A DNA stretch of 64,000 bases from Pseudoflavitalea sp. G-6-1-2 (lineage in GTDB: Bacteria; Bacteroidota; Bacteroidia; Chitinophagales; Chitinophagaceae): contig NZ_JABBGB010000002.1 of the NCBI RefSeq assembly GCF_012927185.1, positions 248,001 to 312,000 of the forward strand, in the 5' to 3' direction. Within the stretch, counting starts at the first letter, position 1. Each line of letters begins with the position of its first letter. Below the pieces are notes generated by a model. The model worked only from the letters and a program-made list of their open reading frames with translations. It was not told where the DNA came from and made no database searches. The position numbers and the translations under genes are program-made. Of the stretch, positions 1 through 64,000 are shown one piece after another.

Positions 1-117
1 TCACTCCCCGCTATTGCTGCAAATGTATGTGAAGCGTTAATTATTGTATGTGAAAGTTGCATTATTAACGATATGTAATTATTTTATTGTGTTCATCCAA
101 TGTGTAAATATTACCAG

Positions 118-1140
118 ATGCGGTTACTCATATTATTGGTTGTTGTTATGTATGGGGGTGATGTTCAATCACAACCAGATTCTACCCTTACCCGGTTGCA
201 GCGTGCCGTGAAGTTGCACGACGCGGGTGAGTATGATGCCGCCATCAGTATTTATGATGAAGTGATCCGTTTGGATTCGGCCAATCTGCTGGCATGGTAC
301 GAAAAGTCGTTTTCCCTCTATGCCTCCCGGAAATACCTCGCTTGCGCAGCGCTCTGCAGTGCAGTGCTGAAGCGGTTCAGCAAGGGCGATGAGCTGGATA
401 ACATCTACGTTAATTATGGTGTTTCGCTGGATGCACTGAAACAGACCGATGATGCGATTAAGATCTATAATGAGGGCATCAGCAAATTTCCTGATAATCA
501 TCTGTTGTATTTTAACCGGGCCATTGCTTACGACAGGCAACAAATGCAGATGCTGGCAATTAATGATGTGCAGCAGGCATTGCGCATTCAGCCATCGCAT
601 GCTGCTTCGCATTTGTTACTGGGAACCATTATGCGAAACAGTAACCGCATTGCAGCAGCATTGTCGTTAAGCACTTACCTCCTGCTGGAACCCAATGCAG
701 GAAAGACTTCAATGGCATATGCAGCATTTTGTGCTGCGGTTGGAATTCCGGTGAACAGCAATAATTACAGGTTACGGAATAATGTAAATGTCCTGCGACC
801 TGATTCTGCACTCGATATTGCTTTCAGCAAAACCTTGCAGGCAATGCAGGTGCTCTCTGCAGCCGAAGGAGCTCTGGACTCTGATAGTACCAACAGTATT
901 GACATAAGAGTGCGGCGCAGGATTGAAATACTGGCATTGATCGATACGGGTGATCAACACAATTTCTTCTTAGATTTTTATTGTCCATTCTTTAGTGCGT
1001 TGCAGCGGGCTGGATATGCTGAAACAGCTGCGGAAATTATTTGTGCTGCAGGCCGCGATTCAACAGCACAGGAATGGGTTGCTGCAAATGCAGGTCAGAT
1101 GCAGGCTTTCAGCCGGTGGCTGAGGAATTATAAGTGGTAA
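118..1140 (+). CDS. Secreted TPR-repeat protein
   Basis: This is a 340-residue protein built in its first half from tetratricopeptide-type helical repeats, for example AGEYDAAISIYDEVIRLD and then INDVQQALRIQPSHAA. TPRs are protein-binding scaffolds, so an adaptor role outside the cytoplasm is likely, but no partner is visible. The N-terminus MRLLILLVVVMYGG ending VQSQ is a signal peptide without a lipobox. The C-terminal 170 residues match nothing I recognise. I chose ATG 118 because the signal peptide begins there and an AT-rich stretch (TAAATATT) lies just upstream. ATG 100 would add six residues. The gene stands alone, and its upstream region carries two direct copies of GTATGTGAA (24-32 and 48-56). 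Confidence 0.8.
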   Translation: MRLLILLVVVMYGGDVQSQPDSTLTRLQRAVKLHDAGEYDAAISIYDEVIRLDSANLLAWYEKSFSLYASRKYLACAALCSAVLKRFSKGDELDNIYVNYGVSLDALKQTDDAIKIYNEGISKFPDNHLLYFNRAIAYDRQQMQMLAINDVQQALRIQPSHAASHLLLGTIMRNSNRIAAALSLSTYLLLEPNAGKTSMAYAAFCAAVGIPVNSNNYRLRNNVNVLRPDSALDIAFSKTLQAMQVLSAAEGALDSDSTNSIDIRVRRRIEILALIDTGDQHNFFLDFYCPFFSALQRAGYAETAAEIICAAGRDSTAQEWVAANAGQMQAFSRWLRNYKW

Positions 1141-1203
1141 CGCTTCCTTACTCTTGCTTTACGTATGATCACCTCGGACCTGTGGAGGATACAAGAGCAG
1201 GTA

Positions 1204-1518
1204 TTAAGCGGGTAAGATGGCAGTAATTACCGGGCAGACTGAAGAATTTAATGCTGTTGATGTGGACTTGATGCGGAAGCGGTCTGCAGGTGAGTAGTAC
1301 ATGATGTTATTGTGGAATGAGGAGATGATTTTGCAGTTGCGGAGGGTGGGCAACAGCATTTGAGGTAGAATTGATGGTGATGGAGGTAACATGGAGGACT
1401 CAGTATGTGTGAAAATTGAAGAAAAGCGATAGTTGAGAAAATACATATCCGCGAAGCCTTGCTTCGGAATTTGACTTTGAAATAGTTCATCCATAAAATC
1501 TTCCCTGATATTTTTCAA
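1204..1518 (-). CDS. Doubtful small ORF in a 400-bp gap
   Basis: Between the TPR gene and the DUF6266-like gene lie about 400 bases with one minus-strand frame of 104 codons, starting 24 nt after the upstream gene stops. The first 35 residues look protein-like (MKNIREDFMDELFQSQ). The rest is rich in Ser, Pro and Ile without a recognisable pattern. I do not recognise a family. It may be a short lineage-specific gene co-transcribed with the upstream gene, or chance. I see no terminator hairpin or other clear signal in the gap. Confidence 0.2.
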   Translation of the reverse strand: MKNIREDFMDELFQSQIPKQGFADMYFLNYRFSSIFTHTESSMLPPSPSILPQMLLPTLRNCKIISSFHNNIMYYSPADRFRIKSTSTALNSSVCPVITAILPA

Positions 1519-1541
1519 TGCGGGAGTGGGAGGATCAATTA

Positions 1542-2366
1542 CTATTCCCTTTGTTCTTTCAGACGATTATTTTGAGTTGTTGCGTTGCCTGTTGCCGGTA
1601 TTAAATCTGATGCAGATTGAAGTTCTTGCTTGTCGCCTGTATGCCGCGAATACTGTGCCGGTTGTAGCTTTAAATGCTCGTTTTTTTGTTGCCTTCTTCG
1701 CTGCTTTTTAGAAACTGTATTTGCAGCAGGCATTTCAATTTTAATGATGTCTGTAGCCAGGTATCGCTTATCATACAAAGGATATTTTCCCTGAAATGGA
1801 TTGACCTGCAACACTACAATCAGTGTGCCTTTTCCGGGAAGATTGGCATCGAGTTCAACTGGAGTAAATTGCTCCGACCAGGCCACAAACTTATGCATAT
1901 AAGAGCGTTCGATTGATTGAAGAACTTCTCCTGTAGTTAAATCCAATCGCAAAGCAATGAGCCTGTATTCCATATGCGTAACCTTAATGTGCCGCGGCAT
2001 TATGATTTTGGTGATGCGGAGTCTATTGTCTTCGCCGAGCATTGGCGATTGCATGAAATGTGAGACAGACGTCTGCTGATTGAAGCGATAACCGCTGAGA
2101 CCCCCTACTCCTGATTGAATAAGATTTTTATTGAGACGATTTACGTGTTCTCTGTCTTTTTTTCCATACAGATAAGGAGCCAATGCATTCCTGATCAGCT
2201 TGCCGGTATGACTGGCTTCGCCAAAACGCTTAGCTGCTTTGCGTGTATCGTGTGTTTGCTTTACATGCATCGGCATGCTGCGTAAACAATGCTTTCCATT
2301 TCGATAGTAGCCGATGAGATCTCCGCATCTGCCAGTGAATTTGAGCTTACCTGTCAGGATTGCCAT
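1542..2366 (-). CDS. DUF6266-like conserved Bacteroidota protein
   Basis: This 274-residue protein begins MAILTGKLKFTGRCGDLIGY and continues GKHCLRSMP. A start of this form (Gly-rich, then a short strand, then an Arg-Ser-x-Pro turn) is typical of a Bacteroidota-restricted family of unknown function (DUF6266 and relatives). There is no signal peptide or membrane segment. The last 70 residues (KKQRRRQQKNEHLK onward) are basic and low in complexity, and may be disordered. The function of the family is not known to me. It is transcribed away from the lipoprotein genes that follow. Confidence 0.6.
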   Translation of the reverse strand: MAILTGKLKFTGRCGDLIGYYRNGKHCLRSMPMHVKQTHDTRKAAKRFGEASHTGKLIRNALAPYLYGKKDREHVNRLNKNLIQSGVGGLSGYRFNQQTSVSHFMQSPMLGEDNRLRITKIIMPRHIKVTHMEYRLIALRLDLTTGEVLQSIERSYMHKFVAWSEQFTPVELDANLPGKGTLIVVLQVNPFQGKYPLYDKRYLATDIIKIEMPAANTVSKKQRRRQQKNEHLKLQPAQYSRHTGDKQELQSASDLIPATGNATTQNNRLKEQRE

Positions 2367-2487
2367 ATGCCAAAGTTTAATAGGTTAATGTAATGGTATA
2401 TGAATCTACTGAAAACCAGAAGCAAGTAATTGCATGAATCTGTTAAAATACAGAACAGGCATGGGTTTGCGGTTGCTGCCAACCGCC

Positions 2488-2510
2488 AAAAAAGGGGCCA
2501 TCGGCCCCTT
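2488..2510 (-). terminator. Intrinsic terminator after the lipoprotein region
   Basis: On the minus strand a GGGGCC/GGCCCC hairpin with a 3-nt loop is followed by six T. It lies 10 nt after the stop at 2521 and would end transcription from the lipoprotein genes. Confidence 0.75.
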
Positions 2511-2520
2511 GTCTCTCACT

Positions 2521-2950
2521 TTAATGCATTGCTACAAATGTTTTCTGAAGATACAAGGCTTCGCCCCAACCAGGGTTTTCAGGCCGGCGCTCCAGTTTCA
2601 GTGTGTCATTTGTAAGTACAATGATTTTCCATTTTTTACCCAGTCCGAATGGCTCTTCCGAACTGCTGAATTCCATTTCAGTATCAGATACCGTGCTGAA
2701 TGGATACGTGTAAAGCATTACGCTTTTGTCTTTTCTCACCTGTCTTAGATAGACCTTGTTCTGATCAAACTTGTAGATGCCGGAATCGGGCAGGATAAAA
2801 TAAGAACTTGTGGAATTGTTTTCAAATTCGCCATACGCCTTGTAGTATAACCAGGTGTTTGATGTGAGAAGCTGGGGTGGCGTATAATCCTTGCAGGGGG
2901 ACTTTTATTGTATCACCGCCTGCAATAATATTTTTATCATGTAAAGTTCT
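2521..2950 (-). pseudogene. Frameshifted lipocalin-like module
   Basis: The minus strand downstream of the lipoprotein gene still reads as protein but in two frames. The part from about 2950 to 2901 reads RNRTLHDKNIIAGGDTIKVP in one frame. From the G5 run at 2896-2900 the sequence continues in another frame as CKDYTPPQLLTSNTWLYYKA and runs to the stop at 2521, ending TLKLERRPENPGWGEALYLQ then KTFVAMH. Neither piece has a plausible start codon or signal peptide. The second piece is in the same frame as the lipoprotein gene at 2956. The strand-rich composition resembles lipocalin-like domains of Bacteroidota lipoproteins. I infer a second domain or second gene damaged by indels, one of them at the G5 run. 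The terminator at 2488 still follows it. Confidence 0.5.
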
Positions 2951-2955
2951 GTTTC

Positions 2956-3438
2956 TTATCGTGGCGTTGCCTGAAGTGTTACTACATCAGGAGTAAGCAA
3001 AATATAAGAACTGGTTCCAGGATCAACCGTCTTTTCTTTTCCCAGAAATTTTATCCTCAATTTATCTTTAGTAAGGGAAAGAATTTCCCAGGTTGCTTTT
3101 GCGGGTGGGCCATAGGCAGGATCTATATTCAGATACTTATCTGAAGTTACCTCATAGCCGAATTTACCATAAAGCGGGATGTCTATAAATATAGGGCGAT
3201 ATTCCGTTTCGCGGGTCTGCAATGTAGCAACCATGCTATCAATGGCGAAGTCGTATTTGATCTCTGTAGAAAAAAGCGCCGGTTTGGGATCATTACCAGG
3301 AAATGTAACTTCTGTTACATTCCATGTTGATTCCTGTAATTGTTCGAGCGTGGATTTATCCTTACTTTTTTTACAGGCCATGCCTGATGCGGCTACCAGA
3401 ATCAATAGCGCAAAACGAGTTAGTTTGGAAGTGAACAT
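2956..3438 (-). CDS. Lipocalin-like lipoprotein
   Basis: A 160-residue lipoprotein with the signal sequence MFTSKLTRFALLILVAASGM and lipobox GMACKK. After the Cys comes KKSKDKSTLEQLQESTWNVT, and the motif LQ-x-x-W-x-V at the start of a beta-rich domain is typical of the lipocalin-like or DUF4923-type small lipoproteins of Bacteroidota. The ligand is unknown. The final residues (VVTLQATPR) leave the domain pattern, and the next 430 bases still look coding in shifted frames, so the true product may once have been longer. It is divergent from the luciferase-like gene at 3592, with a 153-bp shared upstream region. Confidence 0.7.
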   Translation of the reverse strand: MFTSKLTRFALLILVAASGMACKKSKDKSTLEQLQESTWNVTEVTFPGNDPKPALFSTEIKYDFAIDSMVATLQTRETEYRPIFIDIPLYGKFGYEVTSDKYLNIDPAYGPPAKATWEILSLTKDKLRIKFLGKEKTVDPGTSSYILLTPDVVTLQATPR

Positions 3439-3591
3439 TTTTAGTGACGATTTAATAATTAAACAAAGCAGGGCCGGCCCGTGTTACTGTATATGCTCAC
3501 TTGACCATAACGAATGTTTAATCGTTGCATCACATCATATTTGATGATATTTGCATAAATTACTATACATAAACGGCAATAATCCCACAAT

Positions 3592-4620
3592 ATGGAACTA
3601 GGTATCAGCACTTTTGTAGAACGTACTCCCGATCCGGAAACAGGTTTAACAGTTTCTCCCCATCAACGTTTGCATCATCTGCTCGAAGAGGCAGTGTTGC
3701 TCGAAGAAGTTGGCCTCGATGTGTTTGCAATTGGCGAACATCATCGTCCGGATTTTGTTGCAAGTTCTCCTGCTGTTATTCTTGCAGCCATCGCTGCAAA
3801 AACAAAACGCATCAAACTCAGCAGTGCTGTTACCGTACTTAGTTCCGATGATCCTGTTCGTGTGTTTCAGGATTTCTCCACCCTCGATCTGCTTTCCGAT
3901 GGCAGAGCAGAGATAATGGCAGGAAGAGGATCTTTCATCGAATCGTTCCCGCTCTTTGGTTACAACCTCGAAGATTATGATGAGCTGTTTGCAGAAAAGC
4001 TTGAGCTACTGGTACAGCTCAATAAATCGGAGAAAGTAAACTGGGTTGGCAAACACCGTCCTTCTATCAAAAACCTCGGCGTATATCCGCGCCCGTTCCA
4101 GAAAGAACTGCCGGTATGGGTGGCCGTTGGCGGCACACCACAATCCGTGATCCGTGCGGCAAAACTGGGATTGCCACTGGCGTTGGCCATTATCGGCGGA
4201 AGTCCCGAACAATTTGTACCGCTGGTGAATCTGTACAAAGAGACCTATCTCAGTGCCGGGCATGATGCCGCCAAAATGGAGATAGCTGTGCATTCACATG
4301 GCTATATCGCTGATGAATCTGATCAGGCTGCGCTTGAATTTTATCCGAGTTACCAGCATGTGATGACGCAGCTGGGCCGCGAACGCGGATGGCCTGCCAT
4401 GAACCCGCATCAGTTTCAGGCAATGCGATCTAAAAAAGGATCACTGCTCGTAGGCAGCGCCAACGAGGTAACCGATAAAATCCTTTATTACAAAGAACTC
4501 TTTGGACTTACACGCTTTCTCCTTCATATCAGTGTAGGCACGTTGCCACATAAGAAAGTACTGCATGCCATAGAGCTGCTTGGTACAGAAGTAGCTCCTG
4601 CTGTAAACAAACATTCATAA
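3592..4620 (+). CDS. LLM-class (luciferase-like) flavin oxidoreductase
   Basis: A 342-residue cytosolic enzyme of the bacterial luciferase-like TIM-barrel family. Hallmarks are the early strand [10 protein letters not shown], the motif [20 protein letters not shown], the [17 protein letters not shown] block and [20 protein letters not shown]. These match the single-component LLM subfamily (TIGR03858 type) whose substrate is unknown. Such enzymes use FMNH2 and oxygen, or F420 in actinobacteria. The gene is monocistronic. The upstream region has an ATCAT-ATTTG-ATGAT palindrome that could be an operator, but the promoter is not clear. The assignment to the family is certain and the substrate is not. 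Confidence 0.9.
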
Positions 4621-4782
4621 GTATTTTATTGGCTTCAATCGCACGCTCCGCGGGTATTCTGTGGAGATGGTGATGCTGTGCACCGGACTGTGGAAACAAT
4701 CCTGAAAGTATTGCTCCATTTATCAGCTGTGCAAAGTAACTTGTTGCCCGATACAATGTTCCCCTCCAAAAATTATATATCG

Positions 4783-6741
4783 ATGATCAGGATCATTTCA
4801 AAAATGCTACCCGTTGCCGCATGCTTCTGTTGTATGCAGCCACTGGCAGCACAGGAATACAGGTTGAGCTCTCCCGATAAGAAAACTGAACTGCGCATTT
4901 CGGTAACGGACAGCATCCGTTACAGTGTGTTCCGCAATGGTACGCAACTGGTGAACAGTTCTGTGGTACATCTGGTTACATCGGCAGATAACGCCGGTGG
5001 TTTCAAGGTTAAGAAAGCTGTGAGCAGTAAAACAGATCAGTGGCTGCAACCGGTAGTGCAACAAAAGAACAGCCGCATCAGAGATCAGTTCAATGCAATG
5101 TCGCTGGCATTCAAAAATAAACTGGAGTTGCAATGGCGTGCATACGATAATGGTATTGCATGGAGATGGGTAACTGCTATTCAGAATCCTTATACGGTGA
5201 ATGAAGAAAAAGTCACTATCAGTCTCAGCTCAGGCAGCAAGAGCTGGTATCCTGTGGAAGAGGGTTTCATGTCGCACAACGAAAGGCTCTATCAGCAATT
5301 GCCTGTCGACAGCATCAGTGGAAAGCACAGCCTGGCCAGTCTTCCCGCTCTTTTTGAAACCAATGGGGTAAAGCTGATGGTAACTGAATCCGATCTGCTC
5401 GACTATGCCGGCATGTGGCTGCAAAGCAGTGGCAACGGTGTTTTGCAGGGAACTTTCCCGCATTATCCCACACGCGTAGAACTTACGTCAGACAGAGATG
5501 AGCCGGTGAGAGAGCGGGCATCTTTCCTCGCAAAGAAAACTGCCCCTGCTACCCTGCCCTGGCGTTTGATTATGATTGCGGAGAACGACAAAGACCTGCT
5601 CACCAATCAACTCGTATATCAGCTCGCCACTCCATCCACCGGTGATTTCAGTTGGGTGAAACCCGGCAAAGCCATCTGGGACTGGTGGAACGATAACAAT
5701 ATTTACGGCGTGGATTTCCGCGCAGGCATCAATACTGCTACTTACAAATACTACATCGATTTCGCAGCTAAGAACGGAGTCGAATATGTGGTGTTCGATG
5801 AAGGATGGTGCCCTACACGCGACTTGCTTCATCCCAAACCCGAAATGGATATGGATGAACTGAGCAGCTATGCGGCATCCAAAAACGTAGGACTGATACT
5901 CTGGGTTAACTGGTATGCACTCGACAAACAGATGGATGAAGCGCTCGCGCTCTTCGCCAAATGGAAAGTGCGTGGCATCAAAGTAGATTTCATGCAACGC
6001 GACGATCAGCCAATGGTGAACTTCTACGAACGCACTGCCAAAGCAGCTGCCGCGCATCATATGATGGTTGATTTTCACGGAGCCTATAAACCGACCGGCA
6101 TCTACCGCACGTATCCGAACGTAATGAGTTTTGAAGGCGTATACGGAATGGAGCAAAGCAAATGGGATCCCCAAAAATTGATCGGCCCGGATCATAACGT
6201 AACCTTCCCTTTCATTCGCATGGCCGCTGGTCCGGCGGACTACACCCCCGGTGCGATGCTCAATGCGCAACGCGACGACTGGGCGCCCATCTGGAGCAAT
6301 CCCATGAGCCTCGGTACCCGCTGCCATCAGTTAGCCATGTATGTGGTGTTCGAAAGCCCCCTGCAAATGCTGGCAGATAACCCAACACATTATTACAAAG
6401 AACCTGAATGCATGGAGTTTCTGAAATCGGTGCCTGCTGTGTGGGATTCTACCATTGCTGTAAGTGGAAAAGTAGGCGAACATATTCTCACTGCAAGAAA
6501 AGCGCTTAATGGAGATTGGTATATCGGTGCAATGAGTAACTGGACTGCCCGCGAACTGCCACTCGACCTTTCTTTCCTGCCTGAAGGAAAATACAAAATG
6601 CAGATCTGGAAAGATGGCATCAATGCAGACCGCAATGCACAGGATTTCAAAATGGAAACCATCTCTGTAACAAAGCAGTCCAGGCTGATGCTGAAACTCG
6701 CCCCCGGCGGCGGTTTTGTAGCAAGACTCACTGCTGAATAA
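4783..6741 (+). CDS. GH97 glycoside hydrolase, probable retaining alpha-galactosidase
   Basis: A 652-residue secreted enzyme of family GH97. It has a signal peptide (MIRIISKMLPVAACF, ending PLAAQ), an N-terminal beta-super-sandwich to about residue 270, a TIM barrel and a small C-terminal beta domain. In the barrel, the Asp of GIKVDFMQRDD (residue 402) sits where the nucleophile Asp415 of Bacteroides BtGH97b lies. Glu457 in GVYGMEQSKW is 55 residues later, the same spacing as the acid/base Glu470 of that enzyme. Inverting SusB-type members lack the nucleophile Asp, so a retaining alpha-galactosidase is favoured. ATG 4756 would give a nine-residue longer signal peptide. A frame further upstream (4678) has no supporting signal. 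It is monocistronic with a strong terminator. Confidence 0.88.
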   Translation: MIRIISKMLPVAACFCCMQPLAAQEYRLSSPDKKTELRISVTDSIRYSVFRNGTQLVNSSVVHLVTSADNAGGFKVKKAVSSKTDQWLQPVVQQKNSRIRDQFNAMSLAFKNKLELQWRAYDNGIAWRWVTAIQNPYTVNEEKVTISLSSGSKSWYPVEEGFMSHNERLYQQLPVDSISGKHSLASLPALFETNGVKLMVTESDLLDYAGMWLQSSGNGVLQGTFPHYPTRVELTSDRDEPVRERASFLAKKTAPATLPWRLIMIAENDKDLLTNQLVYQLATPSTGDFSWVKPGKAIWDWWNDNNIYGVDFRAGINTATYKYYIDFAAKNGVEYVVFDEGWCPTRDLLHPKPEMDMDELSSYAASKNVGLILWVNWYALDKQMDEALALFAKWKVRGIKVDFMQRDDQPMVNFYERTAKAAAAHHMMVDFHGAYKPTGIYRTYPNVMSFEGVYGMEQSKWDPQKLIGPDHNVTFPFIRMAAGPADYTPGAMLNAQRDDWAPIWSNPMSLGTRCHQLAMYVVFESPLQMLADNPTHYYKEPECMEFLKSVPAVWDSTIAVSGKVGEHILTARKALNGDWYIGAMSNWTARELPLDLSFLPEGKYKMQIWKDGINADRNAQDFKMETISVTKQSRLMLKLAPGGGFVARLTAE

Positions 6742-6764
6742 AATTAATGTTGATACTAAAAATT

Positions 6765-6799
6765 AAAGGGTTGACCATTGAGTCAACCCTTTCTGTTTT
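6765..6799 (+). terminator. Intrinsic terminator of the GH97 gene
   Basis: A perfect 11-bp stem (AAAGGGTTGAC with GTCAACCCTTT) with a 6-nt loop is followed by CTGTTTT, 24 nt after the GH97 stop. Confidence 0.85.
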
Positions 6800-6856
6800 A
6801 AGTACGATTGCTTGCTTGCTTTGTTTCTGCAACTATTTTTATTATCATTACTCTCT

Positions 6857-8119
6857 ATGAAAACTACCCTGATTTTTCTGCTTATCCTCTCCTGTTCAGT
6901 TCAGTTGACTGCGCAGGAAAATGAACTGATCCCCTATCGTGTAAAAGATAAATATGGTTATTCGGATATTTCCGGCAAGATCAAAATAGAACCCCGGTTC
7001 AACAGCGCATTTCTATTTTATGATGATTATAGTGTAGTCAACTATGTTGAAGGAGGTGGATATGCTTTGATCGACAAATCAGGTCAGGAAATATTGCCTC
7101 CATCATATAAACGCATATCTGTACTGGTAGACAGGCCGGATGCCAAACAACCGCCAAGGTCTGCAACGGCCATCGTGGTAACCAATGATAACTATTATGG
7201 ATTGTATGCATTGCCTTCAGGGAAAGAGTTGCTTCCTCCTGCCAAATACAGGTTAATACAGTATCTGACTAACAGTCTGTTTACGGTTTTTATAAGAATG
7301 GGAGAACTTGGCGTCTTCGATGCAGCTACAGGCAACCTGCTTGCAGAACCCATTTATAATTCCGCCAGCTTCGAAAATAACGAAGTGCTTGTATCAGGGA
7401 ATGATAAACAACTCATCATTCCGATGCTGCCTTCAGGCGTTCCGGGAACTCCAAAAGAAAAGATCAATGTACCTGCAGAGAAGAAAGAAAGTGAAGAGTA
7501 CGTTGAAAATGTAAAGATCGGGAGTGATGATGATGACAACGACAAGTATGTATACTCACAGGAAGCCTACGATGCGCGCCTGTATAAACAAAATGGCAAA
7601 TACGGATTTCATTTCGGAAAGGAATTCAAAGGAGATGAGATCCCTCCTGTTTACGATGAGATTGACAGATATGGGGAAGCAGAAGGACGGCTTGTAGTAA
7701 AAAAGGATCATAAATGGGGTATCATCAATTCAAAGAATCAAACACTTCTTCCATGCCTCTATGAAAGTGTTTTCTATGAAGGGTGCCAGATTTTAGAAAA
7801 ACGATACGTGGTAAAAATCGACGGTAAAATGGCTGTGGTAGATAGTTCCGGAAAAGTATTAATTGCAGGTTACGATTTTATCAGAGGAGGAAATGGTGAT
7901 TTCTTCGTGCTCAAACAGGATGAACTGTACGGCTTGTTTTTCATAAATGGCAGGAAGAAAAATGTAGTGATCAAACCGGAATTCAGGAGCCTTGAAAAAG
8001 TAAGGATTCCTATGCCCGGCGAGAAGAACAAGCATCGGTATCTGGTAGTTGTGTTCAGTGCTAAAAACAATAAATCGGGCCTGATCTCTTCTGAAGGCAA
8101 AAGGTATTTCGAAGATTAA
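6857..8119 (+). CDS. Secreted WG-repeat protein
   Basis: A 420-residue exported protein with a clear signal peptide (MKTTLIFLLILSCSVQLTAQ). The body is a string of WG-type beta repeats: KYGYSDISGKIKIEPRF, then YALIDKSGQEILPPSY, KWGIINSKNQTLLPCLYE and AVVDSSGKVLIAGYDFI. WG repeats form beta-propeller-like surfaces and are widespread in Bacteroidota with unknown ligands. An acidic linker (SDDDDNDK) interrupts the array near residue 225. The ATG at 6857 is chosen over an upstream TTG frame because it begins the signal peptide. It precedes the sigma factor gene on the same strand but is 104 nt away and is probably independent. Confidence 0.82.
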   Translation: MKTTLIFLLILSCSVQLTAQENELIPYRVKDKYGYSDISGKIKIEPRFNSAFLFYDDYSVVNYVEGGGYALIDKSGQEILPPSYKRISVLVDRPDAKQPPRSATAIVVTNDNYYGLYALPSGKELLPPAKYRLIQYLTNSLFTVFIRMGELGVFDAATGNLLAEPIYNSASFENNEVLVSGNDKQLIIPMLPSGVPGTPKEKINVPAEKKESEEYVENVKIGSDDDDNDKYVYSQEAYDARLYKQNGKYGFHFGKEFKGDEIPPVYDEIDRYGEAEGRLVVKKDHKWGIINSKNQTLLPCLYESVFYEGCQILEKRYVVKIDGKMAVVDSSGKVLIAGYDFIRGGNGDFFVLKQDELYGLFFINGRKKNVVIKPEFRSLEKVRIPMPGEKNKHRYLVVVFSAKNNKSGLISSEGKRYFED

Positions 8120-8223
8120 GAATGAAATTGTCAACTGATTTGCCATCTCTGCAAGGAAGCGGTTTCTTCGGTTTAGTGAATTAATTGCTACATTTAGGGC
8201 TTCCATAAAATGTAGCGGATCAC

Positions 8224-8802
8224 TTGTCAACTCTTTCCATATACGAGCAACAGGAACTGTTCAAAAAGATTGCGGCCGGCGATATTGCTGCATTCAGACA
8301 GTTGTTTGACCTTTACAGGTTGAGGTTATTTGCAGCGGCACTGAAGATTACAAAATCCGGGTATGCTGCCGAAGAAATTGTGCAGGAGATCTTCACAGCA
8401 CTTTGGGAAAGCCGTTCCAATCTGGAAAATGTAGAGAACCCTCCGGCCTATATTTTTACTGTTGCATACAACAAAACCTTTCGCTTTCTCAAAAAAACAG
8501 CGGGCGATAATGCCAGGCTGCAGGCCTTGATGAAACGTGCCGAAGACCGGGATAATCATACCGAAGAATGGATCGATGTTCGGGAAAGCCAGCAGATACT
8601 TGAATTTGCCATCCGGCAATTGCCCACAAAACGCCAACTCATTTACCGCCTCAGCCGTGAAGAAGGATTGAGTTATGAGCAGATCGCCGAACGGCTTCAT
8701 CTCTCCAAACTCACCGTTAAAAAGCAGATGGCGCTTGCCTTGCAGAACCTCCGCAGCATTGTTTCAAAGCATTCGCCGCTGATTGCCCTATTCCTTTTTT
8801 AG
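8224..8802 (+). CDS. ECF-type RNA polymerase sigma-70 factor
   Basis: A 192-residue ECF sigma factor of the Bacteroidota FecI-like group. Region 2 reads AAEEIVQEIFTALWESR and region 4 has the helix-turn-helix LSYEQIAERLHLSKLTVKKQ. It should direct transcription of the following FecR/SusC/SusD locus when the anti-sigma factor is relieved by the substrate-loaded receptor. The start is a TTG at 8224, because the only in-frame upstream ATG is followed at once by a stop. A near-consensus -7 element (TACATTTA) lies about 30 nt upstream. The FecR gene follows after 134 nt, which include a GGGGCTGG/CCAGCTCC hairpin near 8879-8904. Confidence 0.93.
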   Translation: MSTLSIYEQQELFKKIAAGDIAAFRQLFDLYRLRLFAAALKITKSGYAAEEIVQEIFTALWESRSNLENVENPPAYIFTVAYNKTFRFLKKTAGDNARLQALMKRAEDRDNHTEEWIDVRESQQILEFAIRQLPTKRQLIYRLSREEGLSYEQIAERLHLSKLTVKKQMALALQNLRSIVSKHSPLIALFLF

Positions 8803-8936
8803 CAGGTAAAATTTATTGCAAAAAAATATTTTAACCGGCATTACTCCCACTGCCTGTTGGGAATACTCATTCTGTACAGGGGCTGGCGAAATCAAACCAG
8901 CTCCGGCAATAACCAACCTTATTCAACAAGCAATCT

Positions 8937-10136
8937 ATGACAGATAAAGAAAGGATAGCATCGTTGTTTCAGAAACATCTGGCGGAACAGGCCAGTGCTG
9001 CAGAAACAGCTGAATTGTTTGCGCTGATCGGTAAGTCAGGTGATCAGGAGTATCTGAAAAACTCTATCACCGCCTTGTATGCAGCAGACCAGTCAGCCGA
9101 TGATGTTGCGGCTCCAAAGGAGATCGACTGGGAAACCATGTTTGCCTGTGCCACAGCATCTCCGTTGCCCCAAAAGCAAGGTGGAAGCGTTGTTCAGTTG
9201 TTCCGGACACGCAAATGGGCGGTGGCAGCCGTGCTGCTGATTATTGCGGGTGCAGCCTGGTGGATGATTGCTCAAAGGCAGCAATCCACTTCCCTCAAAC
9301 CAGATCAGATAGCAGTGCAACAGGAAATTCTGCCCGGCAAACAAGGCGCCGTACTCACTTTATCGGATGGCAGAACTATTGTGCTGGACAGTGTTTCCAG
9401 TGGTCTTATTGCTACCGAAGGCAGTGCAAAAGTGATCAGGAATGCAGATGGAACCATTGTGTATAACACCACAGCAAGCGAAAATGGAAAAGAGCTGTTC
9501 AACACCATGCAAACACCGAAGGGTCGGCAATACCAGCTTACTCTCCCCGATGGATCTAAAGTATGGCTCAATGCAGCGAGCTCCATCACTTACCCTGTTG
9601 CATTCAATGGGAATGCAAGAAGGATCCGTCTCTCCGGTGAAGCCTATTTTGAAGTGGTAACAGATAAACAGAAACCCTTTTTTGTTGAAATGCAGAACCG
9701 TTCTCTGGTGCAGGTGCTCGGAACCAGTTTCAATGTAAGTGCTTACGAAAATGAAACTGCTATAAGAACCACCTTGTTGGGGGGAGTGGTGAAAGTGAGC
9801 AACGCATCCGACAAAAGCCTTGTATTGAAGCCAGGGCAACAGGCTGTTATTGCGGATGGATCTGAATTGGTAACACTTGCTGCCAAACCAGATCTGAGTA
9901 AGATCATGGCATGGAAGAACGGACTCTTCAACTTCGAGGGAGCAGGTGTGGCAGAAGTGATGAATCAGATTGAAAGATGGTACAATGTAGATGTAATCTA
10001 TGAAGGCGCTGTTCCGCAAAAAGAATTCGTAGGAGAAATGAACAGGCAGCTGCCGCTTTCGGGAGTGCTGAAAGGACTATCGGGAACTGGCATCAGATTC
10101 AGGCTTGAAGGGCGAAAGCTGATAGTACTGCAATAA
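8937..10136 (+). CDS. FecR-family anti-sigma factor
   Basis: A 399-residue inner-membrane anti-sigma factor. The cytosolic N-terminal 90 residues bind the sigma factor. One membrane helix follows (WAVAAVLLIIAGAAWWMIA, around residue 93-111), and a periplasmic FecR beta domain covers about residues 170-275 (TLPDGSKVWLNAASSITYP, RRIRLSGEAYFEVV). The C-terminal DUF4974 domain ends in VLKGLSGTGIRFRLEGRKLI. This C-terminal part normally touches the STN domain of the partner TonB receptor, and the next gene encodes such a receptor. Together they form a surface-to-cytoplasm signalling chain. Order and spacing support co-function with the sigma factor at 8224. Confidence 0.95.
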   Translation: MTDKERIASLFQKHLAEQASAAETAELFALIGKSGDQEYLKNSITALYAADQSADDVAAPKEIDWETMFACATASPLPQKQGGSVVQLFRTRKWAVAAVLLIIAGAAWWMIAQRQQSTSLKPDQIAVQQEILPGKQGAVLTLSDGRTIVLDSVSSGLIATEGSAKVIRNADGTIVYNTTASENGKELFNTMQTPKGRQYQLTLPDGSKVWLNAASSITYPVAFNGNARRIRLSGEAYFEVVTDKQKPFFVEMQNRSLVQVLGTSFNVSAYENETAIRTTLLGGVVKVSNASDKSLVLKPGQQAVIADGSELVTLAAKPDLSKIMAWKNGLFNFEGAGVAEVMNQIERWYNVDVIYEGAVPQKEFVGEMNRQLPLSGVLKGLSGTGIRFRLEGRKLIVLQ

Positions 10137-10153
10137 CAATGTATTCAAACAAA

Positions 10154-10182
10154 GCCGGCAGTGCCTGGACCGCACCACCGGC
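10154..10182 (+). other. Hairpin between fecR and susC genes
   Basis: GCCGG-ca-GTGC pairs with GCAC-ca-CCGGC around a 7-nt loop. There is no T run after it. It could attenuate read-through or stabilise the separate receptor mRNA. The role is inference. Confidence 0.4.
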
Positions 10183-10244
10183 TGCATTCAGTTGAATAAA
10201 ACGAGTATCAGAACCATTTTTATCAACCAAACTCATTGCAATTT

Positions 10245-13200
10245 ATGCAAAAAACTGTTTATGGCTTCGAGGCGGTGCAAGGGCACCCGCCGCCCCGTGA
10301 TCGCATGCGAAGCTCCACCAAATTGTTGCTTGTCATGAAACTGACGCTTGTTCTGCTTATTGCTACTCTGATGTCTGCCCACGCTGCAGGCATAGCACAA
10401 ACTATCACATTGTCTGCCCGGCAAATGCCGTTGAAACAAGTGTTTGCCGAGATCAAAAAGCAAACCAATTATGTTACTTTCACCAGCAAAGACCTGCTGG
10501 CAGACAGCCATCCTGTTACTGTTTCGGTGAATGAAATGCCACTGAAAGATTTCCTTCATCTCATTCTTAAAGATCAGCCATTGACCTTTAACATCGAGAG
10601 CAGTACCATTCTGTTATCGAAGAAGATCACTGCAGTTAAAATGGATCCGGCATTGGTGATCATCGACAGATCACCGTTGGCCGGTATGGTGAAGAATCAG
10701 GATGGAGAACCACTTGCAGGCGCATCCGTTAAAGTAAAAGGGACCGATCGCGGTACCACTACTGATCAGGATGGGAAGTTCACTATCGATGTCAATCCCG
10801 GTGAAGTGCTGCTGGTTTCCTATACAGGTTATGTAGAAAAAGAACAACCGGTGGGAACTGTGAAAATGATTCAAATCACATTGTCGCTTACAGATACCAG
10901 GCTACAGGTGGTAGTAATTGGTTATGGTTCACAGGAACGGAGAAAGAATACAGGGGCCATTTCAAAAGTCACCGGCTTCGATGCAGAGAAGAATGTGGTG
11001 GGCGATGTTACAAAGGCATTGCAGGGAAAGGCTTCCGGGGTTTATGTGAGCAGCGCTTCAGGCACTGTAGGCCAGGCTCCAAATATTCTGATCCGCGGTG
11101 TACAGTCGGCGGATATCGGCCAGAATCCTCCTCTCTTTGTGATCGACGGAGTGATTGTTGATCAGTATAACAGCACTGTATTCAACAATATCATCATGTC
11201 GTTGAATCCTCAGGACATTGAATCTGTTGATGTATTGAAAGATGCAGCTTCTGCAGCGATCTATGGATCGCGGGGATCGAATGGCGTGATCATCATCACC
11301 ACCAAAAAAGGGAAAAAAAGCGCTAAGCCATCTGTAGCCTTTTCCAATTATGTGGGGGTGAACAGACCTTCGTTTTACCGCGATGTATTGAATACGGAAC
11401 AGTATGGAACTTTATTCACCGAATCACGGAATAACCGCATCGGCCTTATCGATGCAAAAATCGCCGGAGGGAACCTCACCCCTGTTCAGATTGCACAACT
11501 CAATACTGAAAAAACAAACCTCAAACAACAGATTGATGCACTTAAACTCGAAAACCGCAGCCGCGATTTTGTAAAGGATATCATCAACAATGGACTGGTA
11601 ATGAATCAGCAGCTCTCTGTAAACGGAGGTTCTGATCTCACCAATTACAATGTATCGCTGGGGCATTATTCCGAAGAGAATTCCATCGGAAGCGGCAACA
11701 GAGAGCGCTATTCTGTGAAGCTCGATGGCAGCCACAAACTTACCAGATGGCTGAAACTGTCTGCCGGTGTGGATTACAGCCGGAGCGTTACAAAAGAAAT
11801 GTCGTTTCCCTATATTGCCGCCACTCAGATAAGACCCGATTCACCGGAAGAACCGGTGCTGAATGCAGATGGATCATTCGGTTTCTATGTTGGGCAGCAA
11901 CAGCACCCACGTGGTGTTTTGCGCGATAACAACAATAAGTTGCTCACCAATATAGTGCTTGCAAATATCAGTGCCGAAATAGATATCGTCAGGAACCTGA
12001 GTTTCAAATCACTGTTTGGCCTCAGCTCAGGTTCCATCAACAATACTACCTACAACTCTCCCCTAACCTATACAGGGAAATTCGATACGGGAAAGTATGT
12101 GGCTACATTCAATAATTCACTCAATTACAATTGGGACAATACGCTCAATTATAATATTCGTGCGGGGAAACTTACCGGTACTGCAACGGTCGGTTACGTA
12201 TTCTATCACGCAGAGAATAATGGAAATGGTTATGAACTCCGCAAGTTCCCGATGATCGGAAGTGTTTCCGGCCCTGCAGCCGGTGGAACATACGCGCCGC
12301 CATCGACCATCGCTACTTATAACAATGCATATCTTGAAAATGCACTGGGAACCTTCGCCAGGGCCAATCTCAGTTACAACGGCAGATATTTGCTCAACCT
12401 GAGTGTACGCAATGATGGAAGTTCCAAACTTTCACCTGGCTATCGTTACAACACATTGCCGGCAATAGGTACAGGATGGGTACTGTCCGAAGAATCGTTC
12501 CTGCGTGGAAACAAAATGATCTCTTTTCTTAAACTCCGTGCGAGCTGGGGGAAAACCGGCAATATCAAATCGATCGGGTGGCTCGACAGATTTGTGAATT
12601 ACACCATCGGCAATTATCTCGGACAGCCTTCGCTGCACATTGGTGGTGCGTTCAATACATTGGGCAACCCTGCACTGTCCTGGGAAGCAACCAAACAAAC
12701 CGATATAGGCATCGATCTCGAATTGTGGAATGGTATGTTCACTTTCAACGGAAGTGTATACAGAAAGCTTACGGAAGGATTGCTCACTTCCTTGCAGCAA
12801 CCTTATTCACTGGGTGGCAATTCATACCGTTACAATCTGGGAAGCATCCGGAATCAGGGCATCGAACTGGAAGCAGGCTATCGTGATGAAGCCGGAAAAT
12901 TCAGGTGGTCTGTTAACGGCAATCTGAGCATCAACCGCAACAAATTGATTTCAATGCGCGATAGCACCGCAGCATATGGCGCCACTGTTTTTGGAGGGCC
13001 TGCATCCCGTAACAGGGTTGGGTTTCCGATTGGAATGGTACAGGTGCTCGAAGCACGTGGTGTGGATCCCGAAACCGGCGATATGATCTATGCCGATCAG
13101 GATGGCAATAAGATCATCAACAATCTCGACAATATCTATGTGCCGATCGCACTGCCAAAATTCAGTGGTGGACTCAATATTGAATCAGGATACCGTGATT

Positions 13201-13670
13201 TTGATCTGAGCCTTTTCTGGACATTCTCCTATGGCAATAAAGTGTACGACTTCTATGAGCAAACACTGCGTGATACAAGGCTCGATGCATTCGGCGTAAT
13301 GCCCAATAAATTCACTTCGGTACTCGACCGCTGGAAACAAAAAGGCGACCCGACTTCCGTTCCCCGACTCGTTGCCGGAGCTCATGGGCCGCAGGATCAG
13401 GTGGACTGGAATTTCAAACCATCCACTGCATTCATCAGAGATGCATCCTATGCGAGACTGCGTAACATTACATTGGGTTACTCTCTGCCTGCTGTTTGGA
13501 TGAAATCTGCAGGTATCAGAAAACTGAGGGTATATGCCAGTTTCCAAAACCTGTTCACCATCAGCAAAGCAGAAGGTTTTGATCCCGAAGCGGTCTCCAA
13601 CACCGGTGTGATGAGTAGCAATACGCCTAACCCACGCTCTTTTGTTGTTGGCTTTAATGTTAATCTTTAA
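10245..13670 (+). CDS. SusC/RagA-type TonB-dependent receptor with STN domain
   Basis: A 1141-residue outer-membrane transporter. The long N-terminal leader has the hydrophobic stretch LLLVMKLTLVLLIATLM before the cleavage region. It is followed by an STN signalling domain (residues ~55-115, ending FNIESSTILLSKK), a carboxypeptidase-like beta domain (GEPLAGASVKVKGTDRGTTT), the SusC signature VVVIGYGSQERRKNTGAIS, a plug domain (IYGSRGSNGVIIITTKKGKK) and the barrel ending FVVGFNVNL. With the SusD-like lipoprotein it forms a pedal-bin importer for large nutrients. The STN domain links import to FecR/sigma signalling. ATG 10245 is preferred over TTG 10236. The substrate cannot be read from sequence, and there is no hydrolase within the operon. 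Confidence 0.95.
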   Translation: MQKTVYGFEAVQGHPPPRDRMRSSTKLLLVMKLTLVLLIATLMSAHAAGIAQTITLSARQMPLKQVFAEIKKQTNYVTFTSKDLLADSHPVTVSVNEMPLKDFLHLILKDQPLTFNIESSTILLSKKITAVKMDPALVIIDRSPLAGMVKNQDGEPLAGASVKVKGTDRGTTTDQDGKFTIDVNPGEVLLVSYTGYVEKEQPVGTVKMIQITLSLTDTRLQVVVIGYGSQERRKNTGAISKVTGFDAEKNVVGDVTKALQGKASGVYVSSASGTVGQAPNILIRGVQSADIGQNPPLFVIDGVIVDQYNSTVFNNIIMSLNPQDIESVDVLKDAASAAIYGSRGSNGVIIITTKKGKKSAKPSVAFSNYVGVNRPSFYRDVLNTEQYGTLFTESRNNRIGLIDAKIAGGNLTPVQIAQLNTEKTNLKQQIDALKLENRSRDFVKDIINNGLVMNQQLSVNGGSDLTNYNVSLGHYSEENSIGSGNRERYSVKLDGSHKLTRWLKLSAGVDYSRSVTKEMSFPYIAATQIRPDSPEEPVLNADGSFGFYVGQQQHPRGVLRDNNNKLLTNIVLANISAEIDIVRNLSFKSLFGLSSGSINNTTYNSPLTYTGKFDTGKYVATFNNSLNYNWDNTLNYNIRAGKLTGTATVGYVFYHAENNGNGYELRKFPMIGSVSGPAAGGTYAPPSTIATYNNAYLENALGTFARANLSYNGRYLLNLSVRNDGSSKLSPGYRYNTLPAIGTGWVLSEESFLRGNKMISFLKLRASWGKTGNIKSIGWLDRFVNYTIGNYLGQPSLHIGGAFNTLGNPALSWEATKQTDIGIDLELWNGMFTFNGSVYRKLTEGLLTSLQQPYSLGGNSYRYNLGSIRNQGIELEAGYRDEAGKFRWSVNGNLSINRNKLISMRDSTAAYGATVFGGPASRNRVGFPIGMVQVLEARGVDPETGDMIYADQDGNKIINNLDNIYVPIALPKFSGGLNIESGYRDFDLSLFWTFSYGNKVYDFYEQTLRDTRLDAFGVMPNKFTSVLDRWKQKGDPTSVPRLVAGAHGPQDQVDWNFKPSTAFIRDASYARLRNITLGYSLPAVWMKSAGIRKLRVYASFQNLFTISKAEGFDPEAVSNTGVMSSNTPNPRSFVVGFNVNL

Positions 13671-13680
13671 AAACAGCGCC

Positions 13681-15015
13681 ATGTCCCAAATCAAAAATAT
13701 TCTACTCCTGTTGCTGGTTTGCTGTATGGCAGCCTGTGGCAAACTGCTCGACAATCCGCTTCCAAACGACAAGGTTTCCGTGGCACAGATCACCGACGCG
13801 GAAATTCCGTTGCTGATCCGCGGCATCTATCAGCAAAGTACTGCCAATGCCTTTTATCTGTTTTATGTATTGCAGGATATTATGGCTGATGATGTTCAGG
13901 GCACCGGTTATATAGACTTTGAAAACAATAATATTCCCAATACCAGTTCGAATGCATCCAGCGCATATGTAAATCCATTCAAAGGCATATTATCTGCCAA
14001 TCAGGTAATCCGATATATAGAAGACAATAAAAAAGAGGGTACGCTGGGTACCGCACTGGGTGAAGCAAAGTTTATGCGTGCCTACAATTATTACAGGCTG
14101 GTACAGCATTTCGGCGGTGTAGCCATTGTAAACGGGAGAGAGCCTATGAATGCAAAACCGTTCCGCAATACAGAAGAAGAAGTGTACAACGAGATCGTCA
14201 AAGATCTTAACACAGCTATCGGAAATCTCGGCGATTATAACGGCAATTCATTGCTGCCCTCGAAGCAGGCCGCACAGGCATTGCTGGCACGCGTGTATCT
14301 GTGGCAGGGAAAATATGCCGAAGCCCGCAAACTGGCGATGGATGTGATCGATGCCGGAAAGAACCAGCTCGATGCAGATTTCGGCAGCATGTTCAACGAC
14401 AATACCACCAGCAAAGAACTGATCTGGAGACAAACCGAAACATCGGATAATGCAGTTGCTAACGGCCTTGCTGTTGTGTATGGTCCCGGCCCAGTTGCAC
14501 AGGGGAAGCCAGGAAGCAACAATATCTGGATCGACAGCAATCTTGTAAAGAAGTTCGACGCTGCCGATAAACGAAAGCTATATTTCTACGATTCTACCGC
14601 TGCTTCTGTTGGAAAGAAAGTGTTCTTTCTTACGAAGTTCAAAGTGTCGCCACGCCTGAACCCCAACTATCCTATTCTTCGTCTCAGTGAAATGCACCTG
14701 ATAGTTGCTGAAGCGGATGCACGAAACAATATCGTTAACCTCACTTATCTCAATACAGTAAGATTGCAGCGCGGGGCTGTGCCGGCCGATGCAGCCAGCA
14801 TTACCTCTCCGCAGGAAATGATAGATGCTGTTGAGCTGGAACGCAGAAAAGAATTCGTAGGCGAAGGATTACGCTGGTACGATATGCGACGTCTCAATAA
14901 AGCTATCCCATGGCTCGATTCGAAGTTGAAGCCAAAGGGTTTTCAATTGCTTCCGATACCTTTTCAGGAGATATTCCTCAACCCTAACACTGCGCCCAAT
15001 CCGGACTATAATTAA
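13681..15015 (+). CDS. SusD/RagB-like nutrient-binding lipoprotein
   Basis: A 444-residue surface lipoprotein with signal MSQIKNILLLLLVCCM and lipobox MAACGK. It carries the SusD TPR-type scaffold: AKFMRAYNYYRLVQHFGG and QALLARVYLWQGKYAEA are typical, and the C-terminal RRKEFVGEGLRWYDMRRL motif closes the family fold. It lies 10 nt after the receptor gene and would cap the receptor barrel and bind the nutrient. At 444 residues it is shorter than most SusD proteins (500-600), so it has few ligand-loop insertions. The ATG at 13681 is chosen because it starts the signal peptide, while an earlier in-frame start overlaps the receptor gene. Confidence 0.93.
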   Translation: MSQIKNILLLLLVCCMAACGKLLDNPLPNDKVSVAQITDAEIPLLIRGIYQQSTANAFYLFYVLQDIMADDVQGTGYIDFENNNIPNTSSNASSAYVNPFKGILSANQVIRYIEDNKKEGTLGTALGEAKFMRAYNYYRLVQHFGGVAIVNGREPMNAKPFRNTEEEVYNEIVKDLNTAIGNLGDYNGNSLLPSKQAAQALLARVYLWQGKYAEARKLAMDVIDAGKNQLDADFGSMFNDNTTSKELIWRQTETSDNAVANGLAVVYGPGPVAQGKPGSNNIWIDSNLVKKFDAADKRKLYFYDSTAASVGKKVFFLTKFKVSPRLNPNYPILRLSEMHLIVAEADARNNIVNLTYLNTVRLQRGAVPADAASITSPQEMIDAVELERRKEFVGEGLRWYDMRRLNKAIPWLDSKLKPKGFQLLPIPFQEIFLNPNTAPNPDYN

Positions 15016-15040
15016 TCTGTAAATCCATAACAAAATAAAA

Positions 15041-16219
15041 ATGAAACAAACAACCATGCTGGTTGCAGCTACTCTATTGTCTGCCATGCAGGGATTAGCT
15101 CAGAACGGCTATCAGATCAAAGGCAAACTGAAGGGACAGGGCAACGAAAAAATGACGCTGTTGTACCGCACCGAATCTGAACGCACTAAATATGATTCTG
15201 CAATAGCGAAGCGAAACAGTTTTGTAATGAAATCTGATGTTGCCATGGAACCTGTTGTAGGATTCCTGAATACAAAGATCGATCGCAATCTGCGTTTTTC
15301 AGATAATCCCAATGCCCCCTATTCTCCGGCCCCTTCGCTTGAGGTAGTACTTTCAAGCCAAACCAATATCAAAGTAACCGGTACTGCTGCCGAGATCCAT
15401 CTTGCTACCATTAAAGGTGATCCGATGAACAACGATCTCAACAGATTGCATGAGGCAGAAAAAGCGGTTTTCACAAAACTCTGGGAATTGCAGAAAGCAT
15501 CTGCTAAAGCACGCCGGGAGAAAACAAATACGAAGGAATCTGATGCAAAGCTGGGGCAGGAAATGACTGCTGCACGGGCAGAGAGAACTGCTATCAGAAA
15601 GCAATTTGTAAAAGATAATCCGGGGTCGTTTATCAGTGTGTATCTGCTGGCAACCATGAGTACGGATTATAAAAATAATGAGCTTGCCCAGGCTTTCAAA
15701 AACCTCACAGACGATTACAGGAAAACCATGTACGGTAAGATGGTAGCGGCTAAGATCGAAGCAGGCAATGCAACTGCTCTCGGTAAGTTCGCACCTGATT
15801 TTACCAAGCCGGATGTAAATGGCAAACCTGTATCGCTGTCTTCACTCAAAGGTAAATATGTGCTGGTCGATTTTTGGGGAAGCTGGTGCGGACCATGCAG
15901 AAGAAGTCATCCTCACCTGAAAGAAGCATATGCCAAATACAAAAGCAAAGGTTTTGAGATACTTGGCATTGCATGTGAAAGAAAATCACCTGATGAGGCT
16001 ATTGCAGCGTGGAAACAGGCGATGGACGAAGACAGAATAGACTGGATGCAGGTGATCAACGATGTTGGCATCAAAGAGCAGGATGTAACACAGCTCTATG
16101 GTATCGAAGGCTTTCCCACAAAACTGCTGCTCGATAAAGATGGAAAGATCATAGCCAAATGGCTCGGTCTCGAAAGCAAGGAACTCGATGCAAAACTGAA
16201 AGAGATCTTCGGAGAATAA
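15041..16219 (+). CDS. TlpA-like thiol-disulfide protein with DUF4369-type N-terminus
   Basis: A 392-residue exported protein. After the signal peptide (MKQTTMLVAATLLSAMQG) comes a DUF4369-type beta domain (GYQIKGKLKGQGNEKMTLLY), a charged helical middle (residues ~135-250) and a C-terminal thioredoxin domain with WGSWCGPCRRSHP (Cys283 and Cys286) and the cis-Pro in EGFPTK. Such proteins act as periplasmic disulfide reductases or redox partners. It follows the SusD gene by 25 nt and is the last gene of the sigma/FecR/SusCD unit, a combination common in Chitinophagaceae. The pairing suggests the imported cargo or its partners need disulfide handling, but this is inference. Confidence 0.9.
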   Translation: MKQTTMLVAATLLSAMQGLAQNGYQIKGKLKGQGNEKMTLLYRTESERTKYDSAIAKRNSFVMKSDVAMEPVVGFLNTKIDRNLRFSDNPNAPYSPAPSLEVVLSSQTNIKVTGTAAEIHLATIKGDPMNNDLNRLHEAEKAVFTKLWELQKASAKARREKTNTKESDAKLGQEMTAARAERTAIRKQFVKDNPGSFISVYLLATMSTDYKNNELAQAFKNLTDDYRKTMYGKMVAAKIEAGNATALGKFAPDFTKPDVNGKPVSLSSLKGKYVLVDFWGSWCGPCRRSHPHLKEAYAKYKSKGFEILGIACERKSPDEAIAAWKQAMDEDRIDWMQVINDVGIKEQDVTQLYGIEGFPTKLLLDKDGKIIAKWLGLESKELDAKLKEIFGE

Positions 16220-16246
16220 TTCATCTCTTTTTTCAGAAGTATAAGG

Positions 16247-16281
16247 CAGGTGTTCCGGAAACGGGGCACCTGTATTGTGTT
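16247..16281 (+). terminator. Terminator of the SusCD-TlpA unit
   Basis: A 10-bp stem (CAGGTGTTCC with GGGGCACCTG, two G-T pairs) and loop GGAAAC are followed by TATTGTGTT. It lies 28 nt after the TlpA-like gene. Confidence 0.7.
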
Positions 16282-16326
16282 AATGATCAGCTGGTATGAT
16301 ATTTATAGCAGCCTTTTGAAATACCG

Positions 16327-16890
16327 ATGCTGATGAACACAGAAACCTATCACGATAATCCCATGATGCAGGCCATGCATTCCATGGCCGAAGAAATGCA
16401 TCATGCCAGCATGCATGGCGATCCCGATCATCATTTTTGCAGAATGATGCAATTGCACCACGCAGGCGCCATCAATATGGGCAACCTGGTAATTGAAGAA
16501 GGCAACAATCAAACCATTGCCGAACTGGCTGGCGCTATCATCCAAAAACAAAAAGACGAGATCGCAGCGATGCAGGTCTACCTCAACAGCCACCACAGCA
16601 TGCCGCACAGCGAACATGCTGCCTTCAACAGTGCCATGCGCACTGTGATGGACAAAATGGAACAACAGGCCGCCAGTGAAGAACTGACCGGCGACATCGA
16701 TCACGATTTTGCTGTGCTGATGGTGCATCATCATCAGGCTGCGATAGAAATGGCAGACCTCATTATTCAGTACGGCTCTGATGCGGGTATCAAAAAGATG
16801 GCCGGTGAGATCCGCATCGATCAGGAAGCTGAAGTGGAAGCGCTGCTCAAATGGCTGAATGAACGAAGGCAGGCAGAATTTCCGTCTTAG
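16327..16890 (+). CDS. DUF305 protein, probable copper-handling
   Basis: A 187-residue protein with two tandem DUF305 half-repeats. One is MMQLHHAGAINMGNLVIEEG and the other MVHHHQAAIEMADLIIQYG, each followed by a helix ending in EI-x-x-M or EVEALLKWL. DUF305 proteins are four-helix ferritin-like folds, and several bind copper or occur with copper resistance genes. The first 45 residues are rich in Met and His (MMQAMHSMAEEMHHASMHG), fitting metal binding. There is no signal peptide, so it appears cytosolic, unlike many family members. It lies immediately upstream of the metal efflux cluster. The next ATG at 16333 is an alternative start. Confidence 0.85.
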   Translation: MLMNTETYHDNPMMQAMHSMAEEMHHASMHGDPDHHFCRMMQLHHAGAINMGNLVIEEGNNQTIAELAGAIIQKQKDEIAAMQVYLNSHHSMPHSEHAAFNSAMRTVMDKMEQQAASEELTGDIDHDFAVLMVHHHQAAIEMADLIIQYGSDAGIKKMAGEIRIDQEAEVEALLKWLNERRQAEFPS

Positions 16891-16980
16891 CCGTTCTGTA
16901 CCTTGAACCAGATTCGTTTAGCAAATCATAAAATGATAAACTTCTCCATAATTATGTAACAACACCGGTACAAACCCGCC

Positions 16981-16988
16981 TATATTTG
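16981..16988 (+). promoter_or_regulatory. Possible -7 promoter element TATATTTG
   Basis: An exact match to the Bacteroidota -7 consensus TAnnTTTG lies six bases before the ATG at 16995. If used, the mRNA would be nearly leaderless. No clear -33 TTG is present. Confidence 0.35.
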
Positions 16989-16994
16989 TTCCGG

Positions 16995-17396
16995 ATGAAG
17001 AAATTCCTTGTTTTCATATTGTCCCTTCTCTACCTCGGCAGTTCGGCCGGAGCCACAGTACGCCTGCATTATTGCCAGGGCAAACTGGTGGATATCCAGC
17101 TCGGAGATGGCAATAAGGAAAAATGCAGCGGCTGCGCTTCCAAAAAAGCGAAAGGCTGTAAAATGGCCTGCTGCAAGGACGAACACAAGATGGTGAAACT
17201 CGAAAAAGATCACCAGAAAACAGCAGAAGCCAGCTTTCAGTTTCTGCAAAGCATCGCGTATGTAACGCCTGCTTCCTTTATCGAACTTCCATTGTTGTAT
17301 CTCACTGCACTTGCGGAAGAGCATCCCATCAGTCATGCTCCTCCCGGCACAGATAAAGTTCAGCTTCATCTGCTCAATTGCAATTTCCGCATCTGA
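16995..17396 (+). CDS. HYC_CC_PP family Cys-rich exported protein
   Basis: A 133-residue protein with a signal peptide (MKKFLVFILSLLYLGSSAGA). It then has the family signature His-Tyr-Cys (VRLHYCQGKLVDI), a Cys cluster (CSGCASKKAKGCKMACCKDE) and a Pro-Pro pair near the C-terminus (SHAPPG), which define the Bacteroidota HYC_CC_PP family. The function is not established. The seven Cys and its position directly before a metal efflux system suggest metal binding or sensing in the periplasm. The ATG at 16995 is preferred over an upstream TTG at 16986 because it starts the signal peptide and the TTG lies within a promoter-like element. Confidence 0.8.
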   Translation: MKKFLVFILSLLYLGSSAGATVRLHYCQGKLVDIQLGDGNKEKCSGCASKKAKGCKMACCKDEHKMVKLEKDHQKTAEASFQFLQSIAYVTPASFIELPLLYLTALAEEHPISHAPPGTDKVQLHLLNCNFRI

Positions 17397-17584
17397 TAAC
17401 TGTCCACTCCCCGTGGCAGGACGCATATTTCTCTTTTAGCAGCTTTCACTAGCGATTTACTCCTGCATACCGCTTCGCTGCAATCAGTTTCATAGTACAT
17501 CTTAATTATTCAGGCAGCCATCAAACGCTGTTGCATGGCCGGTTGTGGCCGGTTGCATCAGTACGCTGCAACGAAATTTACCAT

Positions 17585-18883
17585 ATGGTACATCGCATTA
17601 TCGAATGGAGTCTCAGGAACCGTTTCATTGTGCTCATGTTATCTGCAGGCCTTTTTGTGTGGGGATTTTTCGCCATGAAAAAGAACCCTGTAGATGCCAT
17701 TCCCGATCTCTCAGAAAATCAGGTGATCGTTTTTACGGAATGGATGGGACGTGGACCGCAACTGATCGAAGACCAGATCACCTATCCCCTCGTAACAAAT
17801 TTACAAGGGCTGCCCAAAATCAAATATGTGCGCGGTTCATCCATGTTCGGCATGAGTTTCATCTACGTGATCTTTCAGGACGATGTAGATATTTACTGGG
17901 CCCGCGAACGCGTGCTCGAAAGGCTCAGCACAGTTACCCGCTCACTGCCCACAGGCGTTTCACCACAGTTGGGTCCTGATGGGACCGGCGTTGGCCATAT
18001 ACTCTGGTACACGCTCGATGCGCCCAATATGGATCTTGGCGAACAACGCGCTCTGCAGGACTGGTATGTGAAGTTCGCCCTTCAGAACGTAGAGGGTGTG
18101 AGCGAGATCGCCAGCTTCGGCGGTTTTCAGAAACAATATCAGGTAACGCTCGATCCGAATAAACTGCTCTACTATCGCCTCTCAGTAAATGAAGTGATCA
18201 ACGCCATCCGAACCAATAACAATGAATCGGGAGGAAGAAAATTCGAGCTCAGCGATATCGGTTACATCATCAAAACCTCCGGCTATCTGAAATCGATGGA
18301 AGAGATCGGGAATATCCCCGTAAAAAATCAGAACAGCATACCCATACGCGTGAGCGATCTCGGCACTGTACAGATGACCGGCGAAACACGTCTCGGCATC
18401 TTCGATCAGAATGGCGAAGGCGAGCGCGTAGGCGGCATTGTAGTGATGCGCTACGGCGAAAACGCGGCGGCTGTTATCGATCGTGTGAAAGAGAAAATGA
18501 AAGAAGTGGCGAAGGGTTTTCCGGAGAAAGTGAAGTTCGACATCGTGTACGATCGCGGAGAACTGATCTCCGAATCGGTGGACTCCATCAAACGAACACT
18601 GATCGAAGAAATGATAGTGGTGTCGATTGTAGTGATCATCTTCCTCTTCCACTGGCGAAGTGCACTGAGCATCATCATTCAGATCCCCATCACACTGGCC
18701 ACGAGTTTTATTCTGCTGAATGCCTTCGGCATCACCAGCAATATCATGAGCCTTACCGGTATCGCCCTTGCTATCGGCGTGATTGTAGACAATGGCATTA
18801 TCATGAGTGAGAACGCCTACAAGCACCTCTCCGAACGATATGCCAGCTGGCAGGAAAACCAAAAAAATCAGACATCATTATGA
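17585..18883 (+). CDS. cusA: CusA/CzcA heavy-metal RND pump, N-terminal part
   Basis: These 432 residues are the first 40 percent of a CusA-type RND pump that exports monovalent or divalent metal ions. They contain TM1 (FIVLMLSAGLFVWGFFAM), the N-terminal porter domain (LIEDQITYPLVTNLQGLP, RERVLERLSTV) and TM2-TM4. TM4 (IALAIGVIVDNGIIMSENAY) keeps the proton-relay Asp. The frame stops at 18883 in the cytosolic loop after TM4, where family members of about 1040 residues or more continue. The rest is encoded in the next frame, which starts at an overlapping ATGA. Just before lies an A7 run. One extra A would join the two frames. The ATG at 17585 starts the conserved cytosolic N-terminus (MVHRIIEWSLRNR). 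Confidence 0.85.
   Translation: MVHRIIEWSLRNRFIVLMLSAGLFVWGFFAMKKNPVDAIPDLSENQVIVFTEWMGRGPQLIEDQITYPLVTNLQGLPKIKYVRGSSMFGMSFIYVIFQDDVDIYWARERVLERLSTVTRSLPTGVSPQLGPDGTGVGHILWYTLDAPNMDLGEQRALQDWYVKFALQNVEGVSEIASFGGFQKQYQVTLDPNKLLYYRLSVNEVINAIRTNNNESGGRKFELSDIGYIIKTSGYLKSMEEIGNIPVKNQNSIPIRVSDLGTVQMTGETRLGIFDQNGEGERVGGIVVMRYGENAAAVIDRVKEKMKEVAKGFPEKVKFDIVYDRGELISESVDSIKRTLIEEMIVVSIVVIIFLFHWRSALSIIIQIPITLATSFILLNAFGITSNIMSLTGIALAIGVIVDNGIIMSENAYKHLSERYASWQENQKNQTSL
18861..18867 (+). other. A7 run at the CusA frame change
   Basis: Seven A follow CC and precede TCAG. In the frame of the first CusA part, the site reads A AAA AAT, a possible -1 slippery heptamer. A -1 shift here enters the frame of the downstream CusA part with no intervening stop. 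It is also a site where one missing A would create the split. Confidence 0.5.
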
Positions 18884-20811
18884 ACTTGTTCAGAAAAAAA
18901 ATAAAACAGCAGCCCTGGATCTCCGAAGAAGAAAGGCTGAAAGTGGTGGAGAAGGCCAGCAAGCAGGTGTCGCGCGGAGTGTTCTTCGCAACGGTGATCA
19001 TCATCACTTCTTTTCTGCCGGTGTTCATGCTCACGGGGCAGGAAGGCAAACTTTTCCATCCGCTTGCCTGGACCAAAACCTTTATCATGATCGTAGATGC
19101 GCTGCTGGTGATCACACTCGCACCCGTGCTCATCTCGTTCTTCATGAAAGGGAAATTCAGACCAGACAATGCCAACCCCGTTACCAGAATTCTCGAAAAG
19201 ATCTACACGCCCATCATCAAATGGGTATTGAAATGGAGAAAGACAACGCTGGCCATCAACCTCGCAGCGCTGATACTCACCATTCCCTTGCTGCGCAGTC
19301 TCGGCAGCGAATTCATGCCGCCACTCGATGAGCAAAGCATTTTATTTATGCCGGTAACGCTGCCCGATGTGAGCAACGGAGAAGCCAAACGCATTCTGCA
19401 GGTGCAGGATAAACTCATCCGCACCGTGCCCGAAGTAGACAAGGTACTCGGAAAAGCAGGCCGGGCAAGCACTGCAACGGATAACTCTCCTATCAGCATG
19501 ATCGAGACCATCATTATGCTGAAACCAAAAGATAAATGGAGGGCAGGCATTACCAAAAAAGACATCATCAATGAACTCGATGCCAAACTGCAAATACCTG
19601 GTGTGGTAAATGGCTGGACGCAACCGATCATCAATCGCATCAACATGCTGGCCACCGGAATCAGAACCGATGTTGGCGTGAAGGTATACGGACAAAATCT
19701 CGACACCATCGCAGCAGTGTCTGAGCGTGTACGTAAAGCGCTCGAAGGAACGCAGGGCATCGCAGATCTTTATGTAGAGCCTGTTACCGGTGGAAAATAT
19801 CTCAGCATCAATGTAAAACGCGATCAGCTGGCGAGATACGGTTTATCAGTAGATGATGTGAATCAGACCGTAGAAACCGCGCTGGGCGGCGCTCCTATCG
19901 GAAACACGGTGGAAGGGCGTCAGCGATTCAGCATCAATGTTCGTCTCGCACAGGAATATCGCAATAGTCCGGAACGCATCAAACGCATTCCGATGATGTC
20001 TCCGGCAATGGGCGAAATTCCATTATCCGCCGTAGCAGATGTAGTATTTGAAGATGGCCCGCCGATGATCACCTCAGACAATGCCATGCTGCGCGGCGCT
20101 GTGCTCTTCAATGTGCGCGACCGTGATCTCGGCAGTACCGTAAAAGAAGCCATCGATAAAATGAACAATGCCAAAGGCGTACTGCCGCAGGGCTACTTTC
20201 TCGAATGGAGCGGACAATACGAAAACCTCATCCGCGGACAGCAAACCCTGCTATGGATTGCACCAATTGTTTTGCTGATCATTTTCTTCTCGCTCTATTT
20301 CGCATTCCATTCCATGCGCGAAGCATTTCTCAGTCTCATCACCGTTCCCTTCGCACTCATCGGAGGTGCCTATATGATCTGGTACTGGGATGTAAACCTC
20401 TCTGTTGCAGTGGCAGTGGGCTTTATAGCGCTCTTCGGCATTGCAGTGGAAACTGGTATCGTAATGGTGATCTACCTCAACGATGCCATGCAGCAACTGG
20501 TAAAGGAAAAAGGCAATTCATCTGAGACTATCACCAGACAAGACCTGCTGAAGTATGTGATCTACGGAGCAGCCAAAAGGCTTCGCCCAAAACTGATGAC
20601 AGTCTGCGTATCCCTCTTCGGATTGATCCCCGTACTCTGGGCAACCGGTGTAGGAACAGATGTGATGAAACCGATAGTATTACCGATGATCGGCGGCGTG
20701 CTCACTTCATCCACGCATATTCTGCTGGTAACGCCATTGATCTTCTTAATGACGAAAGAATATGAATTACGCAAGTATGGTAAACTTCAGATACATGAAA
20801 CCACTCACTAA
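18880..20811 (+). CDS. cusA: CusA/CzcA heavy-metal RND pump, C-terminal part
   Basis: These 643 residues hold the remainder of the pump: the loop before TM5 (ISEEERLKVVEKASKQVSRG), TM5-TM6, TM7, the second porter domain (SEFMPPLDEQSILFMPVTLP, TDNSPISMIETIIMLKP, INMLATGIRTDVGVKVYG) and TM8-TM12. TM10 (IALFGIAVETGIVMVIYL) keeps the relay Glu, and the Lys of RPKLMTVC is also present. The ATG overlaps the previous stop in ATGA, the usual form for translational coupling. Nothing in either half is visibly decayed. The product may be a two-piece pump, a frameshift-produced full pump, or the result of a base loss or sequence error in the A7 run. The family call is certain. Confidence 0.85.
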   Translation: MNLFRKKIKQQPWISEEERLKVVEKASKQVSRGVFFATVIIITSFLPVFMLTGQEGKLFHPLAWTKTFIMIVDALLVITLAPVLISFFMKGKFRPDNANPVTRILEKIYTPIIKWVLKWRKTTLAINLAALILTIPLLRSLGSEFMPPLDEQSILFMPVTLPDVSNGEAKRILQVQDKLIRTVPEVDKVLGKAGRASTATDNSPISMIETIIMLKPKDKWRAGITKKDIINELDAKLQIPGVVNGWTQPIINRINMLATGIRTDVGVKVYGQNLDTIAAVSERVRKALEGTQGIADLYVEPVTGGKYLSINVKRDQLARYGLSVDDVNQTVETALGGAPIGNTVEGRQRFSINVRLAQEYRNSPERIKRIPMMSPAMGEIPLSAVADVVFEDGPPMITSDNAMLRGAVLFNVRDRDLGSTVKEAIDKMNNAKGVLPQGYFLEWSGQYENLIRGQQTLLWIAPIVLLIIFFSLYFAFHSMREAFLSLITVPFALIGGAYMIWYWDVNLSVAVAVGFIALFGIAVETGIVMVIYLNDAMQQLVKEKGNSSETITRQDLLKYVIYGAAKRLRPKLMTVCVSLFGLIPVLWATGVGTDVMKPIVLPMIGGVLTSSTHILLVTPLIFLMTKEYELRKYGKLQIHETTH

Positions 20812-22048
20812 AATATATGCAGCGATGCTGCTGATGCTGCCTACAGCGCTTTCTGCACAGGACACGCCAGTGCTGAGTCTCGACAGCATTCTGCAACGGA
20901 TCGACCGTAACAACCTGCAACTGCAATCGTATGAACTCAAGGCCAAAAGCTACGAGTACAGCGCAGATGCAGCCACTGCGTGGATGGCGCCCATGGTAGG
21001 TGCAGGTACATTCATGACGCCCTACCCCCGTCAGAAACTCATGGACGATCGGGATAAAGGAAGCCTGATGCTGCAGATAGAACAGGATATTCCCAATCCG
21101 CTCAAACTGAAAGCAAAGAAGAATTACATCGCTTCGCAATCCAATGTGGAACGCGCCAACAGAGATATTTCGCTCAATGAAATGAAGAGCCAGGCAAAGC
21201 GGCTCTACTTCAACTGGCTGGTGGCACAGGATAGAATTGCTGTGTTGCAGGAGACGGAAAAGATCATGATCACCATGAAGAAGATCGAAGAAGTCAGGTA
21301 TCCTTATAATCAGTCGTTACTCGGTAACGTGTACAAAGCAGATGCGAAGATCGAAGAGAACAGAAATATGGCGCGGATGCAAACCGGTACCATCGCGAAA
21401 GCGAGATCCTGGCTCAATAGCCTGATGAATGCACCAGGCAACACTCCATTTGAAATAGACAGTACATATCAGCCTGTATTCAATCAGGCTGCCACTTACG
21501 ACACAGCTTCATTGGCCGCGCTGCGCAAAGATGTTTTCAAAATGAATGCCGGTATTCGCAGCATGCAGCTCGAAATCGAAAGCATGAAGCTGGAGAGAAA
21601 ACCCGATTTCCGCATCCGCTTCGATCATATGAGTCCACTTGGAAAAATGATGCCGCAGGCATTTAGTGTGATGGGTATGATCAGCATCCCCATTGCACCC
21701 TGGAGCAGCAAAATGTACAAGTCGGAGATCAAAGCCATGCAGTACAATATTCAGTCCATGGAGAAAGAGCGCGCTGCCATGCTGCAGGAAACACAAGGCA
21801 TGCTGTACGGAATGCAATATGAAATTCAAACGATGCAGAAACGTATCGACGGTATGGAACACAGCATTATCCCGGCGCTGAAACGCACTATGGATGCGAA
21901 CTTCCTCGCCTATCAGGAAAACAAGATGAATCTCAGCAATGTGATCGATTCATGGGAAGCGCTCACCATGATGCAAATGAATGTGCTCGACGAAAAATTA
22001 AAGTTGTACGAAATGATCGTTGATTATGAAAAACAGTTATATCGTTAA
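20795..22048 (+). CDS. TolC/CusC-like outer-membrane efflux protein
   Basis: A 417-residue outer-membrane channel of the TolC family with signal peptide MKPLTKIYAAMLLMLPTALS. The long alpha-helical hairpins are visible as heptad-rich stretches (LQLQSYELKAKSYEYSADAA, GMEHSIIPALKRTMDANFLA), and the OEP repeat covers about residues 30-200 and 230-410. It would form the exit duct for the CusA pump. Many Met residues line the middle part, which fits a copper or silver system. The ATG at 20795 overlaps the end of the pump gene by 17 nt. An earlier ATG at 20762 would add 11 residues before the signal peptide and is less likely. Confidence 0.88.
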   Translation: MKPLTKIYAAMLLMLPTALSAQDTPVLSLDSILQRIDRNNLQLQSYELKAKSYEYSADAATAWMAPMVGAGTFMTPYPRQKLMDDRDKGSLMLQIEQDIPNPLKLKAKKNYIASQSNVERANRDISLNEMKSQAKRLYFNWLVAQDRIAVLQETEKIMITMKKIEEVRYPYNQSLLGNVYKADAKIEENRNMARMQTGTIAKARSWLNSLMNAPGNTPFEIDSTYQPVFNQAATYDTASLAALRKDVFKMNAGIRSMQLEIESMKLERKPDFRIRFDHMSPLGKMMPQAFSVMGMISIPIAPWSSKMYKSEIKAMQYNIQSMEKERAAMLQETQGMLYGMQYEIQTMQKRIDGMEHSIIPALKRTMDANFLAYQENKMNLSNVIDSWEALTMMQMNVLDEKLKLYEMIVDYEKQLYR

Positions 22049-23237
22049 ATCAATCATACTCGCCTCTGCAACAGCTTTCCTGTTGGCCGCCTGTAAAGAG
22101 AATGCAGCACAAGATGCGAAAGGCGGTCATAAGGAAGCTTTGATAGACAGTTCGGTACGGAGCCTTACGCAACCTGCCAATCAGCAGGTGGTGGCAGGTA
22201 TTCCCGTGATCACCGCTGCGCAGGGTGCACGCATATTTTCTGCTGAAGTGAATGGTGTGATCAGTTACGACACACGCAATCAGACCAGCATTGCCAGCCG
22301 TGTTGCAGGGCGTATCGAACGCCTCCATATCAAATACAATTATCAGCCGGTGAAACGTGGTCAGCTGATCATGGAACTGTATTCTCCTGATCTCGCAGCC
22401 GCGCAGCGTGAGTTGCTGTTCGTTGCAGCAAATGATGTTTCGATGCTCGACCGGGCAAAAGAGAAACTGCTGCTGGCAGGCATGCAACCTGCGCAGATCA
22501 GTGAACTGCTTCGCACAGGCAAGATTCTTTATCGCATTCCTGTTTACAGCAACAGCGATGGATACATTCTTGAAAAAACAGCAGCGGCTATTGCACCAAC
22601 TCCGGGCATAACATCAGCCGCACCAGCGTCGGGCGGCGATGGAATGGCGGGTATGGGTGGAGCAGGCGCAACGCCGGCATCCGCTTCTGCTGCGGCTCCT
22701 GTGGCATCGCCCGTGATGCTGCGCGAAGGCCAGTATGTTGCTGCAGGACAAAGCCTCTTCACTATCTATCAATCCACCAACCTGGTAGCTGAGTTTGCAT
22801 TCTCTCCGGCGCTGGCATCGAAGATGAAAACCGGACAAAACCTGCTTTTCTATCCGAATGAAAACAGCCAGCAGATGCAATCCGGAAAGATCGGATTGAT
22901 AGAACCTGTTTTCAGGAACGGAGAGAATTTCACGCTCGCACGCGTGTATCTCGGCAATGCCGATTTTCAACCCGGACAACTGCTTACTGCGAATGTGCCG
23001 GTAGTGTACTGCAACAGCTGGTGGTTGCCGAAGCAGGCTGTATGGATGCAGGGTGCACAGGCCATCATCTTCATCAAAGAGCAGTCAGTTTTCAGACCGG
23101 TACAGATACGCACCGGCATTATCGGTAATGATGCCGTGCAGGTATTGTCTGATCTCACCGGAAAAGAAATCGCTTCCAATGCATTCTACATGGTAGACAG
23201 TGAAAGCTTCATCAAAGTAAATGACAGTATTCAATAA
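22026..23237 (+). CDS. CusB-like periplasmic adaptor (first of two)
   Basis: A 403-residue lipoprotein adaptor (lipobox LLAACKEN) of the RND membrane-fusion family. The barrel-sandwich half-motif SIASRVAGRIERLHIKYNYQ and the hairpin helices (SPDLAAAQRELLFVAA) are clear. An unusual Gly/Ala/Met-rich insert (GGDGMAGMGGAGATP) interrupts the lipoyl-like region around residues 200-225, before MLREGQYVAAGQSLFTIY. The adaptor couples the CusA pump to the outer-membrane channel. It overlaps the TolC-like gene by 23 nt. ATG 22026 is chosen because it begins the signal peptide. Compared with the second adaptor it lacks the N-terminal heavy-metal-binding domain. Confidence 0.88.
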   Translation: MKNSYIVKSIILASATAFLLAACKENAAQDAKGGHKEALIDSSVRSLTQPANQQVVAGIPVITAAQGARIFSAEVNGVISYDTRNQTSIASRVAGRIERLHIKYNYQPVKRGQLIMELYSPDLAAAQRELLFVAANDVSMLDRAKEKLLLAGMQPAQISELLRTGKILYRIPVYSNSDGYILEKTAAAIAPTPGITSAAPASGGDGMAGMGGAGATPASASAAAPVASPVMLREGQYVAAGQSLFTIYQSTNLVAEFAFSPALASKMKTGQNLLFYPNENSQQMQSGKIGLIEPVFRNGENFTLARVYLGNADFQPGQLLTANVPVVYCNSWWLPKQAVWMQGAQAIIFIKEQSVFRPVQIRTGIIGNDAVQVLSDLTGKEIASNAFYMVDSESFIKVNDSIQ

Positions 23238-23244
23238 GCAGAAT

Positions 23245-24465
23245 ATGGAAAGAAAACAATTTGTAAAATGGATAGCCCTGGCCAGCTTGCTGCCTGCAAC
23301 ATTTTTTGCCGCCTGCTCGGAAGACAAAAGTAAAACAAAAGTGAGTGCAGCAGCTCCGAAGCAAACGTACACTTGTCCGATGCACCCGCAGATTGTGCAG
23401 GATAAGCCAGGCACCTGCCCTATCTGCGCCATGGATCTCGTTCCGTTCGACAAGAATAATAAAGATGCATCGCTCACGCTCGGCGAAAGTCAGATGGCGC
23501 TTGCCAATATCACTACCATGGTGGTGGGCAATGCTGCAATGAACAATACAAAACAACTCAATGGCAGGCTGGCAACAAATCCTGATCAGACAGTGTATGT
23601 GAGCAGCCGCGTTGCAGGACGTGTAGAAACATTGTACGTAAAAGAAACCGGCATAAAAGTGCAGAAGGGGCAACCACTCTATCGCATCTATTCGGAGCAG
23701 CTGGCTGCATTGCAGCAGGAGTTTCTGCTGGCAAATGCGCAACTGAAGCAGTTTCCTGAAGATGCACGATTCAGAGAAATAGAACGTGCAGCGCGGCAAA
23801 AACTGAAGCTCTTCGATCAGTCGGATGCGCAATTGCAGCAACTGTTGCAGGCAAATAAAGTATCACCTTATGTTACATATGCTGCAACTGCCACTGGCAT
23901 CGTAGCAGAACTGAATATTACCGAAGGGCAATATGTAACAGAAGGAGGATCTGTAATGAAGTTGGAAGGATACGGTGCACTTTGGGTGGAGGCCGATGTG
24001 TATGCTTCGGAGCTGCCTTACGTGCGCGTAGGACAAAAAGTAACCGTGATCGTATCCGGATGGGAACAGCAGCCACAGCAGATGACGGTGCAATTCATCA
24101 ACCCTGCATTGCAAAGTGGTACACAACTGATGCAGGTCCGCGGAACAATTGCCAACCCCAATCAACAATGGCAGCCGGGCTTGCAGGCGATAGTTCAGCT
24201 ACCCATCAAAAGCAGCAGCGATGCACTTACCCTTCCGGTGGATGCAGTGATCCGCGATGGCAAAGGCACGCATGTGTGGCTGCAAACTGAACGCGGCAAA
24301 TTCGAACCGCGCATGGTGAAACTCGGAATGGAGAATGCCAATCTCGTTGAGATCAATTCAGGCCTCGCCGCCGGTGATACCGTTGTTGTTACAGGCGCTT
24401 ACCTGCTCTACAGCGAATACATCCTCAAAAAAGGAGCTGATCCCATGGCCGGACATAAACACTAA
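23245..24465 (+). CDS. CusB-like periplasmic adaptor with heavy-metal-binding domain
   Basis: A 406-residue lipoprotein adaptor (signal MERKQFVKWIALASLLPATF, lipobox FAACSE). Its N-terminal module YTCPMHPQIVQDKPGTCPIC-AMDLVP is the heavy-metal-binding domain (HMBD/YHS-like) typical of copper-system CusB proteins. The adaptor body follows: TVYVSSRVAGRVETLYVKET, helices rich in Gln, the second lipoyl half (ITEGQYVTEGGSVMKLEGYG) and a beta-barrel ending VVVTGAYLLYSEYILKKGAD. The start at ATG 23245 leaves a 7-nt gap to the previous adaptor. Two adaptors in one operon could form mixed rings or be alternatives. The Met/Cys metal site suggests direct copper hand-over. Confidence 0.9.
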   Translation: MERKQFVKWIALASLLPATFFAACSEDKSKTKVSAAAPKQTYTCPMHPQIVQDKPGTCPICAMDLVPFDKNNKDASLTLGESQMALANITTMVVGNAAMNNTKQLNGRLATNPDQTVYVSSRVAGRVETLYVKETGIKVQKGQPLYRIYSEQLAALQQEFLLANAQLKQFPEDARFREIERAARQKLKLFDQSDAQLQQLLQANKVSPYVTYAATATGIVAELNITEGQYVTEGGSVMKLEGYGALWVEADVYASELPYVRVGQKVTVIVSGWEQQPQQMTVQFINPALQSGTQLMQVRGTIANPNQQWQPGLQAIVQLPIKSSSDALTLPVDAVIRDGKGTHVWLQTERGKFEPRMVKLGMENANLVEINSGLAAGDTVVVTGAYLLYSEYILKKGADPMAGHKH

Positions 24466-24507
24466 ACAATTTCATCACCATATTCTCATAACACAATTCT
24501 TAAAATC

Positions 24508-25095
24508 ATGTTCATGAAATCAATTATCGGAACATCACTGGTTGCCATTGCAGTGCTTGCATTTGCAGCCTGCGGCAACGGAAACAACAATGCAGATGCG
24601 CCTGCAAAAACAGACAGCACGGAGCATACAGATCACACAGGACATAATCATGCAGCAGAAAAACCGGCTGAGCAAACCAAAACTGCCGGTGTGCAGATCA
24701 AAGACGATATGCTGAATGCCGTGTATCAGCAATATGCTGCACTCACTGCAGCTTTGGTTGAAAGCGATGCTGCAAAAGCAAAAGTTGCCGCCAATGCCAT
24801 CGAAGCTGGTGCTAAAGAATTGAAGGGCGCAGAAGCCATTGCAGCTGCTGCTGCGAAAATCACCACAGCAAAGGATATCGATGCACAGAGAATCGCCTAT
24901 TCCGACCTCAGCAATAACCTCATCACACTGGTAAAGAAATCAGGCATCAACAGCGGTGAGCTGTATGTGGAGTTTTGTCCCATGGCTATGAATGATAAAG
25001 GCGGGTACTGGATCAGCAACGACAAGGCCATCAAAAATCCTTATTTTGGAGCAAGCATGCTCACCTGTGGCGATGTGAAAGAAACTTTGCAATAA
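24508..25095 (+). CDS. DUF3347 lipoprotein, copper-cluster associated
   Basis: A 195-residue lipoprotein (lipobox AFAACGN) with a His-rich linker (TEHTDHTGHNHAAEK) and a DUF3347 helical domain (LNAVYQQYAALTAALVESDA). It ends in the conserved YVEFCPMAMNDKGGYWIS and NPYFGASMLTCGDV. The paired Cys and Met residues in this C-terminal motif resemble the Cys/Met sites of periplasmic copper carriers. The family is found near CusAB genes in Bacteroidota, and a metallochaperone role is an inference. It follows the second adaptor by 42 nt. The alternative ATG at 24514 shortens it by two residues. Confidence 0.85.
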   Translation: MFMKSIIGTSLVAIAVLAFAACGNGNNNADAPAKTDSTEHTDHTGHNHAAEKPAEQTKTAGVQIKDDMLNAVYQQYAALTAALVESDAAKAKVAANAIEAGAKELKGAEAIAAAAAKITTAKDIDAQRIAYSDLSNNLITLVKKSGINSGELYVEFCPMAMNDKGGYWISNDKAIKNPYFGASMLTCGDVKETLQ

Positions 25096-25119
25096 CCCCT
25101 TCAACTCAAATACCATACA

Positions 25120-25695
25120 ATGTTTACAAAACAACACACATTGAAACTGGCATTGCTGTTGGTGCTGTTTGCAGGCATGCACCAGTTCGCAGTTGCTCAA
25201 TCCGGGGAAGTATGCTATAATCCCAATCTCGTAAAAGATACCAGCAAACGCAGCATCAAATCGATGGCATTTGCGAAGCATCACGGAGACAGCATCAAGA
25301 TTGCCTATCATTCTCCGGGCGTCCGCAACAGAATTATCTGGGGTGGACTCGTGCCTTTCGGAGATGTGTGGGTAACAGGTGCGCATGATGCCACTACGCT
25401 GGAGCTGCCTGCACAATTCGTGATGGGAGGCAAAACCATTCCGGCAGGCAAGTATGCGATCTTCACCATTCCCGGAAAAACTGAGTGGACCTTTATTCTC
25501 AACAAACACTGGCAGCAGCACCTCGCATCCGAGTACGATCAGAAAGATGATATCGTGCGCATTCAGGTGAAACCGAAAAAACATGCACATACCGAACGGC
25601 TGCAATACAGCATCGTTGCGCCAAAAGCAGGACAGTCCGCTATTGTGATCGCATGGGAAAAGCTGGAACTGACGGTGCCCTTCAGCATAAAGTAA
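25120..25695 (+). CDS. DUF2911 exported protein
   Basis: A 191-residue protein with signal peptide (LKLALLLVLFAGMHQFAVAQ). It matches the DUF2911 family: KIAYHSPGVRNRIIWGGLVP, VWVTGAHDATTLELP and GKTIPAGKYAIFTIPGKTEW are its conserved beta strands. The function is unknown. It is the last gene of the metal cluster, 24 nt after the DUF3347 gene, so probably in the same transcript. No metal-binding cluster stands out except three His in the C-terminal part. Family identity is strong and role is open. Confidence 0.85.
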   Translation: MFTKQHTLKLALLLVLFAGMHQFAVAQSGEVCYNPNLVKDTSKRSIKSMAFAKHHGDSIKIAYHSPGVRNRIIWGGLVPFGDVWVTGAHDATTLELPAQFVMGGKTIPAGKYAIFTIPGKTEWTFILNKHWQQHLASEYDQKDDIVRIQVKPKKHAHTERLQYSIVAPKAGQSAIVIAWEKLELTVPFSIK

Positions 25696-25775
25696 TCTTG
25701 TCTTCAACAGCAGCAACATTGCAATGCAGGCTAACTGAATTGGCAGTACCTTCGCAGCTTCAATAGACTTTTCGT

Positions 25776-26927
25776 ATGGTTGAAGCTCCGGATGTTCGTA
25801 CCGCCAGGAAGGCCCGCATTGCAATAGCTGTTTTTTATTTCCTGTCAGGGTTTGGTTTTGCCACCTGGGCATCCCGCATACCAGGTCTGCAGCAACAATT
25901 GCATCTCAACGAAGCGCAGCTCGGCGCTGTATTGTTTGCCATGCCTGTAGGACTGATGGCCACGCTCCCGCTCACCGGATTTTTATTGCGCAGATTCAGC
26001 AGCCGCAATATCATGCTGATCGGCGCTATTCTTTTCAATGGGATGATGGGCACCATAGGAATGGTAACCGAAACCTGGCAATTTGCAGTGTTGTTATTCT
26101 GTTTCGGATCTTCCCGCAATCTGATGAATGTCTCCCTCAACGGACAATCCATAGCCGTTCAGGCATTGTATTCCAAATCTATCATCGCCACTTTTCATGG
26201 CATCTGGAGTGTTGCCGGATTCACTGCCGCAGCTGTTGGAGCACTGATGGTGAAATGGGGCGTATTGCCCGGATGGCATTTTCTGGTAGTAGGTATTGCG
26301 CTGTGTGCACTGGCGCTTACATTTTTCAAGGACACTGTTCATCAGATGCCAGCAGCGCACGAACGGAAACAAAGTTTTGCACTTCCTCAGAAATCAATGA
26401 TCTCCTATGGTCTCATTTGTTTTGGTGCGATGGCCTGTGAAGGAGCCATGTACGACTGGAGCGCCATCTATCTCAAAAAAGCAGTAGGCACCACAAAAGA
26501 ACTGGCCACTGCCGGATATGCCATCTACATGGTGGCAATGACCACCGGGCGTTTTCTCGGTGATAAAATCGCCAATGCCATCGGCGTGAAAGCCATGCTG
26601 CGTTACAGCGGCTTACTGCTGTTTGGCGGTTTGATGCTCGCTGCTGCTCTTCCATATCCCATCACAGCCGGTATCGGTTTTGTAATGGTTGGGTTTGGCG
26701 TGAGTTGCGTGGTTCCGATGGTATTCAGCATGGCAGGAAAAGTGAAAGGCATGAGCGGCGGTCCGGCAATTGCATCGGTATCTACTGTAGGATATTTCGG
26801 CTTTCTGATGGTTCCTCCTGTAGTTGGTTTTGTTGCCGAATATGCAGGTCTGCAATGGTCCTTTGCACTGATGAGCCTGATGGGGATGCTGATCCTTTGG
26901 ATGGTTGGAAAAATGAAAGAGCAGTAA
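25776..26927 (+). CDS. MFS transporter (YbjJ-like)
   Basis: A 383-residue major facilitator with about 12 membrane segments. The N-terminal half has SGFGFATWASRIPGLQQQLH, and MATLPLTGFLLRRFSSRNIM covers the TM2-TM3 loop motif. This resembles the YbjJ/MosC group of bacterial MFS proteins whose substrates are unknown. The gene is 80 nt after the DUF2911 gene. A -7-like TACCTTCG element lies in that gap, so it may have its own promoter. Nothing ties it to metals. A hairpin follows the stop at 26931. Confidence 0.85.
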   Translation: MVEAPDVRTARKARIAIAVFYFLSGFGFATWASRIPGLQQQLHLNEAQLGAVLFAMPVGLMATLPLTGFLLRRFSSRNIMLIGAILFNGMMGTIGMVTETWQFAVLLFCFGSSRNLMNVSLNGQSIAVQALYSKSIIATFHGIWSVAGFTAAAVGALMVKWGVLPGWHFLVVGIALCALALTFFKDTVHQMPAAHERKQSFALPQKSMISYGLICFGAMACEGAMYDWSAIYLKKAVGTTKELATAGYAIYMVAMTTGRFLGDKIANAIGVKAMLRYSGLLLFGGLMLAAALPYPITAGIGFVMVGFGVSCVVPMVFSMAGKVKGMSGGPAIASVSTVGYFGFLMVPPVVGFVAEYAGLQWSFALMSLMGMLILWMVGKMKEQ

Positions 26928-26930
26928 CCT

Positions 26931-26949
26931 GTAACCGGACTGCGGTTAC
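26931..26949 (+). terminator. Weak hairpin after the MFS gene
   Basis: GTAACCG and CGGTTAC form a 7-bp stem with a 5-nt loop, 3 nt after the MFS stop. There is no T run, so termination is uncertain. Confidence 0.4.
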
Positions 26950-27453
26950 GCACATGAATTGTTTATCCACAACAATCTTATACATAGATTATTTCGTATA
27001 TTTGATGTAGCAACTTTCACCGGTTCATTGTTTTTCAGATTACATTCAGCTTACCCCACTTGTGAGAAAATACTGTACTCCGAAGGAAGATCTACGTACA
27101 GCTATACACTCACCATGATTTGCCTGACAATGCTTTGCTCCATTAGTAGTGCTGGGCAAAAAAGTATGGTTGCAGTCAATGCGGATTATGCGCACCGGTG
27201 GTGTGGACGATTTTCCCGCATTTCTAGTTCACCTGGGCAGCCACCCAGACGGGCACACCGGCAATCGCAGCAACCTGCTCTCCAGCTTATCTCCCCCTTC
27301 TCTGATTCTGCCGAATGATGATCGGTTTCGATCTATACGGTTGCGACATCGTATATCCATTTCGCAAATAACTTGTCGCAAAATGACTAACATACGTCGT
27401 ATTCATACCCCATGTATGTTGTTGCAATCATTCAACTTTGACTCATAAATTGA
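26950..27453. other. 500-bp gap without a convincing gene
   Basis: Two plus-strand frames of 99 and 119 codons cover parts of this gap but have no coherent composition. One contains a short signal-like stretch (MICLTMLCSISSAGQ) that breaks into low-complexity sequence. A -7-like TATATTTG is at 26997-27004. The 3' end holds an inverted repeat (27341-27381). Remnants of a decayed gene are possible, but I cannot identify one. Confidence 0.5.
27341..27381. promoter_or_regulatory. Inverted repeat upstream of the GyrI-DinB gene
   Basis: TTGCGACA and TGTCGCAA are perfect 8-bp arms separated by 25 nt, with a partial third copy (TTTCGCAAAT) between them. The repeat lies about 75-115 nt before the gene and could be an operator. 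Confidence 0.35.
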
Positions 27454-28377
27454 ATGACCATGCAACTCTATTCCAGAAATCAAAATACTACTGTCTGGTG
27501 CAATACCGCAGCCTCTTTTCCTGACGGCATTCTGAAAGCACATCAGCTGCTGCATCAGATCTATCCTTCTGCCGAAGGCAGGGAATATTTCGGCATCTCC
27601 CGTTTTGAAAATGGAGGCATCAGCTACAAAGCAGCCGTGGCGCTCGCTCCCGGCGAATCGCCCGTTACCGATAAATTCGAAACGTTTGTGATCAATAAGG
27701 GATTGTTTCTCGGAACACTCATCAAGGATTTCATGAGCGATACTTCCGTGGTTGGATCAACCTTTCAGCAATTGGTTAAAGATCCGCGCGTAGATCCTGA
27801 TGGATATTGTCTCGAAGAATACCCCGAATACAACAGCATCATCTGCATGGTTCGCCTCAGCGAAGAACGTGTGCAGGCTCAACTCAGAAAAGAACTCACA
27901 GAAGAATATGGGAGGATGTATGAAAATCTATTTCGCACCATCCGCTCTTTTACTCCGCAACAATTCAATACCGTTCCTTCCATCGGAGGATGGACACCCG
28001 GACAGGTAACCGAACACATCATCCTTGCTACCGGAGGCATTCCAGACGAAAATACATCCGATGCCGGTCGTATTTTCAATGAGAAAGATGAGACCACCAG
28101 ATCGGTGTTCACCGATTACCTGCACAAAATGGAAGCGCCAGAATTCATTCGTCCGGATAAAAAAGACTATGATCAGCAACAGCAGATCAGTATCCTCGAA
28201 GGTGTTCGGGACAGCCATTTGTCGGGCATTGCATCAAAAGACCTCTTTGCGCTTTGTCTCGATTTTGAACTGCCCGCATGGGGATCCCTCACCCGTTATG
28301 AATGGTGGAAGTTCATCAGCTACCATACGGAGCGTCATCTCCATCAATTGCAGAATATTCACAATGTAATGCGCTGA
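27454..28377 (+). CDS. GyrI-like effector-binding / DinB-like fusion protein
   Basis: A 307-residue cytosolic protein with two parts. Residues ~1-135 resemble a GyrI/AraC-effector-binding type fold (TDKFETFVINKGLFLGTLIK, YCLEEYPEYNSIICMVRLS). Residues ~145-307 are a DinB-like four-helix domain with the metal-binding His pattern: first His in GWTPGQVTEHIILA, then ISYHTERHLHQLQNI near the C-terminus. DinB-like proteins include metal-dependent thiol transferases, and GyrI-like domains bind small amphipathic molecules. A ligand-sensing or detoxifying enzyme is a reasonable inference. ATG 27460 is an equally good start. No neighbours share an operon. Confidence 0.7.
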   Translation: MTMQLYSRNQNTTVWCNTAASFPDGILKAHQLLHQIYPSAEGREYFGISRFENGGISYKAAVALAPGESPVTDKFETFVINKGLFLGTLIKDFMSDTSVVGSTFQQLVKDPRVDPDGYCLEEYPEYNSIICMVRLSEERVQAQLRKELTEEYGRMYENLFRTIRSFTPQQFNTVPSIGGWTPGQVTEHIILATGGIPDENTSDAGRIFNEKDETTRSVFTDYLHKMEAPEFIRPDKKDYDQQQQISILEGVRDSHLSGIASKDLFALCLDFELPAWGSLTRYEWWKFISYHTERHLHQLQNIHNVMR

Positions 28378-28443
28378 ATTTCGTTATAGCATTTTAAACG
28401 AACCGGGTGATTGTTCGTCTGAATGATCACCTTAAATGCTATT

Positions 28444-29538
28444 ATGAGAAAAGGCTGGCAATTATCTATTTTAACCCTTGCATTATTTTTTTCCTGCAAG
28501 AAGGAAGGCAGTGACAACAAGAATCCTGATCCGGTAAATGATACCATGTATTTTCCTCCCGCTGGCAGCAGCGACTGGCACACCGTATCGCCCGCTGCGC
28601 TGAACTGGGATCAGGCAGGTTTTTCCGCACTCTACTCCTATCTAGAATCGAAAGGCACCAAGGCTTTCATTGTTCTCAAGAACGGAAGAATTGCTGCTGA
28701 AAAATACTTCGGCGATTTTACTGTAAACTCCGATTGGTACTGGGCTTCAGCCGGCAAGACCATCACCGGTTTACTGGTAGGCATCGCTCAGGAAGAAGCG
28801 CTGCTGAAGTTATCCGATCAAACATCCAAATACCTCGGAAAGGGCTGGACTTCTTTACCGGCTGCAAAAGAAGACCTCATCACTATCCGCCATCAATTGA
28901 CCATGACCACAGGGCTCGACGACGATGTAAAACCCGATAACGACTGCACCACACCCGCCTGTCTCGTTTACAAATCAGACGCCGGCGCCCGATGGGCTTA
29001 CCACAATGCACCTTACACCCTGCTGGGAAAAGTAATTGAAAAAGCCTCCGGAAAAACCTATCAGAATTATTTCCAGCAGGCCATCAGAGATAAGATCGGC
29101 ATGCGCGGACTCTGGGTGCAAACCGGCTACAATAATATTTACGGAAGTGATGCCAGAAGCATGGCGAGGTTCGGACTGCTGCTGCTGAACAAAGGCAGTT
29201 GGAACAACACCGATATATTGAAGGATAAGAATTACTTCAACACACAGATTAGTTCTTCACAGAATATGAATCCGTCTTACGGATACCTCACCTGGCTCAA
29301 TGGAAAATCGCAGTACATGCTGCCGACCCTGCAATTCCAATTTGCAGGAAGCCTCGTTCCCAATGCTCCAGCTGATATGTATGCAGCGCTTGGCAAGAAT
29401 GATCAGAAGATCTACGTGGTACCCGGATTGCAGTTAGTGGTTATCCGTATGGGAGAAGCAGCCGGTGAGTCCAAGCTGGCTGCATCCAGTTTTGATAATG
29501 AACTCTGGGGCAAACTGAAAACGATACTGCGCTACTGA
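28444..29538 (+). CDS. Class C beta-lactamase-like serine hydrolase lipoprotein
   Basis: A 364-residue lipoprotein (signal MRKGWQLSILTLALFFS, lipobox FFSCKK) of the beta-lactamase/DD-peptidase/esterase family. The catalytic Ser-x-x-Lys is Ser102-Ala-Gly-Lys105 in YWASAGKTITG. The second motif is Tyr186-His-Asn188 in WAYHNAPYTLLGKVIE. Substrates in this family range from peptidoglycan and esters to beta-lactams, and sequence alone cannot decide. The start is ATG 28444, since it begins the signal peptide. Four Cys (two at CTTPAC) suggest a surface or periplasmic disulfide. Confidence 0.87.
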   Translation: MRKGWQLSILTLALFFSCKKEGSDNKNPDPVNDTMYFPPAGSSDWHTVSPAALNWDQAGFSALYSYLESKGTKAFIVLKNGRIAAEKYFGDFTVNSDWYWASAGKTITGLLVGIAQEEALLKLSDQTSKYLGKGWTSLPAAKEDLITIRHQLTMTTGLDDDVKPDNDCTTPACLVYKSDAGARWAYHNAPYTLLGKVIEKASGKTYQNYFQQAIRDKIGMRGLWVQTGYNNIYGSDARSMARFGLLLLNKGSWNNTDILKDKNYFNTQISSSQNMNPSYGYLTWLNGKSQYMLPTLQFQFAGSLVPNAPADMYAALGKNDQKIYVVPGLQLVVIRMGEAAGESKLAASSFDNELWGKLKTILRY

Positions 29539-29576
29539 GATGCGTATATTTATTGTGTTATATCAACAACACACGT

Positions 29577-30269
29577 ATGGAATCTGCGCTGCTCAATCAA
29601 TTGAACAATCCCGCATGGCATGCATTGCAATCTGCTCAACAATCATTTGCTATTGGTAACGATGCTGTAAAAAGATATAAAAAAAACATACTTCCTTTTG
29701 CTGCTTATGACCATGCACAACCTGAAAGATTGCAGGAACTGGATCAGTATTTCCAATCAGGCGAAACATTCTTTCTGATTGGCGAACTGCCGGAAGTCCT
29801 TCCACACTGGACGCTGCTCAACGATCTCCCCTGCCTTCAAATGGTGAGCACCACTCCGGTACCTCCGATTGAAAATGCACAAGTAGAAATCGCTCCGCTG
29901 ACAGCCGCTGATCGCGATGCCATGTATCAGCTGATACAAAAAGTGCAGCCTGGTTACTACATGCCCGATACGCATCAGTTGGGAGATTATTTCGGCATAT
30001 GGGATGATGAAAATCTTATTGCGATTGCAGGTGAGCGCATGCGTTTGAATGGATTATCGGAGCTCAGCGCTATCTGTACCGATCCTGCACATACCGGCAA
30101 AAAATATGCGCAGCACCTGATACATCATCTCTGCAACTCGCGCAGGGCAATGGGAATTACCCCCATGCTGCATGTGCTGGATACCAATGAGCGGGCGGTT
30201 CGGTTATACGAATTCCTTGGTTTTCAAACACGTAAAACCATTCATTTCAGAAAGTTTCTGAAACCCTGA
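29577..30269 (+). CDS. GNAT-family N-acetyltransferase
   Basis: A 230-residue GNAT enzyme with an N-terminal extension of about 95 residues and the acetyl-CoA fold in the C-terminal half. The conserved strand and pyrophosphate loop appear as LSAICTDPAHTGKKYAQHLI, followed by VLDTNERAVRLYEFLGF, as in the FR47-like subgroup. The acceptor is unknown. The start is the ATG at 29577, as an upstream in-frame ATG lies within the poorly conserved leader. A near-consensus -7 element (TATATTTA) is about 30 nt upstream. Confidence 0.85.
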   Translation: MESALLNQLNNPAWHALQSAQQSFAIGNDAVKRYKKNILPFAAYDHAQPERLQELDQYFQSGETFFLIGELPEVLPHWTLLNDLPCLQMVSTTPVPPIENAQVEIAPLTAADRDAMYQLIQKVQPGYYMPDTHQLGDYFGIWDDENLIAIAGERMRLNGLSELSAICTDPAHTGKKYAQHLIHHLCNSRRAMGITPMLHVLDTNERAVRLYEFLGFQTRKTIHFRKFLKP

Positions 30270-30362
30270 AATCCGGTTATTCTGGCATAGATTCTGTACC
30301 TTGCTGATCCCTGTTCCTTTCATTTTCCTGCCCCGATTTTCCTCAATCATTAAAACATCTTT

Positions 30363-30737
30363 ATGGCTAAATCAGCAACGGACCTCGTAAAGGAGGCCAA
30401 ACAGCAGGTAGAGAACCTTACTCCAGATCAGGTGAAAGAGCAAGTAAGCAATGGCGCTACGCTCATCGATATCCGCGAATCCGAAGAATTGGGCAGCAGC
30501 GGCAGAATTGCCGGATCTGTTCATGCGCCACGCGGACTGCTCGAATTCTATGCCGACGAATCGATGCCTTATCACAAACCTGAGTTCGATAAAACAAAAC
30601 GAATTATTCTGCATTGCGCATCAGGCGGACGTTCTGCGTTGGCTGTGAAAACGCTCAAAGAAATGGGGTACGAAAATGTAGCACATCTCGATGGTGGCAT
30701 CAAAGCCTGGAAAGAAGCTGGCTACCCCACTGAATAA
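30363..30737 (+). CDS. Single-domain rhodanese
   Basis: A 124-residue cytosolic sulfurtransferase with one rhodanese domain. The active-site loop is CASGGRS with Cys85 as persulfide carrier, and the domain starts LIDIRESEELGSSGRIAGSV. Single-domain rhodaneses move sulfane sulfur between small thiols and proteins. The loop has six residues after the Cys, the usual length for sulfur rather than phosphate substrates. The N-terminal 25 residues form a charged helix. A perfect 11-bp inverted repeat follows at 30753. Confidence 0.88.
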   Translation: MAKSATDLVKEAKQQVENLTPDQVKEQVSNGATLIDIRESEELGSSGRIAGSVHAPRGLLEFYADESMPYHKPEFDKTKRIILHCASGGRSALAVKTLKEMGYENVAHLDGGIKAWKEAGYPTE

Positions 30738-30752
30738 TCTCTGATACAGTAT

Positions 30753-30788
30753 ATTGCGGATGTGAATGCATTTGCCAACATCCGCAAT
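30753..30788. repeat. Perfect 11-bp inverted repeat before the AraC gene
   Basis: ATTGCGGATGT (30753-30763) and ACATCCGCAAT (30778-30788) face each other across 14 nt, between the rhodanese stop and the AraC start. There is no T run. It may be a termination hairpin or an operator for the AraC regulator. Confidence 0.55.
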
Positions 30789-30794
30789 CTCTAC

Positions 30795-31577
30795 ATGCCC
30801 GTTCAGCCAACGGTGAAGCAATCTGCTGCACAGGTAACCTACGCAGAATTTCTGCCGGATCTTCGCCTGCAACCTTACATCTATTGCTACTGGCAGCTGC
30901 GTACTGCAGAACCACTCGAAACTCCCTTTCTGTACAGGGTTGTAGCTGATGGATGTATCGATATTTATTTCGACCTCAATGCTCCTTCAGAAAACTGGGT
31001 GATGGGATTCTGCAAGCAGTACACTGCATTTCTGCTGGAGAACCAATTCAATTATGTGGGTGTACGATTTCTTCCCACCATGTTCCCGCAATTGTTCGGT
31101 GTAAATGCCATGGAGATCAGCAACAGATACGAACAGCTGAACGCCATTGTTCCCGCTGCTGCAAACTTCATTGCAAATCATTTTCATGCAGGGCTGGATG
31201 CGAAGACCATCGCTGCATTGTTCGATGAATATTTTCTCGATGTTGCAGCTGCTGCCAGTTTCGATGAAGATAACCGGCTGTACGAAGCCATCGGAATTAT
31301 TCTGCAGCAGTGTGGTGTGCTGAATGTTGCGGAAGATCTTAATACCGGCATCAGTCCCCGTCAACTCCGCAGACTCTTCGAATTCTATATCGGCGATACT
31401 CCCAAAACTTTCAGCAAGGTGGTTCGGTTTCAGCATATTCTTCGTGCAAAACCATCTACACAAAGCCTCCGCAACAACAAACTTTTCTTTGATGTAGGTT
31501 ATTACGATCAGGCGCATTTCATCAAAGAATTCAGGAACTTTTATGGTGTAACACCTTCCCGTGCATTCGGCAGGTAG
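30795..31577 (+). CDS. AraC-family transcriptional regulator
   Basis: A 260-residue regulator with an N-terminal sensor domain of the DUF6597 type (EFLPDLRLQPYIYCYWQLRT, YVGVRFLPTMFPQLFGV) and a C-terminal AraC helix-turn-helix pair. The second motif is DVGYYDQAHFIKEFRNFYGV then TPSRAFGR. I place the start at ATG 30795, because the alternative GTG at 30762 lies inside the perfect inverted repeat. The regulated genes are unknown. The VOC and LytTR genes follow 67 nt later on the same strand. Confidence 0.85.
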   Translation: MPVQPTVKQSAAQVTYAEFLPDLRLQPYIYCYWQLRTAEPLETPFLYRVVADGCIDIYFDLNAPSENWVMGFCKQYTAFLLENQFNYVGVRFLPTMFPQLFGVNAMEISNRYEQLNAIVPAAANFIANHFHAGLDAKTIAALFDEYFLDVAAAASFDEDNRLYEAIGIILQQCGVLNVAEDLNTGISPRQLRRLFEFYIGDTPKTFSKVVRFQHILRAKPSTQSLRNNKLFFDVGYYDQAHFIKEFRNFYGVTPSRAFGR

Positions 31578-31644
31578 TATGTCCGTTTTTTACAATGATT
31601 GCAGACTGCTGCTTCGCATCTTTGTGCAATAAAACAAACGAAAT

Positions 31645-32019
31645 ATGAAACTCAACGCAGGCATTATCACAGACAAACTCGCAGCTACCAAAACGTTTTA
31701 CACTGAGGTATTGGGATTTGGAGTAACTTTTGAAAACGCATTCTATCTGTTGCTGCATACACCCGGCAATACAGCGGAACTGAGTTTTCTGCTGCCGGAC
31801 CATCCATCCCAGCAAGCCCTTTTCCAGCCTGCATTTGGTGGCAAAGGTGTTTATCTTACCATCGAGGTGGATGATGTAGATGGTTTGTATGAAGAGATAA
31901 AGAGAAAAAACATCGAAATAATGATCGAACTTCGTGATGAGCCATGGGGTGACAGGCACTTTGCCATTCAGGATCCCAACGGAGTGGGCATCGATCTTGT
32001 AAAATATTCAGCACAATGA
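31645..32019 (+). CDS. VOC (glyoxalase/bleomycin-resistance-like) protein
   Basis: A 124-residue two-module VOC protein. It begins MKLNAGIITDKLAATKTFYT and has the closing strand WGDRHFAIQDPNGVGIDLVK with the His and Glu/Asp positions common in the family. VOC members are metal-dependent isomerases, dioxygenases or drug-binding proteins, and this one has no clear substrate. The stop overlaps the ATG of the LytTR gene (ATGA at 32016), so the two are probably translated together. A near-consensus -7 element (CATCTTTG) lies upstream. Confidence 0.82.
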   Translation: MKLNAGIITDKLAATKTFYTEVLGFGVTFENAFYLLLHTPGNTAELSFLLPDHPSQQALFQPAFGGKGVYLTIEVDDVDGLYEEIKRKNIEIMIELRDEPWGDRHFAIQDPNGVGIDLVKYSAQ

Positions 32020-32822
32020 CAATCACTTCATTCTTTCACCGGAACAGACATCAACAGATTGGAGGCACCGGCTTGCTGTTGATGATTGCCGTAGCAGTAG
32101 TGTTCACCTCTGGGCAGGATCTGTTGCGGGCGAAACTCAACAACTCTGCTTTTTATCTCAGCGAATCATTGCTGTACGGCAGTTTTTGGGTGTTCTTTTT
32201 TCCGGTGTTGTTATTGATGTATGTGACTATTGCTAACACCAGACTGAAACAATCTGTTTGGTATTGCGCCGGAGCTGCATTGGCTGGCGCAGTCTTGCAT
32301 CTGTTGTTGGTTCCCATTGCCATTCATCAGTTGTCTGCTGCATTTTTTGAACACACATTTTCATTTGTCGAAGTACTTGAATATACGATTGCAGAAGATC
32401 TTTACCTGTTGTTGTTCGTGTATGGTCTCGCCGGTTGGGGCTTGCATGCCGCTATCAACAATAAGGGGGAGACACAGGAGGCCGGGAAACTGTATGCCCA
32501 ACAGCTGTTGCTGCAAAGCGGCAGAACCAGTTTGCCGGTAGCGGTTGAGGAGATTTGCAGCATTCAGGCCGCTACTCCTTATGTGGCCATTCATCTCGAA
32601 GGGAAAAAACTGCTGCATCACCAAACCATGTCGGCCATGATGGAGCAGCTCGACCCTGCCCTCTTTTTACGCGTGCATCGATCCTCCATTGTGAACATCA
32701 AAAAAGTGCAGAGCTGCCGGTCGAGACTGAATGGCGATTATGATCTCGAAATGCAGAACGGAGACATCATCCGGCTGAGCAGAAATTACTGGCCGGCATT
32801 CAAAACACGGTTCAGCAAATGA
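32016..32822 (+). CDS. Membrane-anchored LytTR transcriptional regulator
   Basis: A 268-residue protein with four predicted N-terminal membrane helices (GTGLLLMIAVAVVFTSGQDL, SFWVFFFPVLLLMYVTI, WYCAGAALAGAVLHLLLVPI, LYLLLFVYGLAGWGLHAAI) and a C-terminal LytTR DNA-binding domain, residues ~175-268. The core of that domain is IQAATPYVAIHLEGKKLLHH and LRVHRSSIVNIKKVQ. Without a receiver domain it may respond to membrane signals directly. The VOC gene overlaps by 4 nt, which suggests a shared function. Confidence 0.87.
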   Translation: MTITSFFHRNRHQQIGGTGLLLMIAVAVVFTSGQDLLRAKLNNSAFYLSESLLYGSFWVFFFPVLLLMYVTIANTRLKQSVWYCAGAALAGAVLHLLLVPIAIHQLSAAFFEHTFSFVEVLEYTIAEDLYLLLFVYGLAGWGLHAAINNKGETQEAGKLYAQQLLLQSGRTSLPVAVEEICSIQAATPYVAIHLEGKKLLHHQTMSAMMEQLDPALFLRVHRSSIVNIKKVQSCRSRLNGDYDLEMQNGDIIRLSRNYWPAFKTRFSK

Positions 32823-32908
32823 CCACGGCTGGAGGTATCCACTCATCGTTTCGACCCATTTTGCTTTGAGACTCACCCAATTGCGTGGAGCTTTGCAGAA
32901 AACATTTT

Positions 32909-33562
32909 ATGCGGAATCTTCCACTGGTTATCCTTCATCTTTCCATTCTCTTTTCGCTTAGTGCATGCAGCGGACAGCAGATAAAAACGACCATCCCTCC
33001 ACAGAAAGTTATCGTAGGCGGTGGCTGTGATGGCTGCGATCTGATGTATATCGGCATGCCCGTTCAGATCTCATCCATCGATACCAGCATTGGGTGGAAT
33101 GAAGCCGGCACCCGCCTGGTGATCGATGGAACAGTCCTGAAACGGGACGGACAAACACCCGCACCCGATGTGATCATCTATTACTGGCAAACCGATAATA
33201 CCGGACTTTACTCCCCCGTGCCCGGTATGGACGAAAGAACCAAACGCCACGGACATATCAGAAGCTGGGTTAAAACCGATAACAATGGCAGGTTCAGGAT
33301 CTGTACCATTCGTCCGGCCCCATACCCCCGCGAAACTATGCCTGCCCATATCCATTTATCTGTCAAAGAACCTGGCTACAACGAATATTATGTAGATGAG
33401 CTGGTATTCGATGATGATGGTTTTCTCACTCCCTACAAACGTTCCCAACTCGAAAACCGCGGCGGATCGGGCATTCTGAAACCAATTGTGCGCGATGGAA
33501 TGTTATGGGCCGACTACAAAATGACGCTCGGTTTGAATATTCCCGGTTATCCCGATAAATAA
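32909..33562 (+). CDS. Intradiol dioxygenase-fold lipoprotein
   Basis: A 217-residue lipoprotein (signal MRNLPLVILHLSILFSL, lipobox LSACSG) with the beta-sandwich fold of intradiol ring-cleavage dioxygenases. VLKRDGQTPAPDVIIYYWQT matches the N-terminal strand with its Tyr-Trp pair, and MPAHIHLSVKE supplies the His-x-His iron ligands. RSWVKTDNNGRFRICTIRP is the conserved middle. Secreted members in Bacteroidota are not well studied, and catechol cleavage outside the cell is an inference. Two Cys (GGGCDGCD) near the N-terminus are unusual. The ATG at 32909 starts the signal peptide, and an upstream GTG is less likely. Confidence 0.75.
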   Translation: MRNLPLVILHLSILFSLSACSGQQIKTTIPPQKVIVGGGCDGCDLMYIGMPVQISSIDTSIGWNEAGTRLVIDGTVLKRDGQTPAPDVIIYYWQTDNTGLYSPVPGMDERTKRHGHIRSWVKTDNNGRFRICTIRPAPYPRETMPAHIHLSVKEPGYNEYYVDELVFDDDGFLTPYKRSQLENRGGSGILKPIVRDGMLWADYKMTLGLNIPGYPDK

Positions 33563-33573
33563 AACGACGGAAA

Positions 33574-33604
33574 GTTTCAAGATAATCAGGAAGTTATATT
33601 TTTG
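33574..33604 (+). promoter_or_regulatory. Promoter of the glycosyltransferase gene
   Basis: A TTTC -33-like element and an exact -7 TATTTTTG at 33597-33604 are about 19 nt apart, with the ATG 27 nt further on. Confidence 0.5.
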
Positions 33605-33630
33605 GGGCTGGCTATAAAATCACCAGCACT

Positions 33631-34785
33631 ATGATAATTGGATTTGACGCAAAGCGTGCATTTCAAAACAGAACAGGTCTTGGCAATTACAGCAGAACCC
33701 TGCTGCAGTCCCTCTACGATAATTACAGGGACAACAAATATGTTCTGTTCGCACCGAAGCGTACATCCATGTTCCCACTGAGTGAGGCCGAAGGATTCTC
33801 CGTTGTTACGCCCACCTGGCAGCCAGCGAAACTATTGCCCTCAGTATGGCGCAGCATGTGGATGACCAAAGACCTGAAACGTGCAGGCATCAACCTCTAC
33901 CATGGATTGAGCAACGAATTGCCGTCGGGCATTCAGAATACCCGGATCTCTTCTATCGTATCCATCCATGATGTAATATTCGAGAAGTATCCTGAGTATT
34001 ACCATAAATCGGAAGTGGTGATCTACCGGAAGAAATTCAGAAGCGCCTGTAAGAATGCTGACATCATCATGGCTATGAGTGAGCAAACAAAGAATGATAT
34101 TGTGGCGTTGTACGGAGTGGATAAAAACAAAGTGCGCGTTTGCTACCAGAGCTGCGACCCAATATTCAGAATATTGGTAGATGCTGAAACCAAAACACAG
34201 ATCCGCAAGCTGTACGGATTGCCTGAACAATATTTCCTCTATCTGGGATCGATCATCGAGCGGAAAGATCTGTTATCGATTTGCAAAGCCCTGCATCAGT
34301 TGGGAGATAAAGTTGATATTCCGCTTGTAGTGGTAGGCAAAGGAAAAGAATACAAGAAAACAGTACAGCAGTGGCTGGCTGAAAATAATATGACCGACCG
34401 CGTGATATTCCTCTCGGATACAGCGGTGGCCAACTCAACTCCTGAATACCAGACTGGCGCTCACTTTCCGGCGATCTATCAGAATGCGCTCGGCTTTATT
34501 TATCCGAGTGTATACGAAGGTTTCGGCATTCCGATACTCGAAGCCATATCAGGCGGAGTGCCCGTGATTGCAGCCAATGCAAGCAGTCTCCCGGAAGTAG
34601 GTGGCGATGCTGCGCTGTACTTTCAACCCGGCAATGTAGAGCAACTGGCCAATCAGATTTTACGATTGAGTCAGGATCAGGAACTGCGCGTTAATTGCAG
34701 AATGATGGGACTGCTGCAGTCCGCCCAATTCAGTATGGCGAACTGCGCAGCCAAAGTGATGGATGTGTATCAGGAGCTCGCCTGA
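33631..34785 (+). CDS. GT4-type glycosyltransferase
   Basis: A 384-residue cytosolic GT-B glycosyltransferase. The N-terminal domain starts MIIGFDAKRAFQNRTGLGNY. The C-terminal nucleotide-sugar site is YPSVYEGFGIPILEAISGG with the Glu-x7-Glu pattern of family GT4, followed by VIAANASSLPEVGGDAALYF. It should transfer a sugar, from a UDP- or GDP-sugar, to a glycan or lipid acceptor. It is not next to other polysaccharide genes, so the acceptor is unknown. The start follows the promoter element by 27 nt. Confidence 0.9.
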   Translation: MIIGFDAKRAFQNRTGLGNYSRTLLQSLYDNYRDNKYVLFAPKRTSMFPLSEAEGFSVVTPTWQPAKLLPSVWRSMWMTKDLKRAGINLYHGLSNELPSGIQNTRISSIVSIHDVIFEKYPEYYHKSEVVIYRKKFRSACKNADIIMAMSEQTKNDIVALYGVDKNKVRVCYQSCDPIFRILVDAETKTQIRKLYGLPEQYFLYLGSIIERKDLLSICKALHQLGDKVDIPLVVVGKGKEYKKTVQQWLAENNMTDRVIFLSDTAVANSTPEYQTGAHFPAIYQNALGFIYPSVYEGFGIPILEAISGGVPVIAANASSLPEVGGDAALYFQPGNVEQLANQILRLSQDQELRVNCRMMGLLQSAQFSMANCAAKVMDVYQELA

Positions 34786-34923
34786 TTATTTCATTAGTTT
34801 TACCACTGTCGTGTGATAGTAATTATGTGGTGCTTTTATTGATCCAGATCACAGAAATTCCTTATCCCAGATCATTGGAAGGTACTGGCGGGTGTTCAGA
34901 ACTTTGCGGACTAAATCAATTCT

Positions 34924-35432
34924 ATGTCAATTACAAACGCCCCAAAAATTCTGTCAGCATTATTCATACCCCTGTTGTTCGCCTGCAATCAGGCTGCTTC
35001 TCATAATGATTTGCAATCTGCTTCTGCATTGAACAAACAAATTGTTCAAAGGTATTTTACTGAGGTTTGGAACAATGGCAAGCTCGATGCTTTGAACGAA
35101 CTGCTCGATAAAGAATACATCAATCACACACCCAGCACTCCTAATCCTCCCCGTGTTCCGAAGGACTGAAACCCATTGTGGCGGCCATCCGCAAAGCCTT
35201 TCCGGATCTGCATTACGAGATCAAAGAACTCATTGCCAACGATAGCATGGCTGTGGCAAGGCTGGTAGTAACCGGCACACAGCAGGACAGTCTGTTCAAT
35301 CTCCCGCCAACCGGTAAGAAGTTTACGGTCAACCAGATGAATATCGAGAAAATTGTCAATGGAAAGATCGTAGAACATTGGCGCGTTACAGATGAACTCA
35401 CCATGATGAAGCAGCTGGGCTTCGCACAATAA
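34924..35432 (+). pseudogene. Frameshifted SnoaL-like (ester cyclase-like) lipoprotein gene
   Basis: The first frame (34924-35169) encodes a lipoprotein signal (lipobox LLFACNQ) and the start of a SnoaL/NTF2-like domain: IVQRYFTEVWNNGKLDALNE, then EYINHTPSTPNPPRVP. It then runs into a stop. The domain continues in another frame as EGLKPIVAAIRKAFPDLHYE through NIEKIVNGKIVEHWRVTDE to 35432. A single missing base near 35155-35161 restores one continuous protein of about 169 residues. Either the gene is recently inactivated or the base was lost in sequencing. The intact family includes polyketide-cyclase-like and stress-related proteins. Confidence 0.75.
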
Positions 35433-35450
35433 CACCGGGAATTTTGTAAC

Positions 35451-35480
35451 TATGCATAGTAAATATTGTATGTATGCATG
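35451..35480. promoter_or_regulatory. TATGCAT inverted repeat at the crp-like start
   Basis: TATGCATA (35451-35458) and TATGCATG (35473-35480) are two palindromic half-sites 22 bp apart, and the second covers the ATG of the Crp/Fnr gene. The placement suggests autoregulation. Confidence 0.4.
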
Positions 35481-36076
35481 AGTTGCTTATCCGGAATTTC
35501 AACAGGCATGTGTCGCTCTCCGATGCAGAGGCAGCCCGGATTCCCGATTACTTCCAGCATAAGAAAATTCGCAAAAAACAGTTGCTGCTCGAAGAAGGCG
35601 ACATATGCAAAGCCGATTATTTTGTACTCGATGGCTGCCTCCGCCAATACGAAACGGACAAAGCAGGCAAAGAACACGTAGTGCAATTTGCCTTGGCCGG
35701 TTGGTGGATCAGTGATCTGTACAGCATGCTTACCAAAACTCCCGCCGTGTACAGTATCGATGCATTGGAAGACTCCAATGTTTTGCTGCTCGATCTGCAA
35801 CATCGGGAGAAACTCTTTCAGGAAATACCAGCTCTGAACATTTACTGGCGTGTGATTATGGAAAATGCATTTATTGCATTGCAGCGCAGGATTATCCTGC
35901 TTCAGAAACCGGTTGAACTGCGTTATCAGGAATTCCTGCAACGCTACGCCTATTTTGAGCAACATATTCCCCAGCACCAGATTGCCTCTTATCTGGGCAT
36001 TACAAGAGAATCGCTGAGCAGGGTTCGCAATGCAGCATTGAAAAGTAAAGAAGGAAATGATGATACCGTTAAATAA
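35474..36076 (+). CDS. Crp/Fnr-family transcriptional regulator
   Basis: A 200-residue regulator with an N-terminal cyclic-nucleotide-binding-like beta roll (KKQLLLEEGDICKADYFVLD, GKEHVVQFALAGWWISDLYS) and a C-terminal helix-turn-helix (HQIASYLGITRESLSRVR). The roll lacks the phosphate-binding Arg-Ala pair of cAMP receptors and has no Fnr Cys cluster, so the effector is unknown, as for most Bacteroidota members. Possible self-binding sites overlap its start. A strong terminator shared with the convergent beta-helix gene follows. Confidence 0.9.
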   Translation: MHELLIRNFNRHVSLSDAEAARIPDYFQHKKIRKKQLLLEEGDICKADYFVLDGCLRQYETDKAGKEHVVQFALAGWWISDLYSMLTKTPAVYSIDALEDSNVLLLDLQHREKLFQEIPALNIYWRVIMENAFIALQRRIILLQKPVELRYQEFLQRYAYFEQHIPQHQIASYLGITRESLSRVRNAALKSKEGNDDTVK

Positions 36077-36113
36077 CAAGAGCCTTCAGGATCCGGAGAT
36101 CCGAAGGCTCTTG
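36077..36113. terminator. Bidirectional terminator hairpin
   Basis: A CAAGAGCCTTC/GAAGGCTCTTG stem of 11 bp with a second inner stem (GGATC/GATCC) sits between the convergent Crp/Fnr and beta-helix genes. Confidence 0.75.
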
Positions 36114-36136
36114 CAGTTTGAGATAATCCTCTTCGA

Positions 36137-37684
36137 TTATTGTTTCTGATAAGCTCCCATGTCCACTTTCCCACCTGTTACGCGTGGTTTGCCGTCGTAA
36201 TCTTTTTCTGATGGATCGGTGATCAGTGCTGCATTGCCTGTACGCAAAGCAGCGCTGCCTGTTTTCAGGTGAAAATCGGGTGCAGTAGTTGAAATGCTGG
36301 TGTACAAAGGGTCTTTGAAGAAAGAATGTGCATCCTGCTTTGTCTCAGTTCTGTAAGCAGCAAAGGATTCGTAGCTCTTTTCATGCCAGTTGATATTGAT
36401 ATCATCAGCATCCTTGCTGGTGGTAAACCAGTTGTTGTAATCGATGGTATTTCCGGTCTGTGGAAATATTGCTTCCAATGTGAGCAACGTATTCTGTTCA
36501 TTGGTGTAAAACACGTTGTTTACAATTTTGCAATTGCTGGCCCTTGTGATATAAATTTCCCCGGCTCCATTCTTGCTGTCGGTACTGTTCTTTATGAAGC
36601 TGTTGTTTCTGATTGTGCTGTTCACTACCTGTCCGATTTTGTTCTTGGCAGTATCATATCCGCCAATAGCCACACCGGCAACCTGGTTCTGATAGATCAG
36701 GTTATTGGTAACAAGAATATTGCTGGCAGTGCCGTATTCTTCATGTCCTATCTCAATGCCATATCCGTTTTGATAGGTGATATTCCGGTCTACTACGATA
36801 TTGAGTCCGCCATCTACATAAATACCACCACTGGTAGCATACCTGCCAAGGTTTTTGTAGCAGGTGTTTCCTCTGATCACACCATTGCGCGCCTGATCCA
36901 ATGCTGTATTGCTGCTTACTTTATAATGTCCCAGCGCCGCAATACCGATGTTGGAATTGTCGTGTACTTTGTTGTTGGTAACGGTGAACCCATCTACATT
37001 TCCATCGATGGATACGGTTTCGCTGAAGCCCGGAATATTGTTGCTGAATTCGCAGCCATCTATTACCAGATTGGTGATGGCATTTGCCTGAGTGGTTCCA
37101 TAACCATATGCTACGAAGGGTTGTGCGTTGTCGCTGTCTTTAGGAAGGGTGGCCGGGTTGCTTGTCCAGTTGATCTTCTGGAACTTCATGTTACGGAATG
37201 TGATGTTGCCTGCTTTTCCATTCTTAGTGGCAGTGACAAGCACACCCATCGCATTGTTCTTCGTAATGTTCTGAACAGTGATGTTGCTGAAAATAAGATT
37301 GCTTTTGTCTTCGACGGTAAGAATATTGGTGCCTGAAATTTTCGAACCATCGATCACCACCTGCTCATTGTTGTAGTTGGTAAAAGTAATTGGGTTCGAT
37401 GCAGTACCACTGACATTCACGGAGAGTTCTTCATAGTAAATCCCTCCTTTGATATTCACAGTACTGCCTGCCAGAGCGGCATTGAACGATTTTTGGATGG
37501 TTTTCCAGGCTGAGTCCGGCGTTCGACCACTGTTCTTGTCGTTCCCTCTTGCTCCATCAACATAAAATGAAACGCCCGTGGGCACTTCGGCTGAATTGTC
37601 GTCATTGGAAATTAAAGATCCTTCTCGTTTACAGGCGATGCTGCAAAACATAATGGATAGAATTAGGATGTTGCGCATTGACAT
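36137..37684 (-). CDS. Right-handed beta-helix lipoprotein
   Basis: A 515-residue lipoprotein (signal MSMRNILILSIMFCSIACKR, lipobox SIACK) with a right-handed parallel beta-helix. The first coil motif FYVDGARGNDKNSGRTPDSA is the start typical of pectate-lyase-like and DUF1565-like proteins, and repeated Asn-rich coils follow (NIVVDRNITYQNGYGIEIGH, VTNNLIYQNQVAGVAIGG). The fold serves polysaccharide lyases and hydrolases. No catalytic set is certain from sequence alone. ATG 37684 begins the signal peptide, and the in-frame extension to 37714 adds ten residues. The C-terminus ends DMGAYQKQ, as in many such helices. Confidence 0.85.
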   Translation of the reverse strand: MSMRNILILSIMFCSIACKREGSLISNDDNSAEVPTGVSFYVDGARGNDKNSGRTPDSAWKTIQKSFNAALAGSTVNIKGGIYYEELSVNVSGTASNPITFTNYNNEQVVIDGSKISGTNILTVEDKSNLIFSNITVQNITKNNAMGVLVTATKNGKAGNITFRNMKFQKINWTSNPATLPKDSDNAQPFVAYGYGTTQANAITNLVIDGCEFSNNIPGFSETVSIDGNVDGFTVTNNKVHDNSNIGIAALGHYKVSSNTALDQARNGVIRGNTCYKNLGRYATSGGIYVDGGLNIVVDRNITYQNGYGIEIGHEEYGTASNILVTNNLIYQNQVAGVAIGGYDTAKNKIGQVVNSTIRNNSFIKNSTDSKNGAGEIYITRASNCKIVNNVFYTNEQNTLLTLEAIFPQTGNTIDYNNWFTTSKDADDININWHEKSYESFAAYRTETKQDAHSFFKDPLYTSISTTAPDFHLKTGSAALRTGNAALITDPSEKDYDGKPRVTGGKVDMGAYQKQ

Positions 37685-37941
37685 AAGGTTTGATTGTATA
37701 GATAATACACCCAAATGGTGAGATACCCTATGTCAACATGCAAATGATAATATGGTTCGCAGCGGTTTTAACAATTCAGCATTGCGAAACAAAATGATAA
37801 CAGTGGGAAATTCACCCTGGCAACGAATTTTATGTTGATGTTTAATTTTCTACTGAAATGCCCCTGTTCCCGCTCATGTATTAACCTCTCACTAACCCTT
37901 GCTTCTCAAACAGATTGATTAAATTGACACAAATACCATAC

Positions 37942-39960
37942 ATGAAAAAATATATTTATTCAAGTGTGATGATAGGATTACTGGGAGCATGTACCAACAG
38001 CAATCCACCCGCCAAAACCTTTGTTGACGTCAGCGGAATCGACGCTGCCATTAAACCCGGCGACAACTTCTTCCGCTACGTAAACGGACGATGGTACGAT
38101 ACTGTGAAGATTGCCGACGATCAATCTGGTGTGGGCTCCTACTCATTCCTGAATATTCCTCAAAAGAAACTGCTGCAGCATATTCTGGATAGTGTTTCAA
38201 AAGGGCAACACCCTGCAGGAAGCATCGAGCAGAAGGTCGGTGACTTCTATGCTTCGGGCATGGATACAACAACCATCAATCGCCGCGGCTACGAACCCAT
38301 TCAACCGATACTCGCACGCATCGATGCCATCAAAGACATAGCTGCACTCGTTAAATTCGCAACTGTTGAACTGAAATCCGGTAACCCATCCCTGATCAAT
38401 TTTGGAATCTATCCGGATAACAAGAACAGCAGCCTTGTTATTGCGCATGTGGTTCAATCCGGCATCGGATTGCCCGATCGCGATTATTATTTCAAAACAG
38501 ATTCGTCGAGCGTTGAAATTCAGCAGGTGTATAAAAAATACATCGCTCAATTGTTTCAGCTTACCGGCAGTGATCCGGCTGCTGCTACTGCCGCTGCGGG
38601 AACTGTTTACGATCTCGAAAAACAAATTGCCGCTTCTCACAAAACCAATACGGAACTCAGGGATATCAATGCCAATTACAACAAAGTTTCTATTGCATCT
38701 CTCAGTAAGTCGCAGCCCAATATCGGCTGGGAATCAGTGCTGGCGGACCTGGAAGCAAAAACTGATTCTGTTGATATGAGTCAGGTCCCCTACTTCGTTA
38801 AGCTGAATGCCTTGCTGAAGTCTGTTCCTTTGCATACCTGGAAAACCTATCTGAAAGCATCTACTCTTAAAAACTATGCTGAAGACCTGAGCCAACCGTT
38901 CATGGATGCATCCTTCGGATTCACCAAAGTAATAACCGGACAAGCAACACAGAAATCGCGCAATCAGATCATCACCGAAAAAGTAGATAACCTGCTGGGA
39001 CAGGCATTGGGACAGATCTATGTGAAGAAATATTTCAACGAGGAATCGAAGAAACAAGTGCTGGATCTTGTAAACAATCTGCAGAAATCTTTCGAGAACA
39101 GGATCACTCAGCTCGACTGGATGAGCGACAGCACCAAACAAAAAGCGAAAGAAAAACTGTACGCCATCACTAAAAAAATTGGGTATCCCGACAAATGGCG
39201 CGACTACGACAAAGTGCAGATCAACAAATCGCAATACTTCGAGAACCTGCTTTCGCTCAACCAGAATGCGTTTCATCATTACTTATCAAAACTGAACAAG
39301 CCCGTCGACAAAACGGAATGGGAAGTAACGCCTGGTACTGTTACCGCTTACTACAATCCATATTTCAATGAGATAGTATTCCCTGCGGGCATTCTGCAAT
39401 ACCCCTATTTTGATCATTCAGCGGATGATGCTATCAATTACGGAGGGATCGGTATGGTGATCGGTCACGAAATGACGCATGCTTTCGACGATCAGGGTGC
39501 ACAGTTCGATAAAGACGGTAACGTAAAAAACTGGTGGACAAAAGAAGATTACGAGCGGTTCAGAGCAAAAACAAAAAGTGTAATTGATTTATACAGTTCC
39601 TTTACCGTACTCGATTCCGTTCACATCAACGGAGCGCTTACCGTAGGAGAAAACACCGCGGACAATGGTGCCATTGCAATTGCTTACGATGCATTCAAAA
39701 TGACACAGCAGGGAAAAGACACGGTTAAGATCGACGGCTTCACGCCCGATCAGCGCTTCTTCCTGTCTGTCGGCAGAATATGGCGTGTGAAAACGCGTGA
39801 TGCCTTCCTGCGCAATTATGTGAACACCGATCCGCATTCACCGGCCACATGGCGCGTGAATGGTCCATTGATGAATTCAACGCCTTTCTATAAAGCGTTC
39901 AATGTACAGCCCGGAGAGAAAAACTATAAATCAGAAGCAGAAAGAATAAAGATCTGGTAA
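37942..39960 (+). CDS. M13-family (neprilysin-like) zinc metallopeptidase lipoprotein
   Basis: A 672-residue lipoprotein (MKKYIYSSVMIGLLGACTNS) of the M13 peptidase family. The zinc site is His509-Glu510-x-x-His513 in VIGHEMTHAFDDQG, the third ligand and support lie in GENTADNGAIAIAY, and the C-terminal RVNGPLMNSTPFYKAFNVQP carries the usual family end. It degrades peptides outside the cytoplasm, probably at the cell surface. The ATG at 37942 starts the signal peptide. An in-frame TTG upstream is rejected. A strong terminator follows. No neighbours share an operon. Confidence 0.93.
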   Translation: MKKYIYSSVMIGLLGACTNSNPPAKTFVDVSGIDAAIKPGDNFFRYVNGRWYDTVKIADDQSGVGSYSFLNIPQKKLLQHILDSVSKGQHPAGSIEQKVGDFYASGMDTTTINRRGYEPIQPILARIDAIKDIAALVKFATVELKSGNPSLINFGIYPDNKNSSLVIAHVVQSGIGLPDRDYYFKTDSSSVEIQQVYKKYIAQLFQLTGSDPAAATAAAGTVYDLEKQIAASHKTNTELRDINANYNKVSIASLSKSQPNIGWESVLADLEAKTDSVDMSQVPYFVKLNALLKSVPLHTWKTYLKASTLKNYAEDLSQPFMDASFGFTKVITGQATQKSRNQIITEKVDNLLGQALGQIYVKKYFNEESKKQVLDLVNNLQKSFENRITQLDWMSDSTKQKAKEKLYAITKKIGYPDKWRDYDKVQINKSQYFENLLSLNQNAFHHYLSKLNKPVDKTEWEVTPGTVTAYYNPYFNEIVFPAGILQYPYFDHSADDAINYGGIGMVIGHEMTHAFDDQGAQFDKDGNVKNWWTKEDYERFRAKTKSVIDLYSSFTVLDSVHINGALTVGENTADNGAIAIAYDAFKMTQQGKDTVKIDGFTPDQRFFLSVGRIWRVKTRDAFLRNYVNTDPHSPATWRVNGPLMNSTPFYKAFNVQPGEKNYKSEAERIKIW

Positions 39961-39978
39961 TTGCTTCTCAAATCGAAA

Positions 39979-40027
39979 GCGGTTCATTTATCGGAAACAC
40001 ACTGATAAATGAACCGCTTCGCTTTTA
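39979..40027 (+). terminator. Terminator of the M13 peptidase gene
   Basis: A perfect 14-bp stem (GCGGTTCATTTATC with GATAAATGAACCGC) is followed by TTCGCTTTTATT. The convergent Rid gene ends 40 nt further on. Confidence 0.85.
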
Positions 40028-40068
40028 TTATCGATGGAATGATGCACCGCTGTGCAGCTGCGTCCTCA

Positions 40069-40533
40069 TCAGTTTTTGGGAAGATGTGCCACCAGCTCAA
40101 CTTCCAGCTTAGCATCGGGCATATATAATCTCGAAACCTGCACCCAGGTAGCGGCAGGAAAATCATTGTTGTAGAATGCTTTTCTGGAACTGTTGTATTT
40201 CTTCATGGCATCGATGTCGGTAGTATAAAGATTTTCTTTTACCACATGCTGGAAGCTGGCTCCAAAGCTCTTCAACGAACGTTCCAGCGCCTTATACACC
40301 TGCGTAATTCCTTCCGGAGTGATCTCTGTGCTTACGGCTCCGGATATATAGAGTATGTTGTCTACTTTGAGTACCTGCACATATCCGGCAGTAGTGTCCT
40401 GTTGCAGCTTATTACCCCAATGCCATTTTTCTTTCGCAATGTCGTTTTCCTTTTTCTGTGCCATCAGGGCAGTATGGCCGGAAATGAGCAACAACAATAA
40501 TGTCAAATGTTTGAATGAGGAGAATTTTCGCAT
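40069..40533 (-). CDS. Exported Rid-family protein lacking the catalytic Arg
   Basis: A 154-residue protein with a signal peptide (FKHLTLLLLLISGHTALMAQ) and a Rid (YjgF/YER057c) domain. NILYISGAVSTEITPEGITQ and YKALERSLKSFGASFQHVVK are the family core. The E. coli RidA motif PARSCVEVARLP reads PAATWVQVSRLY here, so the Arg that RidA needs for imine hydrolysis is Ala. Rid proteins are normally cytosolic, and this one is exported and probably not an imine deaminase. It lies 4 nt after the cupin gene on the same strand and is likely co-transcribed with it. Confidence 0.8.
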   Translation of the reverse strand: MRKFSSFKHLTLLLLLISGHTALMAQKKENDIAKEKWHWGNKLQQDTTAGYVQVLKVDNILYISGAVSTEITPEGITQVYKALERSLKSFGASFQHVVKENLYTTDIDAMKKYNSSRKAFYNNDFPAATWVQVSRLYMPDAKLEVELVAHLPKN

Positions 40534-40537
40534 ACGC

Positions 40538-40894
40538 TTATTTATTGGTTGAATTGTTTTGCAGGAAATCGCCGTCGATGATCAGCAGTTTTACCGGTCC
40601 GGTTGTTTTTGAGCGATGAGAACTCAGGTTATCGGAAACTACATAGGTCATGCCTTTGGTGAGTGAAAACGCTGAACCATTCTCCATTTCACTAACGAAT
40701 TCTCCTTCGAGGCAATGCACAATATGTCCTTTTTGGCACCAATGATCGGCCAGATAACCTTCGGAGTATTCTACAATCCGGATACGAAGTCCGGCTGACT
40801 GCACCGTTTGCCAGTATGCTTCGCCAGTAGTTCCGGGATGGATAGTTTTTTCGATTGTCGACCAGTCGATCGTTGTAAATGGAATATTGCTCAT
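40538..40894 (-). CDS. DHCW-type cupin-fold protein
   Basis: A 118-residue small cupin. The motif ADHWCQKGHIVHCLEGEFVS gives the usual cupin metal-binding region with three His and two Cys, and the second half reads MTYVVSDNLSSHRS. It matches the group annotated as DHCW-motif cupins. There is no signal peptide. It precedes the exported Rid-like gene by 4 nt on the same strand. The substrate is unknown. Confidence 0.8.
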   Translation of the reverse strand: MSNIPFTTIDWSTIEKTIHPGTTGEAYWQTVQSAGLRIRIVEYSEGYLADHWCQKGHIVHCLEGEFVSEMENGSAFSLTKGMTYVVSDNLSSHRSKTTGPVKLLIIDGDFLQNNSTNK

Positions 40895-41140
40895 GCTGCC
40901 AGTTCGGTTTTAGATTCAATGAAATTACATTTGCTGCATTGTCAGGGCTGTTACAAAATATGAAAAAGACGCTGCTCAAACGTGCAGTTCAGCCGAATTA
41001 TCAGATTTTTGGGAATAAGCTGAAGCTGCCGTTCAAAGCGCCCAATCTGAAGGGATTTTGGAGGAAATCGCTTTTTTCGTTGTCAATTCCAGACATTTGT
41101 ACCCGGAAGCACCAGCTTACACTCTAAAAAAGATACCATT

Positions 41141-42322
41141 TTGGATAATTCGATCAGTTTAAACAAGTTTATCAGCGATACGGGCTATTGTTCACGAAGA
41201 GAAGCGGATAATCTCATTACCGAAGGACGGGTATTGCTGAACGATAAACCAGCATCGCTGGGTAATCGGTACAAACCCGGAGATACGGTAGAAGTGGATG
41301 GCAGCCTCATAACCGCCGCCAAAAAGGAGAAACGTGTTTACATCGCATTGAATAAACCTATTGGTATCACTACTACAACTGAGTTGCACATCAAGGATAA
41401 CATCATCAGTTTTGTAGGTTATCCCAAAAGGATTTTTCCAATCGGCAGGCTCGACAAAGATTCTGAAGGACTGATTCTGCTCACCAACGACGGAGATATC
41501 ATCAACAAGATCCTGAGAGCCGATAACAAGCACGAGAAAGAATATATCGTAAGAGTTAACAAACCCATCGATCATTCGTTTGTGCAGCAGATGTCGCAGG
41601 GCGTGCCTATTCTCGATACGCGCACCCTCCCCTGCAAGGTGCAGATGATGGGGCGTCAGACTTTCCGGATCACACTAACCCAGGGGCTCAATCGCCAGAT
41701 CAGGCGCATGTGTGAATACCTGGGCTATGCAGTGGTTGGATTGCAGCGTGTACGCATCATGAACATCCGCCTCGACAAACTTGCTGTGGGCAAGTGGCGG
41801 TACCTCAGTGAAGCTGAATTGTCGCTGCTCATGGAAGACATTGCAGATTCAAGCCAGCAGAAAAAGCCGGAGAAACCAGCAAATGGTGCATATAAAAAAG
41901 CTGCACGCAAGTCAACTGCTCCCAAACCTGAATTTGCTCCTAAAGACAGAACACAGACTGGTAGCGGTAAAGCGGCGAAACCAACCTTCAAAAAAGACGA
42001 CAAACCAGCAGCTGGTAATCACAAGAAAACCGGCAATAAGTCAACAGGCTCCAAACCTGATTTTTCGCCTAAGGACAAAGCCAGGGCTGGTTATACCAAA
42101 GCCGCAAAACCTGCATTCAGAAAAGAAGACAAAGCACAGGCAGGAAAGAAGCCGGCCGGTAACTGGAAGAAAGAAAACTCCGGACAGAAATCTGCACCCG
42201 AAAAAAAGCCGCAGCACAATCGTCCGGAAAAAAATGCGGGGAACAATCAGAAAGACAACGATCAGAAAAAGGGCAGGCAGAAAGGGAGTTTCAAAGATTA
42301 CAGAAGCAAAGGACGCCGGTAG
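41141..42322 (+). CDS. rluF: RluF-type 23S rRNA pseudouridine synthase with long basic tail
   Basis: A 393-residue RNA-modifying enzyme. Residues 1-65 are an S4-type RNA-binding domain (LNKFISDTGYCSRREADNLI). Residues ~66-235 are the RsuA/RluF catalytic domain, with the nucleophile Asp105 in IGRLDKDSEGLILLTND and the RluF-specific GLNRQIRRMCEYLGY. E. coli RluF makes pseudouridine 2604 in 23S rRNA. The last 150 residues are a Lys/Pro/Ala/Gly-rich tail with a tandem repeat that the E. coli enzyme lacks, probably for RNA contact. The start is TTG 41141, since no ATG or GTG precedes the S4 domain. Confidence 0.9.
   Translation: MDNSISLNKFISDTGYCSRREADNLITEGRVLLNDKPASLGNRYKPGDTVEVDGSLITAAKKEKRVYIALNKPIGITTTTELHIKDNIISFVGYPKRIFPIGRLDKDSEGLILLTNDGDIINKILRADNKHEKEYIVRVNKPIDHSFVQQMSQGVPILDTRTLPCKVQMMGRQTFRITLTQGLNRQIRRMCEYLGYAVVGLQRVRIMNIRLDKLAVGKWRYLSEAELSLLMEDIADSSQQKKPEKPANGAYKKAARKSTAPKPEFAPKDRTQTGSGKAAKPTFKKDDKPAAGNHKKTGNKSTGSKPDFSPKDKARAGYTKAAKPAFRKEDKAQAGKKPAGNWKKENSGQKSAPEKKPQHNRPEKNAGNNQKDNDQKKGRQKGSFKDYRSKGRR
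41909..42166 (+). repeat. Tandem 129-bp repeat in the RluF tail
   Basis: Two adjacent copies (41909-42037 and 42038-42166) encode similar 43-residue units, the first starting KSTAPKPEFAPKDR and the second KSTGSKPDFSPKDK, each with a Lys-rich AAKPxF block. It is a coding repeat, diverged at the DNA level. Confidence 0.75.
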
Positions 42323-42372
42323 CATTCTGAATAAAAACGATAAACTTTAAACAGTCTTCATCCAACATTATC

Positions 42373-43299
42373 ATGCAATTGCTCTCTAAAGACATTATCA
42401 CCAAAGACGGAGAAAAGAAATTCCAAATCAGGATAATGAAAGATGAAGCAGTGGGTTTGTTCACTGCTGCTGACAATAAGAACTACCTGATACTCGATAG
42501 CGCGGATTATTGGTTCGACCTCATTCAAACCAGAAAAACGCCCGGCCTTACAAAATGCAAATGCAAAAACGAATGGTTCTTTGTTCGTTTCGACTACATT
42601 CCCCGCAAAGACACACCCGACATAAAACAAGTGAATGTTGCAATCAGCTGCACGCAATGTCAGCTGGAAAAGAAAGCGATGTCTGTTGACATCGATTATT
42701 CTCCTACGGATCAACTGATCGATGAGCCATTGATTTTTTGCGAACAACCTTTTCTCAAATACAATCTCACTTCCATCAGCAGCTACTGGGCTCATAACGA
42801 TCTGAAACGATTCATTTCTTTCATGGCTGAAGAACTTCATTTCAATATGTACTGCTGGTTTTGGCGCAATGCTGATAAGAAAAGATATTTTGAACAGGTA
42901 AGTCAGGAGAAAGCCACAGAAATAATTACAGCCAATCATCGTTACCTTGATTTCTATTTTTCCAGATCTGCCCCCGATTTCAAAATAGATCAGCACAAAG
43001 ATGGTCCATATGTAAAATCGGACCAATGGCAGACGCAAGAAGTAATTCGACTCAGTGGGCCTAACTCGATAATGTATGATGATGGCAAAACAGCACTATT
43101 GTTTTACACCAGCTACAGTACACAGTTTATCGATGAGGGCAAAGTAACAGATAAGTCCGCTGAGTTCACCCATGATACAACCCGCATCCATCAATGGTTT
43201 AAGCAGCATTTTGTTGAAGCCAGAGGCAAAGATTGCTTCGATAACGCAGAAGAACATACAAAAATATTCAAGGATAAATTTCTAAAGAACAAGTCATAG
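42373..43299 (+). CDS. Unrecognised conserved-looking cytosolic protein
   Basis: A 308-residue protein I do not recognise. It has no signal peptide or membrane segment. Two Cys pairs (CKCK near residue 58 and CTQC near 92) flank a beta-rich segment and could bind a metal. The C-terminal half is charged and aromatic-rich (WFWRNADKKRYFEQ, HQWFKQHFVEARGKDCFDN). Codon use looks like the neighbours. It follows the RluF gene by 50 nt on the same strand, but a shared function is not obvious. Confidence 0.6.
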   Translation: MQLLSKDIITKDGEKKFQIRIMKDEAVGLFTAADNKNYLILDSADYWFDLIQTRKTPGLTKCKCKNEWFFVRFDYIPRKDTPDIKQVNVAISCTQCQLEKKAMSVDIDYSPTDQLIDEPLIFCEQPFLKYNLTSISSYWAHNDLKRFISFMAEELHFNMYCWFWRNADKKRYFEQVSQEKATEIITANHRYLDFYFSRSAPDFKIDQHKDGPYVKSDQWQTQEVIRLSGPNSIMYDDGKTALLFYTSYSTQFIDEGKVTDKSAEFTHDTTRIHQWFKQHFVEARGKDCFDNAEEHTKIFKDKFLKNKS

Positions 43300-43405
43300 T
43301 TGAACTGCGTCGGTTTCGCAAACATTTCATTGGAGAAAATCAGCCGCTTGTCTAATCAGGCAGGGCTATAGCTCATCTTTTGGTATATTGCTCACGCTTA
43401 AAACT

Positions 43406-45289
43406 ATGCACATGGTTCGTATTCTACTATTCAGCACTTTGCTTTGCAGTATCGCTTTTTGCAGCAATGCACAAAACTTATACATGCCGCGCGATGTTCA
43501 GCAGGCTTACAAAAACGGCACCCGTTCTGCTGACGGACATCCCGGTAAAAAATACTGGCAGAATAAAGCACGATACAATATAGCTGTAACGGCTACTCCA
43601 CCGAACCGCACTATACGGGGCACGGAGGAAATCATCTATTTCAACACAAGCCCGGAACCAGTGCAGTATCCGGTATTCAGATTACTGCTCAACATCCACA
43701 AACCAGGCGCTATGCGCAATGGCAATAAATTCGAAGGATACCTCACTTCCGGTGTGCATATCGATCATTTTGCTGTGAACAATCAGCAGCAGGATTGGCC
43801 CTACCCCAATGGTTTTGTACTGCATCGTGTGAAGCTCCCTAACGCAGTAATGCCCGGGGATTCTGTGAAATTCACTTTCAACTGGCATTTCGATTTGTCT
43901 GTGCAGGATGGCCGCGAAGGCATGGTCGATTCCACTACCATGTTCCTCGCTTATTTCTATCCGCGTATTGCAGTGAATGATGATGTGAGCGGATGGGATC
44001 TTACCAATTTCACCGATCAGCAGGAGTTCTACAGCGATTTCAACGATTATACGGTAACAGTAAATGTACCAGCCAATTTTGTCGTTTGGGGAACCGGCAC
44101 ACTGCAACATCCTGAAACATTATTGCAGCCCGATATCGCTAAACGTTATCAGCAATCACAAACAAGTGATGCGGTAATTCATGTAGTAACCAAAGCTGAT
44201 CTGCAAAGCAAAAAAGTAACTGCTCAAAACAACATGAATGCCTGGCAATTCAAGGCCAGTAACATACCAGATATGGCGTTTGGCATCAGCGACCATTTTG
44301 TATGGGATGCCGCCAGTACTGTTGTTGATGCATCCACTGGCCGTCGCGCAAGCGTACAGACCGCTTACAACGATACTGCGATCGATTACCCGCATGTGGC
44401 CGGATTTACTCAGCGAACGCTGCGATGGTTGTCCCGCAACTGGCCGGGCATTCCCTACCCCTACGAAAAAATGACCGTATTTCAGGGACATGCCGATATG
44501 GAATATCCCATGATGTGCAACGACGATACCTATGATTCCGACACTGCAGAAGCATTGCTCACTGTAGTGCATGAGGTTACACATACCTACATGCCTTTTT
44601 ACATGGGCATCAATGAAACGAAGTATGGATTTATGGACGAAGGATGGGCTACCGCACTGGAATATCTCTTTGGTCTCGATGAAAACGCTGCCGTCGCCAA
44701 CAAGAAATTCAAAGATTTCCGTATCGCACCATTTACAAAGGATCTTTCATCAGACTTTGAAATACCCATCATCGCGCCGGGCACATCCCTTGCCGGAAAT
44801 GCGCTGAGAGCAAATCAATATGGCAAGGCAGCACTCGGATATCTTGCCGCAAAAGACTTACTGGGAGATGTCTTGTTCAAAAAATGCCTGCAGGAGTATA
44901 TGAAGCGCTGGCATGGCAAACATCCTATCCCATGGGATTTCTTCAACACCTTCAATGAGGTTTCCGGCAGAAACCTCAATTGGTTCTGGAATAACTGGTT
45001 CTTCACTTTCAATCATATCGATCTGGCCATTCAGCAGGTGGCAAAAACAAATTCGGGATATGAAGTATCCATCCGCAATGTGGGCGGCTTTGCTATCCCT
45101 TTCGATGTGCTTGTTACTTACACTGATGGCAGCAAAGCTGCACTGCATCAGACTCCTGCAATCTGGCAGGCCAATCAGCAACAGGCAAAGCTGAGTATCA
45201 AAACCAATAAGACTATCGCAGCGCTGAAATTGGATGGCAATATTTTCATGGACGGCAACGATTCCGACAACGAGTGGAAGACACTTTGA
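43406..45289 (+). CDS. M1-family zinc aminopeptidase, secreted
   Basis: A 627-residue exported peptidase of the M1 (gluzincin) family. The signal peptide is MHMVRILLFSTLLCSIAFCS. The zinc site is His389-Glu390-x-x-His393 in VVHEVTHTYMP, and the third ligand is Glu412 in GFMDEGWATALEY, at the standard 18-residue spacing. The N-terminal beta saddle covers the first 250 residues, and a C-terminal beta domain follows (VSIRNVGGFAIPFDVLVTYT). The usual GAMEN exopeptidase loop is replaced by ADMEYPMMC, as in several Bacteroidota members. ATG 43406 or ATG 43412 could be the start. Confidence 0.92.
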   Translation: MHMVRILLFSTLLCSIAFCSNAQNLYMPRDVQQAYKNGTRSADGHPGKKYWQNKARYNIAVTATPPNRTIRGTEEIIYFNTSPEPVQYPVFRLLLNIHKPGAMRNGNKFEGYLTSGVHIDHFAVNNQQQDWPYPNGFVLHRVKLPNAVMPGDSVKFTFNWHFDLSVQDGREGMVDSTTMFLAYFYPRIAVNDDVSGWDLTNFTDQQEFYSDFNDYTVTVNVPANFVVWGTGTLQHPETLLQPDIAKRYQQSQTSDAVIHVVTKADLQSKKVTAQNNMNAWQFKASNIPDMAFGISDHFVWDAASTVVDASTGRRASVQTAYNDTAIDYPHVAGFTQRTLRWLSRNWPGIPYPYEKMTVFQGHADMEYPMMCNDDTYDSDTAEALLTVVHEVTHTYMPFYMGINETKYGFMDEGWATALEYLFGLDENAAVANKKFKDFRIAPFTKDLSSDFEIPIIAPGTSLAGNALRANQYGKAALGYLAAKDLLGDVLFKKCLQEYMKRWHGKHPIPWDFFNTFNEVSGRNLNWFWNNWFFTFNHIDLAIQQVAKTNSGYEVSIRNVGGFAIPFDVLVTYTDGSKAALHQTPAIWQANQQQAKLSIKTNKTIAALKLDGNIFMDGNDSDNEWKTL

Positions 45290-45317
45290 TGCAGTTTCGG
45301 CATTTCCTGCACCCAAC

Positions 45318-45350
45318 AAAAAAGGGCTGCCCTGAGAAACAGAGCAACCC
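45318..45350 (-). terminator. Terminator of the B12-riboswitch operon
   Basis: On the minus strand an 11-bp stem with two G-T pairs (GGGTTGCTCTG with CAGGGCAGCCC) is followed by six T, 24 nt after the DUF5074 gene. Confidence 0.8.
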
Positions 45351-45373
45351 TACGATATTGGAATCAATTTGTT

Positions 45374-46723
45374 TTATTCAAAATTGTAGGTAAAGAATAT
45401 ACCCGCAGGGAATTTTGTATAGTTCTTATAATTCGCACTTACAGCAGCACGATTGCTGAAATTGTATACAGCACAACTGTTGTTCAGATAATCCATGCCA
45501 TATCCTTTGATGGTGTTCATGTAAACCTCACCTGTAAGAGGATGCACGGCAATATTGTTGTAAACGATGTTAGCGTTTTCAATCATACTCTTAGCATCTG
45601 CCATAAACTCCGTTGATCCGATGCTGAATACATGGCGATACATTTTTGTTCCGGCCCCGCTGAAATAAAGTGTATCACCTTTGGCAGTAATGCCGGGTGT
45701 TGCTCCCCATCCTGAACTCAGGCTGCCTGTTGTGATATCATTGGCTTTGATCAAAGAATAATCTCTGTAATTGATCTTGGAGATCTTAGCAGGAGATCCG
45801 GTAGTAGATACCCAGATATTTCCGTCATGGGCTTTTACCAAACCGCTTACAGATGCTTTCATATCCCAGCCGTAACTCAATGTGTCTTTGTTTGCCTCGA
45901 TCACATAGATCTTTGATCCGGCAGCAGCAAAAACTTTATTGTTGGATACAGCCATGGTTAATTTGGCAGCTGATCTCGATCCTTTGATGAACGTAAGTGC
46001 TTTGGTAACTGTATTGAAACGATACAAGCCATTGTTGTCGCGGATGATAACGTTTTCTGCATTAAGCACTGCTATGTGTGTAGGCCAGCTGAGCGAAGCC
46101 AATTCTTCGTCATAAGCCGCTTCTTTTTTGAGTGTTTCCGCATTGGCAACTACCAGCAGTCCATCGTTGACAACTGGCTGCCCCATTGCGTTTTTCTTAC
46201 CATTTTGAGAGATAATGTACACTTTGTTGTTATGAACGTAGAGGTCCTGCGCTACATTTCCGAGATCTGTGCCGTTGGCTTTGAAATAGGCGTTGTCCGT
46301 TACTTTTCCCAGTGGACTGATGAAAGTAAGTGATCCGTTTTCTGAAGTCATGTTTCCTTCGTTCAACACAAATGTTCCGAATTTGTATTTCCCATATACG
46401 GTTACATTGGTTTGAGAAGAAGCTTTTTTGTCGTTGGCTGAAGCTGTTACAGCAATCACATGCTCACCCAGATCATTCGAAACGAATTTGAAGATGGAAT
46501 CTTTCGCATCAACACTCTTGCCATTTACAGTCCAGGCGAATGAACTGCCCGGAGTAGCTTTCACTTTGAATACTACAGTATCTTCCTGTGCAATTGAATT
46601 TTTTGAAAACACATTCACGATTTCTACCTCTGTTGCTTTTACCGGCTCAATCTTATCGTCTTTGGAGCAGGAGACTGTAGCGAGAACAATAGACGTTCCT
46701 AATACTAAAAAACTCTTTTTCAT
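45374..46723 (-). CDS. DUF5074 beta-propeller lipoprotein, BtuG-like
   Basis: A 449-residue lipoprotein (lipobox ATVSCSKDDKIEP). The Ser-Lys-Asp-Asp after the lipid Cys matches the surface-export signal of Bacteroidota. An Ig/PKD-like domain (residues ~30-115, AWTVNGKSVDAKDSIFKFV) precedes a DUF5074/YncE-like beta-propeller starting FVLNEGNMTSENGSLTFISP. Repeats such as NVAQDLYVHNNKVYIISQNG form the blades. Surface beta-propellers of this type include BtuG of Bacteroides, which binds cobalamin very tightly and passes it to BtuB. Position in a cobalamin-riboswitch operon supports the same role here. It is the last of four genes. Confidence 0.85.
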   Translation of the reverse strand: MKKSFLVLGTSIVLATVSCSKDDKIEPVKATEVEIVNVFSKNSIAQEDTVVFKVKATPGSSFAWTVNGKSVDAKDSIFKFVSNDLGEHVIAVTASANDKKASSQTNVTVYGKYKFGTFVLNEGNMTSENGSLTFISPLGKVTDNAYFKANGTDLGNVAQDLYVHNNKVYIISQNGKKNAMGQPVVNDGLLVVANAETLKKEAAYDEELASLSWPTHIAVLNAENVIIRDNNGLYRFNTVTKALTFIKGSRSAAKLTMAVSNNKVFAAAGSKIYVIEANKDTLSYGWDMKASVSGLVKAHDGNIWVSTTGSPAKISKINYRDYSLIKANDITTGSLSSGWGATPGITAKGDTLYFSGAGTKMYRHVFSIGSTEFMADAKSMIENANIVYNNIAVHPLTGEVYMNTIKGYGMDYLNNSCAVYNFSNRAAVSANYKNYTKFPAGIFFTYNFE

Positions 46724-46830
46724 AATCTTAAAAGCTGATTGATTTATACTTACCTGTTTATTGTTTTCAAAGTGAATGCGTGGATGCCCGACAGTTCCTG
46801 CTCTATTGGTCTGTAAACGGAAAGCATGGC

Positions 46831-48354
46831 CTATGGAAAAATCGTTTCGATCTTTGTGCCAAGCATATGCAGGTCTTCTCCACGACCTACTTCGGTGGAA
46901 GCTTCTCCCAGCCAGCCATTGTCCTGATCTACGCCGTTGTAGATCTTTACGAAGTCGATGCCCGGCAGATCAACTTTTTTGCCATTCTTATCGATGGCCC
47001 AGTCTATATCGATGCCAGAATTGTTATGTGCATTAGGATAGTTGTCTGCATATCCGTATCTGAATGCATACAACACGTAATAGCTTCCCTGTCCGCTCTC
47101 ATCCAAACCATTGCTCGAAAGACGGATACCTTTGTAAGTAAGCTTGCTGTCTTTCACCCATGCAGGGTAATAAGTCTGTGAGTGAAATGTATTCTTCACT
47201 TTATATCCTTGCTGCCCCTGGTTATCTGTCCACCTGATGTAATTGCTAATGCTTACATGATTTTGAGGCGTGCCATCCGGAGTTTCTGTAGCCGGACGGT
47301 GATACGTCATTTCATAATCACGGAAGGTTCTTGTATCGAGATTTTTGCTCACAGCAGCGCTGTACCATGGTTCGTTCTCCGCCGTGAAATTGGCGCTGCC
47401 TTTTATCTCGTACCATTCATCTTCATCCGGTTTGCCATTTTTGTTCTTATCGTAGGCAACCATTATCACTCCTGCTTCGCAGCTTCCGCCGAAAGGCGCA
47501 TTGGGACGAGGGTTGGCGTTTGCACCGAATGCATTTCCCCCGATCCTGAAATCGTTTCTGCCCGGTACATTCACAATGGTATGATCGAAGCCAACCACTA
47601 CATATCCACCCCATCCTCCTAAAGTGACGATGTTGGCATTCTCTCCTGTAAGCTCTTTGGCTGCTTTGTTGAGCATGGTTTCGTAGGAATCGCCAGCTGC
47701 ATATTCAGGGAGCTCATTCACAAACTGACCTGGGGCAGGCAGATAATCGAATACTTTTTTGATATAGGGAGATTGCAATTGATCGGGTTGTTTCACGGTA
47801 ACAAGCAGCGTATCTGCCAGCTCTCCTGAAGATACCCTCAGTTTGTACACGCCTCTGTTCACTGTGCTGAACTGTGCAGAGGCAGTGTTGCTTTGTGATA
47901 ACCTGAAGAGTTCAGATGGTGCTGTCAGTACTTCCCATTTCACATTGGGTTTATTGGCGAATTTCTCCGAAGCATCCAGTGTGAGGATGGTATTGGTGTA
48001 CGTTTGCCGGTTTACGTATCTGCCTGTTGTGATCTGAATCACCTTCTGAAAAATATTGCCTGAGTTATATGCCATCACTATCAGGCTATACGAACCGGGA
48101 TCAGCAGACGCCTGAAAATTGTATTTCATGGCATTGGCAACGCGTTGGCCATTCACATGCCATACCAGCGAATCCACTCTGTTTTCTATCACAGGACTCA
48201 GCAGTATGGCTTCTTTCACCAGTACGTAATACTCCTGCTCGAGCCCTGAGATCACAGGTGCAGCTTCAGGAAGCGCAGCATCTTTTTTACCGCAGCTTGC
48301 GATAAAGATTGCAGCGAAGGTCAGGTAAGCCAGTAATTTATGTCGATTGTTCAT
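46831..48354 (-). CDS. PKD-like surface lipoprotein with calcium-type loop (second copy)
   Basis: A 507-residue lipoprotein (lipobox FIASCGKKD) with two Ig/PKD-like domains in the first 210 residues (VWHVNGQRVANAMKYNFQAS, KVIQITTGRYVN). A C-terminal module follows with GFDHTIVNVPGRNDFRIGGN and the loop YDKNKNGKPDEDEWYEIKGS, which has the Asp-x-Asn-x-Asn-Gly spacing of calcium-binding loops. It is related along its length to the first gene of the operon (49408). The function is not established, and cobamide capture or complex assembly is inferred from riboswitch control. It lies 107 nt upstream of the DUF5074 gene. Confidence 0.8.
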   Translation of the reverse strand: MNNRHKLLAYLTFAAIFIASCGKKDAALPEAAPVISGLEQEYYVLVKEAILLSPVIENRVDSLVWHVNGQRVANAMKYNFQASADPGSYSLIVMAYNSGNIFQKVIQITTGRYVNRQTYTNTILTLDASEKFANKPNVKWEVLTAPSELFRLSQSNTASAQFSTVNRGVYKLRVSSGELADTLLVTVKQPDQLQSPYIKKVFDYLPAPGQFVNELPEYAAGDSYETMLNKAAKELTGENANIVTLGGWGGYVVVGFDHTIVNVPGRNDFRIGGNAFGANANPRPNAPFGGSCEAGVIMVAYDKNKNGKPDEDEWYEIKGSANFTAENEPWYSAAVSKNLDTRTFRDYEMTYHRPATETPDGTPQNHVSISNYIRWTDNQGQQGYKVKNTFHSQTYYPAWVKDSKLTYKGIRLSSNGLDESGQGSYYVLYAFRYGYADNYPNAHNNSGIDIDWAIDKNGKKVDLPGIDFVKIYNGVDQDNGWLGEASTEVGRGEDLHMLGTKIETIFP

Positions 48355-48435
48355 TTTGTAAGATTGATTAATGCACTGCCATTTTTTAATGATGGCTTAT
48401 TAAGAAAGCCGGGCGGTATATTGATGTTTACTCCC

Positions 48436-49359
48436 TTAAATAGTCACTTCAACATTATCCATGCACACATAGGCTGGTGTATTCAATCCGTAAGTACCAC
48501 TGTCGTTACCTACTATATTGAATTCAACTCTTGTTACGGTGCCTAAAGCAGACAAGTTGAAATAGGTCCAGGAAGTCAACGGACCCACAACCGGCAGGTG
48601 ATTGAAATACTTTGCCAGATCTATCTGAATGGGATTGCCGCCATTGGTTGCAGTGCTGCCGTTAAAGCCGTATGCCTGCAGTTTCAGATAGCCTTTGCCA
48701 CCCGCTACATCTTTGAGTGGTGTTGCACTGCCAGACCCGCCGAATGTATTGCCGTTGATGATAACTCCATAAGTGTATGAGGAGAGACATACGTACATGC
48801 CTTGTACCACTCCGCTGCCGGATGTAAAGTTCATCGTTGGGCGTGTAGCATAGGACGAATTGTAGCTATCCACATAACCAAACATTACAGCGAAATTGCT
48901 GCTTCCGCCATAACCGCCATTCTTAGCGCCGGAAGTTCCGGAATACACACTGGCCTGATTGAGATAAGAGTACCACCAGTCCCCTGTTTTACCAGGAATG
49001 TTCGCTTTGTGATTCCAGTCGGAAACAATAAAACCGCCGTCCCAGTAATTCACCGGAGATGCTCCGCCAGCGCCTTTGATGGCAAATCTCAGATTGCTTG
49101 GAGAATGTACATAGGGAGTGATTTTGGTGCCGCCATAAGCCGAATAAGCATTGTCTGCATAAGAGGTGGTATCGGCCAGATAACTGCGGCTTAACCCCTC
49201 GAATGTGATGGTATACGTGGTGCTTGTCAAAGCATTCTGACCTGCTTTCGCAGATTGCTGCTGCTCCGGAGACAATAGATCGTTTTGCTTGGAACACGAA
49301 ACAGCAACAAGACAAATGCCCGCAGCTATCAGTGTTTTAGTAAGAACTGTTTTTTTCAT
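48436..49359 (-). CDS. DUF4465 lipoprotein
   Basis: A 307-residue lipoprotein (lipobox VAVSCSKQND) of the DUF4465 family. Residues ~50-307 form a beta-sandwich: TYTITFEGLSRSYLADTTSY, then YWDGGFIVSDWNHKANIPG and GGYGGSSNFAVMFGY, with a final VEFNIVGNDSGTYGLNTPAY ending in VCMDNVEVTI. Its Gly/Tyr-rich face resembles carbohydrate- or ligand-binding modules. DUF4465 genes commonly sit in B12-controlled loci of Bacteroidota. Binding of cobamides is an inference from this context, and I am not sure whether the family includes BtuH. It is 48 nt from its upstream neighbour. Confidence 0.85.
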   Translation of the reverse strand: MKKTVLTKTLIAAGICLVAVSCSKQNDLLSPEQQQSAKAGQNALTSTTYTITFEGLSRSYLADTTSYADNAYSAYGGTKITPYVHSPSNLRFAIKGAGGASPVNYWDGGFIVSDWNHKANIPGKTGDWWYSYLNQASVYSGTSGAKNGGYGGSSNFAVMFGYVDSYNSSYATRPTMNFTSGSGVVQGMYVCLSSYTYGVIINGNTFGGSGSATPLKDVAGGKGYLKLQAYGFNGSTATNGGNPIQIDLAKYFNHLPVVGPLTSWTYFNLSALGTVTRVEFNIVGNDSGTYGLNTPAYVCMDNVEVTI

Positions 49360-49407
49360 AGTTCTAAGTTTAGATAAGATTTAAAAATCGGTTTGCCCGG
49401 CTTTCTA

Positions 49408-50883
49408 TTAATTTTTGAGGTGCTTGTCTGTAATGGATGCTACGTGCAACATGCGTCCTTCCTCCATGTTGAAGTCTTTCTTTTCTCCGCCGGCATTGAT
49501 GAAATCCTGTTGGAACGGATACACCACTTTCTGAATCTTCACGAAGTTGATTCCCGGCAACTGCACACGCTCGCCTTTGCTGTTCACTGCCTGATCGATA
49601 TCGATATTCAGTTTTTGAGAAAATGAAACGGCTCCGGTGAGGTCTTTGGTGATGCGTTTTCCAGTGCGCGTGAAAGTGTCTTTCCAGCCATTCAGCAACC
49701 CTACCTGTTTGGAAGGAAAGTCAATCATGTTGTAGCCCGGAAAGAAACCTTTTGTTGAGAGCAATCCATCCATGGTCATGGAACTGCTGTAAGATTTTGT
49801 ATTGATCACTTCTCCTTTCGCCGGCTCTTTTTGATTGTCCTGCCAGTTGAAATAAGTGGATATTCTTTTTGCGTCGGTTTCTGTTTTCTGATAAGTGAAA
49901 GTGATAGCATAATCCGGCAGATCTTCTATTCCGTAATCTTCGTTTTTGATCTCATACCATTCATCGTTATCCGGTTGTCCGTTTTTGTTGCGATCGTATG
50001 CCACATACACAGCCGGGAGATCGAGTCTGGAATAAGTTGCAGACAATTCCAGATCGGGTTTGCCGGGAGCATTCACTACTGTGTGATCGAATTTGAACGT
50101 AGCAGATCCACCCCAGGAGCCAAGAATAAGGGCAGCGCTGAAATCCTGCTTTCTGATCTCAGTGGCTTTTGCCAGAAAATCGGTGTAGCCAAGGGGAAAC
50201 TCACTGCCGTAATCCCAGAACTCTGCATCGCCAATGATAGACCAGTTGTGGTTCTTAGCCGGTGCAGGAAGATATTCCAAAACGGTAAAGGCATTATTTA
50301 CATACGTTGCCGGCTTAACTGTAATGGTGCGTGTAGCGCTTGCTGTTTGTTTGCCAGCTGTGGCACGGAGGGTAAGATCATAAGTGCCTGCGGCAGGAGA
50401 GATAAAATTCAACTGCTTGTTTTTGCCAATTACTGAATCTCCGATCAGCCATTCATACGTGTAATCATTTCTGTCGGGCCCTGTTACCGATGGAGTGATG
50501 TCAATTACTTCACACATGGCAACAGTAAGTTTGCTTTCCATCGAAATGGCAATGGCTTTTTCCACGAATATTTTGAATGTCTGGCTGTCTGATCCTCCAG
50601 GGTTTTCTACTTTGAATGCTACATCGAAATTTCCCGGCTCTGCAGCTTCGAAAGTGAAATTGAGCTGGCCTGTGGCTGCTTCCTTCCCATTGATCAGCCA
50701 GGTGTATTTGTTGCCTTTGAGGTTAGTGACGTTGGGCGCCAGTACCATCTTGTCACCGATGTTCATTACTATTGTCTCCGACCCTACTCCGGAAATACTG
50801 GGAGCCCGTTCCTGTTCTTTTTTGCAGGCGAATGCAAAGAACAAAACAACGGTGAGCAGTTTCAGCAAAATACTTTTTTTCAT
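49408..50883 (-). CDS. PKD-like surface lipoprotein with calcium-type loop (first copy)
   Basis: A 491-residue lipoprotein (signal MKKSILLKLLTVVLFFAFA, lipobox AFACKKEQE) that opens the riboswitch operon. It has two PKD/Ig-like domains (NKYTWLINGKEAATGQLNFT, YTYEWLIGDSVIGKNKQLNF) and a C-terminal module with FKFDHTVVNAPGKPDLELSA and the calcium-type loop YDRNKNGQPDNDEWYEIKNE. The same order of modules occurs in the gene at 46831, so the pair arose by duplication. It is preceded by a leader of about 590 nt whose first 200 nt are the cobalamin riboswitch. A role in surface cobamide binding is inferred. Confidence 0.82.
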   Translation of the reverse strand: MKKSILLKLLTVVLFFAFACKKEQERAPSISGVGSETIVMNIGDKMVLAPNVTNLKGNKYTWLINGKEAATGQLNFTFEAAEPGNFDVAFKVENPGGSDSQTFKIFVEKAIAISMESKLTVAMCEVIDITPSVTGPDRNDYTYEWLIGDSVIGKNKQLNFISPAAGTYDLTLRATAGKQTASATRTITVKPATYVNNAFTVLEYLPAPAKNHNWSIIGDAEFWDYGSEFPLGYTDFLAKATEIRKQDFSAALILGSWGGSATFKFDHTVVNAPGKPDLELSATYSRLDLPAVYVAYDRNKNGQPDNDEWYEIKNEDYGIEDLPDYAITFTYQKTETDAKRISTYFNWQDNQKEPAKGEVINTKSYSSSMTMDGLLSTKGFFPGYNMIDFPSKQVGLLNGWKDTFTRTGKRITKDLTGAVSFSQKLNIDIDQAVNSKGERVQLPGINFVKIQKVVYPFQQDFINAGGEKKDFNMEEGRMLHVASITDKHLKN

Positions 50884-51290
50884 AAGTTATTTTTTCGGTT
50901 TCCCTGCACTTGCATCCATGCATGAAGATGCCATCCGGAAGAACGGTTTGTTTTCTTGCCGGCAGTAAACGATACAACTATCTGCTGATGCAGGTTTGAA
51001 GCAGATAACTGACGATGATTTTCTGAGAATGATTTTATTTCACCTGGCCTTGCGTAGTTGAAAAAACAGGAATAACACCTGTGGATTCAGCAATAAATTG
51101 TTCCGGACTTGCTTTCGGATTGAGTGTACATCAATAAATAAATGCTATGCCGGCAGCGTACACATTGCTGACATGCCATTGATAATTGATTTCCTCGGAT
51201 AACCTACCGGATGACAAACAAAAACAAAAGACCTTGAAATAAATTAGTTTAAGATGTATTCAAGCCTCATCCTCGAAAGCTTAAAACCTA
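50884..51290 (-). other. Long untranslated leader below the riboswitch
   Basis: About 400 bases separate the aptamer from the first gene, and no gene of normal size is visible on either strand. A 15-codon frame (MASSCMDASAGKPKK) starts near 50934 on the minus strand and stops 3 nt before the first ATG. A TTTAAGC/GCTTGAA stem follows the aptamer directly, and the T-rich stretch after it (TCTTTTGTTTTTGTTTG) is the best candidate for an expression platform. Confidence 0.5.
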
Positions 51291-51484
51291 TCTGCATTGG
51301 CAGGTCTCCTGACTTGTTCTCACTTTCGACGGCCTTCCCATTTTTATTCACTAAAAACAGTGGCGTGCAGATGTCGAAGTGTTGTTGCAGAACTTACAGT
51401 AGCGGGTCTGTTCAGGATTTTCACCTGATTCCCTATTAATCCCGACATCGTGAAATGTATGCCGGGAACCAAAGCGGGGCGAAA
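51291..51484 (-). ncRNA. Cobalamin riboswitch
   Basis: Reading the minus strand, the conserved elements occur in order: GGTTCCCG, TAATAGGGAATCAGGTGAAA, ATCCTGAACAGACCCGCTAC followed by TGTAAG, CCACTG, TGGGAAGGCC, and AGTCAGGAGACCTGCC. These are the core motifs, including the B12 box, of cobalamin riboswitches. Binding of cobalamin should switch off the four-gene lipoprotein operon that starts at 50883. A promoter ends a few bases before the aptamer, so the whole aptamer is in the leader. The expression platform is not certain. Confidence 0.95.
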
Positions 51485-51510
51485 GTACTATTAATTGAAC
51501 ATACTGCCAA
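51480..51510 (-). promoter_or_regulatory. Promoter of the riboswitch operon
   Basis: On the minus strand a TTGG -33 element (51507-51510) and a -7 TACTTTCG (51480-51487, one mismatch to TAnnTTTG) are about 19-20 nt apart. They place the transcript start just before the aptamer. Confidence 0.55.
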
Positions 51511-51682
51511 CTTCTCCGGTTACAATGCCTGTACAAAAAGAATTATATGATGTACTGTTGATTAATTGCAACATGCTCAGTGAGATTATCTTGTTCAATA
51601 ATCCCGATTTGTTTTGTATTTTGAAAACCGATCAGCCCAATAGATCAATCATCCAACTATGACCCTTAAAAATTAAACCCCC

Positions 51683-52159
51683 ATGCACCAAATTGAAGAA
51701 TCTCCCGTGGATTTATTGTCTGATGAATTTGAATTCGAACGAGCCACTTCAGGTAAACGTTTAGCCAACTACATAATTGACCTGGTAGTATTTTACATCC
51801 TGATCTTTGTGGTGGCTTTCGGAATTGCAGCTGCATCTCCGGAAACACTGGCCTCTTTGGACGACGACAGTACCAGTTTCAATCTGCTGGACCGTATCAT
51901 CACCCTCTTCTTCTACGGATTGTATATGTCGTTAGTAGAAGGATTGCTCAAAGGAAAATCAATCGGCAAATTCATCACCAAAACCAGAGCTGTGAATTCG
52001 GATGGCACTCCCATTACCTTCGGTACGGCTTTTGGCAGAGGCTTCAGCCGCGCTGTTCCTTTCTGTGCATTCAGCGCCTTCGGTGATCCTTGTAATCCAT
52101 GGCAGGACAGATGGACCAACACCATGGTTGTTAACGACAAACCTGTTGTTAAATACTAA
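51683..52159 (+). CDS. RDD-family membrane protein
   Basis: A 158-residue integral membrane protein with an RDD domain. The Arg of SGKRLANYIIDLVVFYILIF and the Asp in the same helix are the family mark, and a second helix pair follows (LLDRIITLFFYGLYMSLVEG, then SIGKFITKTRAVN). RDD proteins are small multi-pass proteins, and a few act as ion antiporters. It is divergent from the riboswitch operon, with its own upstream region. A terminator follows at 52194. The substrate is unknown. Confidence 0.85.
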   Translation: MHQIEESPVDLLSDEFEFERATSGKRLANYIIDLVVFYILIFVVAFGIAAASPETLASLDDDSTSFNLLDRIITLFFYGLYMSLVEGLLKGKSIGKFITKTRAVNSDGTPITFGTAFGRGFSRAVPFCAFSAFGDPCNPWQDRWTNTMVVNDKPVVKY

Positions 52160-52193
52160 ACATTGCAGCATTGCAATTGGAAGATATGTGCAG

Positions 52194-52219
52194 CCCGCTC
52201 TCAGAGCGGGTTTTGCATT
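52194..52219 (+). terminator. Terminator of the RDD gene
   Basis: A CCCGCTC/GAGCGGG stem with a 3-nt loop is followed by TTTTGCATTTT, 34 nt after the RDD stop. Confidence 0.85.
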
Positions 52220-52264
52220 TTATGTACTTTCTCTCACAACTTAATTCAATAGAAAAAAAGGTGA

Positions 52265-52272
52265 TACTTTTG
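52265..52272 (+). promoter_or_regulatory. -7 element TACTTTTG before the RluA-type gene
   Basis: An exact TAnnTTTG match lies 22 nt before the TTG start at 52295. No good -33 element is visible. Confidence 0.45.
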
Positions 52273-52294
52273 CAGATTAAACGAAAGGAAGTAC

Positions 52295-53983
52295 TTGACA
52301 GTCAATCATCATAGCAAGATCACCTATTTTCAGGAAGAGCAGATCGCATCCATTGCAGTACCGGAGCGGTTCACATTCCCGTTCTATTACGAACCTCACC
52401 CGCTGACTAAACTCGCAGCAGCTGAGCTGCAGCAATACCTTCAAACGCAGGCTGACCTCGACCATAATTTCGGACTAAGCAAAAACCAGGATGGTATGGT
52501 GATTGGGAAGATGTTCGGCGTGTTGGTTGTGCAGGATGCGCAGGACAAACTTGCCTACCTCTCTGCATTTTCTGGTAAACTGGCCGGATCGAATGATCAT
52601 CCGAAATTTGTTCCGCCTGTATTTGACATGCTCGCCGAAAACAGTTTCTTTCTCAAAGAGATTGCAGTGATCAATTCAATCAATGCACAAATAAAGGACC
52701 TCGAATCGAATGAAACATACCAACGCCTGAAATATGATCTGCAGGCATCAGCTGCGCAATCGAAACAGGAGATCGATCATTTGAGACAACAACTGAAATC
52801 GAATAAAGACAACAGAAAAAAACTTCGCGATAAACACAGACCAGACTTGAGTGAGCAGGACTTTGAATTGTTCGAAGCCGATCTGATAAAGCAAAGTCTT
52901 TTCGATAAACATCAACTGAAACTGCTTTCAGACAAATGGGAACAAACGCTTTCCGAACAGCGGTCGGCATTATCTCAGTATGATGCAGACCTTGACGTTC
53001 TCAGAAACGACCGCAAAGAAAGATCAGCAATATTGCAGCAACAACTCTTTGAGCAATATGCTTTCCTCAACAAAGACGGCAAAAGCAAAAGCCTGCAGGA
53101 TATTTTCAGCCTCACTCCTTTTGGCAAGCCACCCGCCGCTGCCGGTGAATGCGCCACTCCCAAACTATTGCAGTTTGCATTTGCGAATGGACTGAAACCC
53201 ATAGCCATGGCTGAGTTCTGGTGGGGAGCTTCTCCAAAATCTGAAATCAGAAAGCACCAGCAGTTCTATCCTGCATGCACAGGCAAATGCAAGCCTATTC
53301 TTGCACATATGCTCGAAGGGATACCAATGGACGAGAATCCTTTCTTACTTACACCTGAAGCAAACAGCCAGCTAGAAATAGTGTATGAAGATGACAGCTT
53401 TGTTGTGGTGAATAAACCCGAAGGGCTCCGCTCGGTGCCCGGAGTGGATATCGATGATTCTGTATACAGCCGGTTGAAACATTCACTTGGCGAAACAGAA
53501 CCCCTGATGATTCACCGGTTGGATATGGATACTTCAGGACTGCTGGTGGTTGCCAAAACACCGCAGGCACATAAACATATTCAGAGGCAGTTCCTGCAAC
53601 GTAATATCAGCAAGCGTTACAGAGCTTTACTTTCAAAAGCCATCGACGCATCTGAAGGCGAGATCGATCTTCCGCTTGCTCCGGACCTCTACAACCGGCC
53701 AAGACAACTCGTATGTTTTGAGACCGGCAAAAAAAGCATCACCAGATGGAAACTCGTAGAGCGATTCGCAGACACCACTAAAGTTGATTTCTGGCCATTG
53801 ACCGGCAGAACGCATCAGTTGAGAATGCACGCAGCACATCAACAGGGGCTCAACGCTCCCATTGTTGGCGATGATTTGTATGGCACTGCGGCAAAGAGAA
53901 TGTGTTTGCATGCTGCCTACCTGGAGTTTACGCATCCTAAGACAAAAGAGAAGATCAGTTTTGAAGTACCTGAAAACTTCTGA
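52295..53983 (+). CDS. RluA-family pseudouridine synthase with long N-terminal region
   Basis: A 562-residue RNA pseudouridine synthase. The C-terminal 215 residues are the RluA catalytic domain: EIVYEDDSFVVVNKPEGLRS, then the nucleophile Asp410 in MIHRLDMDTSGLLVVAK, and LTGRTHQLRMHAAH. The N-terminal 345 residues hold a coiled coil (residues ~125-245, rich in Glu, Lys and Gln) and a Cys-containing motif around residues 285-345 (PAAAGECATPKLLQFAFANG, YPACTGKCKPILAHMLEG). This long form occurs in Bacteroidota and gamma-proteobacteria, and its target RNA is unclear to me. The start is TTG 52295, with a -7 element 22 nt upstream. Confidence 0.85.
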   Translation: MTVNHHSKITYFQEEQIASIAVPERFTFPFYYEPHPLTKLAAAELQQYLQTQADLDHNFGLSKNQDGMVIGKMFGVLVVQDAQDKLAYLSAFSGKLAGSNDHPKFVPPVFDMLAENSFFLKEIAVINSINAQIKDLESNETYQRLKYDLQASAAQSKQEIDHLRQQLKSNKDNRKKLRDKHRPDLSEQDFELFEADLIKQSLFDKHQLKLLSDKWEQTLSEQRSALSQYDADLDVLRNDRKERSAILQQQLFEQYAFLNKDGKSKSLQDIFSLTPFGKPPAAAGECATPKLLQFAFANGLKPIAMAEFWWGASPKSEIRKHQQFYPACTGKCKPILAHMLEGIPMDENPFLLTPEANSQLEIVYEDDSFVVVNKPEGLRSVPGVDIDDSVYSRLKHSLGETEPLMIHRLDMDTSGLLVVAKTPQAHKHIQRQFLQRNISKRYRALLSKAIDASEGEIDLPLAPDLYNRPRQLVCFETGKKSITRWKLVERFADTTKVDFWPLTGRTHQLRMHAAHQQGLNAPIVGDDLYGTAAKRMCLHAAYLEFTHPKTKEKISFEVPENF

Positions 53984-54006
53984 TCTGTAAACAGGTATGC
54001 ATCATA

Positions 54007-54037
54007 AAAAAGCCAGCACCTGATGGCACTGGCTTTT
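54007..54037. terminator. Bidirectional terminator between convergent genes
   Basis: AAAAGCCAG and CTGGCTTTT pair around a partly paired 12-nt loop, with A and T runs on both sides. It lies between the RluA-type and protease genes. Confidence 0.8.
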
Positions 54038-54056
54038 CATTTGCTTCGGTTATGTT

Positions 54057-57000
54057 TTATTCTTTTACAATCTTAGTTACTTTCACTTCTTTTCCTCCAT
54101 TCTTTACACGCAGCAAATAAACGCCCGAAGGCAATGTGGAAATATCGATCTGCGAATTCACTGCGCGCACTTCGCGACGCAATACCAGTCTGCCATTTAC
54201 ATCGAACAGGCTCAGGTCCGATTTTCCTGCAAAGCCAGACAGATTCAGGTTAACCGTACTGGTTGCAGGGTTCGGATACACATCCACTTTCTGCACGCCA
54301 TCTGCTGTGCCACGGTCAGTTTCGCGGCTTGCAGTTCCTAACTGAACTTTCAATGTGTAACAGGTTGTTGCGCTGTTTGCACCGTTGTATCCGTATACCT
54401 GTGCATAGTAAGTGCCCGGCGTCATTGTTCTGCTGATTGTTTCACTGCTGGTTCCGCCCAACTGTGAAATTGCAAGCTGTGTTCCTGAACTGTTCAGCAG
54501 CTTCAGATCATAATCACCAGGAAGTGTTCCAAGCGTAATGGTGATGGTGCCTCCTGTGGTGATCACGAACTTGTAATGATCGATATCGTTTGCCGGGCTG
54601 ATTAGTCCGGTTACATTGGTGTTGAATGGAATGGTTGCTGCACCACCAGTTGTACCGTTGGTTGAGTTATCCAATGGACTAGCACAGGTTAATGTGAGAG
54701 TGGTGAACTGCGCAACTGCATAAACACTTGGGCCTGCAGAGCAATTGGCTCTTACTCTCCAGTCGTACAAGGTGCCGGATGCAAGTGAACTCAATGCAAC
54801 GGATGTGGAGGTGGTTGCAGTGGCTGCGTTGGTCCATGTACCGGAAGAGTTTTGTTTGTAATCCACATCGTAGTTCAGTGCTCCGCTTACGGCTGTCCAT
54901 GATACTGTCGCACTGGTGGCTGTAACCGAAGAACTGGTTAAGCCGGTAGGTGTACCACAGCTGGAGGTGGTAGTGAATTGTGCAGCTGAATACGTGCTGC
55001 TTCCACTGGCACAATTGGCTCTTACTCTGTAATCGTAAATGGTTGCTGCTGTAAGTGATGAAAGAGCAACTGAGGTAGATGTTGTTGCTGTAGCTGCATT
55101 GATCCATGTGCCTGATGTACTGGCTTTGTAATCCACATCATAAGATACAGCACCGCTAATGGCCGTCCAGCCTACGGTTGCGGAGTTGTTGGTAATTGCA
55201 GATGCTGCTAAGCCGGATGGCGATGCGCAGGACGAACCTGCAGTAATGATGAAGTCCGCATTTGAAATATCGAAGAAGATATTCCCTACTGCTTCCACTT
55301 TTATCCTTGCTGTTGTTGAAGGTGTATTGGGTATGGTCACTGCTTCAGATCCATCATTCGCAGTGCTCGCTACCAGTGTGCTGAAGGTATTGCCGCCATC
55401 TGTTGAGATGGATATTTTCACGTTGGCACAAGCCACAGGCAACGCTGTTGTATTGGCTACATCCCATGTGATGGTTTGTGCTGAATTGCCTGCCCATGTT
55501 ACGTTTGTATTGGGAGATGTTACCACAAACGGACCTGATGCTGCATCTACGGTGAGTGTGAGTTCCGAAAAGTTTGTCTGGCCGATGGATACAGGCGCTG
55601 TGGAGCTGTACGGCGCATTGTCTCTCACTGTGAGCCTGAACTTCAGGGTTCTTGCAACAGAGCTCAATGCTTCTGTATTTGCATTGGCATCGCCACCCGG
55701 TAATGGTCCCGATACTAGGTTGCCGGCGAGTATGGTGGCCAGCTTAGGGAAGTATCTGGTGGGTGAAGTGGTAGGTGCAAAAGAGATCCAGTTTGGTCCG
55801 GTTGCTTTGGTTGGGCTTGCAACACTCGCAGTACCTGTTTGTGAGGTTCCTGCCAGATCGTATTGTTCCCAGCAATACGTGAGTATGTCGCCTGCATTGG
55901 CATCGGTTGCTGAACCTGTCAATGCAAATGGAGTGCTTTTGGGAATGGTGCGGTCGCTGCCTGCTGTAACAACAGGTGTTGCATTGTTGGCAGAGATCAC
56001 AGTGGTAACCGGACAAGTTTTGGTGTTCAGGTTATTCTGGATCTGCCAGATGCTCACAGCATGATAGATGGGTATGGAGTGAGGCGCAACATCCTGCCCG
56101 GTAATGCCGGCATATCCCATGATGGTGATGCCGGAACCTACTTCCATATTGGCTTTGGTGCCTTCATTGTTCATGGAGAAAGTATGGTTGGCTCCCAACT
56201 GGTGACCAACTTCGTGCACAACATAATCGATGTCGAAATTATCTCCCTGAGGAATAGCATCGGCAGGTGAAGTGAAGCCACTTCCCTTTTGATTATCTGT
56301 ACAGATACAACCGATGCATCCTGCATTACCGCCTCCTCCACTTGCTCCGAACAGGTGACCGATATCATAATTGGCTTCACCGATCTGAGCGGTAAGGGTT
56401 GTTTGCAGTTCGTCGTTCCATGCGCCACCGGCTCCGGTGCTGGCCACTGAATACGGGTCTGTGGAAGGATTGTAGTAGATCACATTGGTGCTGGCTGCAA
56501 TCAGGTTAAGGTGCAATGCAAGATCCTTTTCATAAATGCCGTTGCAGCGTGTGAGCGTGGCATTGATAGCTGCCAGTACAAGAGAAACCTGTGCAGCGCT
56601 GGTGGCTCCGAAATAATTGGAGTACTCGGCAGTAACCGACTGCGCGAGGCGCAGGGTTTTCATATCACCTGTTGATCTGTTCACTACGGTGCCTGCCTGA
56701 GTGGTGATGAGATCAGACATCTTTTGTTCCGGTGTACCGCATTTCCAGGGCAGGTTTCTGGGCTGCTTTTTGAATACGGCATACACTGTGTGATCTGCAG
56801 AATACGGCTCAATGAATTCGGTTGCCTTTTCGTTGCGGAACACCATTGTCTGGATGCCCTGTGGCGAAATGCTCAGCTTCAATCTCGCTTCCTTGTCTGT
56901 GATGCCTTTTCCTGAAAAGGATCTGATCTCAGGAAACTGCGCCTGAAGCGCCGGTTCGAAATTGGATGCTTCAACGATCTCGAATTGTTCAATCTGCCCA

Positions 57001-57242
57001 TCGGCATTCGGCAACGAAATGATGCTCGACTGAGCCCCTGTTCTTCCGATTGCTTTGGATGTCTCCACCTGCAATGGAGCGAATTTCAGATCGAATAATT
57101 TAAAAGTTGCAGGAAATGCAAGCCGCTCAACGGCTTTGTCGGTAGTGATTCCGGCGGTTGCGTTATGTGGCCGCCAGTAATCCTGCGCAAGCAACATTGT
57201 ATGACACAATATTGCCATTGTAAAAAGTAGAATTCTTCTCAT
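54057..57242 (-). CDS. Secreted reprolysin-like metalloprotease with FN3 repeats and T9SS tail
   Basis: A 1061-residue exported protease. After the signal peptide (MRRILLFTMAILCHTMLLAQ) and a propeptide-like region comes a reprolysin/metzincin domain with zinc site HEVGHQLGANH (residues ~343-353). Beyond it are an Ig-like region, two fibronectin type III domains (ATVGWTAISGAVSYDVDYKA and ATVSWTAVSGALNYDVDYKQ), a PPC-type domain (DIDHYKFVITTGGTITITLG) and the C-terminal type IX secretion domain (VDVYPNPATSTVNLNLSGF to VKVTKIVKE). The T9SS tail directs it across the outer membrane. It probably degrades extracellular proteins. It is preceded by an inverted repeat and a -7-like AATATTTG on the minus strand. 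Confidence 0.92.
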   Translation of the reverse strand: MRRILLFTMAILCHTMLLAQDYWRPHNATAGITTDKAVERLAFPATFKLFDLKFAPLQVETSKAIGRTGAQSSIISLPNADGQIEQFEIVEASNFEPALQAQFPEIRSFSGKGITDKEARLKLSISPQGIQTMVFRNEKATEFIEPYSADHTVYAVFKKQPRNLPWKCGTPEQKMSDLITTQAGTVVNRSTGDMKTLRLAQSVTAEYSNYFGATSAAQVSLVLAAINATLTRCNGIYEKDLALHLNLIAASTNVIYYNPSTDPYSVASTGAGGAWNDELQTTLTAQIGEANYDIGHLFGASGGGGNAGCIGCICTDNQKGSGFTSPADAIPQGDNFDIDYVVHEVGHQLGANHTFSMNNEGTKANMEVGSGITIMGYAGITGQDVAPHSIPIYHAVSIWQIQNNLNTKTCPVTTVISANNATPVVTAGSDRTIPKSTPFALTGSATDANAGDILTYCWEQYDLAGTSQTGTASVASPTKATGPNWISFAPTTSPTRYFPKLATILAGNLVSGPLPGGDANANTEALSSVARTLKFRLTVRDNAPYSSTAPVSIGQTNFSELTLTVDAASGPFVVTSPNTNVTWAGNSAQTITWDVANTTALPVACANVKISISTDGGNTFSTLVASTANDGSEAVTIPNTPSTTARIKVEAVGNIFFDISNADFIITAGSSCASPSGLAASAITNNSATVGWTAISGAVSYDVDYKASTSGTWINAATATTSTSVALSSLTAATIYDYRVRANCASGSSTYSAAQFTTTSSCGTPTGLTSSSVTATSATVSWTAVSGALNYDVDYKQNSSGTWTNAATATTSTSVALSSLASGTLYDWRVRANCSAGPSVYAVAQFTTLTLTCASPLDNSTNGTTGGAATIPFNTNVTGLISPANDIDHYKFVITTGGTITITLGTLPGDYDLKLLNSSGTQLAISQLGGTSSETISRTMTPGTYYAQVYGYNGANSATTCYTLKVQLGTASRETDRGTADGVQKVDVYPNPATSTVNLNLSGFAGKSDLSLFDVNGRLVLRREVRAVNSQIDISTLPSGVYLLRVKNGGKEVKVTKIVKE
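54700..55232 (-). repeat. Tandem FN3-encoding repeat
   Basis: Two adjacent units of about 265 bp encode similar fibronectin type III domains, with shared blocks such as ATATTSTSVALSSL. The DNA is also similar, pointing to an internal duplication within the protease gene. Confidence 0.7.
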
Positions 57243-57362
57243 GTGAAATGGTTTAATGGAATAAAATGTGGCATATTAAATTTACCCAATGTTCAGGCCA
57301 TTTCAAATGGTACTTACCGTACAAATATTGGCGGCAGACTGCTTCTGTGAAGGCGTAAAACC

Positions 57363-57386
57363 CGCATGAGGCATGCGTTTCATGCG
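57363..57386. promoter_or_regulatory. Inverted repeat upstream of the protease gene
   Basis: CGCATGA and TCATGCG arms of 7 bp flank a 10-nt loop, about 30 nt above the -7-like element of the protease gene. An operator is possible. Confidence 0.3.
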
Positions 57387-57420
57387 ATATGGCAAAATGC
57401 TATGTTTGCTGAGGCTGAAA

Positions 57421-57456
57421 TAAAAAGGGGCTTTAACTCATTGTGGTTAAAGCCCC
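57421..57456 (-). terminator. Terminator of the helicase gene
   Basis: GGGGCTTTAAC and GTTAAAGCCCC form an 11-bp stem. On the minus strand it is followed by TTTTTATTT, 25 nt after the helicase stop. Confidence 0.85.
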
Positions 57457-57480
57457 TTCGGAGAAGAGAAAAAAGTTGTG

Positions 57481-60400
57481 TTAAGCCAGTTGATAAGTTA
57501 AATGATTAGCCAGGATTCCCGAAGGAGTTCTGGCATTTTTATCGAGTATCCGTGTGTTGGCAAATACAATAAAACTGTCCTGTGCTCTCGATACGGCAAC
57601 ATTCAGCATATTGGGTTTGTTATCCCTATCGAAGAACATCGTGCCTACTTCGCCATCGCCATAGACCATCGATAATATAATGATCGGCCGCTCCGCTCCC
57701 TGCAATGCATGCACAGTTCCAAGCTTCATCGATGCAAGGTCGAATCCGTTTCTTTTGAGAGCGCTGCGCAGGTTATTTTTCTGGCCAACAAACGGTGTTA
57801 TGATGCCTACAACCTGTTCAATTTTTTTCTGGTATTTGTGCTCGATCTTATCGCGGTTAGCTACCAGCCACTTAACTATGGCATCTGTTTCCTGTTGATT
57901 GTGGCGGGTTTTGTTCGCTTCAACTGATCCTCCTTCTACATGAATGCAGCTCATGGATGGAAAGAGTGTAATGCCGGCTCCTTTTCCTTTCAACGGTTTC
58001 AGCAGTCCTCCATAAGCAAGCACATTGCAATAGTTGATTATTTCATCGTAACACCGCCTGTGTTCTACAAGCATTAATCCTCTTTCAGGCAGTTCTTTTT
58101 CACGGTAATTGCAGCTGTTCTGCGCCATTTTCATAATGCTTCCGGAGGATGCAAGGAATCCCTTGGGACTATATTCTGTTTCGAATATGGTATGATCGTA
58201 GTTCTTTATCAACCCTCCCTGCTTCAGATTTCCGATATCCATTTTGTTGGTGATATTGTAAACCGGTTCTATCTGTTTTACATCGCCCACCACAACAGCT
58301 CTTTTTGCCATCGAGAAGGTGGGAATGCCTACCTCCGGTGAAACCTGCCCGGCTTCGTCTACAATCAGCAGATCGATAAATTCATACAATGGCGGGTTAT
58401 CGAATATCGGATCACCTTTGTCGGTATTCTGTAGAAATCTGGCAGAACTGAAAAATTTTGGAGCCATATAAAACGTACTAACAAAACAAGGTGTCAACAT
58501 GGCTTGCCTTAGCCAGCGGTTTCTCGATTTTTCATCGTTTCTGCCGGTGAAATTATTGGATGCCAGGTCTTCTTCCAGCTTCAGCAACCATCTTCCCTCC
58601 CAGTAATGCAGGGCAAGTTGAAATGCCTTATGCCTCAAACCAACATCCAGTTCATCGTAGAAGCAATTGGGCGCAGCACGTTTCGGATCATTGTTTCTTT
58701 GACCTGTAATTTTGCTGTACTCCTTGTCCCAATATGCCTCTTCATTCGGAGGCGGATTTCCGGTGATGTTGTTCCGAATCTTCCAGCTCTTCCATTCCCT
58801 GATCGCTTTTATGATTTGCTTTGCCTCCGTAATCTTTCTGTCGATCTTGTCGAGGATGGCATTTCTTGTAAACTCAAATCCTTCATCAGTAGCAATAAGG
58901 GAATCTCTCAGGAGGATGCGCAGCTCAGTTGCCCTGTTTCTCCACGCAAACTTAAAATTCAGGAAACAGCATAGTTTTCTGAAGAAAGGTTCGGTTCTGA
59001 AATACTCAATCACATTCTTTTCGAGCAATGAAAGGTTGGCAAGATCTAACTCAAATGCAGTTTCCGAGAGCATGCCATCCGTAAAGTATCTGTCTGTGCC
59101 GGTGTTTTCATTCCGGTAAGAACGGTTGAATAATTCCTGCGATTTCAGATATAGTTTCCAGTATTCCGAACCGAGCAATAATGTCTCCTGAATATGTTTG
59201 ATTTCTTTTTGCAGGAGCAGAATGATTGCCTGTGTATCCATCAGCTGGGAAGCAAAAAAAGCATTTCCTTTTTCGACGAAAAAAGGTCCTGCCTCTTGCA
59301 GGTACTCGTAAGTTTCGAGTTTGCTGAAAATGCCAACGCCGCTGAGTTTCTTGTAATTTATTCCTTTGAGCTCTTCTGCCGATTTTCCATTGGCCGGAAG
59401 ATAAGTGGCATAGCCTTCCATTTCCGGAATCCATCTGCCCTGCAGTGGGCCTTCCATGGTAGTAGACCTGGAGAAACTGTCGATGATATTGGTTACTGCC
59501 TGGTTGTTTGTTGAACATGCCAGAATCAGCGGTGGCTGATTCCCATCCAGTGCAGCTTCAACTACCATATTGGCAACAATGCTTTGCAGCAATGTAGTTT
59601 TTCCGGTGCCGGGAGGGCCATTCACTGCAAAAACCTTATCCTTTGATTGAAGAAAGGTATACAAACATTTACGCTGTGAAATGGAAAGCGGATAGGCATA
59701 ACCCATTTGTCCCAGATGCAGCGGGTTAGGACCTATCAGATCATCTACCTGAACAGCGCTTAGTTCTGTGCGATTCTCAAGAGTGATCAGTTTCGAAAGC
59801 AGTGCGGGAATATCTTTCCCCTTCAATATCTTCTCATACAACTGAACGATGGCGTAAGCTGCATTTATTTCCTCGTCCGGCAATAGTATGATGGCATTGT
59901 GGATAGTAGCATATCCTTCAGTTTCGTATTCACTAATTGACTGGCCGATTGCTGACGAAAAAACCTCCTGTACAAATTGCAGGTACTCTTCAAGCGATTT
60001 GTATTCTTCTTTTCCTAAAGAAGATACTTCATCTATTTTGGCAACTGTACTGAATATAAATTCAGTCTTTTCATCTGCCAATGGTTCAAGATACTTTCGC
60101 TGGAACACAGGAAAGAGTTCTTCAGGTACCGACAACTGCCCTTTTCTGTTCAGTTTCGCATAGAACCAGAAAGGAAATTTCGTTTTCTGATCCCTCATTA
60201 CAAGCAGTCGTTCAGGCAATGGGATTAGCTTGAATGGGGATATCATTACCTGGATAGAATCTATATTTATCCAGTTTTCATTCTCTCTGAGTTCTATTCC
60301 TTTTTTCTTGTTTACACGGATTTCTTCGATGTCGATGAGCTGGTTTACCTGAACCAGGTCTTCTATTTCTCTGGCTTGACTATCATAATTTTCAAGTTCA

Positions 60401-60489
60401 AAATGATGCAGTTTATCGATGTCGATATCAACTGATAAAGCATCGGACAGGCATTTTTTCCAATAGGATAACCACGTCTTTTGTTCCAT
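57481..60489 (-). CDS. Orphan SF1 (Upf1-like) helicase
   Basis: A 1002-residue superfamily 1 helicase. Walker A is GPPGTGKTT (residues 291-299), Walker B is VDEAGQ (Asp711), motif III is VVVGDVKQIEP, motif V is GTVHALQGAERP (residue ~924) and motif VI is LNVAVSRAQDSFIVFANTR. These match the AAA_11/AAA_12 Upf1-like group acting on DNA or RNA. An insert of about 350 residues between Walker A and Walker B is rich in charged helices. The N-terminal 280 residues are unrecognised. There is no nuclease, zinc or HRDC domain. Related large helicases occur in defence and RNA-decay systems, but this one has no partner gene nearby. Confidence 0.9.
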   Translation of the reverse strand: MEQKTWLSYWKKCLSDALSVDIDIDKLHHFELENYDSQAREIEDLVQVNQLIDIEEIRVNKKKGIELRENENWINIDSIQVMISPFKLIPLPERLLVMRDQKTKFPFWFYAKLNRKGQLSVPEELFPVFQRKYLEPLADEKTEFIFSTVAKIDEVSSLGKEEYKSLEEYLQFVQEVFSSAIGQSISEYETEGYATIHNAIILLPDEEINAAYAIVQLYEKILKGKDIPALLSKLITLENRTELSAVQVDDLIGPNPLHLGQMGYAYPLSISQRKCLYTFLQSKDKVFAVNGPPGTGKTTLLQSIVANMVVEAALDGNQPPLILACSTNNQAVTNIIDSFSRSTTMEGPLQGRWIPEMEGYATYLPANGKSAEELKGINYKKLSGVGIFSKLETYEYLQEAGPFFVEKGNAFFASQLMDTQAIILLLQKEIKHIQETLLLGSEYWKLYLKSQELFNRSYRNENTGTDRYFTDGMLSETAFELDLANLSLLEKNVIEYFRTEPFFRKLCCFLNFKFAWRNRATELRILLRDSLIATDEGFEFTRNAILDKIDRKITEAKQIIKAIREWKSWKIRNNITGNPPPNEEAYWDKEYSKITGQRNNDPKRAAPNCFYDELDVGLRHKAFQLALHYWEGRWLLKLEEDLASNNFTGRNDEKSRNRWLRQAMLTPCFVSTFYMAPKFFSSARFLQNTDKGDPIFDNPPLYEFIDLLIVDEAGQVSPEVGIPTFSMAKRAVVVGDVKQIEPVYNITNKMDIGNLKQGGLIKNYDHTIFETEYSPKGFLASSGSIMKMAQNSCNYREKELPERGLMLVEHRRCYDEIINYCNVLAYGGLLKPLKGKGAGITLFPSMSCIHVEGGSVEANKTRHNQQETDAIVKWLVANRDKIEHKYQKKIEQVVGIITPFVGQKNNLRSALKRNGFDLASMKLGTVHALQGAERPIIILSMVYGDGEVGTMFFDRDNKPNMLNVAVSRAQDSFIVFANTRILDKNARTPSGILANHLTYQLA

Positions 60490-60640
60490 ATTAGTAAACC
60501 TATAAAAGTATGAATGTTGTTTTCAATATGCCGCGTGTATGCATACGTGTTCTGAAAGTTACTAAAGAATTGACTTTTATGGAGCAGACGCCCCTATTAC
60601 TTTTATAGCGGTAATCCCATAGCCGGATTTCCTGCAATGT

Positions 60641-60666
60641 AAAAAAGCCGGCATCCGCCGGCTTCA
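60641..60666 (-). terminator. Terminator of the His-rich TPR gene
   Basis: A GAAGCCGGC/GCCGGCTTT stem with loop GGAT is followed by T6 on the minus strand, 25 nt after the stop at 60691. Confidence 0.85.
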
Positions 60667-60690
60667 TAATTCTATCTGATGAATACTGCC

Positions 60691-62424
60691 CTACTCCGCA
60701 AATCCTGAAGAAGAACTGATATTCACATCTGCATATTTCCATGCTTCTTCAAATGCTTCCTTCGCCTTTTTCGCATCGGCATGCCTGTTTTGTTTTTCCA
60801 ACGACTGTTGAAGTCCTATCAATGCCCACCCGTTCTTTTTCCATGTCTGCAAATCGCGGAGATACACTTTCTCTGCTTCAATGTATTTTCCAGCCTTGAG
60901 CAAAACAGCTCCCAGATAATGCCGCACAGAGAAGAACCAGTCAGGTGGTTCGTTATAATTGAGCTTGTCTTCTAAAGCAACGGCCTGCTGCAACAGCGTG
61001 ATCGATTTGTTGATTTCCTTTTGCTGCATCGCTATTCCTGCTGACAAAACTTTTACAGCAATCTGCACAAGGTCGCCAGTGGTATTGATGTTCCATATAG
61101 TGATTTGTTGCAGTGTGGTATCGGATGAGAGCATCGCAAGACTATCCATTTCTTTTTGTGCTGCAGGCATATTGTGTTTTCCAAGAAATGCCATTCCCTT
61201 TGCATAATGCCAGATAGCGCGTGGATAAACAAGGTCCTTCGCCGGTGGTGCAAATGCAAGTATTGTATCCCACATGGAAAGCTTCACAGCTATATAGTAT
61301 GGTATGATATGGTAATGCTGCAACGTACCCCATCCGGGCATCCGCATAATTTCTTCCGAAGTATGCTGCTCCAGTTTTTTGGCAGCTTTCCACGCCAGTG
61401 CAGTATGGCCTTCGAGTGTAGCTGTAGCAGCCAGGAAATGATAGTTATGAGGATAATAAGATAATGGATACGCCCCCTGTGCATGGCAGGCGGTTGTATA
61501 GATACTGTCTACATTCACTGCATTGATATTCGATAATGAACCGGCATGATAGTCTCCCGTATTGATGTAGATATGCGAAGGCATATGCAACAGATGTCCG
61601 GACCCCTGCACCAATGTTTCGAGCAGCTTCGCGCTGGGCAGTGCTTTTTCGGGCGTTGCCGATGCTTCCATTGCATGTACAAAATAGTGATGTGCTCCCG
61701 GATGTTGAGGATGCTGCTTCATCAGATGCTCCAGAACGCTGATCAGCTCTGGCGTCCAGGGCTTTGGAGCCTTGCTGGCTTTGTCGTACAGGTCCCATGG
61801 ATGCAGGTCCATGATCGCTTCCGCATACAGCGCTCCCACATCGGCATCCGTTGAAAACTGCGCATACACTTTCTTCATTGCAGCTGCATATGCGATATCC
61901 AATGCACTCCGGTCGGCCGGTGGTTTTTCGGCATACCGCACCATCAATGCATCGATCAATGCCTTTTCTTTTGGTGTGGAATTTATAGAAAGCGACTTCG
62001 CCTTATTCACTGCTTCCCAGGCCCGTTGATAATTATCTTCTTCCATTCCTCCATTGTAATTGGGACCAAGCACAAAAGCAAATCCCCAGAAAGCCATGGC
62101 GCAGCTGCTATCGAGCCGGCCAGCTTCAAAGAAAGATCTTGCTGCTTCCGCATGATTGAAACCATATGCCAGCATCATACCCTGATTAAAATACTCCTGT
62201 GCTTCCGGAGAAGTTGTTGTAACTGTAAATTCAATGCCATCGAGCCCTTTGAATTTCGGTGCTTTTTTTCCCGATAAATACCATTGCTTATCGGTTGTGT
62301 TGGGGTTATAACAGCCAATTGCCTGTGATGATTTTCCGGATGACTCTGCTGGTTTCTTCTCCTCCCCGTTATTGCATCCGGACAACACCAGCAATGCGAT
62401 AGCCGACAAATAAATCTGCCTCAT
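60691..62424 (-). CDS. His-rich TPR-like lipoprotein
   Basis: A 577-residue lipoprotein (lipobox VLSGCNNG) with helical TPR-like repeats throughout (YFNQGMMLAYGFNHAEAARS, AWEAVNKAKSLSINSTPKEK, HYLGAVLLKAGKYIEAEKVY). Its central part has conserved-looking His clusters: HHYFVHAMEA, HLLHMPSHIYI and PHNYHFLAA. Such a set suggests a metal or heme site, yet the family is annotated only as TPR. It is preceded by a 247-bp upstream region with no clear promoter. Location in periplasm or on the surface follows from the lipobox. Confidence 0.8.
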   Translation of the reverse strand: MRQIYLSAIALLVLSGCNNGEEKKPAESSGKSSQAIGCYNPNTTDKQWYLSGKKAPKFKGLDGIEFTVTTTSPEAQEYFNQGMMLAYGFNHAEAARSFFEAGRLDSSCAMAFWGFAFVLGPNYNGGMEEDNYQRAWEAVNKAKSLSINSTPKEKALIDALMVRYAEKPPADRSALDIAYAAAMKKVYAQFSTDADVGALYAEAIMDLHPWDLYDKASKAPKPWTPELISVLEHLMKQHPQHPGAHHYFVHAMEASATPEKALPSAKLLETLVQGSGHLLHMPSHIYINTGDYHAGSLSNINAVNVDSIYTTACHAQGAYPLSYYPHNYHFLAATATLEGHTALAWKAAKKLEQHTSEEIMRMPGWGTLQHYHIIPYYIAVKLSMWDTILAFAPPAKDLVYPRAIWHYAKGMAFLGKHNMPAAQKEMDSLAMLSSDTTLQQITIWNINTTGDLVQIAVKVLSAGIAMQQKEINKSITLLQQAVALEDKLNYNEPPDWFFSVRHYLGAVLLKAGKYIEAEKVYLRDLQTWKKNGWALIGLQQSLEKQNRHADAKKAKEAFEEAWKYADVNISSSSGFAE

Positions 62425-62670
62425 AATTGTATTGGTTTGAGTTGCTAATAGGCAAAATCAATATGGCAAGCCACAGGGAGGCTCTTCATCAAAAAAAGGA
62501 CAGCTATTCCGAGGGTAGCATTCAACACTGTTCGGGGAGTGGAAAAACAGATTTCTAATATACGGAAAAGCACCGGTTTCTACACAAAAATATTTATTTT
62601 AGACCCCATCCATAAGCTCTGCCACAACCGCTGCCCCGCCCTTTTTTTTATCGTTTAATATCGACAAACA

Positions 62671-63147
62671 ATGAAAAAAACAGTGATATTTTTGGCATTG
62701 GCAACATCCTTCGGATTTGGCTTTGCATTCAATTCCGTCTTAACCGGAACAACCCAAAAACAAAACACCATGAAAAGAGTAACAGGTATCGGAGGCATTT
62801 TCTTTAAATGCCAGGACCCCGAAAAAACCAAAGAATGGTACCAGACCCATCTCGGACTGGAAACAGATCCATACGGTACCAGGTTCGAATGGCGCGAAGC
62901 TGTAGATTCTACTAAAACCGGCTACACTATCTGGAGTCCTTTCTCAGATAAAACGAAATACTTCGAACCTTCAACAAAAGATTTTATGATCAACTACAGA
63001 GTTGATAACCTCGAAGCGCTGGTAGCGGAACTGAAGAAAGAAGGCGTGACTATTCTGGATGAGATCGAGAGTTACGACTATGGAAAATTCGTTCATATTC
63101 TCGATCCCGAAGGCAATAAGATTGAACTGTGGGAGCCTGCCGTTTAG
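62671..63147 (+). CDS. Exported VOC (glyoxalase-like) protein
   Basis: A 158-residue VOC-family protein with an apparent signal peptide (MKKTVIFLALATSFGFGFAF). The domain starts KRVTGIGGIFFKCQDPEKTK and ends FVHILDPEGNKIELWEPAV, with the usual His and Glu metal-ligand positions. VOC proteins are mainly cytosolic. If translation started at the internal ATG near 62770, the protein would be cytosolic too, which leaves the location open. It is convergent with the DUF2200 gene 12 nt away. Confidence 0.8.
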   Translation: MKKTVIFLALATSFGFGFAFNSVLTGTTQKQNTMKRVTGIGGIFFKCQDPEKTKEWYQTHLGLETDPYGTRFEWREAVDSTKTGYTIWSPFSDKTKYFEPSTKDFMINYRVDNLEALVAELKKEGVTILDEIESYDYGKFVHILDPEGNKIELWEPAV

Positions 63148-63159
63148 AAGCCATGCAGA

Positions 63160-63510
63160 TTATTTTCGTAGGATCTTCTCCATGGCCTTTCCCTTGGCCA
63201 GTTCATCGATCAGCTTATCCATGTACCGGATCTTTTGCATGAGTTTGTCCTGAATCTCTTCCACCCGGTATCCACAAATAACACCTTTAATGAGCGATGC
63301 ATTGGGATTCATTTGTGGCGCCTGGGCAAAGAAGGTTTCGAGATCCACCTTGCTGTCGATCTGCTTTTGCAGGCCTGCCTGATCATAACCGGTAAGCCAG
63401 CAGAGTATGGTATCCAGCTCTGCTTTTGTATGTCCCTTTGTTTCAGTTTTCTTTAGATACAAAGGATAGATGCTCGCAAATACCAGTTTGTAAACTCTTG
63501 CATTATCCAT
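63160..63510 (-). CDS. DUF2200 protein
   Basis: A 116-residue small cytosolic protein of the DUF2200 family. Conserved blocks are [20 protein letters not shown], then [17 protein letters not shown] and [23 protein letters not shown]2200 is widespread in bacteria with no assigned function. It is mostly helical with a basic C-terminus. It follows the serine hydrolase gene on the minus strand after 62 nt, so the two may be co-transcribed. Confidence 0.85.
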
Positions 63511-63572
63511 AGTTATTGTATTGGGTTTCTGAAGTTACAATATTCTGCGGATGTCTCCTGTAACGGGTTCCA

Positions 63573-64000
63573 TCAATTGTGAGACCTTTGTTTGCTGCGC
63601 CTTGATACATTCTTCTGATATTTCTTTTCTATTGCCGCATGCAATACAGCAAGTCCCTTTTCTGCCTCCGGTGTTTGTGCGTTCGCAAATATCACAAAGG
63701 CAATATTGTTGGATGTATCGATCTGTACGTCCGATAAAAATGTACCGGGGTTCCCGAAATTCCATGCGATCTTATTACCGTTCTTATCCTCCCGGTTGAA
63801 CCAGCCGATAGAAAATGAAGGTTGTCCAAACAACAGAAACTCAAAATCAGTTTTTGTCAGCTCGGAAAGCTGGCCTTTCAGACCTGCCTGTATCCATTGC
63901 AGGTATTTCACATAATCCCCCAGGGAGATATTGATATTGCCTGCCGCACATAGCCAGTTGAGTTTGTAATGAGCTCCCGGTGGATCCGGAATCAATTGTG
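63573..64000 (-). CDS. Serine hydrolase (beta-lactamase-like), C-terminal part at the window edge
   Basis: The last 142 codons of a gene that begins beyond the window. The segment AGNINISLGDYVKYLQWIQA, then PSFSIGWFNREDKNGNKIAW and a Gly-Asn-Pro-Gly turn (NFGNPGTFLSDVQIDTS), is the C-terminal part of a class C beta-lactamase-like serine hydrolase. The GNPGTF position usually has His-x-Gly, so the third active-site motif looks altered. The catalytic Ser-x-x-Lys and Tyr motifs lie outside the window. It is likely in one transcript with DUF2200. Confidence 0.7.
   Translation of the reverse strand, partial: QLIPDPPGAHYKLNWLCAAGNINISLGDYVKYLQWIQAGLKGQLSELTKTDFEFLLFGQPSFSIGWFNREDKNGNKIAWNFGNPGTFLSDVQIDTSNNIAFVIFANAQTPEAEKGLAVLHAAIEKKYQKNVSRRSKQRSHN

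Follow-up and report, generated by a model that had tools for sequence, protein, structure and literature searches.

Pseudoflavitalea sp. G-6-1-2, a Chitinophaga-related bacterium, carries an operon of four lipoprotein genes downstream of a cobalamin riboswitch, with no gene for the B12 receptor BtuB among them. In 22 of the 28 species that have a full-length homolog of its first gene, H1, btuB and btuG lie directly upstream of that gene; in the other six, G-6-1-2 included, they are missing. The four lipoproteins are quite probably a detached cobamide capture layer, descended from a complete uptake operon by deletion of btuB-btuG and feeding a non-cognate BtuB-BtuG complex.

Operon organization

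The operon lies on the minus strand of the 64-kb window (the whole stretch of DNA that was analysed), and analysis of the window bears out the original prediction of a riboswitch-headed set of four lipoproteins without BtuB. The genes are separated by gaps of 48-107 nt and follow the order H1 (49408..50883, 491 aa), J (48436..49359, 307 aa), H2 (46831..48354, 507 aa) and G' (45374..46723, 449 aa). Pfam places PKD_3/PKD domains in H1 and, as had been expected, DUF4465 in J and DUF5074 (with PKD) in G'; all Pfam matches of H2 are below threshold. H1 and H2 had been described as two related PKD lipoproteins. Both do have PKD-like domains, and each also has a C-terminal BtuH-type domain that this description left out.

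The riboswitch aptamer (51282..51488, minus strand) matches RF00174 over the full model (1-189) with 110.1 bits against a gathering threshold of 31.5 (E 1.1e-26), as clear a cobalamin riboswitch as had been claimed, and is the sole Rfam match across the 64 kb to reach its gathering threshold. At its 5' edge is a putative promoter element of the Bacteroidota -7 type, TAnnTTYG (TACTTTCG, 51480..51487, minus strand). This motif has a window average of 0.02 per 60 nt, and it occupies the same position at 6 of 15 H1 loci of relatives, with TAnnTTCA there in 6 more. The operon's own promoter, also part of the prediction, gains no support from a sigma-70 scan, which gave fewer promoter-like sites than shuffled sequence (6 versus 11.5). 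Downstream of G' there is an intrinsic-terminator-like hairpin with a 12-pair stem and a T run (45323..45351, minus strand), in agreement with the predicted closing terminator; the whole region contains 7 such sites, and shuffled versions of it 5.5 +/- 2.5. The leader fold at 51160-51300 does not exceed its shuffles in stability (z 1.22). In B. thetaiotaomicron loci, riboswitch-controlled expression at scarce cobamide has been shown (PMC12751083), and the G-6-1-2 riboswitch would likewise be expected to permit expression of the operon when cobamide is scarce.

No btuB was found in the operon by ORF list, Pfam or the B12-receptor model TIGR01779, and it is thus not a complete Bacteroidota B12 uptake locus, of which btuB is part. 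The only TIGR01779 match in the window is weak (28.2 bits) and falls in a 1156-aa frame (C2:258905-259339, about 10905-11339 of the window).

The BtuH, BtuJ and BtuK/BtuG homologs

H2 has a canonical BtuH domain (residues about 188-498) that matches the B12-bound crystal structures 8blw (E 4.3e-62) and 7biz (E 9.3e-34). Seven of the eight B12 contacts named for BtuH2 are identical in all 12 H2 orthologs; the eighth, Trp511, is replaced by Tyr or Phe. In alignment A2 the L087 row begins late, at an internal start. J belongs to the BtuJ family and matches the B12-bound structure of BtuJ2 (9i2l, E 1.3e-55). It keeps all five BtuJ2 contact positions (Tyr, Tyr, Asn, Thr, Tyr) and the NTPAY loop, and among 11 J orthologs nine have five of these positions and two have four. 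These are signature residues of the DUF4465 (IPR027828) B12 binders, whose genes are often, though not universally, found near TonB receptors (PMC13398666); the G-6-1-2 operon has none. Judged by these residues, H2 and J would be candidate B12 binders. The view that two of the families have no assigned B12 role does not hold, since BtuH (PMC8941943) and DUF4465/BtuJ (PMC12751083, PMC13398666) are both published B12 binders.

G' consists of an N-terminal PKD-like domain and a beta-propeller (DUF5074, E 1.3e-67), confirming the BtuG-like propeller that had been proposed. Its model is similar to BtuG1 (Z 30.3, rmsd 3.3, 300 residues aligned) and BtuK1 (Z 30.0, rmsd 2.7, 308 aligned), with other propellers next at Z 23-27; Foldseek ranks 4r5o first (E 2.2e-18). 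The best full-length match is BtuK2, which has the same architecture and aligns with residues 25-446 over both domains (Z 28.6, rmsd 9.2). Because BtuK2 did not bind cobalamin in its assay (PMC12751083), G' may not bind cobamide either. In the structure comparisons of G' and H1, the absence of a family was not taken as evidence.

H1 has two PKD-like domains followed by a BtuH-fold domain (residues about 193-488), as seen from a profile match to 7biz (E 1.1e-26) and from comparison of its model over residues 193-488 with 8blw_B (Z 20.2, rmsd 3.1, 237 aligned). All eight BtuH2 contacts are changed or gapped in the H1 of this operon. Across 12 H1 orthologs Gln333, His476, Tyr510, Trp511 and Trp577 are never kept, Asn399 is kept in one, and Phe401 and Leu578 in four each, in an alignment that is loose near 476 and 577. 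From these comparisons H1 is filed as a BtuH-fold protein, not as BtuH proper; having the fold without the contacts, it probably binds in another mode or has a supporting role. Its place beside btuG in relatives prompted a comparison with BtuL, which was rejected for want of homology: against the 696-aa BtuL of a B. thetaiotaomicron-like locus (L241) the H1 profile scores 2.6 bits, and against the BtuH2 of that locus 107 bits.

The module, and chiefly H1, might instead capture another corrinoid or another molecule in place of B12. The main BtuH2 contacts are absent from H1 in all 12 scored orthologs, yet H1 is strongly conserved, and H1-like copies have multiplied in two Bacteroidales loci. 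Against this, the B12 contacts are kept in J and H2 and the operon is headed by a cobalamin riboswitch, and we consider a different ligand unlikely.

Probable loss of btuB-btuG

The standard locus of Chitinophaga, Gynurincola and related genera is riboswitch-btuB-btuG-H1-(J)-H2-(G'), some copies being without J or G'. Gene order is identical to that in G-6-1-2, protein identity is roughly 60-79%, and the leader is homologous; the difference is btuB-btuG, which stand between leader and H1 and are missing from G-6-1-2. It had been considered that relatives might carry btuB under the same promoter with these four proteins unlinked. The first half of this is borne out in the 22 species, where btuB is upstream with btuG in between; the second is not, as btuB is linked to these proteins. 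Comparison of the loci therefore suggests that the G-6-1-2 operon was not built up separately but is the standard locus with its receptor deleted.

The first 100 nt of the post-aptamer leader (51182..51281, minus strand) match the riboswitch-btuB leader of relatives (C. barathri L145, E 1.5e-21; 82% over 102 nt), and the loci of C. dinghuensis and Pedobacter retain a broken stub of the btuB start at the place of btuB. Together, these point to deletion of the receptor pair in place. The next 280 nt or so (50902..51181, minus strand, limits approximate), the site of btuB and btuG in relatives, contain no significant remnant of either gene, with only weak 17-nt matches to Pedobacter leaders. On the right-hand side, the btuG-H1 junction found in relatives can be aligned with 13-18 nt ahead of H1 (50884..50901, minus strand) and the codons that begin H1, but this match is mostly H1 coding sequence (61 of 74 aligned letters in L083). 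The case for deletion in G-6-1-2 is thus built on the left-hand leader and on the relatives; deletion is the most likely route from a complete riboswitch-btuB-btuG-H1-J-H2-G' ancestor.

The receptor-less form occurs in about four lineages (27-species tree, L133 omitted because of split frames), each with a BtuB that does not belong to the operon clade. Chitinophaga dinghuensis, Filimonas zeae and Pedobacter steynii are among the relatives that have it, and can be cultivated. It might be a decaying remnant, in which the lipoproteins became useless after loss of btuB-btuG and are kept by inertia; the missing receptor pair and the 280 nt or so of leader without matches speak for it. This seems very unlikely, given that none of the four frames is interrupted and that they share 70-77% identity with their C. 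barathri L145 counterparts, that the form recurs between lineages, and that three Pedobacter species share it. Between the Pedobacter copies H1, J and H2 have dN/dS values of 0.06-0.11 (two of three pairs scored); in these copies, the ones that were scored, the lipoproteins are under purifying selection.

Receptors elsewhere in the genome

A genome-wide search for BtuB under similar riboswitches, as originally proposed, found five cobalamin riboswitches, two of which head TonB receptors. One of these (L007), on another contig and under a 105.7-bit riboswitch, is a receptor pair of the BtuB1-BtuG1 type: its BtuB matches BtuB1 (8blw_A, E 5.4e-131) and its propeller BtuG1 (8blw_B, E 4.9e-50). No BtuH or BtuJ adjoins the pair. 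In a BtuB tree of 17 of the 22 operonic BtuBs (L133, L136, L142, L143 and L144 left out), none of the BtuBs retained by receptor-less genomes groups with the operonic clade. The tree also includes an operon-clade BtuB, L120, from a genome in 640 contigs (G002) in which full-length H1 was not found.

The idea of a capture layer serving a remote receptor is therefore upheld as far as the missing BtuB and the riboswitch-headed BtuB elsewhere are concerned; the hand-off itself would be as follows. J and H2, perhaps with G', would bind cobamides on the cell surface or on vesicles, and the BtuB1-BtuG1-type complex, with its own riboswitch and its BtuB of a different clade, would receive the cobamide from them.

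The proteins might instead be a module for storage or competition whose main role is to sequester cobamides, either on cells or on vesicles, in which case a private receptor would be unneeded. A vesicle role has been proposed for BtuJ in B. thetaiotaomicron, where vesicles that carry BtuJ1 or BtuJ2 are a source of cobalamin (PMC12751083); contact of BtuH2 with BtuB2/BtuG2 was not strong by immunoprecipitation (PMC8941943); and a linked receptor that is lost again and again is in keeping with low partner specificity. By contrast, vesicle-promoting BtuL is not among the four proteins (H1 and H2 by profile comparison, J and G' as members of other families). Sequestration overlaps with a capture layer and is not exclusive of it; as the main role we regard it as possible but doubtful.

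We prefer a capture layer feeding a non-cognate receptor, and a broader form of it is offered tentatively, as something that may well not hold: a module without cognate receptor, repeatedly cut from btuB-btuG, might feed whichever BtuB-BtuG is retained, with H1 as a new BtuH-fold class that has another ligand or a docking role. If true, this would be a repeated natural partner swap showing generic hand-off.

Comparison with known systems

B. thetaiotaomicron loci 1 and 2 (btuB/btuG/btuH/btuJ/btuK/btuL) have the same BtuH, BtuJ and BtuK/BtuG-type lipoproteins and a cobalamin riboswitch (PMC8941943, PMC12751083). Unlike them, the G-6-1-2 operon has no btuB, second receptor-paired BtuG or BtuL, and its H1 is without the BtuH2 contacts. 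In a gut panel more than 80% of btuH homologs are in one operon with btuB, which leaves a minority that are not (PMC8941943). Among the matches listed in literature searches there were no publications on receptor-less btu operons or Chitinophaga btuH. Receptor-less operons accompanied by a different-clade BtuB make docking versus a free capture layer (BtuH, BtuJ, BtuK) directly testable outside gut Bacteroides, and they draw attention to H1 as a conserved BtuH-fold protein.

Genomic position of the operon

A check of 20 loci in relatives for the genes flanking the operon found them in none; the operon thus also has a different genomic position from theirs, and it may have been moved rather than simply deleted of btuB-btuG. 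Of 15 genomes searched for the downstream pseudouridine synthase gene, 10 have it, G-6-1-2 among them. Nine stretches around this gene in relatives (one of 2.8 kb) gave no match to either the M1-peptidase or the RDD neighbour. In one stretch, L253, the pseudouridine synthase gene adjoins a homolog of the gene at 41141 of the window, in reversed order.

A receptor-less B12-capture operon

The 6.1 Mb genome of Pseudoflavitalea sp. G-6-1-2 (G000) carries, in the window on contig C2, an operon of B12-capture lipoproteins from which the linked receptor has been lost; the kind is known, and the recurrent receptor-less variant is new. The cobalamin riboswitch (51488-51282, minus strand, 110.1 bits) is the sole Rfam match at threshold in the 64 kb. 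Downstream on the same strand are the ORFs for H1 (50883-49408, 491 aa), J (49359-48436, 307 aa), H2 (48354-46831, 507 aa) and G' (46723-45374, 449 aa), with gaps of 48-107 nt between them and a 12-pair terminator-like hairpin after the last. Read by eye, each of the four proteins starts with a signal of lipoprotein type that ends in Cys. The relatives with the same genes belong to Chitinophaga, Pseudoflavitalea, Filimonas and allies. The aptamer's 5' edge carries the element TACTTTCG, a putative Bacteroidota-type -7 promoter element with consensus TAnnTTYG; in relatives, 6 of 15 H1 loci have TAnnTTYG in the same position and 6 more have TAnnTTCA.

Identity of the four lipoproteins

H2 matches the BtuH domain of BtuGH (8blw, E 4.3e-62) and BtuH2 (7biz, E 9.3e-34), and J matches BtuJ2 (9i2l, E 1.3e-55). 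BtuH2 of a B. theta-like locus (L241) has Q333, N399, F401, H476, Y510, W511, W577 and L578, in agreement with the B12 contacts given in PMC8941943, and these eight positions read Q N F H Y (Y or F) W L in 12/12 H2 orthologs. J retains the five contact positions of BtuJ2 (Tyr, Tyr, Asn, Thr, Tyr) given in PMC12751083, where residue numbers are one below the L241 frame; 9 of 11 J orthologs have all five and the other two have four. Homology gives good support to a B12-capturing role for J and H2.

H1 is a distant BtuH, as indicated by its profile (7biz, E 1.1e-26) and by a predicted model (pLDDT 88.4) in which residues 193-488 lie on the BtuH domain of 8blw_B (Z 20.2, rmsd 3.1, 237 aligned). 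All eight BtuH2 contact positions differ or are gapped in the window H1. Of 12 H1 orthologs, not one retains Gln333, His476, Tyr510, Trp511 or Trp577; Asn399 persists in one, and Phe401 and Leu578 in four each.

G' contains a DUF5074 domain (Pfam, E 1.3e-67). The top Foldseek match of its predicted model (pLDDT 79.7) is BtuK2 (4r5o, E 2.2e-18), and BtuG1 (Z 30.3, rmsd 3.3, 300 aligned) and BtuK1 (Z 30.0, rmsd 2.7, 308 aligned, 23% identity) tie as VIA matches. The sequence profile reached BtuG entries (E 3e-8); BtuK was absent from the matches listed.

The original prediction remarked that two of these families had no assigned B12 role that it knew of. BtuH binds B12 and confers a fitness benefit (PMC8941943), BtuJ1/2 and BtuK1 bind while BtuK2 and BtuL did not (PMC12751083), and eight distantly related DUF4465 proteins bind (PMC13398666); the remark is therefore out of date. 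BtuB-BtuG complexes are treated in PMC10404256.

Receptors elsewhere in the genome

Five cobalamin riboswitches were found in the genome, and the BtuB sought under them was located at two loci. At L007, BtuB matches BtuB1 (8blw_A, E 5.4e-131) and is joined by a propeller matching BtuG1 (E 4.9e-50). The second BtuB, at L008, reaches TIGR01779 with E 1.3e-79, under that model's cut-off. It is accompanied by CobT/CobS-type salvage genes in what looks like a cobamide salvage cluster (L008:9468-17235: riboswitch, BtuB, periplasmic binding protein, diphthamide-synthase-family protein, CobT, CobS and, by eye, a phosphatase-like ORF). The window lipoproteins are inferred to be displayed at the surface and to pass their ligand to the L007 complex, and a role for H1 is likewise an inference.

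Two other riboswitches precede genes for B12-independent enzymes, metE (L006) and a ribonucleotide reductase small chain (L009), the latter followed by a 793-aa ORF that by eye looks like the large chain.

Repeated loss of btuB-btuG

Of 394 family genomes searched, 12 have a full-length H1, as do 23 named loci (L125-L147, from the best 80 of 90 loci); seven are common to both, giving 28 species among the matches listed. In 22 of these, H1 is immediately preceded by btuB and btuG. In six it is not: the window, Filimonas zeae, Chitinophaga dinghuensis and three Pedobacter. The contig of L142 begins within btuB. At L133 (Chitinophaga sedimenti) the btuB, btuG and H2 matches are split across several frames, through either sequencing errors or decay. 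The riboswitch is Rfam-confirmed in 19 of the 28 species; for the other nine the search was for a consensus pattern alone, which turned up in six, two of the receptor-less Pedobacter among them, and was absent from L142, L143 and L144.

Deletion of btuB-btuG in the C. dinghuensis and Pedobacter lineages is direct, because btuB remnants stand there: the matching place in C. dinghuensis reads as btuB signal peptide and N-terminus and then breaks off, and the Pedobacter loci have a shorter stub. The window leader (398 nt) resembles the riboswitch-btuB leader of relatives over its first 100 nt (82% over 102 nt, E 1.5e-21, C. barathri, L145). At its other end the leader aligns with the junction of btuG and H1 in L083 (78% over 74 nt, E 7e-12), a match that is mostly H1 coding sequence with only 13-18 nt of leader; the ~280 nt between gave no match. 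The F. zeae leader behaves likewise, and the same deletion is probable in both.

In a tree of H1+H2 from 27 species (L133 left out), receptor-less loci occupy four places. F. zeae groups with two genomes of its own genus (support 100), C. dinghuensis lies within a Chitinophaga clade (99) to which the window is sister (70), and the Pedobacter form one clade (100). This suggests four losses, an estimate only since some deep supports are low.

One L007-type BtuB is kept in all five receptor-less genomes searched (Pedobacter KBW06 was outside the search). In a tree of 35 BtuBs, including 17 of the 22 operonic ones, 16 operonic BtuBs form one clade (support 100) that also includes L120, with B. pyogenes BtuB next to join (100). 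Every BtuB kept in a receptor-less genome branches outside this clade, at four positions in the tree; the lipoproteins therefore now share a genome with a receptor from a different clade. At L043 and L091, relatives of the L007 locus, a BtuH gene precedes btuB, and L007 is without it. This would fit reciprocal loss, as a candidate polarity only.

The receptor-less lipoprotein genes appear to be still in use. In comparisons among the receptor-less Pedobacter (NG86; two of three pairs scored), H1 has a dN/dS of 0.08-0.10, J of 0.06-0.11 and H2 of 0.07-0.09. Between the window and C. barathri, synonymous divergence has reached saturation or is not computable, and third-position differences are 2.4 to 4.7 times first or second ones.

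Other observations

Tandem H1-like genes follow btuB-btuG in Phocaeicola abscessus (three, L148) and G461 (two, L245). A B12 locus of Bacteroides congonensis has, between a gene for BtuH and one resembling H1, a 427-aa lipoprotein-like ORF (L149:7382-8665) that neither the H1 nor the H2 profile matches. A BtuH-type gene in G003 (L044:8686-10266) has its own cobalamin riboswitch (10507-10709, minus strand), and two BtuB queries found no match in 19.5 kb. G' orthologs (72-74%) in G140 and G004 (L103, L105) each follow a cobalamin riboswitch of their own, apart from the H1 operon; the stretch covered at each locus is short. Elsewhere in the window, a 577-aa ORF (60691-62424, minus strand) has zero Pfam matches at E 1e-5, and 54057-57242 (minus strand) encodes a Reprolysin-like metalloprotease bearing both fibronectin domains and a tail for Por-type secretion.
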